DNA from: a virus
IMG/VR virus record: IMGVR_UViG_3300037230_000043
Span: 1-44,224 of that record
Length of the DNA stretch: 44,224 nucleotides
Direction: 5' to 3' (one strand)
Shown one piece after another: positions 1 to 44,224 of the stretch. The notes under the pieces are model-generated. The model was not told where the DNA came from and searched no databases. It saw only the letters and a program-made list of their open reading frames with translations. The stretch's first letter is position 1; the number at the start of each line of letters is the position of its first letter. The position numbers were made by a program, and so were the translations under genes.

Positions 1-151
1 TGCTCAGTATGCAATACGGATTATTCCTAGATGCGGCGTGCAAGATATCTTAGTACGCTGAATCGGGGCAGGCTGGCGGGAAAACCGCCGGATCGGCAGA
101 TTCAGGCGACGTCAGCCTTGCGCCCAAGAAAAAGGCCGGAATCTTTCGACC
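1..151. repeat. Terminal repeat, left copy
   Basis: This segment recurs at 44070-44224 in the same orientation. The two copies match base for base except for a 4-base length difference in an A-rich run just before the terminator stem (near 125-131). That makes the contig circularly permuted, circular or terminally redundant. Because the copies differ, the overlap is not just an exact k-mer artefact; it may reflect population variation or a sequencing error. Confidence 0.9.
58..105. other. Nested inverted repeats at genome junction
   Basis: CTGAATC at 58-64 pairs with GATTCAG at 99-105. Inside it GGCGG at 75-79 pairs with CCGCC at 85-89 across a short A-rich loop. A 10-base palindrome, AAGATATCTT, lies just outside at about 43-52. 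The structure sits in the only non-coding stretch between the last late gene and the first early gene, so a packaging, origin or regulatory role is possible. No function is shown by the sequence. Confidence 0.4.
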
Positions 152-157
152 CCGGCC
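126..157 (-). terminator. Rho-independent terminator of the minus-strand late operon
   Basis: On the minus strand a 10-bp stem (GGCCGGGGTC with GATTCCGGCC, including two G-T pairs) closes on a GAAA tetraloop and is followed by TTTTTC. It lies 18 bases after the stop codon of the last minus-strand gene. This is a textbook intrinsic terminator, separating late transcription from the early promoter across the circular junction. The right-hand terminal repeat ends inside this hairpin. Confidence 0.85.
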
Positions 158-174
158 CTGACACTTGACTCTCA

Positions 175-531
175 TCACCAGCAGTTCAGTTGAATGACAT
201 CCCCAACCGTTAGCGGATCCGTGAACGTGATCTGTCCAGGCGTGGTGCCTGTCGGCGCAACCAGGGTGTAATCGACGCCCGCGCTCTGCGCTATGTTTCG
301 GGTGACGATGCAGACGCCCGCCAGCCCCACAGGAATCGCGTACGAAGTGGCGGTCACGTCGGTGACTCTGTAAACGATGATATGCGGCGCGCCCGCTGGT
401 GGTGCCTGGTTGGGTGCTACGCACGTCACCGTCGCTCCTGGCAGGTTGCAATCCAACTGCTGCGACGTCTGACTGGACAGTCCGATCGCCAAAACGATCA
501 GCGCGAAAAGAATCATGGAAGCAGTTTTCAT
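175..531 (-). CDS. Hypothetical exported protein
   Basis: This 118-residue protein begins with a Sec-type signal peptide: a lysine, then a hydrophobic run to about residue 20. The remainder is small, beta-rich and has four cysteines in the mature part, with no recognised domain. It is the last gene before the terminator at 126-157. Its ATG overlaps the stop of the preceding membrane-protein gene by four bases, so it is probably translationally coupled to it. Function is unknown; position suggests a lysis-region or envelope role, which is inference. Confidence 0.6.
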   Translation of the reverse strand: MKTASMILFALIVLAIGLSSQTSQQLDCNLPGATVTCVAPNQAPPAGAPHIIVYRVTDVTATSYAIPVGLAGVCIVTRNIAQSAGVDYTLVAPTGTTPGQITFTDPLTVGDVIQLNCW

Positions 532-746
532 TTTGTGGCCTTATCTGCGCTGGGAGGCGCGTTTTCTCCGGAAACGTTGTAGTCCTTCGCCGCGATGCCG
601 AAGGCCGCGAGGCCCCCTACATGCGCGAACATCGCCATACCCATCGCCCAGCGCGGCATATCAATAAAACCGCCGAACTGGGCGAACAGAACAAACGAGG
701 ATGCCGCGGAAACCGCCGCTGCCGCAGTCGTTTTCCAGCTACGCAT
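528..746 (-). CDS. Small membrane protein, holin-like
   Basis: The 72-residue product starts MRSWKTT, has two hydrophobic stretches (about residues 8-28 and 35-52) and ends with an AKDYNVSG-type tail. Phage holin-like small membrane proteins commonly show a WKTT start and an AKDxNVTG-like end. The ATG at 746 was chosen because upstream in-frame sequence is arginine-rich shadow translation of the neighbouring gene. It sits immediately after 749-1180 and overlaps the next gene by ATGA. Holin function is inferred from shape and position. Confidence 0.55.
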   Translation of the reverse strand: MRSWKTTAAAAVSAASSFVLFAQFGGFIDMPRWAMGMAMFAHVGGLAAFGIAAKDYNVSGENAPPSADKATK

Positions 747-748
747 CC

Positions 749-1180
749 TCAACTTCCCCAGAATAACTGAGCGTCGGTGGGGTCGACATCTTCGAAGTGC
801 AGCACCGGGCCGCTTGCCGGATACGGCGCTTTGTCCTCGAAGATATTCGGCTGGGCCATGCGATCCGCGAGGGCGCCCGCGAACTCGTTGATGTTTACCG
901 TTGGGCCGCCGGCGGTGGGCTGGATCGTCCCGGTGATCTGCCACATGCGTGTGACCTGGTCCAGGTACTGGAACTGTCCGCCGAACGCGGCGTAGTCCCC
1001 GCCAGGCCCGGCCCCGTCGATCAGAGATGCTGTGACGGTCGCGCCGGCCATGCCTTGCACCTTTACAAGAATCTCCTGGGCGACGGCTTGGGTACAAAAG
1101 AACGTCCAGAAAGAACGGCCGATCGGTCCGGGCCCGTCGTCTCCTGGAAGGTTGACAACTACTGGTGGTGATGTTTGCAT
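749..1180 (-). CDS. Hypothetical virion-associated or accessory protein
   Basis: A 143-residue protein without a signal peptide, rich in beta-type sequence and glycine, with no domain I recognise. It has a good ribosome site (AAAGG, 6 bases before the ATG). That site lies inside a 23-bp repeat shared with the gene two positions upstream. It lies directly before the holin-like gene. Confidence 0.6.
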   Translation of the reverse strand: MQTSPPVVVNLPGDDGPGPIGRSFWTFFCTQAVAQEILVKVQGMAGATVTASLIDGAGPGGDYAAFGGQFQYLDQVTRMWQITGTIQPTAGGPTVNINEFAGALADRMAQPNIFEDKAPYPASGPVLHFEDVDPTDAQLFWGS

Positions 1181-1186
1181 TGTTGA

Positions 1187-1209
1187 CCTTTCTTTTGAAT
1201 CTGCACGGT
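1187..1209. repeat. 23-bp direct repeat carrying a ribosome-binding site, copy 1
   Basis: The 23 bases here are identical to 1492-1514. On the minus strand the repeat contains AAAGAAAGG, which acts as Shine-Dalgarno for the gene starting at 1180. In the other copy the same bases encode the last residues (VQIQKKG) of the protein ending at 1485. Confidence 0.8.
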
Positions 1210-1211
1210 GA

Positions 1212-1484
1212 TTACACTTTTTCCGGCCAATGCCAGGTTCGCGGTTGCGGCGTCTCGCTTTCGTCCAGCGATACGGAGGTAATCCATTTTACAGAGCGGA
1301 AATTCGTTCCGTCGATTTCGGAGTTGCTTCCGTCCGAGTAAACCTGGAGATTCACGCAGGTGTCGCCCCACACCGCCGTTACGATTGCCGGTAAATGAAC
1401 CAGTTGCTTCGGCCCCTCCTTTGGCTGATACTGCGGCGGCTTCTCTTGCACGTAATGAACGATTCTACCGATTGATGGCTTCAT
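1212..1484 (-). CDS. Small conserved phage protein, unknown function
   Basis: A 90-residue protein with the pattern GRIVHYV near the start, LPAIVTAVW in the middle, VNLQVYSDG, and TWHWPEK at the end. This layout is common among small phage proteins of unknown function encoded near lysis or early accessory genes. It is preceded by AAAGAAAGGGAG, a strong ribosome site within the 23-bp repeat. No catalytic motif is visible. Confidence 0.7.
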   Translation of the reverse strand: MKPSIGRIVHYVQEKPPQYQPKEGPKQLVHLPAIVTAVWGDTCVNLQVYSDGSNSEIDGTNFRSVKWITSVSLDESETPQPRTWHWPEKV

Positions 1485-1664
1485 TTAGCTCCCTTTCTTT
1501 TGAATCTGCACGGTAACCGTGATGGTCATTCCTTCGCAAGCGTTCTTCAGTCCGTCAACCAACGCCGCTGCGAAATCCTTCAAATCCTTGTCCGCATCGG
1601 ACAGCGCTTCCTTTTCGAGAGGCTCCAGCGCCGCTGCGTCATCTTTCACATTCAGAATACTCAT
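1485..1664 (-). CDS. Small acidic hypothetical protein
   Basis: This 59-residue protein is mostly helical and acidic (LEPLEKEALSDADKDLKDF), ending in VTVQIQKKGS. The ATG at 1664 is preferred because GGGGGA lies 7 bases before it; a TTG further upstream gives only five extra residues. The gene overlaps the one upstream by four bases (ATGA). Its last codons fall in the duplicated 23-bp segment. Function is unknown. Confidence 0.55.
   Translation of the reverse strand: MSILNVKDDAAALEPLEKEALSDADKDLKDFAAALVDGLKNACEGMTITVTVQIQKKGS
1492..1514. repeat. 23-bp direct repeat carrying a ribosome-binding site, copy 2
   Basis: Identical to 1187-1209. It overlaps the 3' end of the gene 1485-1664 and supplies the Shine-Dalgarno of the gene starting at 1484. 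Confidence 0.8.
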
Positions 1665-2125
1665 TTTCCATTCCCCCAAATGATGCCAGATTCAATGAGT
1701 GTCTGCGTCCCACCCACCGAACTGCCCAAAATTCTAACGCCAATCGTGCCGTACAGCGCCTTCCAGCGCGTCGGAAATGTGACCATACCACCACCCGCAA
1801 ACGCTCCGCTGCTATTGGTGCCCGTCGTCGCTACGCCGGCGTTCGCCAGTCCAAAGAGATTCACCCGTCCGAAGGCCCGGAGCCACACCGCGGCGCCGGT
1901 GCGCGCGCTGGTCTGGATGCTGACGGGCTGCCCTCGCAGGATATTCCCTACTGCCGTGAAATCGATTTCACTGATGGAGTAGACCCGCTGTGGTGCACTC
2001 ATGGTTACCATGGCAGCGGCCCAGCCGGTCGGTTTCGGGCTGGATTGAGGATAGAGGGAAAGTCCCGCGCCATAGAAGCTCTGTCCAAAGCAAGAAACTG
2101 CGAGCAGGAGCAGCGAAAGGCGCAT
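1661..2125 (-). CDS. Exported small beta-rich protein
   Basis: The 154-residue product starts MRLSLLLLAVSCFGQ, a clear signal peptide with likely cleavage near residue 15. The mature part is rich in alternating hydrophobic and polar residues and glycine, like a small outer-membrane or surface beta protein; this resemblance is loose. The ATG at 2125 fits the signal peptide and lies exactly six bases after a TACACT box, so the message is probably leaderless. The longer upstream reading frame runs through the promoter and is rejected. Confidence 0.6.
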   Translation of the reverse strand: MRLSLLLLAVSCFGQSFYGAGLSLYPQSSPKPTGWAAAMVTMSAPQRVYSISEIDFTAVGNILRGQPVSIQTSARTGAAVWLRAFGRVNLFGLANAGVATTGTNSSGAFAGGGMVTFPTRWKALYGTIGVRILGSSVGGTQTLIESGIIWGNGK

Positions 2126-2131
2126 GGCGGG

Positions 2132-2161
2132 AGTGTAGCACGTGCCACGACTCCCGCACAA
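2132..2161 (-). promoter_or_regulatory. Promoter with GCACGTGC operator, site 1
   Basis: On the minus strand: TTGTGC (2156-2161), an 18-base spacer, TACACT (2132-2137), then six bases and the ATG at 2125. The palindrome GCACGTGC (2138-2145) abuts the -10 and supplies an extended TGC element. This drives the exported protein 1661-2125. The predicted start of transcription coincides with the start codon. Confidence 0.7.
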
Positions 2162-2168
2162 TCCGGCT

Positions 2169-2417
2169 TTATGACGACCTGGAGAATTCGAACTGATCCA
2201 TCTTGGCATCGGCGCGTTGCGTTGCATCGATAGCCAGATACCGCTCGTATTCGGTGAGGGTGTAAATCATGTCGCCCGCGTCGACCCTGGAGAGTTGCCC
2301 AAGGTGGCACAGGGTTTCATCAGCCGCGCAGATCCGCGCCAGCCAGATGAGCTCGCCTTCAGACGGCGTCAGCCTTCTTTCCAGCCTTTCGAGTTGTAGA
2401 CTTTGATCTGTGGTCAT
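2169..2417 (-). CDS. Small hypothetical protein
   Basis: This is an 82-residue helical, acidic protein (LERLERRLTPSEGELIWLARI) of unknown function. It overlaps the end of the ribbon-helix-helix-like gene by about 59 bases in another frame. A GGA ribosome site lies 8 bases before its ATG. The two are likely co-expressed from the operator-bearing promoter at 2571-2584. Confidence 0.5.
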   Translation of the reverse strand: MTTDQSLQLERLERRLTPSEGELIWLARICAADETLCHLGQLSRVDAGDMIYTLTEYERYLAIDATQRADAKMDQFEFSRSS

Positions 2418-2562
2418 TTTTTATTTCCAATCTGAAACCGAGTCCATCTGCGATCAACTTCCGCATGAACTCGCTGTGCGCCATTTTATTGCGCCTGGCT
2501 CCCGCCTTCACTTTGATAAATAGCTCACCCGGAAGAAATACACTTGCCCGAACAGGTTCCAT
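2359..2562 (-). CDS. Ribbon-helix-helix-like small basic protein
   Basis: The 67-residue protein begins MEPVRASVFLPGELFIKVK, continues with a helix-rich segment (NKMAHSEFMRKLIADGL) and ends in a lysine/arginine tail. A short beta strand followed by two helices is the layout of ribbon-helix-helix DNA-binding proteins such as Arc/CopG, though the match is by shape only. The ATG at 2562 lies 8 bases after TACACT. An in-frame GTG at 2580 lies within the operator and is unlikely. As a DNA-binding candidate beside a GCACGTGC site it could be an autoregulator; this is inference. Confidence 0.5.
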   Translation of the reverse strand: MEPVRASVFLPGELFIKVKAGARRNKMAHSEFMRKLIADGLGFRLEIKNDHRSKSTTRKAGKKADAV

Positions 2563-2570
2563 AGGTATGG

Positions 2571-2584
2571 AGTGTAGCACGTGC
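2571..2584 (-). promoter_or_regulatory. Promoter with GCACGTGC operator, site 2
   Basis: GCACGTGC (2577-2584) directly abuts TACACT (2571-2576) on the minus strand, giving an extended -10 with TGC. The ATG of the ribbon-helix-helix-like gene follows 8 bases later, so the leader would be only about two bases long. No good -35 is visible. Confidence 0.6.
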
Positions 2585-2593
2585 GATAGTGTT

Positions 2594-2683
2594 TCACTGA
2601 CGTTTAAGAAACATCATCCATCCAGCCACGAACCAGCAAGCTAATCCGACGAACAGACAGACGTGCACGAAAGCGCTAACCAT
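2594..2683 (-). CDS. 29-residue single-span membrane peptide
   Basis: The reading frame encodes a hydrophobic peptide starting MVSAFVHVCLFVGLACW and ending in FLKRQ. It has one predicted membrane span and a positive tail. GGAGA lies 7 bases before the ATG. The frame overlaps the stop of the upstream small membrane gene by eight bases, as expected for coupled genes. Function is unknown; small phage membrane peptides can be lysis or exclusion factors. Confidence 0.5.
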   Translation of the reverse strand: MVSAFVHVCLFVGLACWFVAGWMMFLKRQ

Positions 2684-2801
2684 TGAGCACTCTCCGCATT
2701 GCTAGATGCTGTCTGCGAGCGAAATTCTCTTCCGCGCGTTTCTGTCTCCAGATCGACCGCGCCAAGTGTAAAACAATCGCGAGAATGAACAAGTGAATCA
2801 T
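2676..2801 (-). CDS. 41-residue small membrane protein
   Basis: The product starts MIHLFILAIVLHLARSIW, a single hydrophobic span, followed by a strongly basic tail. The ATG at 2801 has an excellent ribosome site, GGGAGG, five bases upstream. It also overlaps the stop of the preceding gene by ATGA, which decides the start over the longer frame. The polarity (short outside, basic inside) suggests an inner-membrane protein. No family is recognised. Confidence 0.5.
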   Translation of the reverse strand: MIHLFILAIVLHLARSIWRQKRAEENFARRQHLAMRRVLNG

Positions 2802-3013
2802 GCGAGCCTCCCAAGAAGAGCTACCACCAAAACCTTGCAAGGCGTGTCCGCGACCGAAACACCCGCCTGGAAGCTGACACCGCGCCATTGCGCTTCGTCC
2901 ATCCGGGAAGCCAGCAGCGCCAGCTGGGTCATGGGGACGTTCTCAGACTGAGCAGCCGCCAGAACCATCGTCGCGGCGATCAGTTTTGCTTTGCGCATTT
3001 GGTACCGGTTCAT
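2798..3013 (-). CDS. Small hypothetical protein
   Basis: A 71-residue protein with a helical, alanine-rich first half (AKLIAATMVLAAAQS) that could be a weak signal or membrane segment. A GGAGG ribosome site lies four bases before the ATG. It overlaps its neighbours on both sides by four bases, placing it in a tightly coupled group of small genes (3201 down to 2594). Function is unknown. Confidence 0.5.
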   Translation of the reverse strand: MNRYQMRKAKLIAATMVLAAAQSENVPMTQLALLASRMDEAQWRGVSFQAGVSVADTPCKVLVVALLGRLA

Positions 3014-3201
3014 TTTGCCTCCAGGAGGTAAGTGAGTTCAGCGCACATCCCGGCCGCGTCGCCGTTGCACATCCCGAGAGCGTGCGCGTACCCATGGGGA
3101 CTATCTGGCGACTTGTCGCGCGCCTTGATGGCGAGCGCAGTTTTGAGGAGCGATTCCAGGCTTGCGCGTGGGACTTTTACGAAATCACTTGGCTGCTTCA
3201 T
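3010..3201 (-). CDS. Small hypothetical protein, first gene of a small-gene operon
   Basis: The 63-residue protein (MKQPSDFVKVPRASLESLLK) has a short helical core and a C-terminal segment with two cysteines. It is the first gene behind the operator-bearing promoter at 3208-3235. Its ATG lies six bases after TATGAT, so it is predicted to be translated from a leaderless transcript. Function is unknown. Confidence 0.55.
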   Translation of the reverse strand: MKQPSDFVKVPRASLESLLKTALAIKARDKSPDSPHGYAHALGMCNGDAAGMCAELTYLLEAK

Positions 3202-3207
3202 GAATCT

Positions 3208-3235
3208 ATCATAGACCCATGTCGCACGTGCTCAA
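3208..3235 (-). promoter_or_regulatory. Promoter with GCACGTGC operator, site 3
   Basis: On the minus strand TTGAGC (3230-3235), a 16-base spacer and TATGAT (3208-3213) precede the ATG at 3201 by six bases. The palindrome GCACGTGC (3224-3231) overlaps the -35. A second inverted repeat, TAGTAC-GCTG-GTACTA at 3251-3266, lies just upstream. Its left half is also found near the junction promoter at 44120-44129. Confidence 0.7.
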
Positions 3236-3263
3236 AGGGAATAATCGTCCTAGTACGCTGGTA

Positions 3264-3467
3264 CTACGAAGATCGGCCGTCCTCGACGCTATCCGGGTAT
3301 GTGAAGTGCCCTCGAACTGCCCAGACATCGTCTCGGGTGAGCCGGATCTTTTCCGCTTTCGGCTGAGTCAGGATACGCACTGGGGCTTTGTCACTGAGCG
3401 CCTGCCATTCCGCGTTTCCCCGGTTATTGCGAAAGCCTGGTGCTGGACCGCGTCGATACTGTTTCAT
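3264..3467 (-). CDS. Small basic hypothetical protein
   Basis: A 67-residue basic protein (MKQYRRGPAPGFRNNRGN). It follows the lysozyme-like gene and overlaps its stop by four bases, so it is probably translated from the same message. No family is recognised. It ends at 3264, immediately before the TAGTAC inverted repeat upstream of operator site 3. Confidence 0.45.
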   Translation of the reverse strand: MKQYRRGPAPGFRNNRGNAEWQALSDKAPVRILTQPKAEKIRLTRDDVWAVRGHFTYPDSVEDGRSS

Positions 3468-3802
3468 GACAAGATGAACGTATACAGCGGCGCGTTTTCG
3501 TCAGGAATTTTCGCCCATTCTTTCACGTCCGCGATGTAGGACGGCGTATCGTTGGCGTCGCTTTCCGGTGCCCAAATCTCAATAAGCTGGGTCAGGGAGT
3601 TTCCTTCTGCGATGTGGAGCGCCACGACGTGAGCCGCTCCCGCGATGCCCTGAGCCCTGCTGACGGGCTGCCAGAATCCGTTCAGGATCACCGGCTTTGC
3701 GAGCCACGGCGCTCCACGAAGGTTTCCGGGGTTGAAATACGTCGGACTCATCCCCTCTTGCCGGATGATCGCGTTCACGATTCGTTGGATCAGGTCATTC
3801 AT
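3464..3802 (-). CDS. Lysozyme-like muralytic protein (endolysin candidate)
   Basis: The 112-residue protein has IVNAIIRQEGMSP followed by FNPGNLRG (about residues 24-30), a glycine- and alanine-rich middle and a C-terminal W/Y-rich region. The EG...NPGNL arrangement is typical of small phage lysozyme/transglycosylase-like proteins that act on peptidoglycan, with the early glutamate (E16) as candidate acid. It sits just downstream of two membrane-protein genes that could be holins. ATGs at 3811 and 3802 are both possible and neither has a clear Shine-Dalgarno. The leader holds an attenuator-like structure. The enzymatic call is by motif only. Confidence 0.55.
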   Translation of the reverse strand: MNDLIQRIVNAIIRQEGMSPTYFNPGNLRGAPWLAKPVILNGFWQPVSRAQGIAGAAHVVALHIAEGNSLTQLIEIWAPESDANDTPSYIADVKEWAKIPDENAPLYTFILS

Positions 3803-3810
3803 GGAGAACA

Positions 3811-3891
3811 TAAAAATACGGGTCGGCCCAGCAGCCTTGTAAGACTTCAGCCGACCCGTTGATGTGATTGGTACCGGGTCGGAGGTCCCGG
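3811..3891 (-). promoter_or_regulatory. Attenuator-like leader with competing hairpins
   Basis: Transcript order on the minus strand is: segment 1 CCGGG (3891-3887), segment 2 CCGACCCGG (3882-3874), segment 3 ACGGGTCGGC (3859-3850), segment 4 GCCGACCCGT (3827-3818), then ATTTTTA. Segments 1:2, 2:3 and 3:4 are each complementary. The 3:4 hairpin, a 10-bp perfect stem followed by five Ts, is an intrinsic terminator. The 2:3 pairing would prevent it. This is the geometry of a transcription attenuator directly before the lysozyme-like gene. Confidence 0.6.
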
Positions 3892-3902
3892 CCAACGCAG
3901 GG

Positions 3903-3931
3903 AGTCTATCACGGGATGCTGAACGCGTCAA
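3903..3931 (-). promoter_or_regulatory. Sigma-70-like promoter upstream of the lysozyme-like gene
   Basis: On the minus strand TTGACG (3926-3931), a 17-base spacer and TAGACT (3903-3908) fit a consensus-type promoter. Predicted initiation near 3896 gives a leader of about 90 bases that contains the competing hairpins. No GCACGTGC site is present here. Confidence 0.55.
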
Positions 3932-3937
3932 GGGTCT

Positions 3938-4138
3938 CTATCGCCGGTACGGAGGAAGCGCCATGCCACCTGGAAGGAAGCCGGCAAGGACGTAAATCAG
4001 CCAGATCACCACCACCACGATCACTACGACCCTGATGAGCCGTGTGATTGTCGGGTCCATCGGGAATTGGTTGATACCCCAGAGAATGACCACCACGATC
4101 AGGAGCCCGATGAGAAGCTGAATCAGAACAGGCAACAT
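3938..4138 (-). CDS. Two-span small membrane protein, holin candidate
   Basis: The 66-residue protein has two long hydrophobic spans (about residues 3-22 and 34-54). They are separated by a short loop with PMDPTITRLI, and the protein ends GMALPPYRR. Small two-span proteins with this PMDPTI loop occur widely in phage lysis regions. It lies between a coiled-coil/anchor protein gene and the lysozyme-like gene, which supports a holin or antiholin role. The function is inferred. Confidence 0.6.
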   Translation of the reverse strand: MLPVLIQLLIGLLIVVVILWGINQFPMDPTITRLIRVVVIVVVVIWLIYVLAGFLPGGMALPPYRR

Positions 4139-4147
4139 AGACGCCTC

Positions 4148-4465
4148 CTAATGAGTGTTCTTCAGCATTTGGATGACGAGCACGACGGCGCCCGCGAAGC
4201 CGGAGCCATATCCGATAATCCGCTCTACCAGTCGAAGACGTTTCTCGTGGTCGTCTGTCACCTTCACCACCTGTTCCAAGAACTTTTCCTGGCGTTCGAT
4301 CAGTCTTGTGGTGGCTTCCACCTGATTACGAATGACCTCATACAACTGGCGTTCTTCCATGATGGATACGGTGAGCTTACCATAAGTCAGTGTAGGTAAA
4401 TGGGTTGCGCTCGACATGTCGGTGACCCCCTTTGGTGGAGCCTTGATCAACACCAACTGTTTCAT
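4148..4465 (-). CDS. Coiled-coil protein with C-terminal membrane anchor
   Basis: This 105-residue protein has a central helix rich in E/R/Q (MEERQLYEVIRNQVEATTR onward, about residues 36-78), likely coiled coil. It ends with a single hydrophobic span near the C terminus (GSGFAGAVVLVIQML). The layout resembles XhlA-type or spanin-like lysis accessory proteins. AAAGG lies 7-8 bases before the ATG at 4465. An in-frame ATG at residue 17 is an alternative start. It heads the lysis-like group. Confidence 0.55.
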   Translation of the reverse strand: MKQLVLIKAPPKGVTDMSSATHLPTLTYGKLTVSIMEERQLYEVIRNQVEATTRLIERQEKFLEQVVKVTDDHEKRLRLVERIIGYGSGFAGAVVLVIQMLKNTH

Positions 4466-4497
4466 ATTGCACCTTTATGGCCATGGAAGATATAGAG

Positions 4498-5673
4498 TCA
4501 GAAAGTGATTGGTCCCGACCCGCATTCGTACGGAAGTCCTGTTAAATCAATGACTTTTTCGAGATAAAACGCTGTGAGATTCACCTGGGGAGCAGCCGCG
4601 GCGCCCACCCCGAAGGTCCCGTTCGCGATGTCCTGATCCGTCCAATTCGTCATTGTGACCGGATTCTGCGGAACCGGGATCTGGTAGGTGAAATAATTCT
4701 CCAGCGCGAACGGCGCGTCCGGATTGAGGTCTCCCACCGCTGCGATGGTTTTGTTTCCGACTACGCGTACCGCGGAATCATAATAGACGAAGTCCACGGA
4801 AGGCGTTGCGGTGAGCGGGTTCGGCCGCATACAGGCGTTCCAGGCGAGGCTGAGAATCAGGCCGGAGCATGGAGTTGCGGCCATCTCGAAGACGGCGTCC
4901 GGACCCGTCGCAAGAGCCGCCAGGTACGTCACGTCGCCATCCGGAGATCCCGCGGCCGTCGCCGGCGAATCGTCCACCATCGGATACGATGGGCCCGGCG
5001 TCGATGGCGTCCACTCGCCCGGCTGGAGGTCCGCTATGGGCTCGCTCGAGAGAATCCGTTGCCGGCCGTACTGCCCGGTGAACGGATCGCCGGATTGGCC
5101 GTCCCACACGATGTAATTGTCAATGATCGATCCTGGAGGCCCGAAGCCGGATTGCTGGAATCCCATCGTGTCTGGATTCGTCGTTCCGAAGTTCACCCCG
5201 ATCACTTGTGCTGCAAGGATGCCGTTTTTCCAGAGTTCCGCGCTGCCCGAGGTTCCGAATACCACTTTCAGCTCGAGCGTGCACCACTGGCCGGGTTGGA
5301 AGGCGATACCTTTCTGGCCCACCGTGTTGATCAGGAGCGCGGCGGCGGGCCCGAGGAGATCCATCGAGCCGTCCGGCTTCAGGCGCAGGCTGAAGAGCGT
5401 CGTGGAGAGAAATCCAATGGTGTACCAAACCATCGTCGGCTGAACGCCTGAGGACCACTGCCAGTCCATGTTGAAACCCCAGGTGCCTTGCGGATCGATT
5501 TTAGCGAGGTACTGAACTGATCCGAAGGCGCAGTTTTCAATCCACAGCGCCTGACCGATTCCGTCCCGGCCGGTGATGAGGGAGCCTTGATTGAAGGTGC
5601 GTTGAAAGGCGGAATACTTTACGGCGCCCGGGAAGTACGTGCAGAGATCGAAGCCGTCACAGAAGCGGATCAT
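4498..5673 (-). CDS. Virion protein with concanavalin A-like fold
   Basis: The 391-residue protein starts MIRFCDGFDLCTYF. Its middle has the pattern PGQWCTLELKVVFG...ELWKNG...DNYIVWD, characteristic of lectin/LamG-like (concanavalin A-like) domains in tail-fibre and adhesin proteins. The C-terminal part is another beta-rich module. It is the last of the tail-protein run, consistent with a receptor-binding or minor tail role. The ATG at 5673 overlaps the methyltransferase stop by ATGA, so the longer frame is rejected. No cysteine motif or enzyme site is visible. Confidence 0.6.
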   Translation of the reverse strand: MIRFCDGFDLCTYFPGAVKYSAFQRTFNQGSLITGRDGIGQALWIENCAFGSVQYLAKIDPQGTWGFNMDWQWSSGVQPTMVWYTIGFLSTTLFSLRLKPDGSMDLLGPAAALLINTVGQKGIAFQPGQWCTLELKVVFGTSGSAELWKNGILAAQVIGVNFGTTNPDTMGFQQSGFGPPGSIIDNYIVWDGQSGDPFTGQYGRQRILSSEPIADLQPGEWTPSTPGPSYPMVDDSPATAAGSPDGDVTYLAALATGPDAVFEMAATPCSGLILSLAWNACMRPNPLTATPSVDFVYYDSAVRVVGNKTIAAVGDLNPDAPFALENYFTYQIPVPQNPVTMTNWTDQDIANGTFGVGAAAAPQVNLTAFYLEKVIDLTGLPYECGSGPITF

Positions 5674-6362
5674 AACTGATCTATGATCTGACGGCCGATG
5701 AACTCTGAATAGGCCGGCGGGATCGCCTGGGAAAGTCCCGCCATGCCCATCCACTCAATACCCATCGCTTGGCGTGCGTCCTGGACGCTGTACGTGGCTC
5801 GATCGCGATTTCGTACGACGTTGGTTTGTGGCGTGTGCCCGACGACGGTTATAACCTTCCGGCGCCGGTCCCTTGGGTGATCACCGTGAACGCTAATAAC
5901 CCCGCTTCCGTGCTGGCACGCTGGCCGCAACGGAATGGAAAAGCTCGTCTCGAACAGTCGATGTCTCCGGAGCTCCGCGCTTCCCGATGGAGTCCCCAGG
6001 CCGAACATCGTGCCGCAAAGCATGATCAGAAATCCGCTCGCGCCCAGCGGAGCGCCTTCGACATTTTCTATCACCCAGGGAGTCCCGGACTTGATGAGTC
6101 GCTGCCGGGTAGGCTCTACAAGATCCGGGTATTCCTTCCCGCCTTGGAGATGCCGAAGAATCGAGTACGCCTGACACGGTGGACTTGCCCAGATGAAATC
6201 AAATCCCTCAAGCGGAAACGTCAGCGCATCAGCCTGGTGAAACTCGTCCCCGCAATACCGCGGCTGAGGTTTGATATCTACCCCTGTGACGTGAAACCGC
6301 GCCCGTTGCAGACCCTTCGTCGCGCCGCCAGCTCCACAGAAAAGATCCAACGCTCTCTTCAT
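5670..6362 (-). CDS. DNA (cytosine-5) methyltransferase
   Basis: The 230-residue protein has motif I LDLFCGAGG (residues 5-13), the catalytic motif IV SPPCQ (about 60-64, Cys63), motif VI ENV (about 99-101) and an RRHRLFE segment resembling motif VIII. The end, PPAYSEFIGRQI, resembles motif X. It is short for a C5 methyltransferase, so the target-recognition region must be small. No restriction nuclease gene is adjacent, so it is probably an orphan methyltransferase that protects phage DNA. It is expressed from an operator-bearing promoter and is essentially leaderless. Confidence 0.85.
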   Translation of the reverse strand: MKRALDLFCGAGGATKGLQRARFHVTGVDIKPQPRYCGDEFHQADALTFPLEGFDFIWASPPCQAYSILRHLQGGKEYPDLVEPTRQRLIKSGTPWVIENVEGAPLGASGFLIMLCGTMFGLGTPSGSAELRRHRLFETSFSIPLRPACQHGSGVISVHGDHPRDRRRKVITVVGHTPQTNVVRNRDRATYSVQDARQAMGIEWMGMAGLSQAIPPAYSEFIGRQIIDQL

Positions 6363-6370
6363 TTCACACT

Positions 6371-6384
6371 AGCGTAGCACGTGC
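6371..6384 (-). promoter_or_regulatory. Promoter with GCACGTGC operator, site 4
   Basis: GCACGTGC (6377-6384) abuts TACGCT (6371-6376) on the minus strand, eight bases before the methyltransferase ATG. This is the same spacing as site 2. An overlapping alternative -10 is TAGTGT (6366-6371). The extended form GAGCACGTGC matches sites 3, 6 and 7. Confidence 0.6.
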
Positions 6385-8994
6385 TCACATCGACCACCGT
6401 GCGACTACAGTTACCCCTGAGGCCTTGACTGGCGTTCCGCCGCCCACGGGTTGGTATGAAACATTCCAGGTCAGCACGTCATTCGCGAACAGGTAAAGCT
6501 GGTTCCCGGCAGGCGACGGAGTCACTAGGAACACGTTCGGGGTTGAACTTGGATAGAGCACAGCCGTGGCGATCGTAACCCCGTTTCGGAGAAGCGTGAC
6601 CACCAGATTCTGGGCAATCGGAACCGTCGCCGCCGCAATGCGGATGTCGACAAACAGACCTGTCCTTTGCACCGAGTACGGATTCGTGATCCCGATTCCG
6701 GCCGAGAGCGTTGACCCCGTTCCACTCACGAGGGTGCAGGTTTCGTATTGCAAAACCGGCAAAGGATTGGTGGTCTGCTGGATCAGATTCGCCATGTACT
6801 GCATCCAGTTCGACGGGTCATAATTATTAATCGCGGTCACCGTCCAGCGATAGAAGGAGTTGTATTTCAAGTACCATTGCTGCGCGGTTCCGTTGATTTC
6901 TGAAATAAAGAACGTCGACGGGGTGGTTCCGGTGCGCGGGATACCAAGACTCGGCAAATAGACCGTGATTCCCTGCCCTACGAAAAGCCCCGGCTTATCG
7001 GTTTCAAAGGTGAGGATTTGCGGGATATTCCCGGATTTATTTAAGAATGCCGCCGCGAGTCCGTCTAAGTTATCGACCGTCGCGACGTTCTGGACTTGAT
7101 CGATGACAGCGACGATTCCGCTTCCGCAGTGTCCGAACTTTGGTCCAAAAGGAGTGAGCGGGTTGCTCGCTGAACCAACCACGACAGATGCTGCATTTGT
7201 GCCGTCACCTGGGACATATTGGATTTCAATGTCTGCGTTGGTTGGGATGGGTCCGTAAGCAGGGCCAAGTTGTGTGCCACCAGCGAGATATGACCACAGA
7301 AAATCATTAGGTCCGGTGCTTGTCTGTCCGCTGTAGGCGGAGAGCTCGTAAACCGTCTGGACGTTGCCATTGACCGTCAAGGATAACACCGATCCGATCG
7401 GCAGGAGCGTCTCAATACCAAAGGGCGTTCCGGGAGGATCATCCCAGATTCCCGGCTGGCCCTCCGCGAAGTCAAAGGACTGATTTACCCCGCCGCCGCT
7501 GCCTCCGCTTCCGCCCGTTCCGGATCCGGGTAAGACATTCAGGTTGCTGACGACGAACTCCTGGTTGCGGTACCCGGATGTCTGAGAACCGCCGGAGACG
7601 GAGTTTTGAACCATCGGCGTTCCCTGCGACTTCCGGAACGGCGCGTTCGAAGCGGTTTCATCGAGTCCCCACGGCGCGGGCGGAAGGCTCGTTAGCGGCT
7701 GGAACCAGAGCACTCCGTATACATCGATCCACCAGACCGCCCCGGCTTGTGTCGCCAACTCGTTGAGCATCTGTGTGACGGTCTCGTACTGGCCCGACGT
7801 CGCCGCGCCAAGCACTCCGAAAGTTCCCGGTGCCGCGACGCCTTGCGTGGTGATGCCTTCGCCGTTCAGATAGTTTGCGACGACATCCAGGACATCGGCG
7901 ACTGGATCTGACCCGGCTGCGTAGACGACTCCGGTCACTACCCGGTGGTCGCAAATGCTCGTCTTGTCCAGCGCGGTGATGTGGTAGGTGATCGCAGTAG
8001 GCATCGCCGGGTCAAATGGCATTTCTCGATCGACGCCCACGGTATCAATGCAGCCGGCGAACAGCGTCAGCCCGGCTTCCACGACCTTAATCGTGACGCC
8101 GCACATGTCCTGCGCCGCCGTGAATTGCCCGGGAACGAGAAGGCCGCCGATGTCGACGTAATCCAGCGTCAGCGTCGCGCGACCGATCGCCTGACTGACG
8201 ATCGTCGAGGCCACGGCATTTGATCCAGCCCCCATGGGTGATGCACCGGCGAAGCTGGAGCCGCTCTTGATCCCGGTAAGGTTGATCCCTCCCAGAAAGA
8301 CCTGGTACGCACCGTTGCCGCCCTGAATAGCGGGAATCGGCCAGGATTCGCTCGAGGGAATCGCCGCGGAACCCGAGGCGACATTGATAAACTGCTGCGC
8401 GCCGACGTGCGGCGAATACCAAGTCTCTCCGGACGGGATCGCGGGTTTCGGCGGACTGATAGCCAGCGTCGAAACGAACGGCGGGTACCAGGTTTCCCCG
8501 GTCGGAATCGGAGCCGCCGGCGTCACAACCTGCTGAACGTTGAGAAGCGGAGTCGGCCAGTGCTCACCTGTCGGGATGGCCGCGCCCATGGTGATCGGGC
8601 CCGCCAGGTCCGGCGTCCCCCACGCTTCCCCTGAGAAGATGGCCGGAAGCTGGTTGAGCGTGATCTGCTGGAACTGGCTAAGTGTCGGGCTGCCCCAGTG
8701 CTCGCCCGTGGGAATTGCCGCTGCGAGTTTGATCGGCCCCGCGACATCCGGAGTGCCCCACGATTCACCCGTGGGAATAGCGGCCGCCGGCGAGATGGTT
8801 TGCGGGCTGGAACCGAGAACCTGAAGTGCTCCCATGCTCAGGTACCCGGTTCCTCCGGTGTTCAGAACACCAGGGAATCCGGTGTGTTTGATGCCGGAAC
8901 CACTTGCGCCAGATTGGATGGCGCCCATGTCAATGAAACCGGTACCGCCGGTGTTCAGAACTCCCGGAAAGCCTGTCCCCTTGATGCCGCTCAT
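6385..8994 (-). CDS. Large tail protein: tail hub/tip with N-terminal repeat region
   Basis: The 869-residue protein begins with two copies of a 25-residue unit (TGFPGVLNTGGTG core). It then has seven copies of a motif close to IPTGExW spaced about 20-25 residues apart (about residues 62-240), a repeat common in tail-tip proteins. The middle (ITYHITALDKTSICDHRVV, then AGAVWWIDVYGVLWF) resembles baseplate hub or late-control-D-type proteins. A glycine/serine linker follows, and the C terminus is beta-rich. It follows the beta-helix protein and completes the tail tip. The assignment rests on architecture and position. Confidence 0.65.
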   Translation of the reverse strand: MSGIKGTGFPGVLNTGGTGFIDMGAIQSGASGSGIKHTGFPGVLNTGGTGYLSMGALQVLGSSPQTISPAAAIPTGESWGTPDVAGPIKLAAAIPTGEHWGSPTLSQFQQITLNQLPAIFSGEAWGTPDLAGPITMGAAIPTGEHWPTPLLNVQQVVTPAAPIPTGETWYPPFVSTLAISPPKPAIPSGETWYSPHVGAQQFINVASGSAAIPSSESWPIPAIQGGNGAYQVFLGGINLTGIKSGSSFAGASPMGAGSNAVASTIVSQAIGRATLTLDYVDIGGLLVPGQFTAAQDMCGVTIKVVEAGLTLFAGCIDTVGVDREMPFDPAMPTAITYHITALDKTSICDHRVVTGVVYAAGSDPVADVLDVVANYLNGEGITTQGVAAPGTFGVLGAATSGQYETVTQMLNELATQAGAVWWIDVYGVLWFQPLTSLPPAPWGLDETASNAPFRKSQGTPMVQNSVSGGSQTSGYRNQEFVVSNLNVLPGSGTGGSGGSGGGVNQSFDFAEGQPGIWDDPPGTPFGIETLLPIGSVLSLTVNGNVQTVYELSAYSGQTSTGPNDFLWSYLAGGTQLGPAYGPIPTNADIEIQYVPGDGTNAASVVVGSASNPLTPFGPKFGHCGSGIVAVIDQVQNVATVDNLDGLAAAFLNKSGNIPQILTFETDKPGLFVGQGITVYLPSLGIPRTGTTPSTFFISEINGTAQQWYLKYNSFYRWTVTAINNYDPSNWMQYMANLIQQTTNPLPVLQYETCTLVSGTGSTLSAGIGITNPYSVQRTGLFVDIRIAAATVPIAQNLVVTLLRNGVTIATAVLYPSSTPNVFLVTPSPAGNQLYLFANDVLTWNVSYQPVGGGTPVKASGVTVVARWSM

Positions 8995-8997
8995 AGG

Positions 8998-10263
8998 TTA
9001 GGCCGGGGCGAAGTTATTTGCCGTTCCGTTTACGAAGGGATCGCTTCCGAGCGTGACGCAGTTCGGTCCAAGCGTGACTCCAGTTGCTGCGCCGCTTGTG
9101 CTTCCACCTGTCGCACTGTAATCCAGATAGATTCCTCCGGCCGGAATCGCGGTCAAGGTGTTGTCGAAATCCCATCCGCCGTTCCCATAGGACACGTGGT
9201 TCTGAATCGAAACACCGTAGTTCACGAAGGCGTTTGAAAGGAATCGCACGCCGTCGCGCCCGCACTTGTAGGCCACGGTGCCCTCTAATATGGTCGGCGC
9301 TTGATCGCCTTGGAGTTGCCAGCCGTCTGCCGAAGCTCCGGAAATGTTCCCTGCGATACAGCGGATGCAAGTTGCGCCCGCGATCAGGAACCCGACACCG
9401 CCGCTCTGGGAGAGGCACTGGCAATCGATAAGCGTTGTGCCGAGCAGGTTGGCCGCGATTTTGAAGCCAATCGGGTTTGTGCCGCCTCCAGAAATCGCCA
9501 GACACTTGCGAAGCACGATTCCCTGGGATCCACCCTGCGAGATGTCGAAGGCCGCGGTATTGGCTGCGTTGTAGTTTTTGACCGTGATATTTTCAAGGGT
9601 GTTGCCGTAAGACTGAGTGGCGATCCCGATCACCGTCGATTCCGAGTTGCAATCCAGGATGAAGTTCCGCAACGTGAAGGTGTTCAGATTATTGTTGTTC
9701 TGAATCTGCACGATAGTGAAAGATGTGGTGGTGGCTTGGATAGTGACCTGGCCGCCGTCGCCCCGCGTTGATGTATAGCCCGCAACGAATGATTGGGAAT
9801 TAGAGGTAAAGCTAAAATTGATCGCCGTCGCGGTCGTGATCGTTGCTTCTGCTTTTACCCAGGCGCTGTGCCCGTTCGCCATATTGGTATTCAACTGGCC
9901 CAAGGTTTGGAGCGCGCCTCCGATGTTCATCGTTACGCCTGTTCCCGTGCCTGGTGACCGGTCCAGGATGACCGTCGTTCCGTTGGTATAGGTCGCCACT
10001 TGATACCAGCCCGTGGTGATTCCGGAGCCGCTCAAGTAGATGATGTTGCCAACAATAACCGAAGTGAACGATGCCGTCGCACTGGTGATAGTGGCTACCC
10101 CAGTCGCGACGACGTCGGTGGTCGAGATGTTGTTCCCGCTGCTGTTCTTCGCATTCTGCGTCGAAAAGTCCGTTCCGGCCGCTCCACGCACGAAGCCGCC
10201 CCCATTGGTATCGCTCCCGTTGGTGGGACGAACTTCCCAGACTGATGCCGAAGAAAGCGCCAT
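8998..10263 (-). CDS. Right-handed beta-helix virion protein (tailspike-like)
   Basis: The 421-residue protein starts with WEVRPTNGSDTNGGGFV and AAGTDFS, an N terminus common to environmental phage tail proteins. The body from about residue 170 has regularly spaced N- and I/V/L-containing turns (FTLRNFILDCNSES, LENITVKNYNAAN), as in parallel beta-helix or pectate-lyase-like folds. It is probably a host-surface or polysaccharide binding tail component. Whether it has depolymerase activity cannot be judged. It lies between two other tail genes. Confidence 0.6.
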   Translation of the reverse strand: MALSSASVWEVRPTNGSDTNGGGFVRGAAGTDFSTQNAKNSSGNNISTTDVVATGVATITSATASFTSVIVGNIIYLSGSGITTGWYQVATYTNGTTVILDRSPGTGTGVTMNIGGALQTLGQLNTNMANGHSAWVKAEATITTATAINFSFTSNSQSFVAGYTSTRGDGGQVTIQATTTSFTIVQIQNNNNLNTFTLRNFILDCNSESTVIGIATQSYGNTLENITVKNYNAANTAAFDISQGGSQGIVLRKCLAISGGGTNPIGFKIAANLLGTTLIDCQCLSQSGGVGFLIAGATCIRCIAGNISGASADGWQLQGDQAPTILEGTVAYKCGRDGVRFLSNAFVNYGVSIQNHVSYGNGGWDFDNTLTAIPAGGIYLDYSATGGSTSGAATGVTLGPNCVTLGSDPFVNGTANNFAPA

Positions 10264-10266
10264 AAC

Positions 10267-10827
10267 TTATCCGAGAACCGGAACCGCGCGGCCGAACTTC
10301 CGCTTGCACTCTGCTTCGTACTCGCGCATGCGCCGCCGTTCGTCAAGCCAGATCTGATGATTGGCCCGCTGGTCCGGCGTCGGGTCGTGCAGAATAATCC
10401 TCGGTGGAGGGATCTCCAGACCCTGGAAGAGCGTGAAGACCTGGCCTGACGCCCAGGCGACGGTGATATTGCCACCGTTCGGAGTCACCGGCAGACCCGT
10501 CGCGGTATCAATTAAACCAATCAGCGGGCTGGTGCTGTTCGTCCCGGTGTTCTTGAACAACACCAGATAGGCCGATGCCGAGCCGGAAACGCTCGTGAAC
10601 GTGGTGTTGGCCGCTGAGAAGGTTCCCAGGCTGCCCGTTGGGCTGGTGAGCGTCACTGGCCCCGCAGTGGGGGTCACAGCGCCATACGGCGTAGAGTAAT
10701 ACTGGTCCGTCGTCAGGTTCGGCGTGTAGGCCGTCGTGAACAAGGACAGCGCCATTGTCGCAGTGAGCGCGTCGATGCCTCCTTCAAGGAAGAGCTCGCG
10801 CCCTAATCCGTATAATTGATTCGACAT
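10267..10827 (-). CDS. Tail-associated protein, unknown
   Basis: The 186-residue product starts MSNQLYGLGRELFLEGG. Its central part is a T/S/G-rich beta-type domain. The basic, aromatic C terminus (HQIWLDERRRMREYEAECK) may form a helix. It resembles small phage tail proteins encoded beside the beta-helix protein. The start at 10827 was chosen because upstream in-frame sequence lacks protein-like character; AGGAG lies rather far (15 bases) upstream. It is probably a virion component. Confidence 0.55.
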   Translation of the reverse strand: MSNQLYGLGRELFLEGGIDALTATMALSLFTTAYTPNLTTDQYYSTPYGAVTPTAGPVTLTSPTGSLGTFSAANTTFTSVSGSASAYLVLFKNTGTNSTSPLIGLIDTATGLPVTPNGGNITVAWASGQVFTLFQGLEIPPPRIILHDPTPDQRANHQIWLDERRRMREYEAECKRKFGRAVPVLG

Positions 10828-10876
10828 AAAACTATTTATTCTCCTGTACTTGCCATGTCTTTCTGTTTTTGGTCCA

Positions 10877-11395
10877 TCAGTACCCCTTGGACGCAACACT
10901 AGGATGGCTCAATGCCACGTACACCCGACGCGAAGTCTTACGCCTGCGCGCTTGCACCTGCCGCTTACTGAGGGGATTTAGCAGCTTATTCAATTCATCC
11001 ACACGCTTCTGACAAGCTTCGAGTTGATCTTCCTGCCGTTCCACCCGCTGCCGCATAATAGCCATCTTGCGCAGTATCCGAACGCGCTCATTCTTGAAGC
11101 GCAATTGGGCCACGGGACTGCGTATCGAGTCGTCGTCGTTGCTAGGAACCTCGGTAGCGACGGTAATCGACTCCCGCATGCTACGAGCTATCCCAAGTTC
11201 CACGCGGTAGCGGGCGAGAGCTTCTTCTATCGAGCTAAACTCATGAATTCCGCGATTAATCTGGTCTGTAGTGAGCTCAATAAACTTCTTTCTGCTCGCC
11301 AAACACCGCCGGCAGGCCTCGCATAAGCAAAGGCGGCGAAACAAGCGATACATGCGATTTGAGCGAGCCTTCTCGGCTTTTAGTGATTTACTCAT
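10877..11395 (-). CDS. Basic coiled-coil protein with N-terminal cysteine cluster
   Basis: The 172-residue protein is rich in K/R. It has a cysteine cluster near the N terminus (LCLCEACRRCLAS, residues 22-34), a predicted coiled coil (about 110-140) and a basic tail. It lies between the tape-measure side and the tail-tip genes but does not look like a tail protein. Its composition differs somewhat from its neighbours, so it could be an inserted accessory gene. Function is unknown. Confidence 0.45.
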   Translation of the reverse strand: MSKSLKAEKARSNRMYRLFRRLCLCEACRRCLASRKKFIELTTDQINRGIHEFSSIEEALARYRVELGIARSMRESITVATEVPSNDDDSIRSPVAQLRFKNERVRILRKMAIMRQRVERQEDQLEACQKRVDELNKLLNPLSKRQVQARRRKTSRRVYVALSHPSVASKGY

Positions 11396-11404
11396 CGGTC
11401 TAGT

Positions 11405-11704
11405 TTACGACGGCTTGGAATCTCCCAGTTCCTTGAGCTTCTGCATAATCGCCGCCGGACCGAACCGGGCAACCAGGGCGTCGAGAGTACTCCCGTCGTG
11501 GAGCAGCGTCTTATTCAGCCGCGGATCCGCCAGGCCTGCGAGCTTTGATTGCTCCACAATCGTCTTATTGATAAAGACCGCGTGGATGCGCCGGTTCTCC
11601 ATCCGGAGCGCGTCAATGGCCGCGTCCCGCTCGTTTTTATGCGCCTGCAACTCTTCGAGAGTGGCCGCGTCGGCTTTCGACATAATGTCGTCTACTGGGG
11701 TCAT
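11405..11704 (-). CDS. Small helical protein downstream of tape measure
   Basis: The 99-residue protein is largely helical (ATLEELQAHKNERDAAIDAL). Its ATG overlaps the stop of the tape measure gene by four bases, implying translational coupling. Small proteins in this position are often tail assembly or distal tail factors. No specific family is recognised. Confidence 0.55.
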   Translation of the reverse strand: MTPVDDIMSKADAATLEELQAHKNERDAAIDALRMENRRIHAVFINKTIVEQSKLAGLADPRLNKTLLHDGSTLDALVARFGPAAIMQKLKELGDSKPS

Positions 11705-14700
11705 AATTTGAAACCTGCCTGTCTTAAAGTCGTGATGAGTTGCTGCTGAACTACGTTGGCGAGCTGCTGCGCGCCGTTTGAGCCGACAATCGTCGCTCCC
11801 GGAATCGTGATATTGATCTGCGGAGCCTGCGTGTTGGTGATGGTGACCGGAAGCGGGTTGCCGCTTGAATACTGAGGCGTCGGAGGCGTGAAGTTTCCCG
11901 AGTTCGGAGCGTACGCGGCGTAGTTCACCCCTTGCGAATAGCCCGACGAATCGACCGACAGCCCGCCGGATCCGCCATAGCCGAGCGCCGTACTCCCGAA
12001 CGGATTTCCTGGGTTGTTCGCCATGTTGAACGCGGCCTGCATGGCTTGCTGAATCGTTTGCCCCATTGCGGAATAGGTCGTGCCCGGACCCGCGTCCGCA
12101 GCCCCTGGCGTAAATTGCTGGGTGGTTGTTCCGTCGGCGTTCTGTGTCAGACCCTGCGCTACCGTGACCGCATAGCTGTAAAGTCCAGACTGTGGATCAT
12201 AGGTCAGGTTCGGATTGACCTTCACTTCGGCCGTTCCCTGATTCGGAAGCGTTAACCCCGTCGCTTGCGTGAAGGCTGCAATCAAAGATTGGTCGTTCGA
12301 GAACAGCGCCTGCTGATTGGTTTGGCTGGTATTCGAAGCGCCGGCGCCCGCGTCCGAGAAGGCGTTGCTATAAGACTCCAGGCCTTGCATGTATGTGGCG
12401 AGCGCCTGAGCAACGCTTTCTGTCGAGGAAGCCGCGGAGCTCGAGGCGGAAGCCGCTGCCGTCGCGGAGCTCGAGAGTTGAGACAAGGCAACCGTCGCCC
12501 CACCGACAGCACCCGTGAAGACTGGGACCGCGGCGTTTTCTTCGGCAAGGTAGCCGGTCAGCGCCTGGGACTCGGAATTGAATTGAGCTTGAGTAATCGT
12601 GCCGGCTGCCAGTTCCTGATTCAAGGACTGCATGTCGGCGTTCAAGCCAGACAGCGTCAGTGTGACGTTTCCACCTTGGTTGGCCAGCGTCCCGAGAACA
12701 TCGTTTGCCTGAATCGCGGAAGTGTACAGCGAATTCGTTCCGCCAACGGAAAGCGAAGCTGCAGAGCTCGCACTGACGAGACCCGTCAACGCCGTGGTTG
12801 CGGTCGTCGACGCCGTTGCGGTCGACGCCAGCGCCGTGCTCGCGCCTGTCGAGGAATACGCCACCATCTGAATCGGTGCGTTCGCCTGATTCAGTTCCGA
12901 AGCTAAGGCGTAAAGCGACTGCTGAACCGTTCCGCCCGTTTCCCCGATCAGGGTTTCGACTTCCGAAAGTGCCGAGCCCGTATCCGTGAAACTGGTGCCC
13001 AGCGCGGTATTGACATCCTGCAGCGCCTGAGTCGCGGTTACCGCTGCCGTGGTGGCTGTCGTCGCCGCGGCCGTCGCCGACGTATTGGAAGTGGTCGCAG
13101 CTGTGTTGCTTGAGGTTGCCGTAGTATTTGTTGTAACTGCCGCGTCGGCCGCGGTGATGCTCGTAATGAACGCGTTGTTCGACGTCCCGTCCGCGTTCAA
13201 GCCTTCCGCGAGCCGTTCCAACTCCAGGTTGACTGCGTCGATCTGACTGCCGGATTGTGGATTGAGCGTCTGTGGAACGTCGGTGGCAAGATTGAGCTCC
13301 CCGTTTTTCAGGTAGTTCAGCCCCATGGCGCCCAGGGTGTAGGCGCTCGACGACATACTGGCGGCGTCGCCCATGGACTGATCCATGCTCGATAGAGCGT
13401 TGGCCGCTCCCTGTGCCGCGTTTCCAATTGCTGTAATCGCCGTCGCCGCGTTCGCCGCCGGTCCCTGCGTCGCGTTCATCGTTGCGATGGCATCGTTCAA
13501 CTGCTGCACAAGCGCCTGAACTGCGCTGTTTGTGCTGGTGGTCGTGGCTCCCGTCGCCGTGAGTTGGATACCCATCTTCGCGAGTGCGCTCTGCGCTTGC
13601 GTGAAAGCATCCTGGACCGCAAGCTGCCCTTGAATGGTGGTCTGCGCCGTGCTGTTCAGGGAGATCCACGCGTCTACGACACCTTCCGTGGAGCTGACTT
13701 GGCGGTTCGCCGCGCCAGTCAACTGCGTCATCGCGTTTTGCGCGGCGATGATCGGGTTTTGGATTTGCAACGCGGCATTCGCGGCGTTTCCGAGTCCCTG
13801 CGCCGCGTTGTTCGCGCCAGCCGCCAACTTATTGTGAGCGTCCGCGAAGGAAAGAACTGTGACCGTCCCGCCGTCTGCGGTCTGCACCACCTTCGAGATC
13901 ATTCCATTCGCGTTCGCTCCCGCTCCGGCCGTCGCCGTCATGGCCGCCTGGAGCGATTCCATAGTTGGAGTGAGCTTCCCGTTTACCGTGACCAGGTCAA
14001 GACCCTGCGTTGCCGCCTGGGTGAGCTGCTGAGCGAGGGCATTAATCGCCGGGGTTGCCGTCGCCGCGTTTGCCGCCGCAAACACGAGGCCGGTTCCGAC
14101 CTGGGTCACACTGAGGCCCAGCGCGGCCGCATCCGTCTGAACTGTCTTAAACGCGGCCGCGCTGGCTTCGATTGAAGCTGCGGTTTGAATGCTCTGGTTC
14201 TTTAGCCCCTCATAGGTGGTGATGACGTTTTGGAGCGCAGTCTGTTGATTGCCAGCCTGAATGGTTAGCGCCTCCATGGCTGCAACTGGATCGTAGAACG
14301 ACGTTCCTAAGGTCGTAGCTTCGGATTGTAGGCTCTTATAAACGTCCAGGAGTTGCTGTTGCGCGGTGACTTGCTGATCAGCTGACAGCGTTCCGCTCGC
14401 GAGCGCTGTTTCCAGGTTTTGAAGAACCTGCACATTCGCATTGAAAACGGCCTGCGTGTCCTGACTGGCCTTATTCATCAGGGCTTGCTGACCGGCTGCT
14501 GTCGCGAACGCATCGCCCGCCGCTTTGGCAGCGGACTCGGCTTTCGTGTATGCCGTCGCGAGAGTCCCGAGAGACGCCGTTCCATCATCGAACGCGGACT
14601 GTACCGAGTTGTAAACCGCGATGGCCGATTGGGCTTTTTCCTGCGCAAGCTGCTCGGCCTGGGTAATTCCAGCAACGGAATCCGCAAAATCTTTCGTCTT

Positions 14701-17100
14701 TGGCGTGACCGCCGCGAGTGCAGTTTGGTAGTCGGCGAGAGCCCGGTTATAGGTGCTTTGACTGATTTGCCCGGCATCGAGCGCCGTCGCCGCATCCGCC
14801 AGGACTTGCTTTGCGGCCGCGAAGTTCGTATTCGCGGCCGCCTGTTGAGCCACCACGTTCGTGAGGGAAGCCGCCAGGCTATCGCCGGCGCCCTTCACTA
14901 GCGCGAACGCCGGAGCAATGGCTTGCGCATGTTGCAGCGCCTGGGCCATTAGCGGATTCATTTCCGCGACGGCGCCGGATAGAAGCGTCAAACTGGCCGT
15001 GGCAATCGGAATCCAGTTCGTCCCGGTCATATTCTCTGCGATCTGCTTCACGAACTGCGACACGGTCGGAAGGTACTCTTCGAGCGTCTGTAACGGCGCC
15101 GCCGCGCCGGTTAGCCCGCTCACCCAGGTCCGAACCGCTGCGACGCCTTCATTCATCGCCTGGTTGACGTCGTAGATTGCCGAGTCTGCGTCGTCTTCCC
15201 AGACCTTCAGATTCTCCGCGTTGGCCAGAAAGGCTTGGCTGAGCGCTTGAACGTCCGAAACGATACCGGTGAAGTTCGAAGCCGCAATCGCCGCCGCAAC
15301 CCCGCCGATCAGGATGGCGACCGGCCCCAGAGTGAGCCCGAATGCCGAAAACGCCGTTCCGGCTTCCTCTGCTCCCACCGCCGCCTCGGCCGTCGCCGCG
15401 CCGCCCGCTTCAAGAGCAACCGCGCTTTCGCCGATAGCCGCGGCCGCGGCTTCATGCGCCGCGCCTTCCGCGGTTACCGCAACGGCTTCTTCCGTTTCCG
15501 CTTCGGCCGTCGTGCGCGCTACGAGCCCGAGCGTCGTCAATCCAGCTACCAGCGGTTCGCCGGCAGCCGCCAGGCTACCGAAAGCGGTCACGACTGCGCT
15601 CGCACCTAAGGCAAGCGGAGTAATGGCTGCAACCGCGAGTCCGATCGCAACAGCGGTGTTTCGAATGGGGTCAGGGAGTTCGTTGAACGCTTCGATTGCG
15701 CTGGTGATTTCTTTCATCACCGTCGAACCGAACTGCAGAATGCTCGATACAACCGGTGCCAGCGCCGCGCCCACGGCGACCATGACTTCCTCGAAATTGT
15801 TCTGGAAGATTTGCCACTGTCCCGAAATGCCCTGCGCTTGCGCTTCTGCCGAGCCCGCAAACTTTTCGAGCGCCGTCTGAAGTGCGTCGATACGCTGTGA
15901 CTGATCGAGAGCCTTAAATGCGGTCGTGACCTGGGATGCTGTGACGCCCATCGCGTTTGCCAGGTCCGTAGTGCTGATTCCGAGCTGGACGAGCTGCCGG
16001 GCATTCGCCGTTCCCGACAGAGCCATGCGGTCGAAGCTGTTCGCAACCTGATTGAACTGGTTCCCGGTGGCCGCCGCCGCATTCGCTACGGCCTGCATTA
16101 CTCCAGGGATCTGCTCCGCGGAAACTCCCAACGCAACCATGCGCTGCACCGTGGGCGCGATATCCGGAAAGGCAAACGGTTCCGTTGCCGCCAAGGTCTT
16201 AATCTGCTCGATAACTTCGTTTGCCTGGTCGGCTGATCCCGTCAGTTGAGTTAAACCGATCGTGACACTTTGAACCGTTCCGTACGCCATCAAGGCTTCC
16301 TGTCCGAATTCCTTCAAGGCTTCGGTGGCTGCCAGGGCTTCGCCGATCTGAAGAAGCGCTTCGGCCATGCCAGATAAGCCGCCTTCGGCTTCTTCGGCGC
16401 TCGACCCTACCTCGTCTGCGCTGTCACTCGTGTCGTCAAGAGCTGGACCAGCTTGACCCGCTGAACTTGACACGGCGTCTAGCGCATCTCCGAGCGGCGT
16501 AACCTCGTCGGCTGAATCTCCAATCTGAGAAGTTGCATCCGCGACGCCGGACATGTCAGGCGCGGCGGCTTCGGCGGCGTCCCCTACGGCGCTTAATGCT
16601 TCGCCTAGGGGTTCGATATCCACTGAGGCGTCTCCGAGTGCGGAGGCGGCTTCCGAGACGTCCGTAAGCGACGGCGCAGCATTGTCCGCCGAATCGGCTA
16701 CCTCAGCAAGCGCATCTCCCAGAGGCTGAATGTCGGCTTCCGAATCTCCGATTGCAGACGCTGCATCCGAAACATCGGTTAAGGATGGCGCCGCATCATC
16801 GGCAGCCGATCCTACCGCGGAAACGGCATCGCTAAGCGAGGAAACATCGTTGCCGGATTGCCCCAGTTCCTGTGCCTGGTCTCCCAAATCTTGAAGTGGT
16901 GCAACCGCATCCGTTGCTGCGGTGCCGATACTAATAATCGCGGTGGTTAATTGGTCCGCGGTATCCGGCTGGTTGAACGCTTGGGAAATCTGCCCTCCCG
17001 CTTCAGAAGCCGCTTCCATCGCTTCGTTGAACGAGTTCTCAAGGTTCGAGTAATCTCCTTCAATGAGGATTTGCAGCGTCGCTAGAGGTGTTCCAGCCAT
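11701..17100 (-). CDS. Tape measure protein
   Basis: At 1799 residues this is by far the longest product. Residues about 250-470 match the tape-measure N-terminal domain (VTIGLTQLTGSADQANEVI, IPGVMQAVANAAAATG, LVQLGISTTDLANAMG). The rest is alanine/threonine-rich helix with hydrophobic patches, typical of proteins that fill the tail tube and set its length. By the usual rule of about 0.15 nm per residue the tail would be near 270 nm (an inference). A run of 38-residue units lies at residues 53-242. It directly follows the G/T-like chaperone pair. Confidence 0.93.
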   Translation of the reverse strand: MAGTPLATLQILIEGDYSNLENSFNEAMEAASEAGGQISQAFNQPDTADQLTTAIISIGTAATDAVAPLQDLGDQAQELGQSGNDVSSLSDAVSAVGSAADDAAPSLTDVSDAASAIGDSEADIQPLGDALAEVADSADNAAPSLTDVSEAASALGDASVDIEPLGEALSAVGDAAEAAAPDMSGVADATSQIGDSADEVTPLGDALDAVSSSAGQAGPALDDTSDSADEVGSSAEEAEGGLSGMAEALLQIGEALAATEALKEFGQEALMAYGTVQSVTIGLTQLTGSADQANEVIEQIKTLAATEPFAFPDIAPTVQRMVALGVSAEQIPGVMQAVANAAAATGNQFNQVANSFDRMALSGTANARQLVQLGISTTDLANAMGVTASQVTTAFKALDQSQRIDALQTALEKFAGSAEAQAQGISGQWQIFQNNFEEVMVAVGAALAPVVSSILQFGSTVMKEITSAIEAFNELPDPIRNTAVAIGLAVAAITPLALGASAVVTAFGSLAAAGEPLVAGLTTLGLVARTTAEAETEEAVAVTAEGAAHEAAAAAIGESAVALEAGGAATAEAAVGAEEAGTAFSAFGLTLGPVAILIGGVAAAIAASNFTGIVSDVQALSQAFLANAENLKVWEDDADSAIYDVNQAMNEGVAAVRTWVSGLTGAAAPLQTLEEYLPTVSQFVKQIAENMTGTNWIPIATASLTLLSGAVAEMNPLMAQALQHAQAIAPAFALVKGAGDSLAASLTNVVAQQAAANTNFAAAKQVLADAATALDAGQISQSTYNRALADYQTALAAVTPKTKDFADSVAGITQAEQLAQEKAQSAIAVYNSVQSAFDDGTASLGTLATAYTKAESAAKAAGDAFATAAGQQALMNKASQDTQAVFNANVQVLQNLETALASGTLSADQQVTAQQQLLDVYKSLQSEATTLGTSFYDPVAAMEALTIQAGNQQTALQNVITTYEGLKNQSIQTAASIEASAAAFKTVQTDAAALGLSVTQVGTGLVFAAANAATATPAINALAQQLTQAATQGLDLVTVNGKLTPTMESLQAAMTATAGAGANANGMISKVVQTADGGTVTVLSFADAHNKLAAGANNAAQGLGNAANAALQIQNPIIAAQNAMTQLTGAANRQVSSTEGVVDAWISLNSTAQTTIQGQLAVQDAFTQAQSALAKMGIQLTATGATTTSTNSAVQALVQQLNDAIATMNATQGPAANAATAITAIGNAAQGAANALSSMDQSMGDAASMSSSAYTLGAMGLNYLKNGELNLATDVPQTLNPQSGSQIDAVNLELERLAEGLNADGTSNNAFITSITAADAAVTTNTTATSSNTAATTSNTSATAAATTATTAAVTATQALQDVNTALGTSFTDTGSALSEVETLIGETGGTVQQSLYALASELNQANAPIQMVAYSSTGASTALASTATASTTATTALTGLVSASSAASLSVGGTNSLYTSAIQANDVLGTLANQGGNVTLTLSGLNADMQSLNQELAAGTITQAQFNSESQALTGYLAEENAAVPVFTGAVGGATVALSQLSSSATAAASASSSAASSTESVAQALATYMQGLESYSNAFSDAGAGASNTSQTNQQALFSNDQSLIAAFTQATGLTLPNQGTAEVKVNPNLTYDPQSGLYSYAVTVAQGLTQNADGTTTQQFTPGAADAGPGTTYSAMGQTIQQAMQAAFNMANNPGNPFGSTALGYGGSGGLSVDSSGYSQGVNYAAYAPNSGNFTPPTPQYSSGNPLPVTITNTQAPQINITIPGATIVGSNGAQQLANVVQQQLITTLRQAGFKL
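16375..16944 (-). repeat. Five degenerate 38-residue repeats in tape measure protein
   Basis: Residues 53-242 of the tape measure fall into about five units of 38 residues. Each has the pattern DALxxVxxxAxxAAPSLTDV, then SxAASALGDxxxDIxPLG. The units are similar but not identical at DNA level, indicating old tandem duplication followed by drift. Confidence 0.7.
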
Positions 17101-17394
17101 CTATTGCTTTCTCGCGCCCTTTAGCTTCTCTACCCAGTCAGGAAGTACGTTCATCGCCTGATCGAGAATCGCTCTCTGGAATGCCTCTGGTATCTTCTTT
17201 TCTTTGGGTTTTCCGCCAATGAAAGTTTCAGGAGTCCACGGCGGATCCTGCGGCCAGTTGGCTTGCCGGAAGTCGGCCCGCTCGATCGCCCAGCGCTTCA
17301 TATGGAGGTCGTAGACCTTTCTGAGCGCGTCATACTCCCTGGGCGTAAGGTCCCAGCTCTGCTCGGTCGTGAGCCCCAGCCCGTATCGAGACAC
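17101..17394 (-). CDS. Tail assembly chaperone, T-like part (made as GT fusion)
   Basis: The frame contains SRYGLGLTTEQSWDLTPREYD and WPQDPPWTPETF, ending in a basic tail, as in T-domain chaperones that precede tape measure genes. The same frame stays open upstream, beyond the nominal GTG start at 17394, back to the slippery site at 17487-17493 (segment WLDSWAFAVSRYG). It is therefore probably expressed mainly as a frameshift extension of the G-like protein, giving about 226 residues. No separate ribosome site is obvious. Confidence 0.7.
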   Translation of the reverse strand: MSRYGLGLTTEQSWDLTPREYDALRKVYDLHMKRWAIERADFRQANWPQDPPWTPETFIGGKPKEKKIPEAFQRAILDQAMNVLPDWVEKLKGARKQ

Positions 17395-17423
17395 GGCGAA
17401 GGCCCACGAATCCAGCCAGTCGT

Positions 17424-17780
17424 CTACTGGACCGCTTCCTTGGTCGCCGGCGTCTCCTGAAGCGTCGGTCGAGGCGCCGGAAACGCTTTTCCCCAGGCTT
17501 GCATCAGCGCCGCGACGGCGTCCCCGCGGATTGGATACACCAACTCCGCGAGGCTTTCGTTATCCCCGGGCCAGCTAATCGCCATTGCCAGCACATCGAC
17601 CAACTGATGGAACGGCATCGTGACCGCGGTTCCATGGTTGATGACCTGAGGCGCGAAGACCACCCCGGCTTTTCCCATCCGGTAGAGCAGTCCTCTGGAG
17701 AATTTGACGGTGTACTTGACGCCGCCGATTTCGAGGGTCGGGTACTCCTGTCCCGACCCGATTTCTTTTTGTTCCGGCAT
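17424..17780 (-). CDS. Tail assembly chaperone, G-like
   Basis: The 118-residue protein starts MPEQKEIGSGQEYPTLEIGG and contains YTVKFSRGLLYRMGKAG and a helical C-terminal half. It lies between the tail tube and tape measure genes, the conserved place for lambda G-type chaperones. The ATG at 17780 was chosen because the earlier in-frame ATG lies inside the tail tube gene. A GGGAAAA slippery heptamer, in the correct phase, lies 20 codons before its stop. Confidence 0.75.
   Translation of the reverse strand: MPEQKEIGSGQEYPTLEIGGVKYTVKFSRGLLYRMGKAGVVFAPQVINHGTAVTMPFHQLVDVLAMAISWPGDNESLAELVYPIRGDAVAALMQAWGKAFPAPRPTLQETPATKEAVQ
17487..17493 (-). other. Programmed -1 ribosomal frameshift site
   Basis: On the minus strand the in-frame codons TGG GGA AAA GCG contain the heptamer G GGA AAA, an X XXY YYZ slippery sequence close to the GGGAAAG of lambda G/T. 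After a -1 slip the new frame is open without a stop through to 17101. It reads through WLDSWAFAVSRYG into the T-like domain. Confidence 0.85.
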
Positions 17781-17782
17781 GA

Positions 17783-18214
17783 TTAAACCAGTGACGGCGT
17801 CCCAGTGCCGCTCAGGGTGATGCTCGCCTTCAGTACGTCCGCTTGCGTGCCAGTGATTCCGTACTTGGTCACGTAGCATTGAAACGTGTCGGTGCTGTTG
17901 TTCCCGTCGTTGTAAATGAATTGCGCCTGGCAAAGCGTCTTCGACTGCCACAGCCCGCGGAGCCCGTTCGCCGAACTGTTCAGCGTGGGGTCTTCCGGAA
18001 CCCAGAACACGTCAAGCTGAGCCTCTCCCACGTCGAGCAAGGTCGGGAAGCGCTGCGTCCACAGGTTCGTGACGTTCGAAACGTCGACGACCTTGGTCGA
18101 GCCGGATTCCGTGAACTTCGAGACGTTCACGACTGCCTGAAACACATCGGGCGATTCAACCGGGGAGATTTTCAGCTGTACCCCTTGAACCGCAACTGCC
18201 TGAACTTGCGCCAT
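17783..18214 (-). CDS. Major tail protein (tail tube)
   Basis: The 143-residue protein is beta-rich (VQLKISPVESPDVFQAV, STKVVDVSNVTN) and ends with an ADVLKASITLSGTG segment typical of tube proteins. It lies between the tail terminator-like gene and the G-like chaperone, the conserved siphovirus order. The ATG is preceded by AAGGAGAAAATAA. It should polymerise around the tape measure. The call is supported by size, composition and synteny. Confidence 0.75.
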   Translation of the reverse strand: MAQVQAVAVQGVQLKISPVESPDVFQAVVNVSKFTESGSTKVVDVSNVTNLWTQRFPTLLDVGEAQLDVFWVPEDPTLNSSANGLRGLWQSKTLCQAQFIYNDGNNSTDTFQCYVTKYGITGTQADVLKASITLSGTGTPSLV

Positions 18215-18225
18215 TTATTTTCTCC

Positions 18226-18642
18226 TTAGGTTGCGTCGCTGTTGTAAATAAAAACGTCGACAATCGTTTGATAAATGCCGGGCTGGGTGTTCGAGTACAG
18301 CCCGTCGGATTCGAGAACGATTTGATTCGGAAACTGCGCCGGATTCCCCACTGCCGAAAACGTGTCGATGAACGCTCGCAGCGCGTCCAAAACGGAATTG
18401 CTGTCGTCCGGCGTGTAGCCTTCCCAGATTGTGAACTGCACCCGGCAGAGTGCCAGCGTGTTTCTCCCGCCCACTGAGTACAGCGGCTTCGAGCTGATCT
18501 GGTGCACTGTCATCGCCGGAAACGCGGAGCCCTCGTAAAGCTGAATCGAATACCACCGGAACGGCGAGGTTCCGAGTAATCCGGTAAGCGTTGAGTCCAA
18601 TAACGCGGCCGTGCGGAGCTTGACTTCTAAGGGGCTGCTCAT
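18226..18642 (-). CDS. Tail terminator / completion protein
   Basis: The 138-residue protein has LDSTLTGLLGTSPFRWYSIQ, an aromatic central strand region (CRVQFTIWEGY) and a helical VLDALRAFIDTF segment. This alternating layout is typical of DUF3168/gpU-like tail terminator proteins, which cap the tail tube and join it to the head. It is placed between an HK97 gp10-like gene and the tail tube gene. Its ATG overlaps the gp10-like stop by four bases. Confidence 0.65.
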   Translation of the reverse strand: MSSPLEVKLRTAALLDSTLTGLLGTSPFRWYSIQLYEGSAFPAMTVHQISSKPLYSVGGRNTLALCRVQFTIWEGYTPDDSNSVLDALRAFIDTFSAVGNPAQFPNQIVLESDGLYSNTQPGIYQTIVDVFIYNSDAT

Positions 18643-19043
18643 TTGATTGCACTGGCGATCGTCCCCCTGAATAATTCGACGATGGCGTCTTTGTTTTCAT
18701 CCAGCGCCGGTCTCATGTACGGCTGGGCTTTCATTCCCGGCCAGGACTCCACATGTGGGTACGGCGCCGTAGGATCGCCGCGCTTCCCGGTTCCGTACTC
18801 TACGAAATCGCTGTACGGCATGTGCGGGCCCACGTTTCCGACCACTGTTGCGCCGCTCGTGTTGATTTCAGTGGTGATAGAGTCCGCCAGCGCTCCCGTG
18901 TCACGTGGAACACGCGCTAAGGCGGAGTCCTGGATTACCTTCAACGCCGCCTGTACGCTCGCCTGAACGGCAGGAGCGATACTTCCTTCAAGGAACTGCC
19001 CGGCCGAGTTTCGCGGCTGGAAGATGGCTCTGGCGCGGATCAT
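18639..19043 (-). CDS. HK97 gp10-like head-tail joining protein
   Basis: The 134-residue protein contains ALARVPRDTGALADSI, then YSDFVEYGTGKRG and a C-terminal AQPYMRPALDENKD. These are the standard marks of HK97 gp10-like proteins (the RDTGxLxxS, VEYGTG and PxMRPAxD motifs). It belongs to the head-to-tail connector set and lies in the expected position between the closure-type gene and the tail terminator. Confidence 0.85.
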   Translation of the reverse strand: MIRARAIFQPRNSAGQFLEGSIAPAVQASVQAALKVIQDSALARVPRDTGALADSITTEINTSGATVVGNVGPHMPYSDFVEYGTGKRGDPTAPYPHVESWPGMKAQPYMRPALDENKDAIVELFRGTIASAIK

Positions 19044-19463
19044 CTACAGATCCACCTTCTGGCACTCGAACCTGGTCTGAGTCCCCTGCGAGTCATCCTC
19101 AACCCCAAGGACTTCGTAGGTGGTTACATTCCCCAACGGATCCGTGATGAGCGCGCGGACCTGGCCACCCAACTTCAGAACCAGGAGTTGCGGATAGCAG
19201 CCGTCGAGAAGAACGTGACGCAAAGCCTTCGCTTCAATTTCCTGAAGCGCTTTCAGTTCGGTTGCCGTAATCGCCGCGCCGGTGACAGCGTCCATGCAGA
19301 CGATTCCGACCATGCCGGAGTAGTTGACCCAGCCGTTATCCGGCGCTCCCGAAGACGTCAGCGTCCCGGATGGAACCTGAATGGTACACAGCGAGTTCGG
19401 CAACCCGGATTGAAATGCCTCCGTGCTGGCTTGCTGAAGGTCGTAGGTGAGGGATTGCAGCAT
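19044..19463 (-). CDS. Head-tail connector / head closure protein
   Basis: This 139-residue beta-rich protein lies between the adaptor-like gene and the gp10-like gene, the usual place of the stopper or head closure protein. Its end (VTTYEVLGVEDDSQGTQTRFECQKV) resembles the terminal strands of such proteins (a YEVLGVEdDS pattern). It abuts its neighbours with no gap. The specific role is inferred from gene order. Confidence 0.6.
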   Translation of the reverse strand: MLQSLTYDLQQASTEAFQSGLPNSLCTIQVPSGTLTSSGAPDNGWVNYSGMVGIVCMDAVTGAAITATELKALQEIEAKALRHVLLDGCYPQLLVLKLGGQVRALITDPLGNVTTYEVLGVEDDSQGTQTRFECQKVDL

Positions 19464-19910
19464 TTAACAGTTCTGAGTCCGGTACAACTGGGCAGTTAAG
19501 CGCTCCCGCATCGAAAACTGATTAACCACTAGCTCTGAAACAGCAAAGAATCCGTCGTTCTCTTCACTCGTCACGTAATCGTCTGCGATGGCTCGCAACG
19601 CATTTGCCGCCGCCGCGCCGTTCAGTTTCGCGTCGAGCAGCCCAACGGTGGCCATTCGCGCTTTGTTGCCGGCCAAGCTCCGGAGCAGTGTCGCCGCGGA
19701 GCGTCGATAACTGAAAGTCAGTGGTGGGGGCTGCACCAGATTAAAGCCGGTCAACCCCACAATCACCGCCGTGCTCGAAAACATATTCAGCACGGCTTGA
19801 ATCTCTTCGTCCTGCCAAATCGGCAACGGCGCTACATTCACCGTGTCCGAAACCAGTAACCTCACGGTGGCCACGGTTGGATTGGTCGTGAAGTCGTATG
19901 AAAACGACAC
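19464..19910 (-). CDS. Head-tail adaptor protein
   Basis: The 148-residue protein starts TTNPTVATVRLLVSDT, followed by PIWQDEEIQAVLN. This pattern is shared by phage head-tail adaptors that bind the portal. A helix-rich C-terminal half follows (AATLLRSLAGNKAR). It directly follows the major capsid gene, consistent with adaptor function. Confidence 0.7.
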   Translation of the reverse strand: MSFSYDFTTNPTVATVRLLVSDTVNVAPLPIWQDEEIQAVLNMFSSTAVIVGLTGFNLVQPPPLTFSYRRSAATLLRSLAGNKARMATVGLLDAKLNGAAAANALRAIADDYVTSEENDGFFAVSELVVNQFSMRERLTAQLYRTQNC

Positions 19911-19916
19911 CGGTGT

Positions 19917-21362
19917 TTAGCTCCCGGAGCCGTTCGAATACGTAGTCATGATCGGGTCGATTTGCACCCCGGCAAAGACGTGCCGGATTTTGTAGGCAAT
20001 CGTATCTGTGTCAAAATCTCCCTCTATAGGATTCATGCTGGTCGTGCCCGGCATGATTCCGGGGCCGGGGCCCATGTTGCCTTCGCCGATGGCTACCGAG
20101 TTCGGCAGCTTCATGAACAGTTCCGGCGAGGTGTGGCCGCGTAGCCGGCCGAATTCGAGAGCGGGACGGCCGCTTTCCGGGTTGGCGAACAGATACCAGC
20201 CGGTGTGCCCGTGAGTGGTGTCGACGATCGGCAGGTAGTAGTTCACCGCCAGCCGAACGATGTTTTTCGCCCAGTTCAGAGCGTGCAGCTGCTGACCGGC
20301 GAACGCCGCGGTATTCGAACCGTAGATGTTCGTGGTACCGCCCTGATCGGCCATCCACACGTAATCCGTGTTCAGGATGTTCATCGCGACGGTCTTCAGG
20401 GCCGGCGGAACGACTAGGGTCACGGCTTCAACGGAGATAGGCTGCCCGGTGGTGTCGAGCTGCTGCATCATCACGATGATGGCGCGCTGCAACGCGGTGA
20501 TCGAGAGCACGGGATTGTTGCCGCCCGAATCCCCGACGTTCGTGTTGTTCACGATGTTCTTGTTGCCGTTCGAGTAGAAATAATTCCCGTTCGGCCCGAC
20601 GGTGCCCGACACATTATTCGCAAAGAGTTTCGTGACGTAATACTCTTCGGACCGGCGGGCGCCGCGGCCGAAGCGTGCCGGCGTGTCCTTTAGCGCGTTC
20701 AGATCGTCATTGACGAACGTCTCCCAGGCGAACGGCATGCGCGCGCCGTACTTGCGCAACTGGTAGGTGTACTCGTTATCGGTCAGGTTCGATTCCGGAT
20801 ACTGCGAACCCTGCCCGATCGGAATCATGTTTCCGTTCGCGTCGAAGCCCGGCGTCGATCCGCCCACCGGATTCAGCGAGGTATTCGCCAGAAGCCCGGT
20901 TCCACCGTCCACACGGAACCGCTTGACCGGCCGGAAGTCCGAGACTTCGGAGGCGTGCGCAATCATATTCCAGGTGTACGGCGTCTCCAGGTAGTTCGCG
21001 AGAACCGCCCGGTCGATGACATCGCCGAACAGGTTCGGGAAGTCCGACATGGTCAGAGCTTCCTCAAAGCGCAGGCGGTCGTACTTCGAGCCCGTAATCG
21101 CCCGCAAGGTGATATTGCGGGCTTCGTGCAGTCTCCGCTCGTACATCATCTTGCGAATGCCCTGGAGCGTGGCCGCGCGGTTACTGAGATTCACCGCTCC
21201 GGCTTCACCCAGGAAATCCGGCCGCCCGTAGGTGTTCGGTCCCCATTCCGGCAGGTTCACCGACCGCGTGGCGTCGAGGCCTTCCCGCATCCCGCCGCGC
21301 TCGATGTATCCGCCGCGCTTGATGTCACCGTAATTCTTGACGACTTCGGAAAATGGAATCAT
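19917..21362 (-). CDS. Major capsid protein, HK97-fold
   Basis: The 481-residue protein has an N-terminal arm with R/E-rich helices and a long central region with NDDLNALKDTPARFGRGARR. The C-terminal half (VVPPALKTVAMNIL, GWYLFANPES, VFAGVQIDP) fits the HK97-fold capsid layout of Mu gpT-like or related environmental capsids. It lies after the protease-scaffold and decoration genes. The ribosome site AAGGAG five bases before the ATG is one of the strongest in the window, as expected for an abundant protein. Confidence 0.88.
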   Translation of the reverse strand: MIPFSEVVKNYGDIKRGGYIERGGMREGLDATRSVNLPEWGPNTYGRPDFLGEAGAVNLSNRAATLQGIRKMMYERRLHEARNITLRAITGSKYDRLRFEEALTMSDFPNLFGDVIDRAVLANYLETPYTWNMIAHASEVSDFRPVKRFRVDGGTGLLANTSLNPVGGSTPGFDANGNMIPIGQGSQYPESNLTDNEYTYQLRKYGARMPFAWETFVNDDLNALKDTPARFGRGARRSEEYYVTKLFANNVSGTVGPNGNYFYSNGNKNIVNNTNVGDSGGNNPVLSITALQRAIIVMMQQLDTTGQPISVEAVTLVVPPALKTVAMNILNTDYVWMADQGGTTNIYGSNTAAFAGQQLHALNWAKNIVRLAVNYYLPIVDTTHGHTGWYLFANPESGRPALEFGRLRGHTSPELFMKLPNSVAIGEGNMGPGPGIMPGTTSMNPIEGDFDTDTIAYKIRHVFAGVQIDPIMTTYSNGSGS

Positions 21363-21372
21363 GGTGGCTCCT

Positions 21373-21816
21373 TTACGCCGCGTTCTTCAAAAGCACAGGG
21401 ATGATAGCGGTCAGCCCGGCCGCCAGGGGTTGCAATGCGATGCCGAAAAACGGCGCCGTGGCGTCCTTGCACAGCGTGAAGCCGTACGTGATTCCAGACA
21501 CCGGATCGTAAGTTCCACCGGACGCAAACACCGCATCGCCGGTTTTGATGGCCGCGCCGGCCGATGGCGACGGGCTACTGGTCGCTTCGACGGTCAGGTT
21601 GTAGGCGCCCTCGAAGTCACACGACAGATACCCGCTGTTTTCGTCATAAGGGGGATTGGTGGTGTTCTGGGCGTCCTGGGCAACGCAAGCGCATATGTGA
21701 AGATTGCCCGCCCCGAATTCGCCGAACAGCAGCGGCTGGCCGCTGGCGATATTGACGCCCGTGGGCATCAGAAGAGTCAACTGCGAGAACCGCTCCAGGA
21801 CTTTATTTGCGGCCAT
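21373..21816 (-). CDS. Capsid decoration / cement protein (DUF2190-like)
   Basis: The 147-residue protein is beta-rich and glycine-rich. It has VNIASGQPLLFGEFGAGN, a DFEGAYNLTVEA strand and an AAIKTGDAVFASGG segment. These patterns are typical of small capsid cement proteins encoded just before the major capsid gene. Its ATG overlaps the protease-scaffold stop. It is predicted to bind the capsid exterior. Confidence 0.7.
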   Translation of the reverse strand: MAANKVLERFSQLTLLMPTGVNIASGQPLLFGEFGAGNLHICACVAQDAQNTTNPPYDENSGYLSCDFEGAYNLTVEATSSPSPSAGAAIKTGDAVFASGGTYDPVSGITYGFTLCKDATAPFFGIALQPLAAGLTAIIPVLLKNAA

Positions 21817-23477
21817 TACGCGGCCCTCCCTTCAATGAATGCCTTGCGTGCGATCTTGCGGGCTTCGCGCGCCATCTCACTGACCGAGCCTTTGGCGAGC
21901 TTCGGACCGATGAAAATATCCGCCAGCTTTTCGTTCACCGAGACCTGGTCTTTTTCGAAAACCGCGATGTCGGCTTTCACATCGGCTTCGCTGATCGGCG
22001 TGCCCAGTTCCGCCGGGTTCGAACTGAAGCCCAGCGCCGGCAGAAGGTCCTGCCACTCTTTGGCTTTCGCTTCGACCAAGGTTTTCAGCTTGGCGTCGTC
22101 GACCTGGCCCGCCGCGTCAACCGGGATCGAGAGCACTAGTGCTTCGGTGATCTTTCCCTTGATGGCGTCGGGCAGCCGGATCCCGGCCAGGTGTTTTCCG
22201 ATCAGAGCCGGTCCGCGCGTGGCGGACAGCATTTCCCGGAGCTGCTTGTTTTCCGCCTGCAAAGGCGCAAGCGACTCCCGAATAAGAGCCTGCACTTCGT
22301 TCTTGTCCATGTCTTCTCCTTGAGTCGCTGACTCCGTAAAAATCTTTCCATCGCGGCCAGCTTTGGTGACAAAGTCGACCGATGCCGCATTCCGCAATGC
22401 CGTAATGACTCGCGGTTTTCCGTCGGGACCCTTCGCGGATTCGTCGCGATCACCTCCCGCCCGGATAGAGAGGCCGATATGTGGGCCTTTTTCCTTCACC
22501 TTGTCGGCGTAGTCCGAAAAAACCTTGGCGCGGGCGTACAGACCGGGTCCGTCGTGCCCGGCTTCGTCCCACCGCGCGTTGGTGGTGGTCACCGCGGCGA
22601 GGCGGTTCAAGTCGCCCTCTGGACGCGAAGCCTCTTCCTGGTCCGTGTCGTGGTTCCAGAACATTTGCGTTCCGGCCTTGAACACGTTCGCTTCGGCGGC
22701 TTTCTTCAACGTCTCCGGCGGGTAGTAACCGCTCGATCCGCGCCCAGGCGACATCAGCTTGATGGGATAGTCGACCGTCGCGCCCTCGGTCAGCTTCGGC
22801 TGCTCCAGGAACGTCGCGGATTCGCGGAGCTCGACGCCTTCCGGCTTCCAGGCTTCTTTGTCGCTCGCGTCCTTCAAGGAATCCGGAATCGCGAAGCCTT
22901 TTCGCTTGGCGATTTTCTTGATGTTGGCGCGCAGCGTGTCGCTCGAATAATTTCCCGCACCGGCGCGCCCGATGGAATGCAGCGCCGCCTGCACGTCCTG
23001 TTCGCTCTTGATCGGGAAGCTGGTTCCTTTCCCGGCGAAATCCGACGAGTCCATGTTGTCTCGCGTCTTCTGCGAGATGTAGCGCTCGTGATACTCCGGA
23101 ATCGAGGTGTACAGTTCCGCCTTGACGAGAGCCCACCGCTCGATTGCTTCCCGGTACGGCCGGGCCGCTTCCATCGAGGTGTAATTTTCGTGGTCTTCCG
23201 CCTCCGGGACGTAGTTCGTCACCGGCACGACGTTCTTGGAGTTCGCGAAATCGACGTTGCCCGCGATGCTGCCGGATTTGGTGTTCCCCAGTTCGTACGG
23301 GGCTTGTCTCAGATCGCCCTTGCAGTAGTAGGTGACGTTGCCTTCCGAGCCATCGCCGTCGTGGTCAACGTAGGAATCTCCGGAATGCTGGTACTTCCCG
23401 GCCTTGACCTTTTCCGACGAATGGTCGTTAATGATGTCGCGGAGGCGCGCTTTTACATCGCTGTGTTGGACGGCCAT
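21816..23477 (-). CDS. Prohead protease fused to scaffold, with N-terminal DUF6582-like region
   Basis: The 553-residue protein has three parts. The N-terminal third includes SSDFAGKGTSFPIKSEQD and a helical KRKGFAIP segment, as in DUF6582 regions of phage capsid-maturation proteins. The middle (about 230-390) is protease-like, with MFWNHDTDQE (candidate catalytic His) and HIGLSIRAGG (candidate Ser). The C-terminal third is a charged coiled coil (VQALIRESLAPLQAENKQL), typical of scaffolds. The ATG at 23477 was chosen because upstream in-frame sequence overlaps the divergent gene. Confidence 0.75.
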   Translation of the reverse strand: MAVQHSDVKARLRDIINDHSSEKVKAGKYQHSGDSYVDHDGDGSEGNVTYYCKGDLRQAPYELGNTKSGSIAGNVDFANSKNVVPVTNYVPEAEDHENYTSMEAARPYREAIERWALVKAELYTSIPEYHERYISQKTRDNMDSSDFAGKGTSFPIKSEQDVQAALHSIGRAGAGNYSSDTLRANIKKIAKRKGFAIPDSLKDASDKEAWKPEGVELRESATFLEQPKLTEGATVDYPIKLMSPGRGSSGYYPPETLKKAAEANVFKAGTQMFWNHDTDQEEASRPEGDLNRLAAVTTTNARWDEAGHDGPGLYARAKVFSDYADKVKEKGPHIGLSIRAGGDRDESAKGPDGKPRVITALRNAASVDFVTKAGRDGKIFTESATQGEDMDKNEVQALIRESLAPLQAENKQLREMLSATRGPALIGKHLAGIRLPDAIKGKITEALVLSIPVDAAGQVDDAKLKTLVEAKAKEWQDLLPALGFSSNPAELGTPISEADVKADIAVFEKDQVSVNEKLADIFIGPKLAKGSVSEMAREARKIARKAFIEGRAA

Positions 23478-23550
23478 TGCAAGCGAGGATAAGTGGTAAC
23501 GTTTCCATCTCCCAACTAAATGGCCTGAAATCTTAGTAGGATGGAATGCA

Positions 23551-23826
23551 ATGGACCAATCGGAAAAGTGCTCACGGGACGGGTGTAAGGAGCCGCGCAC
23601 CAGCAATAAGCCATGGTGTTTGAAGCATTTAGCGGATTATCAGAAGAACTATCGGGGAACCGTTATGGACATGGCCGAGCGGCGAGGCTTTCACGCCGGG
23701 GTCAAAGCGATGCGGGATAGCGTTTCAGGAGAGTTCGGGAAACACCCAGGAGCTTTTTTTTCAGGAGCGGAAGTAGCCAGAATCGTGAGGGATGTTGCTC
23801 CCAGCCCGAAGTACGAAGTCGCTTAA
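23551..23826 (+). CDS. Plus-strand zinc-binding small protein
   Basis: This 91-residue product is the only well-supported plus-strand gene. It has a Cys4-type cluster (C7, C12, C23 with H26; CSRDGCKEPR and WCLKH) near the start, then a helical domain with GFHAGVKAMRD. AGGA lies 9 bases before the ATG. It is divergent from the protease-scaffold gene and convergent with the exported gene 23823-24095; the two stops share TTAA. A zinc-finger regulator is plausible, but the DNA target is unknown. Confidence 0.6.
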   Translation: MDQSEKCSRDGCKEPRTSNKPWCLKHLADYQKNYRGTVMDMAERRGFHAGVKAMRDSVSGEFGKHPGAFFSGAEVARIVRDVAPSPKYEVA

Positions 23827-24095
23827 GGGTGGTTTGTGGTGGGAGGCGGGGCGGGTTGCGCGGGTGACTGCGAGACGCATCCCCAGTTTCCATCGGTGCG
23901 CCGGATACCCGCGATCTGGTTTCGCTGCTGGCAGTACGCGTTGAGCGCAGCACCGGCTTCCTGAGCCTTTTCTTGATCGTGAGACACCTGTCGATTGGCT
24001 TTGATTAAGGCGTCCGCGAGCTTTTCTTCAGTGGTCTGCCCGGCGTACATCAGCCCCATAAAGCCTAGGCTGCACATCACGATGACAAGTTTCAT
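23823..24095 (-). CDS. Exported small protein with proline-rich tail
   Basis: The 90-residue protein starts MKLVIVMCSLGFMGLMYAG, a signal peptide or single anchor. A charged helical segment follows (TTEEKLADALIKANRQ), then two cysteines and a proline-rich tail (PAQPAPPP). The shape recalls outer spanins, but there is no lipobox and it is far from the lysis genes. It is the last of four consecutive signal-peptide genes. It ends stop-to-stop with the plus-strand zinc protein. Confidence 0.5.
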   Translation of the reverse strand: MKLVIVMCSLGFMGLMYAGQTTEEKLADALIKANRQVSHDQEKAQEAGAALNAYCQQRNQIAGIRRTDGNWGCVSQSPAQPAPPPTTNHP

Positions 24096-24697
24096 TGATT
24101 GCTCCAGGACACCCCGTTCCAGTAATACCCACCGGCGAGCAGATACCCTGCGAATCCGACTTGCATGGTATTGTACTGCGTGATCACGTTAGTTTGCACA
24201 GTTGCGGCCACCGCCCATGCCGCGATCTTAAGGTGCCCAAATGTCTCTACCGTGGTCCCCGCGACGATAGCAGCGTTTTCCGCCGCCGAAGCTCCAGTCC
24301 ATGCGCTTTGTGGGCAAACACCATTCGGGCAAGGGAGCGGATTTGGATAGGTCGTAGTGAACCAATACAGGTAACTGAGTATCACCGTGGCGTCGTCTGG
24401 ATTTGCCACAGACCCTAAGTCGATAATCTGTTTGGCGGGAACGATGGTAGTGTAGCCCGACGTGAAGCCAGAGCACGCCGTTCCTGACGGGAGCACGAAC
24501 GTGAGTGCGTTTGTGGTCACGGTGGAAGCGGTCGAATTGAAGGTTCCCGCCGTGCCGCTCAGGCTGAAACCTTGAGAGGCCACTAGACCATGTGCCGTTG
24601 CGTTAACCGTCGCGGTTTGACCGGAGCAGGTGATCGAGGTTACGGTGGTGGCCTGAAGGCCCAAGGCGAGGACGAGAAATGCGAAGAGTGTTTTCAT
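24092..24697 (-). CDS. Exported protein with beta-rich E1_FCCH-like domain
   Basis: The 201-residue protein starts MKTLFAFLVLALGLQATT, a clear signal peptide. The following domain (GQTATVNATAHGLVASQGFS, then TSTVTT-type strands) resembles short FCCH-like beta domains found in phage and surface proteins. The C-terminal half is unassigned. AAAGGA lies about seven bases before the ATG at 24697, deciding the start over an upstream frame. It belongs to the exported-protein cassette. Confidence 0.6.
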   Translation of the reverse strand: MKTLFAFLVLALGLQATTVTSITCSGQTATVNATAHGLVASQGFSLSGTAGTFNSTASTVTTNALTFVLPSGTACSGFTSGYTTIVPAKQIIDLGSVANPDDATVILSYLYWFTTTYPNPLPCPNGVCPQSAWTGASAAENAAIVAGTTVETFGHLKIAAWAVAATVQTNVITQYNTMQVGFAGYLLAGGYYWNGVSWSNQ

Positions 24698-24708
24698 GAG
24701 AAATCCTT

Positions 24709-26475
24709 TCAAAACGACACACCACAATTGAATCCCAAAACGTTCGTTGCAACGATCGTAAAGGTCGGGAACGTGGCTGATGTCGCCGTACTAGATATGC
24801 TTCCGACTACTGTGCCGGTGCCCGCTGTCTCGTTTACAATAAAACACTGGTAACCGTTCGTTGACGCAGGAAGCGAAGTCAAAACCGGCGTACAACTTGT
24901 TGCACTTGAGACGAAGGTCCCAGACAGCGCCCCACCAACTTGACTGGAGATCGTTCCACAGCCTGTGATTGTGGGCGAAGTTCCAGCCCCCACAAATCCG
25001 GATGCGTGCACTTTAGCCGCCGCCCCAGATCCGGCGAAATATGCATCCGTCATACGTGGTGTGCCGACCACCGCAGTGTTGCTCCCTGCTCCCGTTGCGC
25101 CGCTCGTCGAATCTCCACCAATGACGATTTCGTTCGTATCTCCGTTCGCCTGTGCCATCGTGTTCACGCCCAAATAAAGGCTATAGGATGACGTTTGGTT
25201 TGGTGAGGAGCCTCCGGTTATGTATCGTCCGGCTTGATACCCGAAGCTGCCGTCGTAGCTGCCCGTGGTCAGGCTGAGTTGACCCGCAAACCCGTTGTTG
25301 GTGTTGTAGCTACCCGTGGTCAGGCTGAGTTGACCCTCATACCCGCTGTTGGTGTTGCTGCTACCCGTGGTCAGGTTGTATTGGCCCTGAAACCCGTTGT
25401 TGGTGTTGTAGCTACCCGTGGTCAGACTGAGTTGACCCGCATACCCGCTGTTGGTGTTGCTGCTACCCGTGGTCAGGTTGTATTGGCCCTGAAACCCGCT
25501 GTTGGTGTTGTTGATACCCGTGGTCACGTTGGCTTGGCCCAGGTTCCCGCTGTTGGTGTTGTAGCTGCCCGTGGTCAGGTTGGCTTGGCCCTGATACCCG
25601 CTGTTGGTGTCATTGCTACCCGTGGTCAGATAGAGTTGGCCCTGAAACCCGTTGTTGGTGTTGTAGCTGCCCGTGGTCAGGCTGTATTGGCCCTGATACC
25701 CGCTGTTGGTGTCATTGCTACAAGTAGTGCAGTAAGACCCGCTGCTATCACCAAAATTGTTGTGCGACGTGGCCAGGGTTTGCTGAAGCACTTGAATAGA
25801 CACGGCCCCGGTCGAATCCTTGCCCGTTACGGTGTACTGGCTGATTGGCGTAATCAGTTTCGCGCTGATTCCGATGGTTCCGGTATAGGTAGATGCGGGC
25901 GTGAAAGTCAAAGATGTTCCGTTGGCCTTGAGTCCCGCTGTCACACTCCCGCTTGATCCCGATGCTGTCTGGGCCGTGCCGATGGCGATTGTAACCGACC
26001 CTGATCCGCCAGCCCCGATGCTCGTGACGGTTTGATAGAACTGGCCGCTTGTAAACCCAGTACAAGTCAAAGGGGCCGTGGTTCCAGGTGCGACGTAATT
26101 CGGGTAGGTTCCAGTCCAGCCCGTTCCCGAGCAAGTCCCGCTGGTTGTCAACTCAGGGCCGAGGGATGCCGAATTTGTGGCAGTCGTTCCAGGAAGCACA
26201 ATAGACGGCATCGTTTGATTAGCAGTGAATGAATTCGCCACCCCCAGCAGCGCCGGAGCACTGGAGCCGGAACAGAATATCAAATTGCCTGAACCGTCCG
26301 TGCACACCGCATACCCGGCGTTAGTGCCGAGACCCGCAATCGTCGGGTTTGGGTAGGTCCCCGCAAGAGCCCCGCCCGCGCTTCCTGTCGGCGGGCCGCC
26401 TCCCGATCCGATAGGGGGTTGGTACTGCGCCGCCACAAGGCCGCACGCGAGAATCAGAAGCGTCAGGATTTTCAT
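24709..26475 (-). CDS. Exported repeat protein, tail-fibre or adhesin-like
   Basis: The 588-residue protein starts MKILTLLILACGLVAAQ, a signal peptide. It continues with GGALAGTYPNPTIAGLG, an N-terminal motif common in phage and bacterial fibre proteins. Residues about 250-420 hold ten 17-residue repeats of the form LTTGSYNTNxGxQGQ, similar to YadA-head/adhesin-type repeats. The C terminus is a beta domain with cysteines. No Peptidase S74 or autotransporter anchor is visible. Carrying a signal peptide is unusual for a tail fibre, so a surface-exposed infected-cell protein is possible. The ATG overlaps the upstream stop. Confidence 0.65.
   Translation of the reverse strand: MKILTLLILACGLVAAQYQPPIGSGGGPPTGSAGGALAGTYPNPTIAGLGTNAGYAVCTDGSGNLIFCSGSSAPALLGVANSFTANQTMPSIVLPGTTATNSASLGPELTTSGTCSGTGWTGTYPNYVAPGTTAPLTCTGFTSGQFYQTVTSIGAGGSGSVTIAIGTAQTASGSSGSVTAGLKANGTSLTFTPASTYTGTIGISAKLITPISQYTVTGKDSTGAVSIQVLQQTLATSHNNFGDSSGSYCTTCSNDTNSGYQGQYSLTTGSYNTNNGFQGQLYLTTGSNDTNSGYQGQANLTTGSYNTNSGNLGQANVTTGINNTNSGFQGQYNLTTGSSNTNSGYAGQLSLTTGSYNTNNGFQGQYNLTTGSSNTNSGYEGQLSLTTGSYNTNNGFAGQLSLTTGSYDGSFGYQAGRYITGGSSPNQTSSYSLYLGVNTMAQANGDTNEIVIGGDSTSGATGAGSNTAVVGTPRMTDAYFAGSGAAAKVHASGFVGAGTSPTITGCGTISSQVGGALSGTFVSSATSCTPVLTSLPASTNGYQCFIVNETAGTGTVVGSISSTATSATFPTFTIVATNVLGFNCGVSF
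25262..25730 (-). repeat. Nine to ten tandem 51-bp repeats within the exported repeat protein
   Basis: The 51-base unit, marked on the plus strand by CCCGTGGTCA, recurs every 51 bases from 25262 to about 25670. Degenerate copies lie at the edges, near 25721 for one. It encodes the 17-residue protein repeat. The near identity of copies at DNA level suggests recent expansion or ongoing homogenisation, and copy number may vary between isolates. Confidence 0.85.
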
Positions 26476-26822
26476 TTGTTTCCAAAGCCGATATAGGCTT
26501 TGTCCCCGTTGGCGATGTAAACGTAATGGGCTGCTAGGGTGTAATTGCAAGTCGAACACACCGGGGTGTTGTACCCGCCGCCCGCGGCAATCGCAAACCC
26601 GCGCGTCGCGCTGACGGTCGAGTCTCCAAACTGCACCGTTTCCGCATTTCCGGACGGCGCAATCACCTGAATCCAGGCAACCTGAGTAGTTGTGTCCGTC
26701 GAGATTTGAACGGTCGCGCCGGTTCCCGTGATAGTGGCCAGCGTGTGAACGTTGGGCTTGAGGAAGCCCACGAAGCCCGTGCAAAGAAGCACAGCGAACA
26801 GCAACCGCCCAAGATGTTTCAT
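26472..26822 (-). CDS. Exported small protein
   Basis: The 116-residue protein starts MKHLGRLLFAVLLCTGFVG, a signal peptide. The mature part is beta-rich, with TITGTGATVQISTDTTTQ and a C-terminal HYVYIANGDKAYIGF. The ATG at 26822 overlaps the phosphatase stop by ATGA, which decides it over an upstream GTG. It is the first of the four exported genes. Function is unknown. Confidence 0.6.
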   Translation of the reverse strand: MKHLGRLLFAVLLCTGFVGFLKPNVHTLATITGTGATVQISTDTTTQVAWIQVIAPSGNAETVQFGDSTVSATRGFAIAAGGGYNTPVCSTCNYTLAAHYVYIANGDKAYIGFGNK

Positions 26823-27391
26823 GCGGGCAACGATAACACGCAAGCCTCCGCGAGCGCAAGCGAAGCCTCGGTAACCGCTTTCGATTCACTGACGATGTCG
26901 TTCATTTCGTCTTCGTCCCGCGCTACGGTATTGGGAGCGACCATCCAATGCAAAACCCCTCGAGCTCCGCCGGTGCAATGGAAGTGCGCGATCGCCGCAT
27001 GATTGAACCAGATTTGATTCGGTAGCGGAGCCGCGATCAGCATACAGAACAGTTTCTCGACGAGCGGCCCGTGACTGACAATGAGAACCCGTTCGGCTTC
27101 CTGGGCCTGGGCGAGACGTTTGATTTCGCTCCAGGCATTCTCCGGGGAGTTTTCCGGATCCAGAAATCCTGAACGGATTCTTCGAACGTCCAACTTATCG
27201 GCTACCCGCTTTGCGGTTTGGATGGACCGTTTGAAATTCGATTCGATGACCACTTGCGGGTGTTCATCCTGCCGCGAGAGCCACTTCCCCATCATCTTCG
27301 CCTGGCGCTTTCCGGTTTCGGTGAGTTCGCGCGTGGGGTCCATTTGCATTCCCCATTCCGCTTCGCCGTGGCGCATGATGTAGAGTTTCAC
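26819..27391 (-). CDS. Histidine phosphatase (phosphoglycerate mutase/SixA-like)
   Basis: The 190-residue protein has IMRHGEAEW near the start (catalytic His8), TETGKRQA, SNFKRSIQTA (a variant of the SPxxRxxQTA signature) and VSHGPL with the second histidine (His107). This is the branch 1 histidine phosphatase pattern, as in SixA, which removes phosphate from phosphohistidine, and related enzymes. Start is GTG at 27391. Its setting between the portal partner gene and secreted genes is unexpected. Its substrate is unknown. Confidence 0.8.
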   Translation of the reverse strand: MKLYIMRHGEAEWGMQMDPTRELTETGKRQAKMMGKWLSRQDEHPQVVIESNFKRSIQTAKRVADKLDVRRIRSGFLDPENSPENAWSEIKRLAQAQEAERVLIVSHGPLVEKLFCMLIAAPLPNQIWFNHAAIAHFHCTGGARGVLHWMVAPNTVARDEDEMNDIVSESKAVTEASLALAEACVLSLPA

Positions 27392-27479
27392 TGGACACTT
27401 TTCCGGGTTTGTGCGTATATAGTAACTGAGCGGCAGGCCTGGACGGTGGATCCAAAGGAAAACCCCCAGGATGTCGCTC

Positions 27480-27752
27480 TCACCGCGCCACCCCGGCGCG
27501 CGCTGGCCTACGAAGCTCCTGAACCATGGCTCTGAGCCGGTTTGCTTCCCGGTACAGTTTCTTTCTGCTCAACAGGTCCGCGATTTTCTCCACGCCCAAC
27601 TCATCTCCCATCATGCACGTCGCGAGAAGCTCCGACGTTTTGGCGTGGCGCACTTCGAGCATTTCGTAAAGCGATTTATCCGGCGCGCCGTCGATGGTGC
27701 GTTTCACACGCTCCATGATCACCTGCGAAACGTAAACTAGCGGCTCAGGCAT
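27480..27752 (-). CDS. Small helical protein following the portal gene
   Basis: The 90-residue helical, charged protein overlaps the end of the portal gene by eight bases. It contains SELLATCMMGDELGVEKIAD and a basic C terminus. Such small proteins after portal genes are common, but no function is established. It is probably translated from the portal message. A gap of about 90 bases to the phosphatase gene follows, in which I see no clear signal. Confidence 0.5.
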   Translation of the reverse strand: MPEPLVYVSQVIMERVKRTIDGAPDKSLYEMLEVRHAKTSELLATCMMGDELGVEKIADLLSRKKLYREANRLRAMVQELRRPARAGVAR

Positions 27753-29745
27753 CGGCGCTCATGGCTTTGGAGGCTTCGCGCAGCGCTTCAATTGCGCCGA
27801 GAAGCGCTTCTTTCGTACCGGGCGCCGGCTTACCGCCCGGTTTCGGCGCAGGGGCCGGCGCAGGTTCGCCCGGTTTCGGAACCACCGGCTCACCCGGCTT
27901 GGGCTCAGGTGGAGGCGGAGGTGGAGGCGGTAACGGCGGTGGCGGTAACGGTGGAGGCTTACTCAGATCCGTTAGCGCCTTACCCAGCGGCTGCATAATC
28001 GACTGTGGCGCGGGCTGAGACCGCTGGTCCGTCACGTCATCCGCCGCGTCGTAATCGTCGCCGTAAATCTCAGTCAGGAGCTCGGCGCGGTCTTCGAACC
28101 CGATTTCCGCTAACAGCAGATCCGCAATCGTCCGGCGATCGACGATGCCGGCCGCAATTCCGTTTCTTCCACCCATCGTCGCGACTTCGGTAATGGCCTG
28201 AATCATCGGCTGAATTTCATGCTCGACCACCGTCGGGAACACGACTTTGATGTTTAACTTCTCCGGCTTCGCTTTCGCTTTCGCCTCTTTCATCTTCCCG
28301 CCGGCGGTGTTATCCGAGACCCACAGCACGTAGGTCAGGATCCGCTTGATGATGTGCTTCCAACGCCGCTGAATCGCGGTAAACTTCAACTCCGTCGGCC
28401 GGTCGAGAGAAACCGCCGTAGCGAGGCTCCCGGTCGACGCATCGCCGAAGAACGTCTCCGGCATTCCGGCCGAGGCGCATGCCATCAGCAAAAGACGTCT
28501 AGTCTCTTCCGGGTTCGCCTGGGCGCCAGCACTCTTGAACGCCTGGATCTGATTGCCGGGTCCTGAGATATGCGCGGACGCTACCACGGGAGGTGGATTC
28601 TGCTCCGGCTGGGTGCCTTGGGCATCCGCAAAGGTCGTGTTGAACAGCGCGTTGTAGGCCGCGATCGCGCCCGGGCCGCCCTTCGTCTCGACCATCAGCG
28701 CGAACCGGGCGAGCGTTCGCCTCACGGTCGCGTAATCTTCGAGAGCGTCTTTGTATGCGCGCGCCCAGTCCAAAGCTCCGTACACCGGAGGAACGCCCCA
28801 GCGCCACTTCGCCGGGCTCCCGATCTTGATGCGAAGCACCGGCATATCCCAGTTCACCGGAGCATCGCCCATCCGCATGGGCTTTTGCGCCGGCGGGTCC
28901 ATCACGAGGTCGATTACCGGATACCAGCACTTCTGCCACTGCGGCCGCTGCATCCCGGAATCGTAATCGATAATGTTCCGGTTCCATTGTCTGAGGAAGT
29001 ACAGCGGCTTCGAGGTATCGTCCGGGTCGGTCAACACGTCCATGATTTCCAAGGGGTCGATCATGTTGACGGTGACGTTTCCGCTTGGATCGGTCGGCAG
29101 TCCAAAGTAGAGCATCCCGTCGGTCTGGATGTCTTTTTCCTTTTCGGCCATCCCGACGTGCCCCATTTCGGCGTCGTTCACTTCGAGGAAATCTTGAATC
29201 ACCTCATTCGCGGTGTCGTCGTTCGAAGAAATCTCGAAGCCTCGGCCGAAGACGTACAACTCGCAGATTTCCGCGATGCGCTTGATGATCGGGTTCTTGA
29301 TCCCGTAAATCCGGCAGATCCGGATGAGCTGCTGAACACCGTACCGGGAAAACTCCAAAGCCGCCAGCGTGGTTTCGCGAACCCAGCCGCGGTCTTCAAG
29401 TGCGAGCTCGAGCTCCCACAATCGCTCCCGGAAGATGGTCTCGACTTTGGCGGATTCGCGCTGACCTTCCGGCAGTAGGCCGGTGACGGTCTCGACGCAG
29501 GCCGCGTCCGACATCCGGCAGAGCTGCTCCGCGGCGCGAAGTTCCCGAACCGCATGGAGTCGTTCTTCCGCTTGTTCTTTCTGGAGTTTCAAATCCCGTG
29601 CGAGGTCCGCGAAGGCGAGTGCAGTTTCCCGCTGGTCCGCGACTGCGATTTTGAGGGAATCCCGCAGAGACTCGACGCGGGAGAGGTTGTGTTCGAAGCG
29701 TTCCCGCTCCGCGAGAGTGCCGACGATTTCCTGTGTGGGGCTCAC
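27745..29745 (-). CDS. Portal protein
   Basis: The 666-residue protein has an N-terminal coiled coil (about 20-110), then the portal core. The core includes LIRICRIYGIKNPIIKR, GRGFEISSNDDTANEVI, IDPLEIMDVLTDPDD and the late FFGDASTGSLATAVSLDRP motif. A proline-rich linker and helical tail close the protein. The GTG at 29745 is preferred because it forms a GTGA overlap with the preceding micro-gene; a TTG at 29769 is the alternative. It forms the ring through which DNA is packaged. The gene lies downstream of the glycan cassette rather than next to terminase, which is atypical. Confidence 0.85.
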   Translation of the reverse strand: MSPTQEIVGTLAERERFEHNLSRVESLRDSLKIAVADQRETALAFADLARDLKLQKEQAEERLHAVRELRAAEQLCRMSDAACVETVTGLLPEGQRESAKVETIFRERLWELELALEDRGWVRETTLAALEFSRYGVQQLIRICRIYGIKNPIIKRIAEICELYVFGRGFEISSNDDTANEVIQDFLEVNDAEMGHVGMAEKEKDIQTDGMLYFGLPTDPSGNVTVNMIDPLEIMDVLTDPDDTSKPLYFLRQWNRNIIDYDSGMQRPQWQKCWYPVIDLVMDPPAQKPMRMGDAPVNWDMPVLRIKIGSPAKWRWGVPPVYGALDWARAYKDALEDYATVRRTLARFALMVETKGGPGAIAAYNALFNTTFADAQGTQPEQNPPPVVASAHISGPGNQIQAFKSAGAQANPEETRRLLLMACASAGMPETFFGDASTGSLATAVSLDRPTELKFTAIQRRWKHIIKRILTYVLWVSDNTAGGKMKEAKAKAKPEKLNIKVVFPTVVEHEIQPMIQAITEVATMGGRNGIAAGIVDRRTIADLLLAEIGFEDRAELLTEIYGDDYDAADDVTDQRSQPAPQSIMQPLGKALTDLSKPPPLPPPPLPPPPPPPPEPKPGEPVVPKPGEPAPAPAPKPGGKPAPGTKEALLGAIEALREASKAMSADA

Positions 29746-29834
29746 CGGATTGCGTCCCGGCCAAACCAAGCCAATAGGAGCATCACGAATAAAAAGACGG
29801 AAGCATTCCAGTTCGCCCAGGCGTTTCGGCTCAT
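29742..29834 (-). CDS. 30-residue membrane peptide upstream of portal
   Basis: The frame starts MSRNAWANWNASVFLFVMLL and ends WFGRDAIR, a single hydrophobic span with a short charged end. Its TGA overlaps the GTG start of portal. Its ATG lies seven bases after a TACAAT box with extended TGT, so its message is probably leaderless. Two independent signals (promoter spacing and stop/start overlap) support it. It could act as a translational lead-in for portal. Confidence 0.5.
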   Translation of the reverse strand: MSRNAWANWNASVFLFVMLLLAWFGRDAIR

Positions 29835-29841
29835 GGGCGCG

Positions 29842-29850
29842 ATTGTAACA
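29842..29850 (-). promoter_or_regulatory. Extended -10 promoter upstream of portal operon
   Basis: On the minus strand TGTTACAAT gives an extended -10 (TACAAT at 29842-29847), seven bases before the ATG at 29834. No convincing -35 and no GCACGTGC site is present. It is the best candidate promoter for portal and the following head genes. Confidence 0.5.
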
Positions 29851-29855
29851 GGTTT

Positions 29856-30026
29856 TCAGGGAAACGTTACACTGACACGAACCTTACCTTTGATTTTTAC
29901 TGGTGCCTGCCACAGTAAGCCAGGCACACGGCAATGGTCGGGTCTGATCCGACCACGAACGCGCCGTTGTTTTGGCTTGCGTGGACGCGCCCGAGACTCC
30001 TGTTGATCTAAATTCGGAAGCCTCAC
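29856..30026 (-). CDS. Possible small basic protein
   Basis: A GTG-started 56-codon frame overlaps the preceding gene as GTGA and encodes a K/R-rich product ending PVKIKGKVRVSVTFP. A competing frame in the same place encodes hydrophobic sequence but lacks a start codon. The region also holds two hairpins (GTGCCTG/CAGGCAC near 29904-29928 and TGGTCGG/CCGACCA near 29935-29955). Coding is uncertain. Confidence 0.3.
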   Translation of the reverse strand: MRLPNLDQQESRARPRKPKQRRVRGRIRPDHCRVPGLLWQAPVKIKGKVRVSVTFP

Positions 30027-30904
30027 ACCACCCCGAATAGATCCAGCCCGGCGAACGGCGCGCGCCCGTGCTTGTCTATGAGCCGTTTGCATTCCGCCTC
30101 CTGCCAGGGTTCGGCTTTGAGATCCAGATATTGCATGAGGTTCTGGTACGGCGCCCACCAGGTCTCTGGAGCTTTCTGGTATTGCCATCCCGCGGGCATG
30201 TCGTGTGGCGGCCGGCCGTGGATCGCCAACGAGTACATGTAATCGATTTCTGAAACCGGAAACTCCGGGAACTTCACGCGCTCGCTCATTTTGTAAAGAG
30301 CGTGCTTGGCGATCAGGCGTCGTTCGGTGACACCCCACAAGTGCATGATTCCGCCGTTGCCCTGCGAGACGGGTTTATACTGGCTCAGTAGCATGCCCTT
30401 GGGTTCGCGCTGGTGATGATCGTAAGCTCCAGAGCGCTCCGGCTTCCACCAGTACAATCGGCCGTCGTCCTCGAACGCGATTGAACCCCAGCGCCTTCCC
30501 CAGATTCCCGAGGTGTGGAACCGGTCGATTTCTGCGCGCATGTTGTAGAGCGGCAACTGCGTGATGGCAGCACTGTTCATAGCGTCGATAAGTTCGCGCG
30601 CGGGACTGTTGCCCGTCAGGATTTCGTCCGCGTCCACAATGGCAATATGGGTTGCTTTGTGAATCCGCGCCATCTCCAAGAGCGTTTGGCGATGCTGCAT
30701 CTCGGTCCACACCGTTTCCGGGTAGCTCACCACATGCACCCGGCCCGGGAAGTCGGCTTGCAGCTCGCCCAGGATGTCGCCCGTCCGGTCGGTTGATGCG
30801 TGGTTCCCGATACAGAGTTCATCGCACCACTGAAGCACCACGCGCGCGGAGAGACCAAGAATCCAGGCTTCGTTGCGGACCGGCATCGTCGCAATGAGCT
30901 TCAT
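30023..30904 (-). CDS. Glycosyltransferase, family 2-like
   Basis: The 293-residue protein starts MKLIATMPVRNEAWILG, a GT2-type N-terminal strand with the NE pair. It then shows NHASTDRTGDIL and IAIVDADEIL, a DxD-type metal/nucleotide-sugar site. The C-terminal half is aromatic-rich (MHLWGVTERRLI). It is predicted to transfer a sugar from a nucleotide donor. The acceptor is unknown; position suggests virion protein, DNA or host surface glycan. Its ATG overlaps the upstream stop by four bases. Confidence 0.75.
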   Translation of the reverse strand: MKLIATMPVRNEAWILGLSARVVLQWCDELCIGNHASTDRTGDILGELQADFPGRVHVVSYPETVWTEMQHRQTLLEMARIHKATHIAIVDADEILTGNSPARELIDAMNSAAITQLPLYNMRAEIDRFHTSGIWGRRWGSIAFEDDGRLYWWKPERSGAYDHHQREPKGMLLSQYKPVSQGNGGIMHLWGVTERRLIAKHALYKMSERVKFPEFPVSEIDYMYSLAIHGRPPHDMPAGWQYQKAPETWWAPYQNLMQYLDLKAEPWQEAECKRLIDKHGRAPFAGLDLFGVV

Positions 30905-31590
30905 AGGCGCTTGGCCACGATGCAGGTTTGATCCGTCTGTCCTGGATCATAGGCGAACCATTCCGGAGAATTTGTCAGTTTACAGCCGAGCGCCCATGCT
31001 ATTACGCTGAGCGCGGTCTGGTCGTGCCGATGTCCACGAACGTCCGGCGGCCCGCATGGAGCCCGCCTCGGATTGTCGTAATACTTCGGCCCATTCTTCC
31101 AGGGTCCGCAGAAGGCTTTCGTTTGTGCGAGGCGGAAATACTCCGAGAGGATTGCCCGCCCGATCGGCTGCATCAGATCCAGCCCAATGACGCCGCCGAC
31201 CACGTGCGGAATAATCCGATTCAGCGCCCGCGCCGCCTCGGTGGTTTCGCCGAATAAATCTGGATACGCGGAATCCGCGGTCCACTCGTAATTGGAGAAC
31301 CCGTTATTCCCGATGTAATACCCGTCGCGCTCGATTTTCGCCCACAGATCCGACAATGACCTGGGACCCGGAATCATACAGGAGTCGAGCCACAGCAGCG
31401 ACGTGAAGCCCATGTCGGCCGCTTCCTGCAACGCGTAAGCCTTGAACGCGTAGGGCACGTCCTGATGCTTCGGACAGCCATGCGGCGTCATGGTCGAAGT
31501 GAGAAGTGCAGCGTCTTTGAACCCCGCGCGCAGCCGGTCGATTCCGCGCGCGAAAGATCCGGTGCCGACGCTTACGATAGCTCTGAACAT
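30901..31590 (-). CDS. Glycosyltransferase-like protein
   Basis: The 229-residue protein has FTSLLWLDSCMIPG (an LDS in place of DxD) and VVGGVIGLDL. It ends with HRHDQTALSVIAWALG, a segment typical of nucleotide-diphospho-sugar transferases where DQ lies in the acceptor region. It overlaps neighbours on both sides and belongs to the glycan cassette. The exact family is uncertain because the metal motif is atypical. Confidence 0.6.
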   Translation of the reverse strand: MFRAIVSVGTGSFARGIDRLRAGFKDAALLTSTMTPHGCPKHQDVPYAFKAYALQEAADMGFTSLLWLDSCMIPGPRSLSDLWAKIERDGYYIGNNGFSNYEWTADSAYPDLFGETTEAARALNRIIPHVVGGVIGLDLMQPIGRAILSEYFRLAQTKAFCGPWKNGPKYYDNPRRAPCGPPDVRGHRHDQTALSVIAWALGCKLTNSPEWFAYDPGQTDQTCIVAKRL

Positions 31591-31871
31591 TCCTGCTTCT
31601 CCATTTCGATTCCCACTAATACGCCATACGCGAACGCCGTCATAAAGACGTCATCGACCGTGCAAACGCCGCCGACTGCCTGGAGTATCAACGAAGACAC
31701 AAGAGATTTGACGGCCGGATCATGCGCTATCTGAACGATTAAATCCTGGTAACGCTCCTGAATCCTGGCAACGTGTTCGGTCGCTTCTTTCGACAGGTTC
31801 CCTGTCGCCAACTGCATCGGGGACTGCTTCGGCCCGTAAAACATCGCGCACGCCTCTTCGAAGGTTTTCAT
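31572..31871 (-). CDS. Small helical protein within glycan cassette
   Basis: The 99-residue helical protein starts MKTFEEACAMFYGPKQSP, with a hydrophobic C-terminal half (DDVFMTAFAYGVLVGIEM). The ATG at 31871 overlaps the FkbM-type methyltransferase stop by ATGA, so it is preferred over an ATG four codons upstream. It also overlaps the next gene by 19 bases. Function is unknown. Confidence 0.55.
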   Translation of the reverse strand: MKTFEEACAMFYGPKQSPMQLATGNLSKEATEHVARIQERYQDLIVQIAHDPAVKSLVSSLILQAVGGVCTVDDVFMTAFAYGVLVGIEMEKQECSELS

Positions 31872-32452
31872 TTGCGCACCCACACCGCGTTACACCCGTT
31901 GGCGTACGTCAGATTGTAGAACCGCGTAGCCGCCGCGCTCATCTCATCCATGCGTCTGTCGATTTCGACGCAGAAGCAACACGGCTGCCAGCCCATTCTG
32001 AGTATCTCCAGGAACAAGTCGACGCTCTGCCCTTCCGCGTCGATGTTGATAAAGTCGAAGCCGCCCCAGCGTCGGGCGATGTATTCCGGCGTGATGGTCG
32101 GGACTTCCAAGGACCCGTGAAACTTCGTGGCATCTTTCCACTTTTCGTACTCCGCGTCCAGAACTGTGGACACGGCATCATCCGTGATGTGGAACTGCAC
32201 GAGCATTTGCTCGAGCCCGACGGCCGCCTGGACAAGCTGGATGCGCGGCTCGTTGCCGTACTCGCCCAGAAGTTGGAGCATCGGGCCTGGCGACGGCTCG
32301 ATCATGACGCCAGACCAGCCCAATTCGAACAGGGCGCGCGTGTTGCTCAGCTGCTTCGCGTTCCATGCTCCGATGTCGAGGAAGCGCCCGTTCGTCTTGT
32401 CTTCAGGAAAGGCTTCGAGGATGTATTTCTCTTCTTCAGATTGGGAGTACAT
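31868..32452 (-). CDS. FkbM-type SAM-dependent methyltransferase
   Basis: The 194-residue protein has NGRFLDIGAWNAKQL (SAM-binding motif I, about residues 21-35), VMIEPSPGP (acidic residue after strand 2) and FDFINIDAEGQ (about 133-143). These match FkbM/Methyltransf_21 enzymes, which commonly O-methylate sugars. The placement among glycosyltransferases fits methylation of the attached glycan. Its ATG overlaps the micro-gene stop as TAATG, with AGAGG eight bases upstream. Confidence 0.8.
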   Translation of the reverse strand: MYSQSEEEKYILEAFPEDKTNGRFLDIGAWNAKQLSNTRALFELGWSGVMIEPSPGPMLQLLGEYGNEPRIQLVQAAVGLEQMLVQFHITDDAVSTVLDAEYEKWKDATKFHGSLEVPTITPEYIARRWGGFDFINIDAEGQSVDLFLEILRMGWQPCCFCVEIDRRMDEMSAAATRFYNLTYANGCNAVWVRK

Positions 32453-32529
32453 TACGAGTGCCTCTGGAAATACACCGTGTGAAGCGATGAGTAAGCCCGC
32501 TGCGCAATCATTTCAAGAGAAGCAATCAT
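32452..32529 (-). CDS. 25-residue micro-gene bridging two glycan genes
   Basis: The frame starts MIASLEMIAQRAYSSLH and ends in FQRHS. Its ATG overlaps the stop of the upstream glycosyltransferase (ATATGA). Its stop overlaps the start of the methyltransferase (TAATG). Overlap at both ends fills the only gap in the cassette exactly. This suggests it is translated, at least to couple the two genes. A structural role for the peptide is unknown. Confidence 0.5.
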   Translation of the reverse strand: MIASLEMIAQRAYSSLHTVYFQRHS

Positions 32530-33257
32530 ATCGGCTCATGACCCGGAAACCCTTTCTGTTTTCGCGCTTCGAATACCTGCTTAAATTTGTTCATTTCAGC
32601 GTTTGCCTTTTCAAGGAACTTTGGCATGTCCGAGAGCTTTCCTTGCCGGCCCCAGTGATTATGGAACTGCGTTAGGTCTCGACGCTGCCACAGCACACCC
32701 ATCTTCAGCGCGACTTCCTGAAGCTCTTCGTCCGGGTACATGTGCGTGTACTCCGGCCACAGTGGACCCTTTCCGCCGTACATTCGCTTTGCGAACTCGC
32801 GCCCGATCCACGCCGACCCGCAGACTCGATCGATGTAGGCGCCGCGGTTCTCGCCGAACCGCTGACGGGATGCCGGTGAATCTCCCCAGCGATCGCCGGT
32901 TGGTTGCATGACGCCGAAGGTCACATAATCGCCGCCCACCACAAATCCCGGATGTTCGAAGAAATATTCTCGGCACTCGCGCGCAATTTCTTCGGCTGAG
33001 TGATTTGGGTCAGGCTCGACGTCATCGCCACCGATGACGAACCATTCCGCGTTCGGGTCGACTTCCAGCGCGTGCCTGACTAGCTCATTAACGGCAACGG
33101 CGTAACCTGGATACTTACCGTGGAGGTTCGCACCTGGAACGTTATCGGCCTCGTCGCGCCACAAAGCCATGAGATAGCCGCGCGACGCCCACTTTTCGAA
33201 CCACGCGCGCACCTGCTCAACAGGCCGTGCCGATGGCACACACACCCAAACACTCAT
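32526..33257 (-). CDS. Glycosyltransferase-like protein, GT-A fold
   Basis: The 243-residue protein starts MSVWVCVPSARPVEQVRAWF. It contains WFVIGGDDVEPDPN (DxD-type site), VVGGDYVTFGVMQP, SAWIGREFAKRM, and YPDEELQEVALKMG near the end. This order fits GT-A glycosyltransferases. AGGAGG lies eight bases before the ATG, and the ATG overlaps the upstream stop. Upstream in-frame sequence is a shadow of the neighbouring gene. It is likely to act with the adjacent GT2. Confidence 0.65.
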   Translation of the reverse strand: MSVWVCVPSARPVEQVRAWFEKWASRGYLMALWRDEADNVPGANLHGKYPGYAVAVNELVRHALEVDPNAEWFVIGGDDVEPDPNHSAEEIARECREYFFEHPGFVVGGDYVTFGVMQPTGDRWGDSPASRQRFGENRGAYIDRVCGSAWIGREFAKRMYGGKGPLWPEYTHMYPDEELQEVALKMGVLWQRRDLTQFHNHWGRQGKLSDMPKFLEKANAEMNKFKQVFEARKQKGFPGHEPI

Positions 33258-34000
33258 CCGAGAATCCTCCTGACTCTTTCGTCCCACTCTGGAACTCGTT
33301 TCCAGGTTATCGGTGTTCCTTGATGCTTGACGTGGTGCTCCAGGTTGTAAGCGTGTCTCGATGCGTTGCCCGCGTGGATGCGCGCGATCATGCGCGGTTC
33401 GTCCTGCACCGATGGAACCGTTTTGACGTTCAACCCCTTCAGCCATGGGCCGTATTCGGAGCCGCCTTGCGGGCCTGGTGCGTCTGCGAATTTCTGTTTC
33501 TCCCAGGTCTTCCGCCAGTAGCAGAGCGAGGTTCCCAGCGCTGGCACAACCCCCGGAATGACCGTGTAGAGCCACGCTTGCCCATCGCGACCGATTCCGG
33601 CGCTTCGCCAGAACAGCATATCGTTATACCCGACCACATCCGCGCCGCTTGTTTGCAAAAGCTCGACTTGCTCCGCGATGCGGTTTGGGTGATTGTGATC
33701 ATCATCGTCCCAGTGCACGAAGATTTCCGGATTTATCGAATCTATCGCGCACTCGGCCGCGTCGTTGCGAAGCTCGCCTATTGTCACGCCCTCGACTGGC
33801 CCGATGATGCACGGCTCGTGAAGTTGCGAAGATGTATCAAGCGCCTCGGGGTCTTCGAGCAGTGGCCCACGCGGAGCAGTGTTCCAAACCAGCAGCCGCT
33901 TCTTCTCATACGTTTGTGCTCTGAAGCATTCGACCGCTTTCCGGGCCAGTTCCGGGCGGTCTCGGGTTAACATGATGGCGCAGACGGTGGGTTCGCTCAC
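33254..34000 (-). CDS. Glycosyltransferase family 2
   Basis: The 248-residue product starts (GTG) SEPTVCAIMLTRDRPELARK, a standard GT2 N terminus. It has GVTIGELRNDAAE and a four-aspartate metal site (VHWDDDDHNHPN), then AWLYTVIPGVVPALG. The GTG at 34000 has an AGGAG site eight bases upstream. An ATG at 34060, 20 codons earlier, lies eight bases after TATAGT and would give a leaderless message. It is the first gene of the glycan cassette and lies directly behind operator site 5. Confidence 0.75.
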   Translation of the reverse strand: MSEPTVCAIMLTRDRPELARKAVECFRAQTYEKKRLLVWNTAPRGPLLEDPEALDTSSQLHEPCIIGPVEGVTIGELRNDAAECAIDSINPEIFVHWDDDDHNHPNRIAEQVELLQTSGADVVGYNDMLFWRSAGIGRDGQAWLYTVIPGVVPALGTSLCYWRKTWEKQKFADAPGPQGGSEYGPWLKGLNVKTVPSVQDEPRMIARIHAGNASRHAYNLEHHVKHQGTPITWKRVPEWDERVRRILG

Positions 34001-34068
34001 GCTACTATCTCCTTGAGCTCCTTGATTTGCGCTTCGACGATGGGTTTGTGGTTTTGGCATACCGCGTC

Positions 34069-34092
34069 ACTATATCACATCGTCGCACGTAC
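34069..34092 (-). promoter_or_regulatory. Promoter with variant operator GTACGTGC, site 5
   Basis: On the minus strand GAGTACGTGCGACG (palindrome core 34085-34092, one base off GCACGTGC) is followed ten bases later by TATAGT (34069-34074). An ATG comes eight bases after that. The surroundings match sites 3 and 7 (GAGCACGTGCGAC). No good -35 is seen. It should drive the glycan cassette. Confidence 0.55.
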
Positions 34093-34278
34093 TCAGGAAG
34101 CGGGTTCTTTCAGTTTGGTACTTTTTATCTTGATCGGGCGAAATTCCGCGCACCAGTCGTCTTTGTGTTTGTCCACCACTGCATTTGGAAAGCGTCGACA
34201 GATTCCGTACGCCGCCGGATTAAACGGGCCGGTGTTCGGCTTGAAGCATTCGCAGGTCGCACAGGTTGGCCCAGGCAT
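34093..34278 (-). CDS. Small cysteine-rich zinc-binding protein
   Basis: The 61-residue protein has CATCECFKP and GICRRFPNAV, then DWCAEFRP. This four- to five-cysteine layout with a WCxEF segment is common among small phage and plasmid proteins. It probably binds zinc. It lies immediately after the large terminase and ends just before operator site 5. Function is unknown. Confidence 0.65.
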   Translation of the reverse strand: MPGPTCATCECFKPNTGPFNPAAYGICRRFPNAVVDKHKDDWCAEFRPIKIKSTKLKEPAS

Positions 34279-34291
34279 GCTGTTCAGCCTA

Positions 34292-36595
34292 TCAGAAGCG
34301 CGAAATCACGACACGGTCATTCCCGAATAGCGCTCTGGTCGTTACGACCTGATCCGGATCGAGCAGTAATTCGTACACCGCCCACACCAGCGCATCCATC
34401 CGATCCGGCGACTTCCCAGAGATTCCAGGAACGAAGCTACACATTTGCTGCTCGAGCTCCGGGAAGTTCCCGACATGATGCACTCGGCCCTGCTCGTAAA
34501 GCGCCGCCACTGGTTCAGCTCGGACCGATTTCCCGCGCGAAGCCCGCACCGCATGAAACGGCGCGTTCGGTGAGACGGCCCGGATATTCATTTCCACCAA
34601 GTCGCCGCCGTTGTTCACCTCGCCCACGATTTTATCGGCCTTGTGCCGGTTGAACGCCGCGACCGCGACGCGCGCCCATTGGAGCGGAGATTCTTTGCAG
34701 GTCAAATCCTCGATCACGATTACATGGGCCGTATCGGTGAGCGCCGCGACCACAATGCCAGTATCGTCCGAGTTCTCGCCGGCCGTCACTGCTGGGTCGA
34801 TCGCTACGACGATTCTGACGAGCTGGTCCCACTTGATTTCTCTGAGCTTGATTTTGTAGGCGTCGATCAGTATTTGAGTCCACAGCGCTCCTGGAACATC
34901 ATCGAGCAACTCCGCATCGAGCTCCTGCCTGCCGATTCTGGTTCCTTCGTATTTCCGAATGATGGAGTCGAAAAACGCCGGCGCCAGGTTCGCCCGGTTC
35001 TCGTAGCTCGACGCCCGGGTAACTACGGTATGCGGATCCGCGATGATGTCGATCAGAAGTTTGATCGGCTTCGGCGTGGTGGTGATGATTCCTCGCGGGT
35101 CGTCTCCAAGCCGGAACCCGAACATCAGGTTGTCCCATGCCTCTTGACCGAAACGCCAGGCGGCCAGCTCATCCGCCCAGAAATGATCGCAATTGTGAAC
35201 AAGGGTTCCATTTGCGAAGAACTCGTGTTCGCCCTCAATCTGGAGATCGTATACGGGGATTCGCCGACTTAAGGCTTCTACGGATGCGATTCTTGCCATG
35301 GAAATCAACGGCACATTTTCTGGAGCAGAACCGCGCGTTCGTTCGCAAGCTGACGAAACTCCCGCCGCAGTGACCGCAAACAACGCCCCTTCGCTCAAGT
35401 GTTCCGCTACGGGCTGCCGCTGCCTGCTGATTGCAAGATCGTCCACAATATCTCTGTGCGCGCTTGATCGCAACGAAGGGACCGCCGCACTGCTGGCACA
35501 TTCGATTCTCGCCACTGAATTTGATGTCGCGCGCCTGGTCGATACACCGCTCAGAACAGTACGCGGACGGTCGCCGCGCTCCGCTTCGATAGCTTCCTCC
35601 GCACACGCAGCACCTAAGCTCCCTAGTCGCGACTCGAAGCGCTCGATTCCGTGCCGTTGCCAGAATAGAACCGGCAGTCGCGCGCGCTTGGTGTGGAGCC
35701 AGTTTTTCCCGGCAATGGATGCGGTTATGCTCTGAACTGCTGAGCAGTTGCAGGTTTTCGATTCGATTATTGTGGATATCTCCGTCAATGTGATGAATGT
35801 GGTGGTTTGGCGGAATTGGCCCTTTTGCTGCCGCCCACACTTCGCGGTGCAAGAGTAGCCGGGTCTGGTAGTAACTGCCTCCAGGTTTCTTGTGCCACGT
35901 CTTTCCGTCCCACTCGATACAGGCGTCACACATACCCGGTGATCTCCTGTCGCAACTATACTTCGTCCGTCCAGAAGTTTCAAGCGAAATACATCAGCGC
36001 TCGAACTTGTCATCCTTGAACGAATGACGCGCCGCGCGCCAGCCCGCGTCATCACATATTCGCCTTCTAAGACCACGGCTATCGGCTTTTCACTTCCATC
36101 GGCCATCAAGACGCGGGTGTCGCCGGAGACACACTGTGGGCCTCTCAAACGCTCTGGCTCATCGGCCGAGAACAGATGCGCCGTCGCGCCCGTCGAGAAC
36201 GTTACGAGGCGCTTTGATGGTTCGTACAGTGGCCGTTTCTCGGGAGGAAAACAGTTCAGGAGTCCGGATTCTCCCTGCACCATGACGTCCCGGACGTCGC
36301 CCGCGGTCGATCCGACCAGATGAATGATGCGCGCGCCTTCGTCTACGTACTCGCGGATCGCTTCGGCGCCAGTGCGCGTTTTTCCGAATCCGCGGCCGGC
36401 TTGCACCAGCCAGTAGCGCCAGTCTCCTAGAGGTCGGATTTGATTCTTGCGGGCTTTGTAGCCTCGCCAGGTGTACAGCAGCTCACGTTGCTGCTGCTCC
36501 GTCAGCCCGCTCAGAACTTCCCGTCTCTCGCCTTCGCTCAAGGATGCGAGCAATTCCTCGTTCGAGCTGTTCGACTGGAGATATTGCAATTTCAA
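34292..36595 (-). CDS. terL: Large terminase subunit with intein
   Basis: The 767-residue reading frame holds terminase residues 1-154, an intein (155-468) and terminase residues 469-767; splicing gives 453 residues, normal for TerL. The ATPase Walker A is QAGRGFGKT (65-73) and Walker B is HFWADELAAW, just after the intein. The nuclease domain shows VVAIDPAVTAG, EVNNGGDLVEMN and PDRMDALVWAVYEL. It translocates DNA into the prohead through portal. The start is TTG at 36595 or, better spaced from GGGGA, TTG at 36589. The N terminus overlaps terS by about 113 bases. Confidence 0.92.
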   Translation of the reverse strand: MKLQYLQSNSSNEELLASLSEGERREVLSGLTEQQQRELLYTWRGYKARKNQIRPLGDWRYWLVQAGRGFGKTRTGAEAIREYVDEGARIIHLVGSTAGDVRDVMVQGESGLLNCFPPEKRPLYEPSKRLVTFSTGATAHLFSADEPERLRGPQCVSGDTRVLMADGSEKPIAVVLEGEYVMTRAGARRVIRSRMTSSSADVFRLKLLDGRSIVATGDHRVCVTPVSSGTERRGTRNLEAVTTRPGYSCTAKCGRQQKGQFRQTTTFITLTEISTIIESKTCNCSAVQSITASIAGKNWLHTKRARLPVLFWQRHGIERFESRLGSLGAACAEEAIEAERGDRPRTVLSGVSTRRATSNSVARIECASSAAVPSLRSSAHRDIVDDLAISRQRQPVAEHLSEGALFAVTAAGVSSACERTRGSAPENVPLISMARIASVEALSRRIPVYDLQIEGEHEFFANGTLVHNCDHFWADELAAWRFGQEAWDNLMFGFRLGDDPRGIITTTPKPIKLLIDIIADPHTVVTRASSYENRANLAPAFFDSIIRKYEGTRIGRQELDAELLDDVPGALWTQILIDAYKIKLREIKWDQLVRIVVAIDPAVTAGENSDDTGIVVAALTDTAHVIVIEDLTCKESPLQWARVAVAAFNRHKADKIVGEVNNGGDLVEMNIRAVSPNAPFHAVRASRGKSVRAEPVAALYEQGRVHHVGNFPELEQQMCSFVPGISGKSPDRMDALVWAVYELLLDPDQVVTTRALFGNDRVVISRF
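35235..35933 (-). CDS. HNH homing endonuclease nested in the intein in another frame
   Basis: The 232-residue product has HREVWAAAKGPIPPN followed by HHIHHIDGDIHNNRIENLQ, an HNH_3-type catalytic motif. Three zinc-finger-like repeats of the CxxCGG...CSxxC type follow (CCVCGG, CQQCGG, CGHCGG). Its frame differs from the terminase/intein frame, which stays open throughout. AGGAG lies ten bases before the ATG, and a TTGAAA-N17-TATAGT promoter lies just upstream. Its 3' end overlaps intein block F. It probably makes the double-strand break that spreads the intein. Confidence 0.88.
   Translation of the reverse strand: MCDACIEWDGKTWHKKPGGSYYQTRLLLHREVWAAAKGPIPPNHHIHHIDGDIHNNRIENLQLLSSSEHNRIHCREKLAPHQARATAGSILATARNRALRVATRELRCCVCGGSYRSGARRPSAYCSERCIDQARDIKFSGENRMCQQCGGPFVAIKRAQRYCGRSCNQQAAAARSGTLERRGVVCGHCGGSFVSLRTNARFCSRKCAVDFHGKNRIRRSLKSANPRIRSPD
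35955..35983 (-). promoter_or_regulatory. Promoter for the nested HNH gene
   Basis: On the minus strand TTGAAA (35978-35983), an exact 17-base spacer and TATAGT (35955-35960) give a near-consensus promoter. It starts transcription about 15 bases before the ATG at 35933 and directly before AGGAG. These bases also encode intein residues (FRLKLLDGRSIV), so the promoter is embedded in coding sequence. Confidence 0.6.
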
Positions 36596-36881
36596 GTTCC
36601 CCGTGCGGACCGGAACCCAGTAGCTTGATTTCCTCAGCCGACTTGTATCCGTTCCGGTTCAGAATATCCTGTGCCACCGCAACCGCAACCCGCACGTCTT
36701 TCTTTTGGCCCAGCGCTCGCGTCAGCACCCCGATTGCCGGATCTACCAGAGCCGCAAGTCTCAATGCTGCCGATCGCTTGACCTGGGGAGCGGCCCCGCC
36801 GTGCATCGTACAAACTTTGCCGCCGGCGATTGCGTGGCGTCTGCACTGGTTACCGCTTCGCGCGTGAGCTGAGCACTGCAT
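36483..36881 (-). CDS. terS: Small terminase subunit
   Basis: The 132-residue protein starts MQCSAHARSGNQCRRHAI, continues GGKVCTMHGGAAPQVKR, and has a helical centre and basic tail. The Cys/His cluster ending in MHGGxAPQVK is typical of a group of TerS proteins that recognise DNA and stimulate TerL. It lies directly upstream of terL and overlaps it by more than 100 bases in another frame. Confidence 0.75.
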   Translation of the reverse strand: MQCSAHARSGNQCRRHAIAGGKVCTMHGGAAPQVKRSAALRLAALVDPAIGVLTRALGQKKDVRVAVAVAQDILNRNGYKSAEEIKLLGSGPHGELEIAISPVEQLERGIARILERRRETGSSERADGAAAT

Positions 36882-36909
36882 TTATCACAGGTTACCTATT
36901 TCCATGGGG

Positions 36910-37185
36910 TTACGCTATCTTTCCGGTTTCTCTGGCGTATTCCATCCGCCGGTCGGATTGCGGCTGGGTTCGTTTCATCGGGCGAAGCGTGCGTAACCGC
37001 CTGACTTTGTTACACATGACCGCAAGCGCGTCTGGATCAACACCTTCCGGCTTCGGGTCCCAGAAATCAGACACCTGCAGAGGTGGCTTCCGCTTCCTCC
37101 AGTCCAAGGGGAGTTGTTCAAGCCGCATATCCGGCCACCCGGCTTTGATGGCTTGCTCGAGTTCGCTCATCTCTGGGAGGCTCAT
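36910..37185 (-). CDS. Small hypothetical protein upstream of terS
   Basis: The 91-residue protein starts MSLPEMSELEQAIKAGWPDM and contains QVSDFWDPKPEGVDPDAL. It is basic toward the end (RRLRTLRPMKRTQ). The ATG at 37185 overlaps the previous stop as ATGA, so the longer frame is a shadow. No family is recognised. Position between replication-type and packaging genes gives no clear role. Confidence 0.55.
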   Translation of the reverse strand: MSLPEMSELEQAIKAGWPDMRLEQLPLDWRKRKPPLQVSDFWDPKPEGVDPDALAVMCNKVRRLRTLRPMKRTQPQSDRRMEYARETGKIA

Positions 37186-37760
37186 CGACTTACAATCCGT
37201 TCCTTCAGTTCCCGCAAGATTTGCTCGTTTTCCGCTGGTGTGCGCTTCATGCTTCCCGGAATCCGGATAGGCGCAACCGGCATCTTGAGAATGTCGCCAA
37301 GTCGCCTGTGGGCTTCGTCCCGTTTCGCTTCTAGCTGAATCCGCTCCTGTGCGCGCGATATTGGGTCCACTTCTACTTTGCCCAGCGGCTTCCACTTGCC
37401 GTCTACCAGTTCCGCAACCTCGCCGGCCACCAGCATCTTCTGGGCGCGCGGTGCCTCGATCTGCTGGTAGGATGCCGCAGCTTCGCCATCCTCCGCCGTG
37501 AATCCCGCTATTGAGCAATTTGCCTCAATTCCATCTGCCGGCTTGAATCTGGTGCAGAATACGCCGCGGAGTTCATTCGGCCCTGGCCACTCATTTAAGC
37601 GACTAACGATGGTGTCAATTAGCCACGCTAGATGCTTGTCGTTATCTACCATGCGAATCAGTAGTTTCGCGATTTCCGCCCGCGGCGGTGTTTCACTTGG
37701 GAAGTACTTCAAGATGGCCATCCGGGATACGGCCGCCGCTGCCTGCTCTTTTGTGATCAT
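37182..37760 (-). CDS. Hypothetical protein, replication-module partner
   Basis: The 192-residue helical protein starts MITKEQAAAAVSRMAILKYF and has IDTIVSRLNEWPGPNELRGV. It is rich in K/R/E at the C terminus (RIQLEAKRDEAHRRLGDIL). Its ATG overlaps the initiator-like gene stop as ATGA. Proteins in this place can be helicase loaders, but no loader (AAA+) motif is present. Function is unknown. Confidence 0.55.
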   Translation of the reverse strand: MITKEQAAAAVSRMAILKYFPSETPPRAEIAKLLIRMVDNDKHLAWLIDTIVSRLNEWPGPNELRGVFCTRFKPADGIEANCSIAGFTAEDGEAAASYQQIEAPRAQKMLVAGEVAELVDGKWKPLGKVEVDPISRAQERIQLEAKRDEAHRRLGDILKMPVAPIRIPGSMKRTPAENEQILRELKERIVSR

Positions 37761-38500
37761 GCGACGTCCTCCCCGAGCATCTTCAAGACTTCGTTGTGCC
37801 GGTCGATTGCGCGCTTGTCCGCTGCCCGCAATGGCGGAGGGAGCGTCCGCGGAAGCGCGCGGCGTGTCCATGGCTGGCTGGCGAGATGACGCTCTGGAGT
37901 GGGGATGAACTGCGCCTCGGTCTCGCAACACAGCTTGTAGGCGTGCTGGTACGCTGCTAGCTGGTCTTGATGAGTCATCCTGGACCACCGCATCCGCGCC
38001 ATATTCACGTCGTAACCGTTGACGGCTTTGCCGGCCGCCATGAAAAGCCCGAAATACCGCTCGAAACCGGTCATCGGAGCAGGGGTTAACTCAGCCATTG
38101 AAGACCTTTCCGAACTCACCGGTTTTCGCTGGTGTGTTCTCTCTACCCTTGATATATCCTCAACACTACTACAAGAGGTTTTTATTAAAGGTTTTAATTC
38201 AGCGCCGCCATTTACCCCGCCATCGCTGAAATCAAAGGATATCTGCGCGCCGCACGGAACCGGCAGAAGTTCGTAAATCGCGGTCCGTCGATACCGGGGG
38301 CTGACCTTGAGTCGACCGAGTCGTTTGGCAACCGCGATCCAACGTTGGCAGGTCCGGAGCGTCCAGCCGAGCTTACCAGCGATCCATTCCTGGGTGGGCT
38401 CGATCACCGCCCAGTGCTTTTTACACCACGTCAGGAGATCCAGAAGCGCGCCAAGACGATTTTTCAAGGCTTCACCCTCACTCCGAGATCTTCCGCCCAT
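37757..38500 (-). CDS. Winged-helix replication-initiator-like protein
   Basis: The 247-residue protein has an N-terminal helix-turn-helix/winged region (TQEWIAGKLGWTLRTCQRWI then RLGRLKVSPRYRRTAIYEL). A linker of low complexity follows (about residues 95-135), then a helical C-terminal domain (WSRMTHQDQLAAYQHAYKL). The two-domain form with a central linker resembles phage replication initiators such as lambda O. The central coding DNA is AT-rich and repeated, as at initiator-embedded origins. Initiator function is inferred. Confidence 0.6.
   Translation of the reverse strand: MGGRSRSEGEALKNRLGALLDLLTWCKKHWAVIEPTQEWIAGKLGWTLRTCQRWIAVAKRLGRLKVSPRYRRTAIYELLPVPCGAQISFDFSDGGVNGGAELKPLIKTSCSSVEDISRVERTHQRKPVSSERSSMAELTPAPMTGFERYFGLFMAAGKAVNGYDVNMARMRWSRMTHQDQLAAYQHAYKLCCETEAQFIPTPERHLASQPWTRRALPRTLPPPLRAADKRAIDRHNEVLKMLGEDVA
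38176..38199. repeat. AT-rich tandem repeat in the initiator gene, candidate origin
   Basis: On the plus strand AGGTTTTTATT (38176-38186) and AGGTTTTAATT (38189-38199) form a direct repeat. They lie in a strongly AT-rich stretch within an otherwise GC-rich genome and fall in the linker of the initiator-like gene. Lambda-type origins lie inside the initiator gene in a similar way. Confidence 0.4.
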
Positions 38501-38667
38501 TCGGGGTGCTCACGGAGCGCCTGAAGCAGCACACGCTCAGTTGGGCTAAGAATCCCGGCTGCCTGGCGTCCGGCTGACGATTTCTTGTTCACGTATTCGG
38601 CATCATTGCGATGCTTTCGGGTTTCTCTTTTTTGCAGGGTGCGCGCGGATGCGCGGCTTGAGGCCAT
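38464..38667 (-). CDS. Small basic hypothetical protein
   Basis: The 67-residue protein starts MASSRASARTLQKRETRKHR and ends with a helical segment (SPTERVLLQALREHPEWAEDL). AAGGAG lies six bases before the ATG at 38667, deciding it over an upstream ATG. It overlaps the initiator-like gene by about 37 bases. The basic N terminus might bind nucleic acid. No family is recognised. Confidence 0.55.
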   Translation of the reverse strand: MASSRASARTLQKRETRKHRNDAEYVNKKSSAGRQAAGILSPTERVLLQALREHPEWAEDLGVRVKP

Positions 38668-38744
38668 ACTTTCTCCTTGAGCCAATGGGGCGCACCGGGC
38701 TCAATCGGCACACCCCGAAGGTTTTTGTTAGCGATCAGAGACAT
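38589..38744 (-). CDS. 51-residue frame overlapping the next gene
   Basis: The frame starts MSLIANKNLRGVPIEPGAPH and continues WLKEKVWPQ, with GAGG four to five bases before the ATG. The first half, which does not overlap another gene, reads like protein. The second half overlaps 38464-38667 in another frame for 79 bases. It fills an otherwise empty gap after the resolvase gene. Coding is plausible but not certain. Confidence 0.4.
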   Translation of the reverse strand: MSLIANKNLRGVPIEPGAPHWLKEKVWPQAAHPRAPCKKEKPESIAMMPNT

Positions 38745-38750
38745 CTTACC

Positions 38751-39122
38751 TCAAATCGTTCTTTGGCGCTCTTCTAAATCGATGATGACGCCTTCCTGCT
38801 TCCCAACTACGGCCGGGAGAATCACCAGCAACCCATTGAATCGGGCGATGTTATCCCGCCAAATAACCCCGGCTTCCTGGAGCACATCGAGGATGCAGCC
38901 GAGTTTATTGTCCCGGTCGGAGCGCTGATCCAGTACGAAAAACTTGATCCATACTTCCGGATGTTCCGCCGGCGGACCCTTCCACTGAGACTTCGCCTGA
39001 AGAATCAGCGCGTCGATGTCGGCCTTCACGGAAGAGTCGAGGAACATCCCGCCGCCTTTGCGCGGACGCCATAGGTTTTTCTTTGAAGGGACAGGCCCGA
39101 CCAGGTTGAGGCGAAACGGCAT
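38751..39122 (-). CDS. RusA-like Holliday junction resolvase
   Basis: The 123-residue protein starts MPFRLNLVGPVPSKKN and contains LDQRSDRDNKLGCILDVL (acidic residues D69, D71 and D79) and VIWRDNIARFN (D90). This spacing of aspartates with an SDxDN core is the RusA signature. It resolves branched DNA before packaging or during replication. The gene lies between a DNA-binding-type gene and the replication group. Confidence 0.85.
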   Translation of the reverse strand: MPFRLNLVGPVPSKKNLWRPRKGGGMFLDSSVKADIDALILQAKSQWKGPPAEHPEVWIKFFVLDQRSDRDNKLGCILDVLQEAGVIWRDNIARFNGLLVILPAVVGKQEGVIIDLEERQRTI

Positions 39123-39703
39123 CAGTTCGCGTTTCGCGCGTCCAGCTTCTCTTTGATGCTACGGACTTCGTCTTCAAACATCGGCGCTTCTATCGGCGCC
39201 TGGACGTCGGAAACGAGTTCAGTCTGGACCGGCTCAATCATGTAGGTCACCTTCAGCGAGCCGCGCGCGTTATCGCTCTGGAACTGGTACGACTCCAGGA
39301 GCGCGCAGGCGTCTTGCTGCTTGAACTTCACATTGAAGCGAAGCTCACGGCGAAATCCCTTTCCCTTACGGCCTTCGAGTTCCAGCCGCAGGCAGGAGAA
39401 GTCCGTCATGGCCACGTACTCGATATCCACTTCCGCCTCGATGAGTTTGTCTTTCGCGGTCAGGATCAGATGGCCGCCTTCGAGCTTCCCTTCGAGCTTT
39501 TCGGACATCGTCTTGTCGCCGGGTACATCCCAGCCCATCAGGTCGAACAGTTTTTCGAATCCCTTCGGGAGCGAGGACTGAAACTTGATCCAGCCGGAAC
39601 TTGGGTCAACGCGGCCAAACTCCGCGATTTTAACGGACGGGAAAGAAATGTGATTCATGCGCGGAGTGTCGCCCGACGTATGAACCGTGTGAGATTTTGC
39701 CAT
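39122..39703 (-). CDS. Hypothetical early protein
   Basis: The 193-residue protein is beta-rich in the middle (HLILTAKDKLIEAEVDIEYV, FRRELRFNVKFK) and acidic at the C terminus (MFEDEVRSIKEKLDARN). No recognised motif is visible. It is the first gene behind operator site 6, with AAAGGA about 17 bases upstream of the ATG. An ATG at residue 16 is an alternative start. Its stop overlaps the start of rusA, so the two are probably co-translated. Confidence 0.6.
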   Translation of the reverse strand: MAKSHTVHTSGDTPRMNHISFPSVKIAEFGRVDPSSGWIKFQSSLPKGFEKLFDLMGWDVPGDKTMSEKLEGKLEGGHLILTAKDKLIEAEVDIEYVAMTDFSCLRLELEGRKGKGFRRELRFNVKFKQQDACALLESYQFQSDNARGSLKVTYMIEPVQTELVSDVQAPIEAPMFEDEVRSIKEKLDARNAN

Positions 39704-39736
39704 AGGCTTTTAACGGTGGTTCCTTTCGGTGGGTTG

Positions 39737-39765
39737 ATGGTAGCACGTGCTCGCTGAGCCCGCAA
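39737..39765 (-). promoter_or_regulatory. Promoter with GCACGTGC operator, site 6
   Basis: On the minus strand TTGCGG (39760-39765), 17 bases and TACCAT (39737-39742) form the promoter. GCACGTGC (39743-39750) abuts the -10, as in sites 1, 2 and 4. TAGTAC lies five bases upstream of the -35. The leader of this gene is about 27 bases, so unlike the others it is not leaderless. Confidence 0.65.
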
Positions 39766-39797
39766 GATTTGTACTATGTGGATTCCCTGGATGCGGC

Positions 39798-40379
39798 TCA
39801 TTGCGAGGCCTCGCTAAATGGAAGGTAACTGGATTGATTCAGCCAGCGGTTGTATTTCATAGCGGGCCCGCGTTTGAATCTCTTGACGGGTTGCATCTTC
39901 TCGCGAATGCGAAAGTACTGGAGACACCGGATATTGCACGAATCCCCGACGCGCACCAGCCACGCCGCCTCGCACGCCAAGCCCGAAGATGCCGCACACC
40001 ACACGGTTGAAAACCAGATTACCCGCCGGCGCGCGACGTTGTTCGCCGAACAAAACAGCGCGTGTTTCACCTGCGCGTTCAACCGCACGTAAGGCGGATC
40101 GATGATAACAACATCGAAGCTGTCCTGCGCGAACGGCGGCAGCCAAGCGTCGCCGATTACGTCCGGATGGACGAACGGATCCACGTCGAGCCGCGTTCCC
40201 CAGCTGCTCCGTCCGCCGAAAAGCTGCAACACGCTTTGACCGGCCGTGTCCGCGATCAGGTGTTTCTCTACGGCCTTTGGGTACATCCATCCCGTGCGTC
40301 TAGCGCCCCCAGTTGCGCGCATTTCGGTTTTGCTCGGATTTGGACACCAGATCACGCCGACATCAAACTGTCGTTTCAA
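39798..40379 (-). CDS. DNA methyltransferase (DPPY type)
   Basis: The 193-residue protein has SVLQLFGGRSSWGTRLDVDP (an F-x-G-G SAM-binding motif with a following acidic residue). FDVVIIDPPYVRL (residues 88-100) contains the DPPY catalytic motif of amino-methyltransferases. It probably methylates adenine N6 or cytosine N4. It is short, so the target-recognition domain is small. No restriction nuclease is adjacent. Together with the C5 enzyme it gives the phage two base-methylation activities. Confidence 0.75.
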   Translation of the reverse strand: MKRQFDVGVIWCPNPSKTEMRATGGARRTGWMYPKAVEKHLIADTAGQSVLQLFGGRSSWGTRLDVDPFVHPDVIGDAWLPPFAQDSFDVVIIDPPYVRLNAQVKHALFCSANNVARRRVIWFSTVWCAASSGLACEAAWLVRVGDSCNIRCLQYFRIREKMQPVKRFKRGPAMKYNRWLNQSSYLPFSEASQ

Positions 40380-40690
40380 AATAGACTCTCCTGTTGTGCG
40401 GGTGGTTCTTCCTTGCCGTCCGGCTCCGCACGTTTCTTAATTTTCCGGTATGAGAAGACCCCTTTGATTTTGTACGCGAAGTGCTGCCACGGGCGGAGCG
40501 CGGCGCGAAACTCTTCCCAGTCGTCACGGGTGAACTTTCGTCCGCCGGCGAGCGACCCGTATTCGTACGTACTGGTGTAGTTGCCGTCTTTGTCTTTGAA
40601 GTCGATGTAGCAAAGCTGTTTCTCGGAATCCCAGCGCGCCCATTTCACGTTTGAGCTGGCTTCCGGATGAATCGAGTAATGTTCGATCAT
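40376..40690 (-). CDS. KTSC-like small protein with C-terminal clamp-binding-like motif
   Basis: The 104-residue protein has SSNVKWARWDSEKQLCYIDF then STYEYGSLAGG, a pattern like KTSC domains (a short strand-rich unit). It has a W-rich middle and a basic linker, and ends in AQQESLF. The last five residues, QESLF, match the beta-sliding-clamp motif Q-x-S/D-L-F at the extreme C terminus after a flexible P/E linker. It may bind the host replication clamp; this is inference. Confidence 0.55.
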   Translation of the reverse strand: MIEHYSIHPEASSNVKWARWDSEKQLCYIDFKDKDGNYTSTYEYGSLAGGRKFTRDDWEEFRAALRPWQHFAYKIKGVFSYRKIKKRAEPDGKEEPPAQQESLF

Positions 40691-40697
40691 GAGCGCC

Positions 40698-41312
40698 CTA
40701 CAAAACCCGGACGTGTTCAGCGCGAGGAAGCAACTTAGCTCCTGGAACTGTACGCTGCTTCAGCGCTTCCCGGATGCGCTCCGTGTCTGGAGTACGGGGT
40801 GCCTTTTCGGTGAGGCGCATGAGCATGGCGTACGTTTCGCTGTTTGGTGCGGCGGCTTGCGCTAGGCCCATAAGATCCATCCATACCAACGCCGGCAGCG
40901 TGACGGTGATATTCTGCCAGACCGCTGAAGTCAGTTCAGACGTGTCAAGCGCCTGCAGGCGGCCGTTTGCTTGCCTGCGGAATCCACCGCCTGGCGTAGC
41001 CTTCAGTTCCTTCACCCCGAACCGCTGCATCGCTTCGAGCGCGTTGGCCTTCAGCCTGTCAATGTCGGCCTGGGCCGCGTTCTGGATATCCGCGATGCGT
41101 TTTCGCTCCTGTTGACACGCTAGGACTGTGGCTTCCCGCGACCGGATCAGGGCGACGTAGCTCGTCACCTTGGCGGCTTCCTTGGTCAGGTACTCGCGCT
41201 CGATTTGATCTATGACTTTGAGCGCTTCGGAGTCGCCTTCGGCTTCGGCGATCTGCCGTTGCATCTGGATCTGCTCCAGGGTGTCTTCAATCAGGTAAAG
41301 GCTTTCGTTCAT
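40698..41312 (-). CDS. Siphovirus Gp157-like protein
   Basis: The 204-residue protein is mainly coiled coil (IQMQRQIAEAEGDSEALKV then IREYLTKEAAKV-type helices). It has RIADIQNAAQADIDRLKANA and a C-terminal PGAKLLPRAEHVRVL. These are the marks of the Gp157 family of phage proteins, whose members have been linked to phage resistance and DNA metabolism without a settled mechanism. It sits in the early region between a pentapeptide protein and a clamp-motif protein. Confidence 0.65.
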   Translation of the reverse strand: MNESLYLIEDTLEQIQMQRQIAEAEGDSEALKVIDQIEREYLTKEAAKVTSYVALIRSREATVLACQQERKRIADIQNAAQADIDRLKANALEAMQRFGVKELKATPGGGFRRQANGRLQALDTSELTSAVWQNITVTLPALVWMDLMGLAQAAAPNSETYAMLMRLTEKAPRTPDTERIREALKQRTVPGAKLLPRAEHVRVL

Positions 41313-41336
41313 GATTTAGCCTCGTTAGCGGCAACA

Positions 41337-41960
41337 TCAGGCACGAGTAATACTCCGTTGGCTTCCTCTCAGATCCGCGTATCCCAGGTCCGCGTCTCCC
41401 AGGTTCGCGCCTCTCAGATCCGCGTCTCCCAGGTCCGCGCCTCTCAGATCCGCGTCTCCCAGGTTCGCGCCTCCCAGATTCGCGGCTCTCAGGTTCGCGT
41501 CTCTCAGGTCCGCGTCTCCCAGGTTCGCGCCTCCCAGATCCGCGGCTCCCAGGTCCGCGCCTCCCAGATCCGCGTCTCCCAGGTCCGCGCCTCTCAGATC
41601 CGCGGCTCTCAGGTTCGCGTCTCTCAGATCCGCGCCTCTCAGGTTCGCGCCTCTCAGGTTCGCGCCTCTCAGGTTCGCGCCTCTCAGGTTCGCGCCTCTC
41701 AGGTTCGCGTATCTCAGGTTCGCGTATCTCAGGTTCGCGCCTCTCAGATCCGCGCCTCTCAGGTCCGCGGCTCTCAGGTCCGCGTATCTCAGGTCCGCGA
41801 CTCTCAGATCCGCGCCTCTCAGATCCGCGCCTCTCAGGTCCGCGGCTCTCAGGTCCGCGTATCTCGCGAGCGCTTCGATGACGGCAACCGAAATCGATTC
41901 CGCCGTCTCCGATTTGTACATCAATGCTGCTGTATATCGATGGATGATTTCAAAGCTCAT
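41337..41960 (-). CDS. Pentapeptide-repeat protein
   Basis: The 207-residue protein has about 33 residues of non-repeat N terminus (MSFEIIHRYTAALMYKSE). It then has 33 uninterrupted pentapeptides of the form A(D/N)Lxx from about residue 34 to 199. Such proteins fold as a right-handed square beta-helix, here about eight coils, and can mimic the shape and charge of DNA (as with Qnr/MfpA and gyrase). It lies in the early region. The N terminus resembles other phage pentapeptide proteins. The target is unknown. Confidence 0.9.
   Translation of the reverse strand: MSFEIIHRYTAALMYKSETAESISVAVIEALARYADLRAADLRGADLRGADLRVADLRYADLRAADLRGADLRGANLRYANLRYANLRGANLRGANLRGANLRGANLRGADLRDANLRAADLRGADLGDADLGGADLGAADLGGANLGDADLRDANLRAANLGGANLGDADLRGADLGDADLRGANLGDADLGYADLRGSQRSITRA
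41364..41861 (-). repeat. 33 tandem 15-bp units encoding pentapeptides
   Basis: The plus-strand unit TCTCAGGTTCGCG/TCCCAGATCCGCG recurs every 15 bases. Several blocks are near-identical (for example TCTCAGGTTCGCGCC repeated near 41637-41700), which suggests recent slippage or unequal crossing-over. The antisense strand is also open but encodes only the shadow of the repeat. Confidence 0.9.
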
Positions 41961-42157
41961 TCACGTGTCCTCGTCTTTCTGACAGAGTAGGTATCCCCGA
42001 TTTCTCTGGAGATGTCCTTGATTCGCCGTGCCATGACCCGAAGTTCGGATTCGAACTTCTCCGGGATGCCGGCATCGTTGGCGAGGTTGAGCACGGCTTG
42101 TCCGGCATCTTCTAAGCGCGTACGCTGGATTACTGCGGTCTCTTCGTTTGAGGTCAT
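41957..42157 (-). CDS. Small helical hypothetical protein
   Basis: The 66-residue helical protein (AGQAVLNLANDAGIPEKFES, VMARRIKDISREIG) ends in a basic tail. It overlaps neighbours at both ends by four bases in the early operon, so its translation is probably coupled to the genes on either side. Function is unknown. Confidence 0.55.
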   Translation of the reverse strand: MTSNEETAVIQRTRLEDAGQAVLNLANDAGIPEKFESELRVMARRIKDISREIGDTYSVRKTRTRE

Positions 42158-43230
42158 TTGGGCTCTTGTAGGATTTCCGGAAGGTCTGCATCCGTCGCTG
42201 TGAAGTCGGCCGGGTCCGGCTTTGTGACGGTCAGGCTTGCCTCGAACAGATCCAACAGGCAGTCCTTGATGGCGCTCATGGGGATTGGTTTCCCCTTCGG
42301 GTGTTTCTCGCGCAGCGCTAAAACGATGCGGCTGTACTCTGCCGCGCCGCTCGATCCGCCAGCCTGCTCTAGCGCCGATTCGAGCATCTTGAAGGATTGT
42401 GCCGTGTGCTTTGAGTCCGCATCGAGGTTGACGAACATCGCTTTCAGTTCTTCGGGAACGGGCCGCGCAGCGCTGTTTCTCTCGCTCATAACGGGAGACG
42501 CGGCCCTGTTCCCTTGGTCGCCCGGTGCACCAGGCGATTCCGTTTCACGCTGATCTTCCAAATCCTGCGTGAAAAACTCTGACGCGCTGGTCGCGTTGAT
42601 GGTCGCGCCGACGTGCGCGCGTTTCTGCGCCATCTTCAGGAGGGTGTTAACTTGGTCAAAGATTTCGGTGTTGGCTTTCCGGCCAGTCTCCTGCGATGTA
42701 ATACGGTTGTCGTCTGGTTTGAATCCCGCGCCGCAGCCGTCCTTGAACTTCGCGCACCACCAGTTATTTTTCTTCGTGAAGATGATTGCCGCGCGCCCGC
42801 ACGTCGGACAAGTGCGCTCCGAGGTCCGGTATCGGTACTTGGATTCCCATGAGTTGCACTCCCCGATGGCTTCGCCCATGACGAAATCCCCGCGAAACAA
42901 CTGGCACTTGATCATGTATCGAAAGAAAGGCTCCCCGCCGTGGCTCTCGCCGGTCCAGTCCTCTTCGCGTTCCTCGACGATAAATCGAGGAACCAACCCG
43001 AAAAGGTTATCTAGCTTCTGGGCGCCCGGCTGCTTCAGCGTGGGACTCTTCGAGCCGGGAATCTTCCCGTAATCGTCGCCCTCCTTCATGAGCCGGGAGA
43101 ACGCCTGAACGATCACTTCGCGCCGTTCAAGCGCCTGCTCCATCTTCATGACCGGCATAAACCGGGCGACTTCCGCGCCCGCTGCGGCGTCGTAATCCGC
43201 GCGCGTCAAAGCTAACTCAGTGGTTTCCAT
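42154..43230 (-). CDS. Phage DNA-metabolism protein with zinc ribbon
   Basis: The 358-residue protein has DYGKIPGSKSPTLKQPGAQK then LDNLFGLVPRF (residues about 53-83). This N-terminal segment is shared by many phage early proteins annotated as recombinases or single-strand-annealing-like. A Cys4 zinc ribbon follows (CPTCGRAA and WCAKFKDGCG: C141, C144, C159, C166), and the C-terminal part is helical. The ATG at 43230 has GAGGAAGAAC upstream. A role in recombination or replication is likely but unproven. Confidence 0.6.
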   Translation of the reverse strand: METTELALTRADYDAAAGAEVARFMPVMKMEQALERREVIVQAFSRLMKEGDDYGKIPGSKSPTLKQPGAQKLDNLFGLVPRFIVEEREEDWTGESHGGEPFFRYMIKCQLFRGDFVMGEAIGECNSWESKYRYRTSERTCPTCGRAAIIFTKKNNWWCAKFKDGCGAGFKPDDNRITSQETGRKANTEIFDQVNTLLKMAQKRAHVGATINATSASEFFTQDLEDQRETESPGAPGDQGNRAASPVMSERNSAARPVPEELKAMFVNLDADSKHTAQSFKMLESALEQAGGSSGAAEYSRIVLALREKHPKGKPIPMSAIKDCLLDLFEASLTVTKPDPADFTATDADLPEILQEPK

Positions 43231-43591
43231 GTTCTTCCTCGTATCGTTTTTTAAGTTCGGTCGTAAGCTCGATTCTGTCAAGTCCCCAAAAGGCCCAGAA
43301 CTTCTTGCCCAGGCGTTCGTAGGACGCTTTCCCGGTCCGGTGATGCTCCCCGCAGAGAGGGATTGCGCTCCTGTCGTGCGACTTCTGGCTTAGGCCGTGC
43401 GGGCCGGTGTGCGCAGCCTCTGACGGCCACGGCCACATCCCGCCGTACCAGTAGGATTTCCAGAAATCGGCGAAAGCCATCGACCCTACGAACAGGCCTC
43501 GGTAGCAGCACACGCACTTCAGTGTCCTGATCCAGGCAAGGTACTTCGGATCAAGAACCCGGCCGCGCCGCGGTGGGCCCTTGCGCTTCAT
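43217..43591 (-). CDS. HNH-like nuclease (YbcO/DUF968-like)
   Basis: The 124-residue protein has YLAWIRTLKCVCCYRG, then EAAHTGPHGLSQKSHDRSAI and PLCGEHHRTGK. The Cys pair with an AAHxGxxG...KxxD...PLCxxHH arrangement is found in phage HNH-type recombination nucleases of the YbcO/DUF968 group. The ATG overlaps the previous stop, and its C terminus overlaps the next gene start. Activity is predicted, not proven. Confidence 0.65.
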   Translation of the reverse strand: MKRKGPPRRGRVLDPKYLAWIRTLKCVCCYRGLFVGSMAFADFWKSYWYGGMWPWPSEAAHTGPHGLSQKSHDRSAIPLCGEHHRTGKASYERLGKKFWAFWGLDRIELTTELKKRYEEEHGNH

Positions 43592-43818
43592 TCCGCGATC
43601 ACCTTGTAATAGTGCGCCCCTGGTATAAATGTGAAATTAACTCGGCGCCCCCACGCTAGCGCCTCTGCTTCAGTCACCTCTCCGATAACCACAAGCTTGG
43701 TTCCTACTTCAACGGCACTGAAAGGGTCTGCGTTTACGACCACAGCCCCATTGGAGCGCGGCCGCGCCGCCGAGAAGATCAAAAATCCTTCCTGATCCAA
43801 GGCTTTCTGAGGCGTCAC
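43588..43818 (-). CDS. Small hypothetical early protein
   Basis: The 76-residue protein starts (GTG) TPQKALDQEGFLIFSAARPR and ends FTFIPGAHYYKVIAE, with a beta-rich middle (AVEVGTKLVVIGEVTEAEAL). GTG at 43818 overlaps the upstream stop as GTGA, which decides it over the longer frame. It is the second gene of the early operon. Function is unknown. Confidence 0.55.
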   Translation of the reverse strand: MTPQKALDQEGFLIFSAARPRSNGAVVVNADPFSAVEVGTKLVVIGEVTEAEALAWGRRVNFTFIPGAHYYKVIAE

Positions 43819-44048
43819 GCTTCCACCCCCAGATCGTAAGCCATGTCCCCAGCGTTGTAACGGGCGTTCAAAAAGGAGTCCCGCTCGATATCTCGATCGT
43901 CGTTTTCTTTCTGGACACAGGAAGAGCACAGAACCCATTCATCGGTGTCGCCGGTTTCCGGATCTTTTTCGAGGTTGCGGATTTCGTACCCATCCTCGAG
44001 GGAGCCGCCGCATTCTGAGCAGCAATCGTAGGGAAGTGTTTCAGGCAT
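43815..44048 (-). CDS. Zinc-ribbon protein, first early gene
   Basis: The 77-residue protein has DCCSECGGSLEDGYEIRN and WVLCSSCVQKEND, a CxxC...CxxC zinc ribbon, then an acidic helical tail. It is the first gene of the early operon, and its ATG lies exactly six bases after TATACT. It is therefore expected to be made from a leaderless message. It could be a regulator of early genes; no target is known. Confidence 0.7.
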   Translation of the reverse strand: MPETLPYDCCSECGGSLEDGYEIRNLEKDPETGDTDEWVLCSSCVQKENDDRDIERDSFLNARYNAGDMAYDLGVEA

Positions 44049-44054
44049 GCACTG

Positions 44055-44083
44055 AGTATACGTCGCACGTGCTCAGTATGCAA
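44055..44083 (-). promoter_or_regulatory. Early promoter with GCACGTGC operator, site 7
   Basis: On the minus strand TTGCAT (44078-44083), exactly 17 bases and TATACT (44055-44060) form a near-consensus promoter. The palindrome GCACGTGC (44065-44072) occupies the spacer. The ATG follows the -10 by six bases. It is the main promoter of the early operon and spans the circular junction. Confidence 0.75.
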
Positions 44084-44224
44084 TACGGATTATTCCTAGA
44101 TGCGGCGTGCAAGATATCTTAGTACGCTGAATCGGGGCAGGCTGGCGGGAAAACCGCCGGATCGGCAGATTCAGGCGACGTCAGCCTTGCGCCCAGAAAA
44201 GAAAAAGGCCGGAATCTTTCGACC
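44070..44224. repeat. Terminal repeat, right copy
   Basis: This repeats 1-151 in the same orientation with four extra bases in the A-rich stretch before the terminator stem. The contig stops inside the terminator hairpin. It includes part of the operator-bearing early promoter, so joining the ends restores a single junction region. Confidence 0.9.

Follow-up and report, generated by a model that had tools for sequence, protein, structure and literature searches.

The endonuclease genes found as open reading frames in group I introns, such as those for I-TevI and I-HmuI, lie within an element that splices, are not in the frame of the host gene and have their own expression signals. The locus described here, in the terminase large subunit gene (terL) of a virus, also carries a nested endonuclease gene that is out of frame with its host gene and has signals of its own. 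It differs in that splicing would take place at the protein level, no intron being detected, and the host-frame reading must therefore stay open.

Canonical inteins of the PI-SceI type consist of a Hint domain with the endonuclease inserted between blocks B and F as a same-frame domain of the intein polypeptide. An HNH intein of this kind is that of Dalgaard et al. 1997, as cited in the accessible part of PMC5050341, and the KLEP7 RNA ligase intein served as in-frame control. The present element has the Hint domain and the usual insertion site, whereas its endonuclease is a separate gene in the -1 frame and not in the Hint frame, as an endonuclease-bearing intein of the canonical kind would require. 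Naturally split inteins (fractured genes of the gp41-1 and NrdJ-1 type) are similar in that a freestanding-type endonuclease gene is located between the Hint halves. Their halves are encoded in two ORFs, whereas here the intein is contiguous and its frame is open across the gene, within one ORF.

Among published cases, the closest that we found is an HNH lying out of frame in a phage methylase, the ShiLan domain (PMC11855218). In both loci the insert is open in the host-gene frame and encodes a zinc-finger HNH in a different one, and both have a patchy distribution suggesting homing. The ShiLan insert has no intein splicing domains, no known means of removal, a non-essential host gene and no detectable ribosome binding site. 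Here, a complete Hint intein surrounds the HNH, so that the locus is not of the ShiLan type, the host gene is mostly that of the terminase large subunit, and ribosome binding site and promoter signals are enriched.

The mycobacteriophage TerL6-f intein (Chandler gp6) is likewise a TerL intein with an endonuclease in the -1 frame, of the endonuclease VII type, unlike the HNH_3 type of the present locus. According to the accessible part of PMC5050341, it spliced readily in a reporter assay; for two other inteins that part connects endonuclease activity with identifiable domains, and it does not mention the Chandler ORF. We found no description of an out-of-frame endonuclease inside an intein in the open-licence PMC literature. 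A preprint outside that scope (Gosselin et al. 2025, bioRxiv 10.1101/2025.01.02.630785) may describe related cases; the ShiLan paper (PMC11855218), as far as its text was available, cites it for overlapping frames in actinophages.

The terL intein and its nested HNH gene

The window, i.e. the whole stretch of DNA that was analysed, is the 44,224-base virus record IMGVR_UViG_3300037230_000043. The features of its terL region are listed in Table 1. The upstream start of terL is unsettled, with a TTG at position 36595. An ORF located directly downstream of terL (33254-34060) resembles a family 2 glycosyltransferase by eye and has no PHROGs match.

Table 1. Features of the terL intein locus, in window coordinates.
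Feature	Position	Strand	Details
TerL ORF	36595-34292	minus	767 aa, one ORF
TerL N-extein (ATPase part up to RLRGPQ)	36134..36595	minus	PF03237 on both sides of the intein
Intein	35192..36133	minus	314 aa, Cys1 to Asn314, TerL frame, +1 residue Cys
Hint N-terminal half (block A and block B TGDH), residues 1-66	35936..36133	minus	AlphaFold
Promoter-like TTGAAA-17-TATAGT	35955..35983	minus	10/12 match; within intein coding sequence, just upstream of block B
Shine-Dalgarno AGGAG	35944..35948	minus	10 nt before ATG, within codons T-G-D of block B (TGDH)
HNH homing-endonuclease gene	35235..35933	minus	232 aa, ATG start, frame -1 (+2) relative to intein
Intein-frame reading of the overlap, intein residues 71-270	35324..35923	minus	Open, unconserved, predicted disordered spacer
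HNH_3 nuclease core, residues 27-71	35721..35855	minus	PF13392
Three CxxC-pair zinc-ribbon repeats	35322..35612	minus	Repeats 1-2: invariant cysteines in two alignments; third seen in sequence
Hint C-terminal half (blocks F and G, ending VHN)	35192..35311	minus	TIGR01443, AlphaFold
TerL C-extein (Walker B onward, nuclease domain)	34292..35191	minus	PF03237, PF17289

The intein is bordered by RLRGPQ and by C, and is in frame with TerL; the intein-less TerL proteins of relatives L030 and L014 align through the insertion site. Its first residues are CVSGDT, block B reads TGDH, and FFANGTLVHN is the end before the Cys; CVSGDT, TGDH and VHN|C are conserved in relatives. Thus the residues that define an intein are present, i.e. 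the nucleophilic Cys1, TxxH in block B and the C-terminal HN followed by Cys, and the intein family profiles PF14890, TIGR01445 and TIGR01443 all match above cut-off. The AlphaFold model of the intein has a Hint fold, for which the gp41-1 intein (6qaz) is the nearest PDB structure by Foldseek. Mean pLDDT per ten-residue block is 94-97 for residues 1-60, 70 for residues 61-70 and 67-97 for residues 271-314, and falls to about 42 for the spacer in between.

Other members retain, downstream of block B, a stretch of about 20 residues that is missing from the window intein and from L062, its closest relative (window 35936-35953). The start of the HNH gene consequently abuts block B, and the splicing efficiency of the window intein is uncertain. 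The first residues of the spacer (ERRG...RPG) resemble the missing Hint segment, as if it had been overprinted. L062 has no such resemblance and we judged it to be due to chance.

The HNH ORF matches PF13392 (E 9e-16) and phrog_15471 (E 1e-23). Residues H47, H48, N56, H69 and H73 of the HNH_3 core, as well as the Cys pairs, are invariant in relatives, and the AlphaFold model of this reading is well folded (mean pLDDT 89). A Foldseek comparison of the model with the PDB gave no significant match, the best-ranked homing endonuclease being I-HmuI (E 0.086), and a phmmer search against the PDB gave none either. The AGGAG has a duplex energy of -7.4 and its spacing to the start codon is long.

The first-pass annotation had proposed a TerL-frame intein running from CVSGDT to HN before a Cys, a complete out-of-frame HNH gene with three zinc-finger-like repeats, an intein frame open across that gene and a 3' end of the gene overlapping block F. 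All four were borne out: the coordinates of the intein hold, the HNH reading is complete, there are no intein-frame stops across it, and its stop codon overlaps block F by 19 nt. The same annotation had put both the promoter and the AGGAG inside block B. This is correct for the AGGAG; the promoter exists as a pattern and was misplaced.

Recurrence in relatives and selection on the two frames

Nine IMG/VR TerL inteins, with HNH proteins 37-49% identical, have the HNH at the same offset and an open intein frame, as does L003, which is at another site in another TerL. A wider search gave 103 HNH clusters at 80% identity, 67 of which are nested in a longer ORF on the same strand, 66 at the offset of the window and one (L143) at the other. 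The spanning ORFs of the 66 match PF14890 (Intein_splicing) in 62 cases and TIGR01443 (intein_Cterm) in 59. The host genes of nested clusters belong mostly to terminase families, and two are portal proteins. Sequenced phages with this layout include Acinetobacter phage Highwayman (OZ038341), Tetrasphaera phage TJE1 (HQ225832) and Rhodobacteraceae phage LS06 (OP947163).

A survey by intein alignment found the HNH at -1 in 73 of 80 cases, together with six mini-inteins and one other. It should be noted that this survey is partly biased, as its query includes the out-of-frame region. Single-sequence scans with the N-intein gave almost no matches, and a scan for the C-terminal motif E[YF]FANGxxVHN was used instead, which is not ranked by similarity and is free of that bias. 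It found 66 of 80 with the HNH at -1, four mini-inteins, one long intein without HNH and nine incomplete ones; the two surveys overlap partly. Relatives with the same HNH in the intein frame had been named beforehand as what would refute the nested layout. We looked for them, and there were none in each of three surveys. In a large class of phage terminase inteins the nested layout is the usual one, which the first-pass annotation had not foreseen, and well over a hundred phage inteins have it.

Some loci show further variation. Only in L143 (3805-4548, a Planctomycetota MAG) does the HNH occupy the remaining alternative frame; the intein frame of this locus has no stops where 7.1 were expected. 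L123 has two inteins in one TerL gene (1060-1875 and 2557-3348), each with its own -1-frame HNH. In L004, a TerL bearing an intein with a nested HNH has a second intein, a mini-intein without endonuclease (4091-4543), close to its C-terminus.

For the window alone, synonymous shuffling of the HNH gene gave a probability of no intein-frame stops of 0.07 for the whole ORF and 0.27 for the core. We therefore rejected the openness of this one frame as proof; being only mildly improbable, it gains its significance from the relatives. In the 66 nested clusters, no intein-frame stops were found across the endonuclease, compared with about 121 expected from synonymous shuffling, whereas the 36 non-nested, freestanding clusters had 199 against 186 expected and thus no depletion. 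The clusters are not phylogenetically independent.

In L023, L027 and L029, substitutions fall mainly at intein third positions outside the overlap and at HNH third positions inside it. The dN/dS of the HNH is 0.10-0.19 for the closest pairs. Within the overlap, identity in the intein frame is close to that in the unused frame (for instance 0.30 and 0.27 for the window against L062), indicating that openness is all that is conserved in the spacer, and we rejected a conserved function for it. The best explanation is that selection acts on the Hint protein, on the endonuclease protein and on the absence of intein-frame stops over the overlap.

The layout is not limited to HNH_3. The helicase intein of Xanthomonas phage FoX3 (MT161383; L389 1627-2427) has a LAGLIDADG_2 ORF at -1 (PF03161, E 9e-22), and its open intein frame is significant on its own (P 0.007, synonymous shuffle). 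Endonuclease_7 ORFs in the -1 frame are found in the TerL inteins of L054 (1948-2343) and L055 (2980-3606). Endonuclease VII at -1 is also found in the mycobacteriophages Phlyer, Chandler and Vincenzo and in Gordonia phage Angelicage; in the TerL intein of Chandler gp6 (KP027207; L396 1147-1698) the ORF matches PF02945. In these GC-rich actinophages the open frame is not significant singly (P 0.06-0.67). The reported splicing of the Chandler gp6 intein lends support to the view that an intein with a spacer of this type can splice.

Expression and role of the nested gene

The demonstrated anatomy, its recurrence, the absence of stops, the codon-position pattern and the enrichment of start signals are in our view best explained by a mobile intein with a homing endonuclease encoded by a distinct gene that overlaps it. 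We give this reading a probability of about 0.8; splicing of this precursor, expression of the endonuclease, cleavage and homing are inferred. In brief, a ribosome translating terL would read through in frame 0, and in the resulting precursor about 200 unstructured residues would separate the two Hint halves. The Hint domain would then splice out itself together with the spacer and ligate TerL. Independent initiation, from the internal promoter and the Shine-Dalgarno sequence written in intein codons, would give the -1-frame endonuclease with its HNH and zinc ribbons. This enzyme is predicted to cut intein-less terL, leading to copying of the whole element. For the HNH, the evidence of homing consists only of the patchy distribution and the empty sites.

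The HNH could instead be a DNA-packaging accessory that is kept near TerL and is not a homing enzyme. Freestanding relatives adjoin terminase genes in BP10, PAE1, CL2 and EauM-23, and phage HNH proteins have been linked to packaging (Kala et al. 2014, as cited in the accessible part of PMC12613952). An accessory of this kind is difficult to reconcile with the patchy presence of the gene: there are HNH-less mini-inteins at the same site (L039 and L042) as well as the intein-less terL of L030 and L014, and in L001 the HNH is dead by two in-frame TGA codons in an intein that is intact and open. Moreover, two nested cases are in portal genes, and unrelated endonucleases occupy the same place in other inteins. 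We consider this role quite unlikely and retain that of a homing endonuclease.

As to how the nested gene is expressed, each of the 65 nested genes examined has a start codon, generally located a few codons ahead of the conserved core. A strong Shine-Dalgarno sequence was found for 60% of nested genes and 9% of control windows. Sigma-70-like promoters within 110 nt upstream were found for 31 of 66 genes, compared with 9.9 expected when codons were resampled with the protein held constant and 3 on the antisense strand; at a match of at least 10/12 there were 21 sites against 3.0 expected. It should be noted that these sites are not independent events, since related clades share some of them, and that a strong Shine-Dalgarno sequence is missing from about 40% of nested genes and a promoter-like site from about half.

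Programmed -1 ribosomal frameshifting near block B, giving an N-intein-HNH fusion with no separate gene, would account for nearly all nested cases being at -1, where such slippage leads. The starts above do not fit it, being universal in the tested set with strong enrichment of Shine-Dalgarno sequences. Slippery heptamers (X_XXY_YYZ) occur in only 13% of nested loci against 8% of control windows, and in many loci a stop codon close to the start of the HNH ORF closes its frame on the upstream side. The offset itself has a simpler explanation in stop content: the +1 reading of these genes has few stops (about 5 per freestanding gene) and the +2 reading many (about 14), in freestanding relatives too, so that a consistent -1 offset need not mean frameshifting. 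We regard frameshifting as very unlikely. Start codons, enriched Shine-Dalgarno sequences and promoters, scarcely enriched slippery sites and the frame constraint indicate together that the endonuclease is encoded by an autonomous gene overlapping the intein, whose own reading of the region is an unstructured spacer. The proposal of the first-pass annotation, an out-of-frame homing gene that has kept expression signals of its own, is thereby supported by comparative evidence.

Split relatives do exist (Vibrio phages 1.238.A and 1.245.O, and L145 from Patescibacteria), and the element could in principle be an intein that works only as a split intein from two ORFs, or else an RNA intron. Both are hardly tenable, as there is no Rfam match within 34000-37500 and as the frame is kept open in 66 clusters, which neither an intron nor a split intein needs. 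Finally, two compensating frameshifts, put forward as an alternative in the first-pass annotation, or a sequencing or assembly error, might have displaced an in-frame endonuclease; nothing beyond the frame offset itself speaks for this and it can be set aside, as the same offset occurs in 65 other clusters, sequenced isolates such as Highwayman, TJE1 and LS06 included, and no in-frame relative was found.

Evolutionary states and implications of the nested layout

The split state was seen only in three relatives that have intein-frame stops and an HNH between the Hint halves (L170 2322-3293, L174 2256-3227 and L145 3950-4600) and, as a remnant, in L166. In Brochothrix phage BL3 (L166 1900-2585), the terL region is annotated as gp2 and gp3, and the break lies within an intein bearing only a C-terminal remnant of the HNH.

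On a tree that is weakly resolved, nested and free HNH genes are separated by 12 parsimony changes, 4 of which are forced by well-supported branches. The earlier suggestion that the gene "colonised" the intein is plausible and only partly demonstrated, its support being the HNH-less mini-inteins at the same site and these several changes between nested and free. Since some relatives are split, the contiguous and split states may interconvert.

We lean towards the view that inteins gained endonucleases by a second route, namely as whole -1-frame overlapping genes with their own signals. This would have happened several times and with at least three nuclease families (HNH_3, LAGLIDADG and endonuclease VII), the intein-frame reading being only a stop-free spacer. 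Loss of the open frame would then lead to split inteins and provide a link to fractured genes.

A search for endonuclease domains in the intein frame would miss this class, whose members would look like long inteins without endonuclease. For protein engineers, the layout suggests that a Hint domain can accommodate an unconserved spacer of about 200 residues. The series of sequences, from the mini-intein via the nested gene, the nested gene with a dead enzyme, the split intein with the enzyme between its halves and the split intein with a remnant to the freestanding neighbour, is a test bed for the origin of split inteins. With this layout the splicing element and the mobility gene can be regulated apart, and a homing enzyme that has a promoter of its own can be made without waiting for terL to be expressed.
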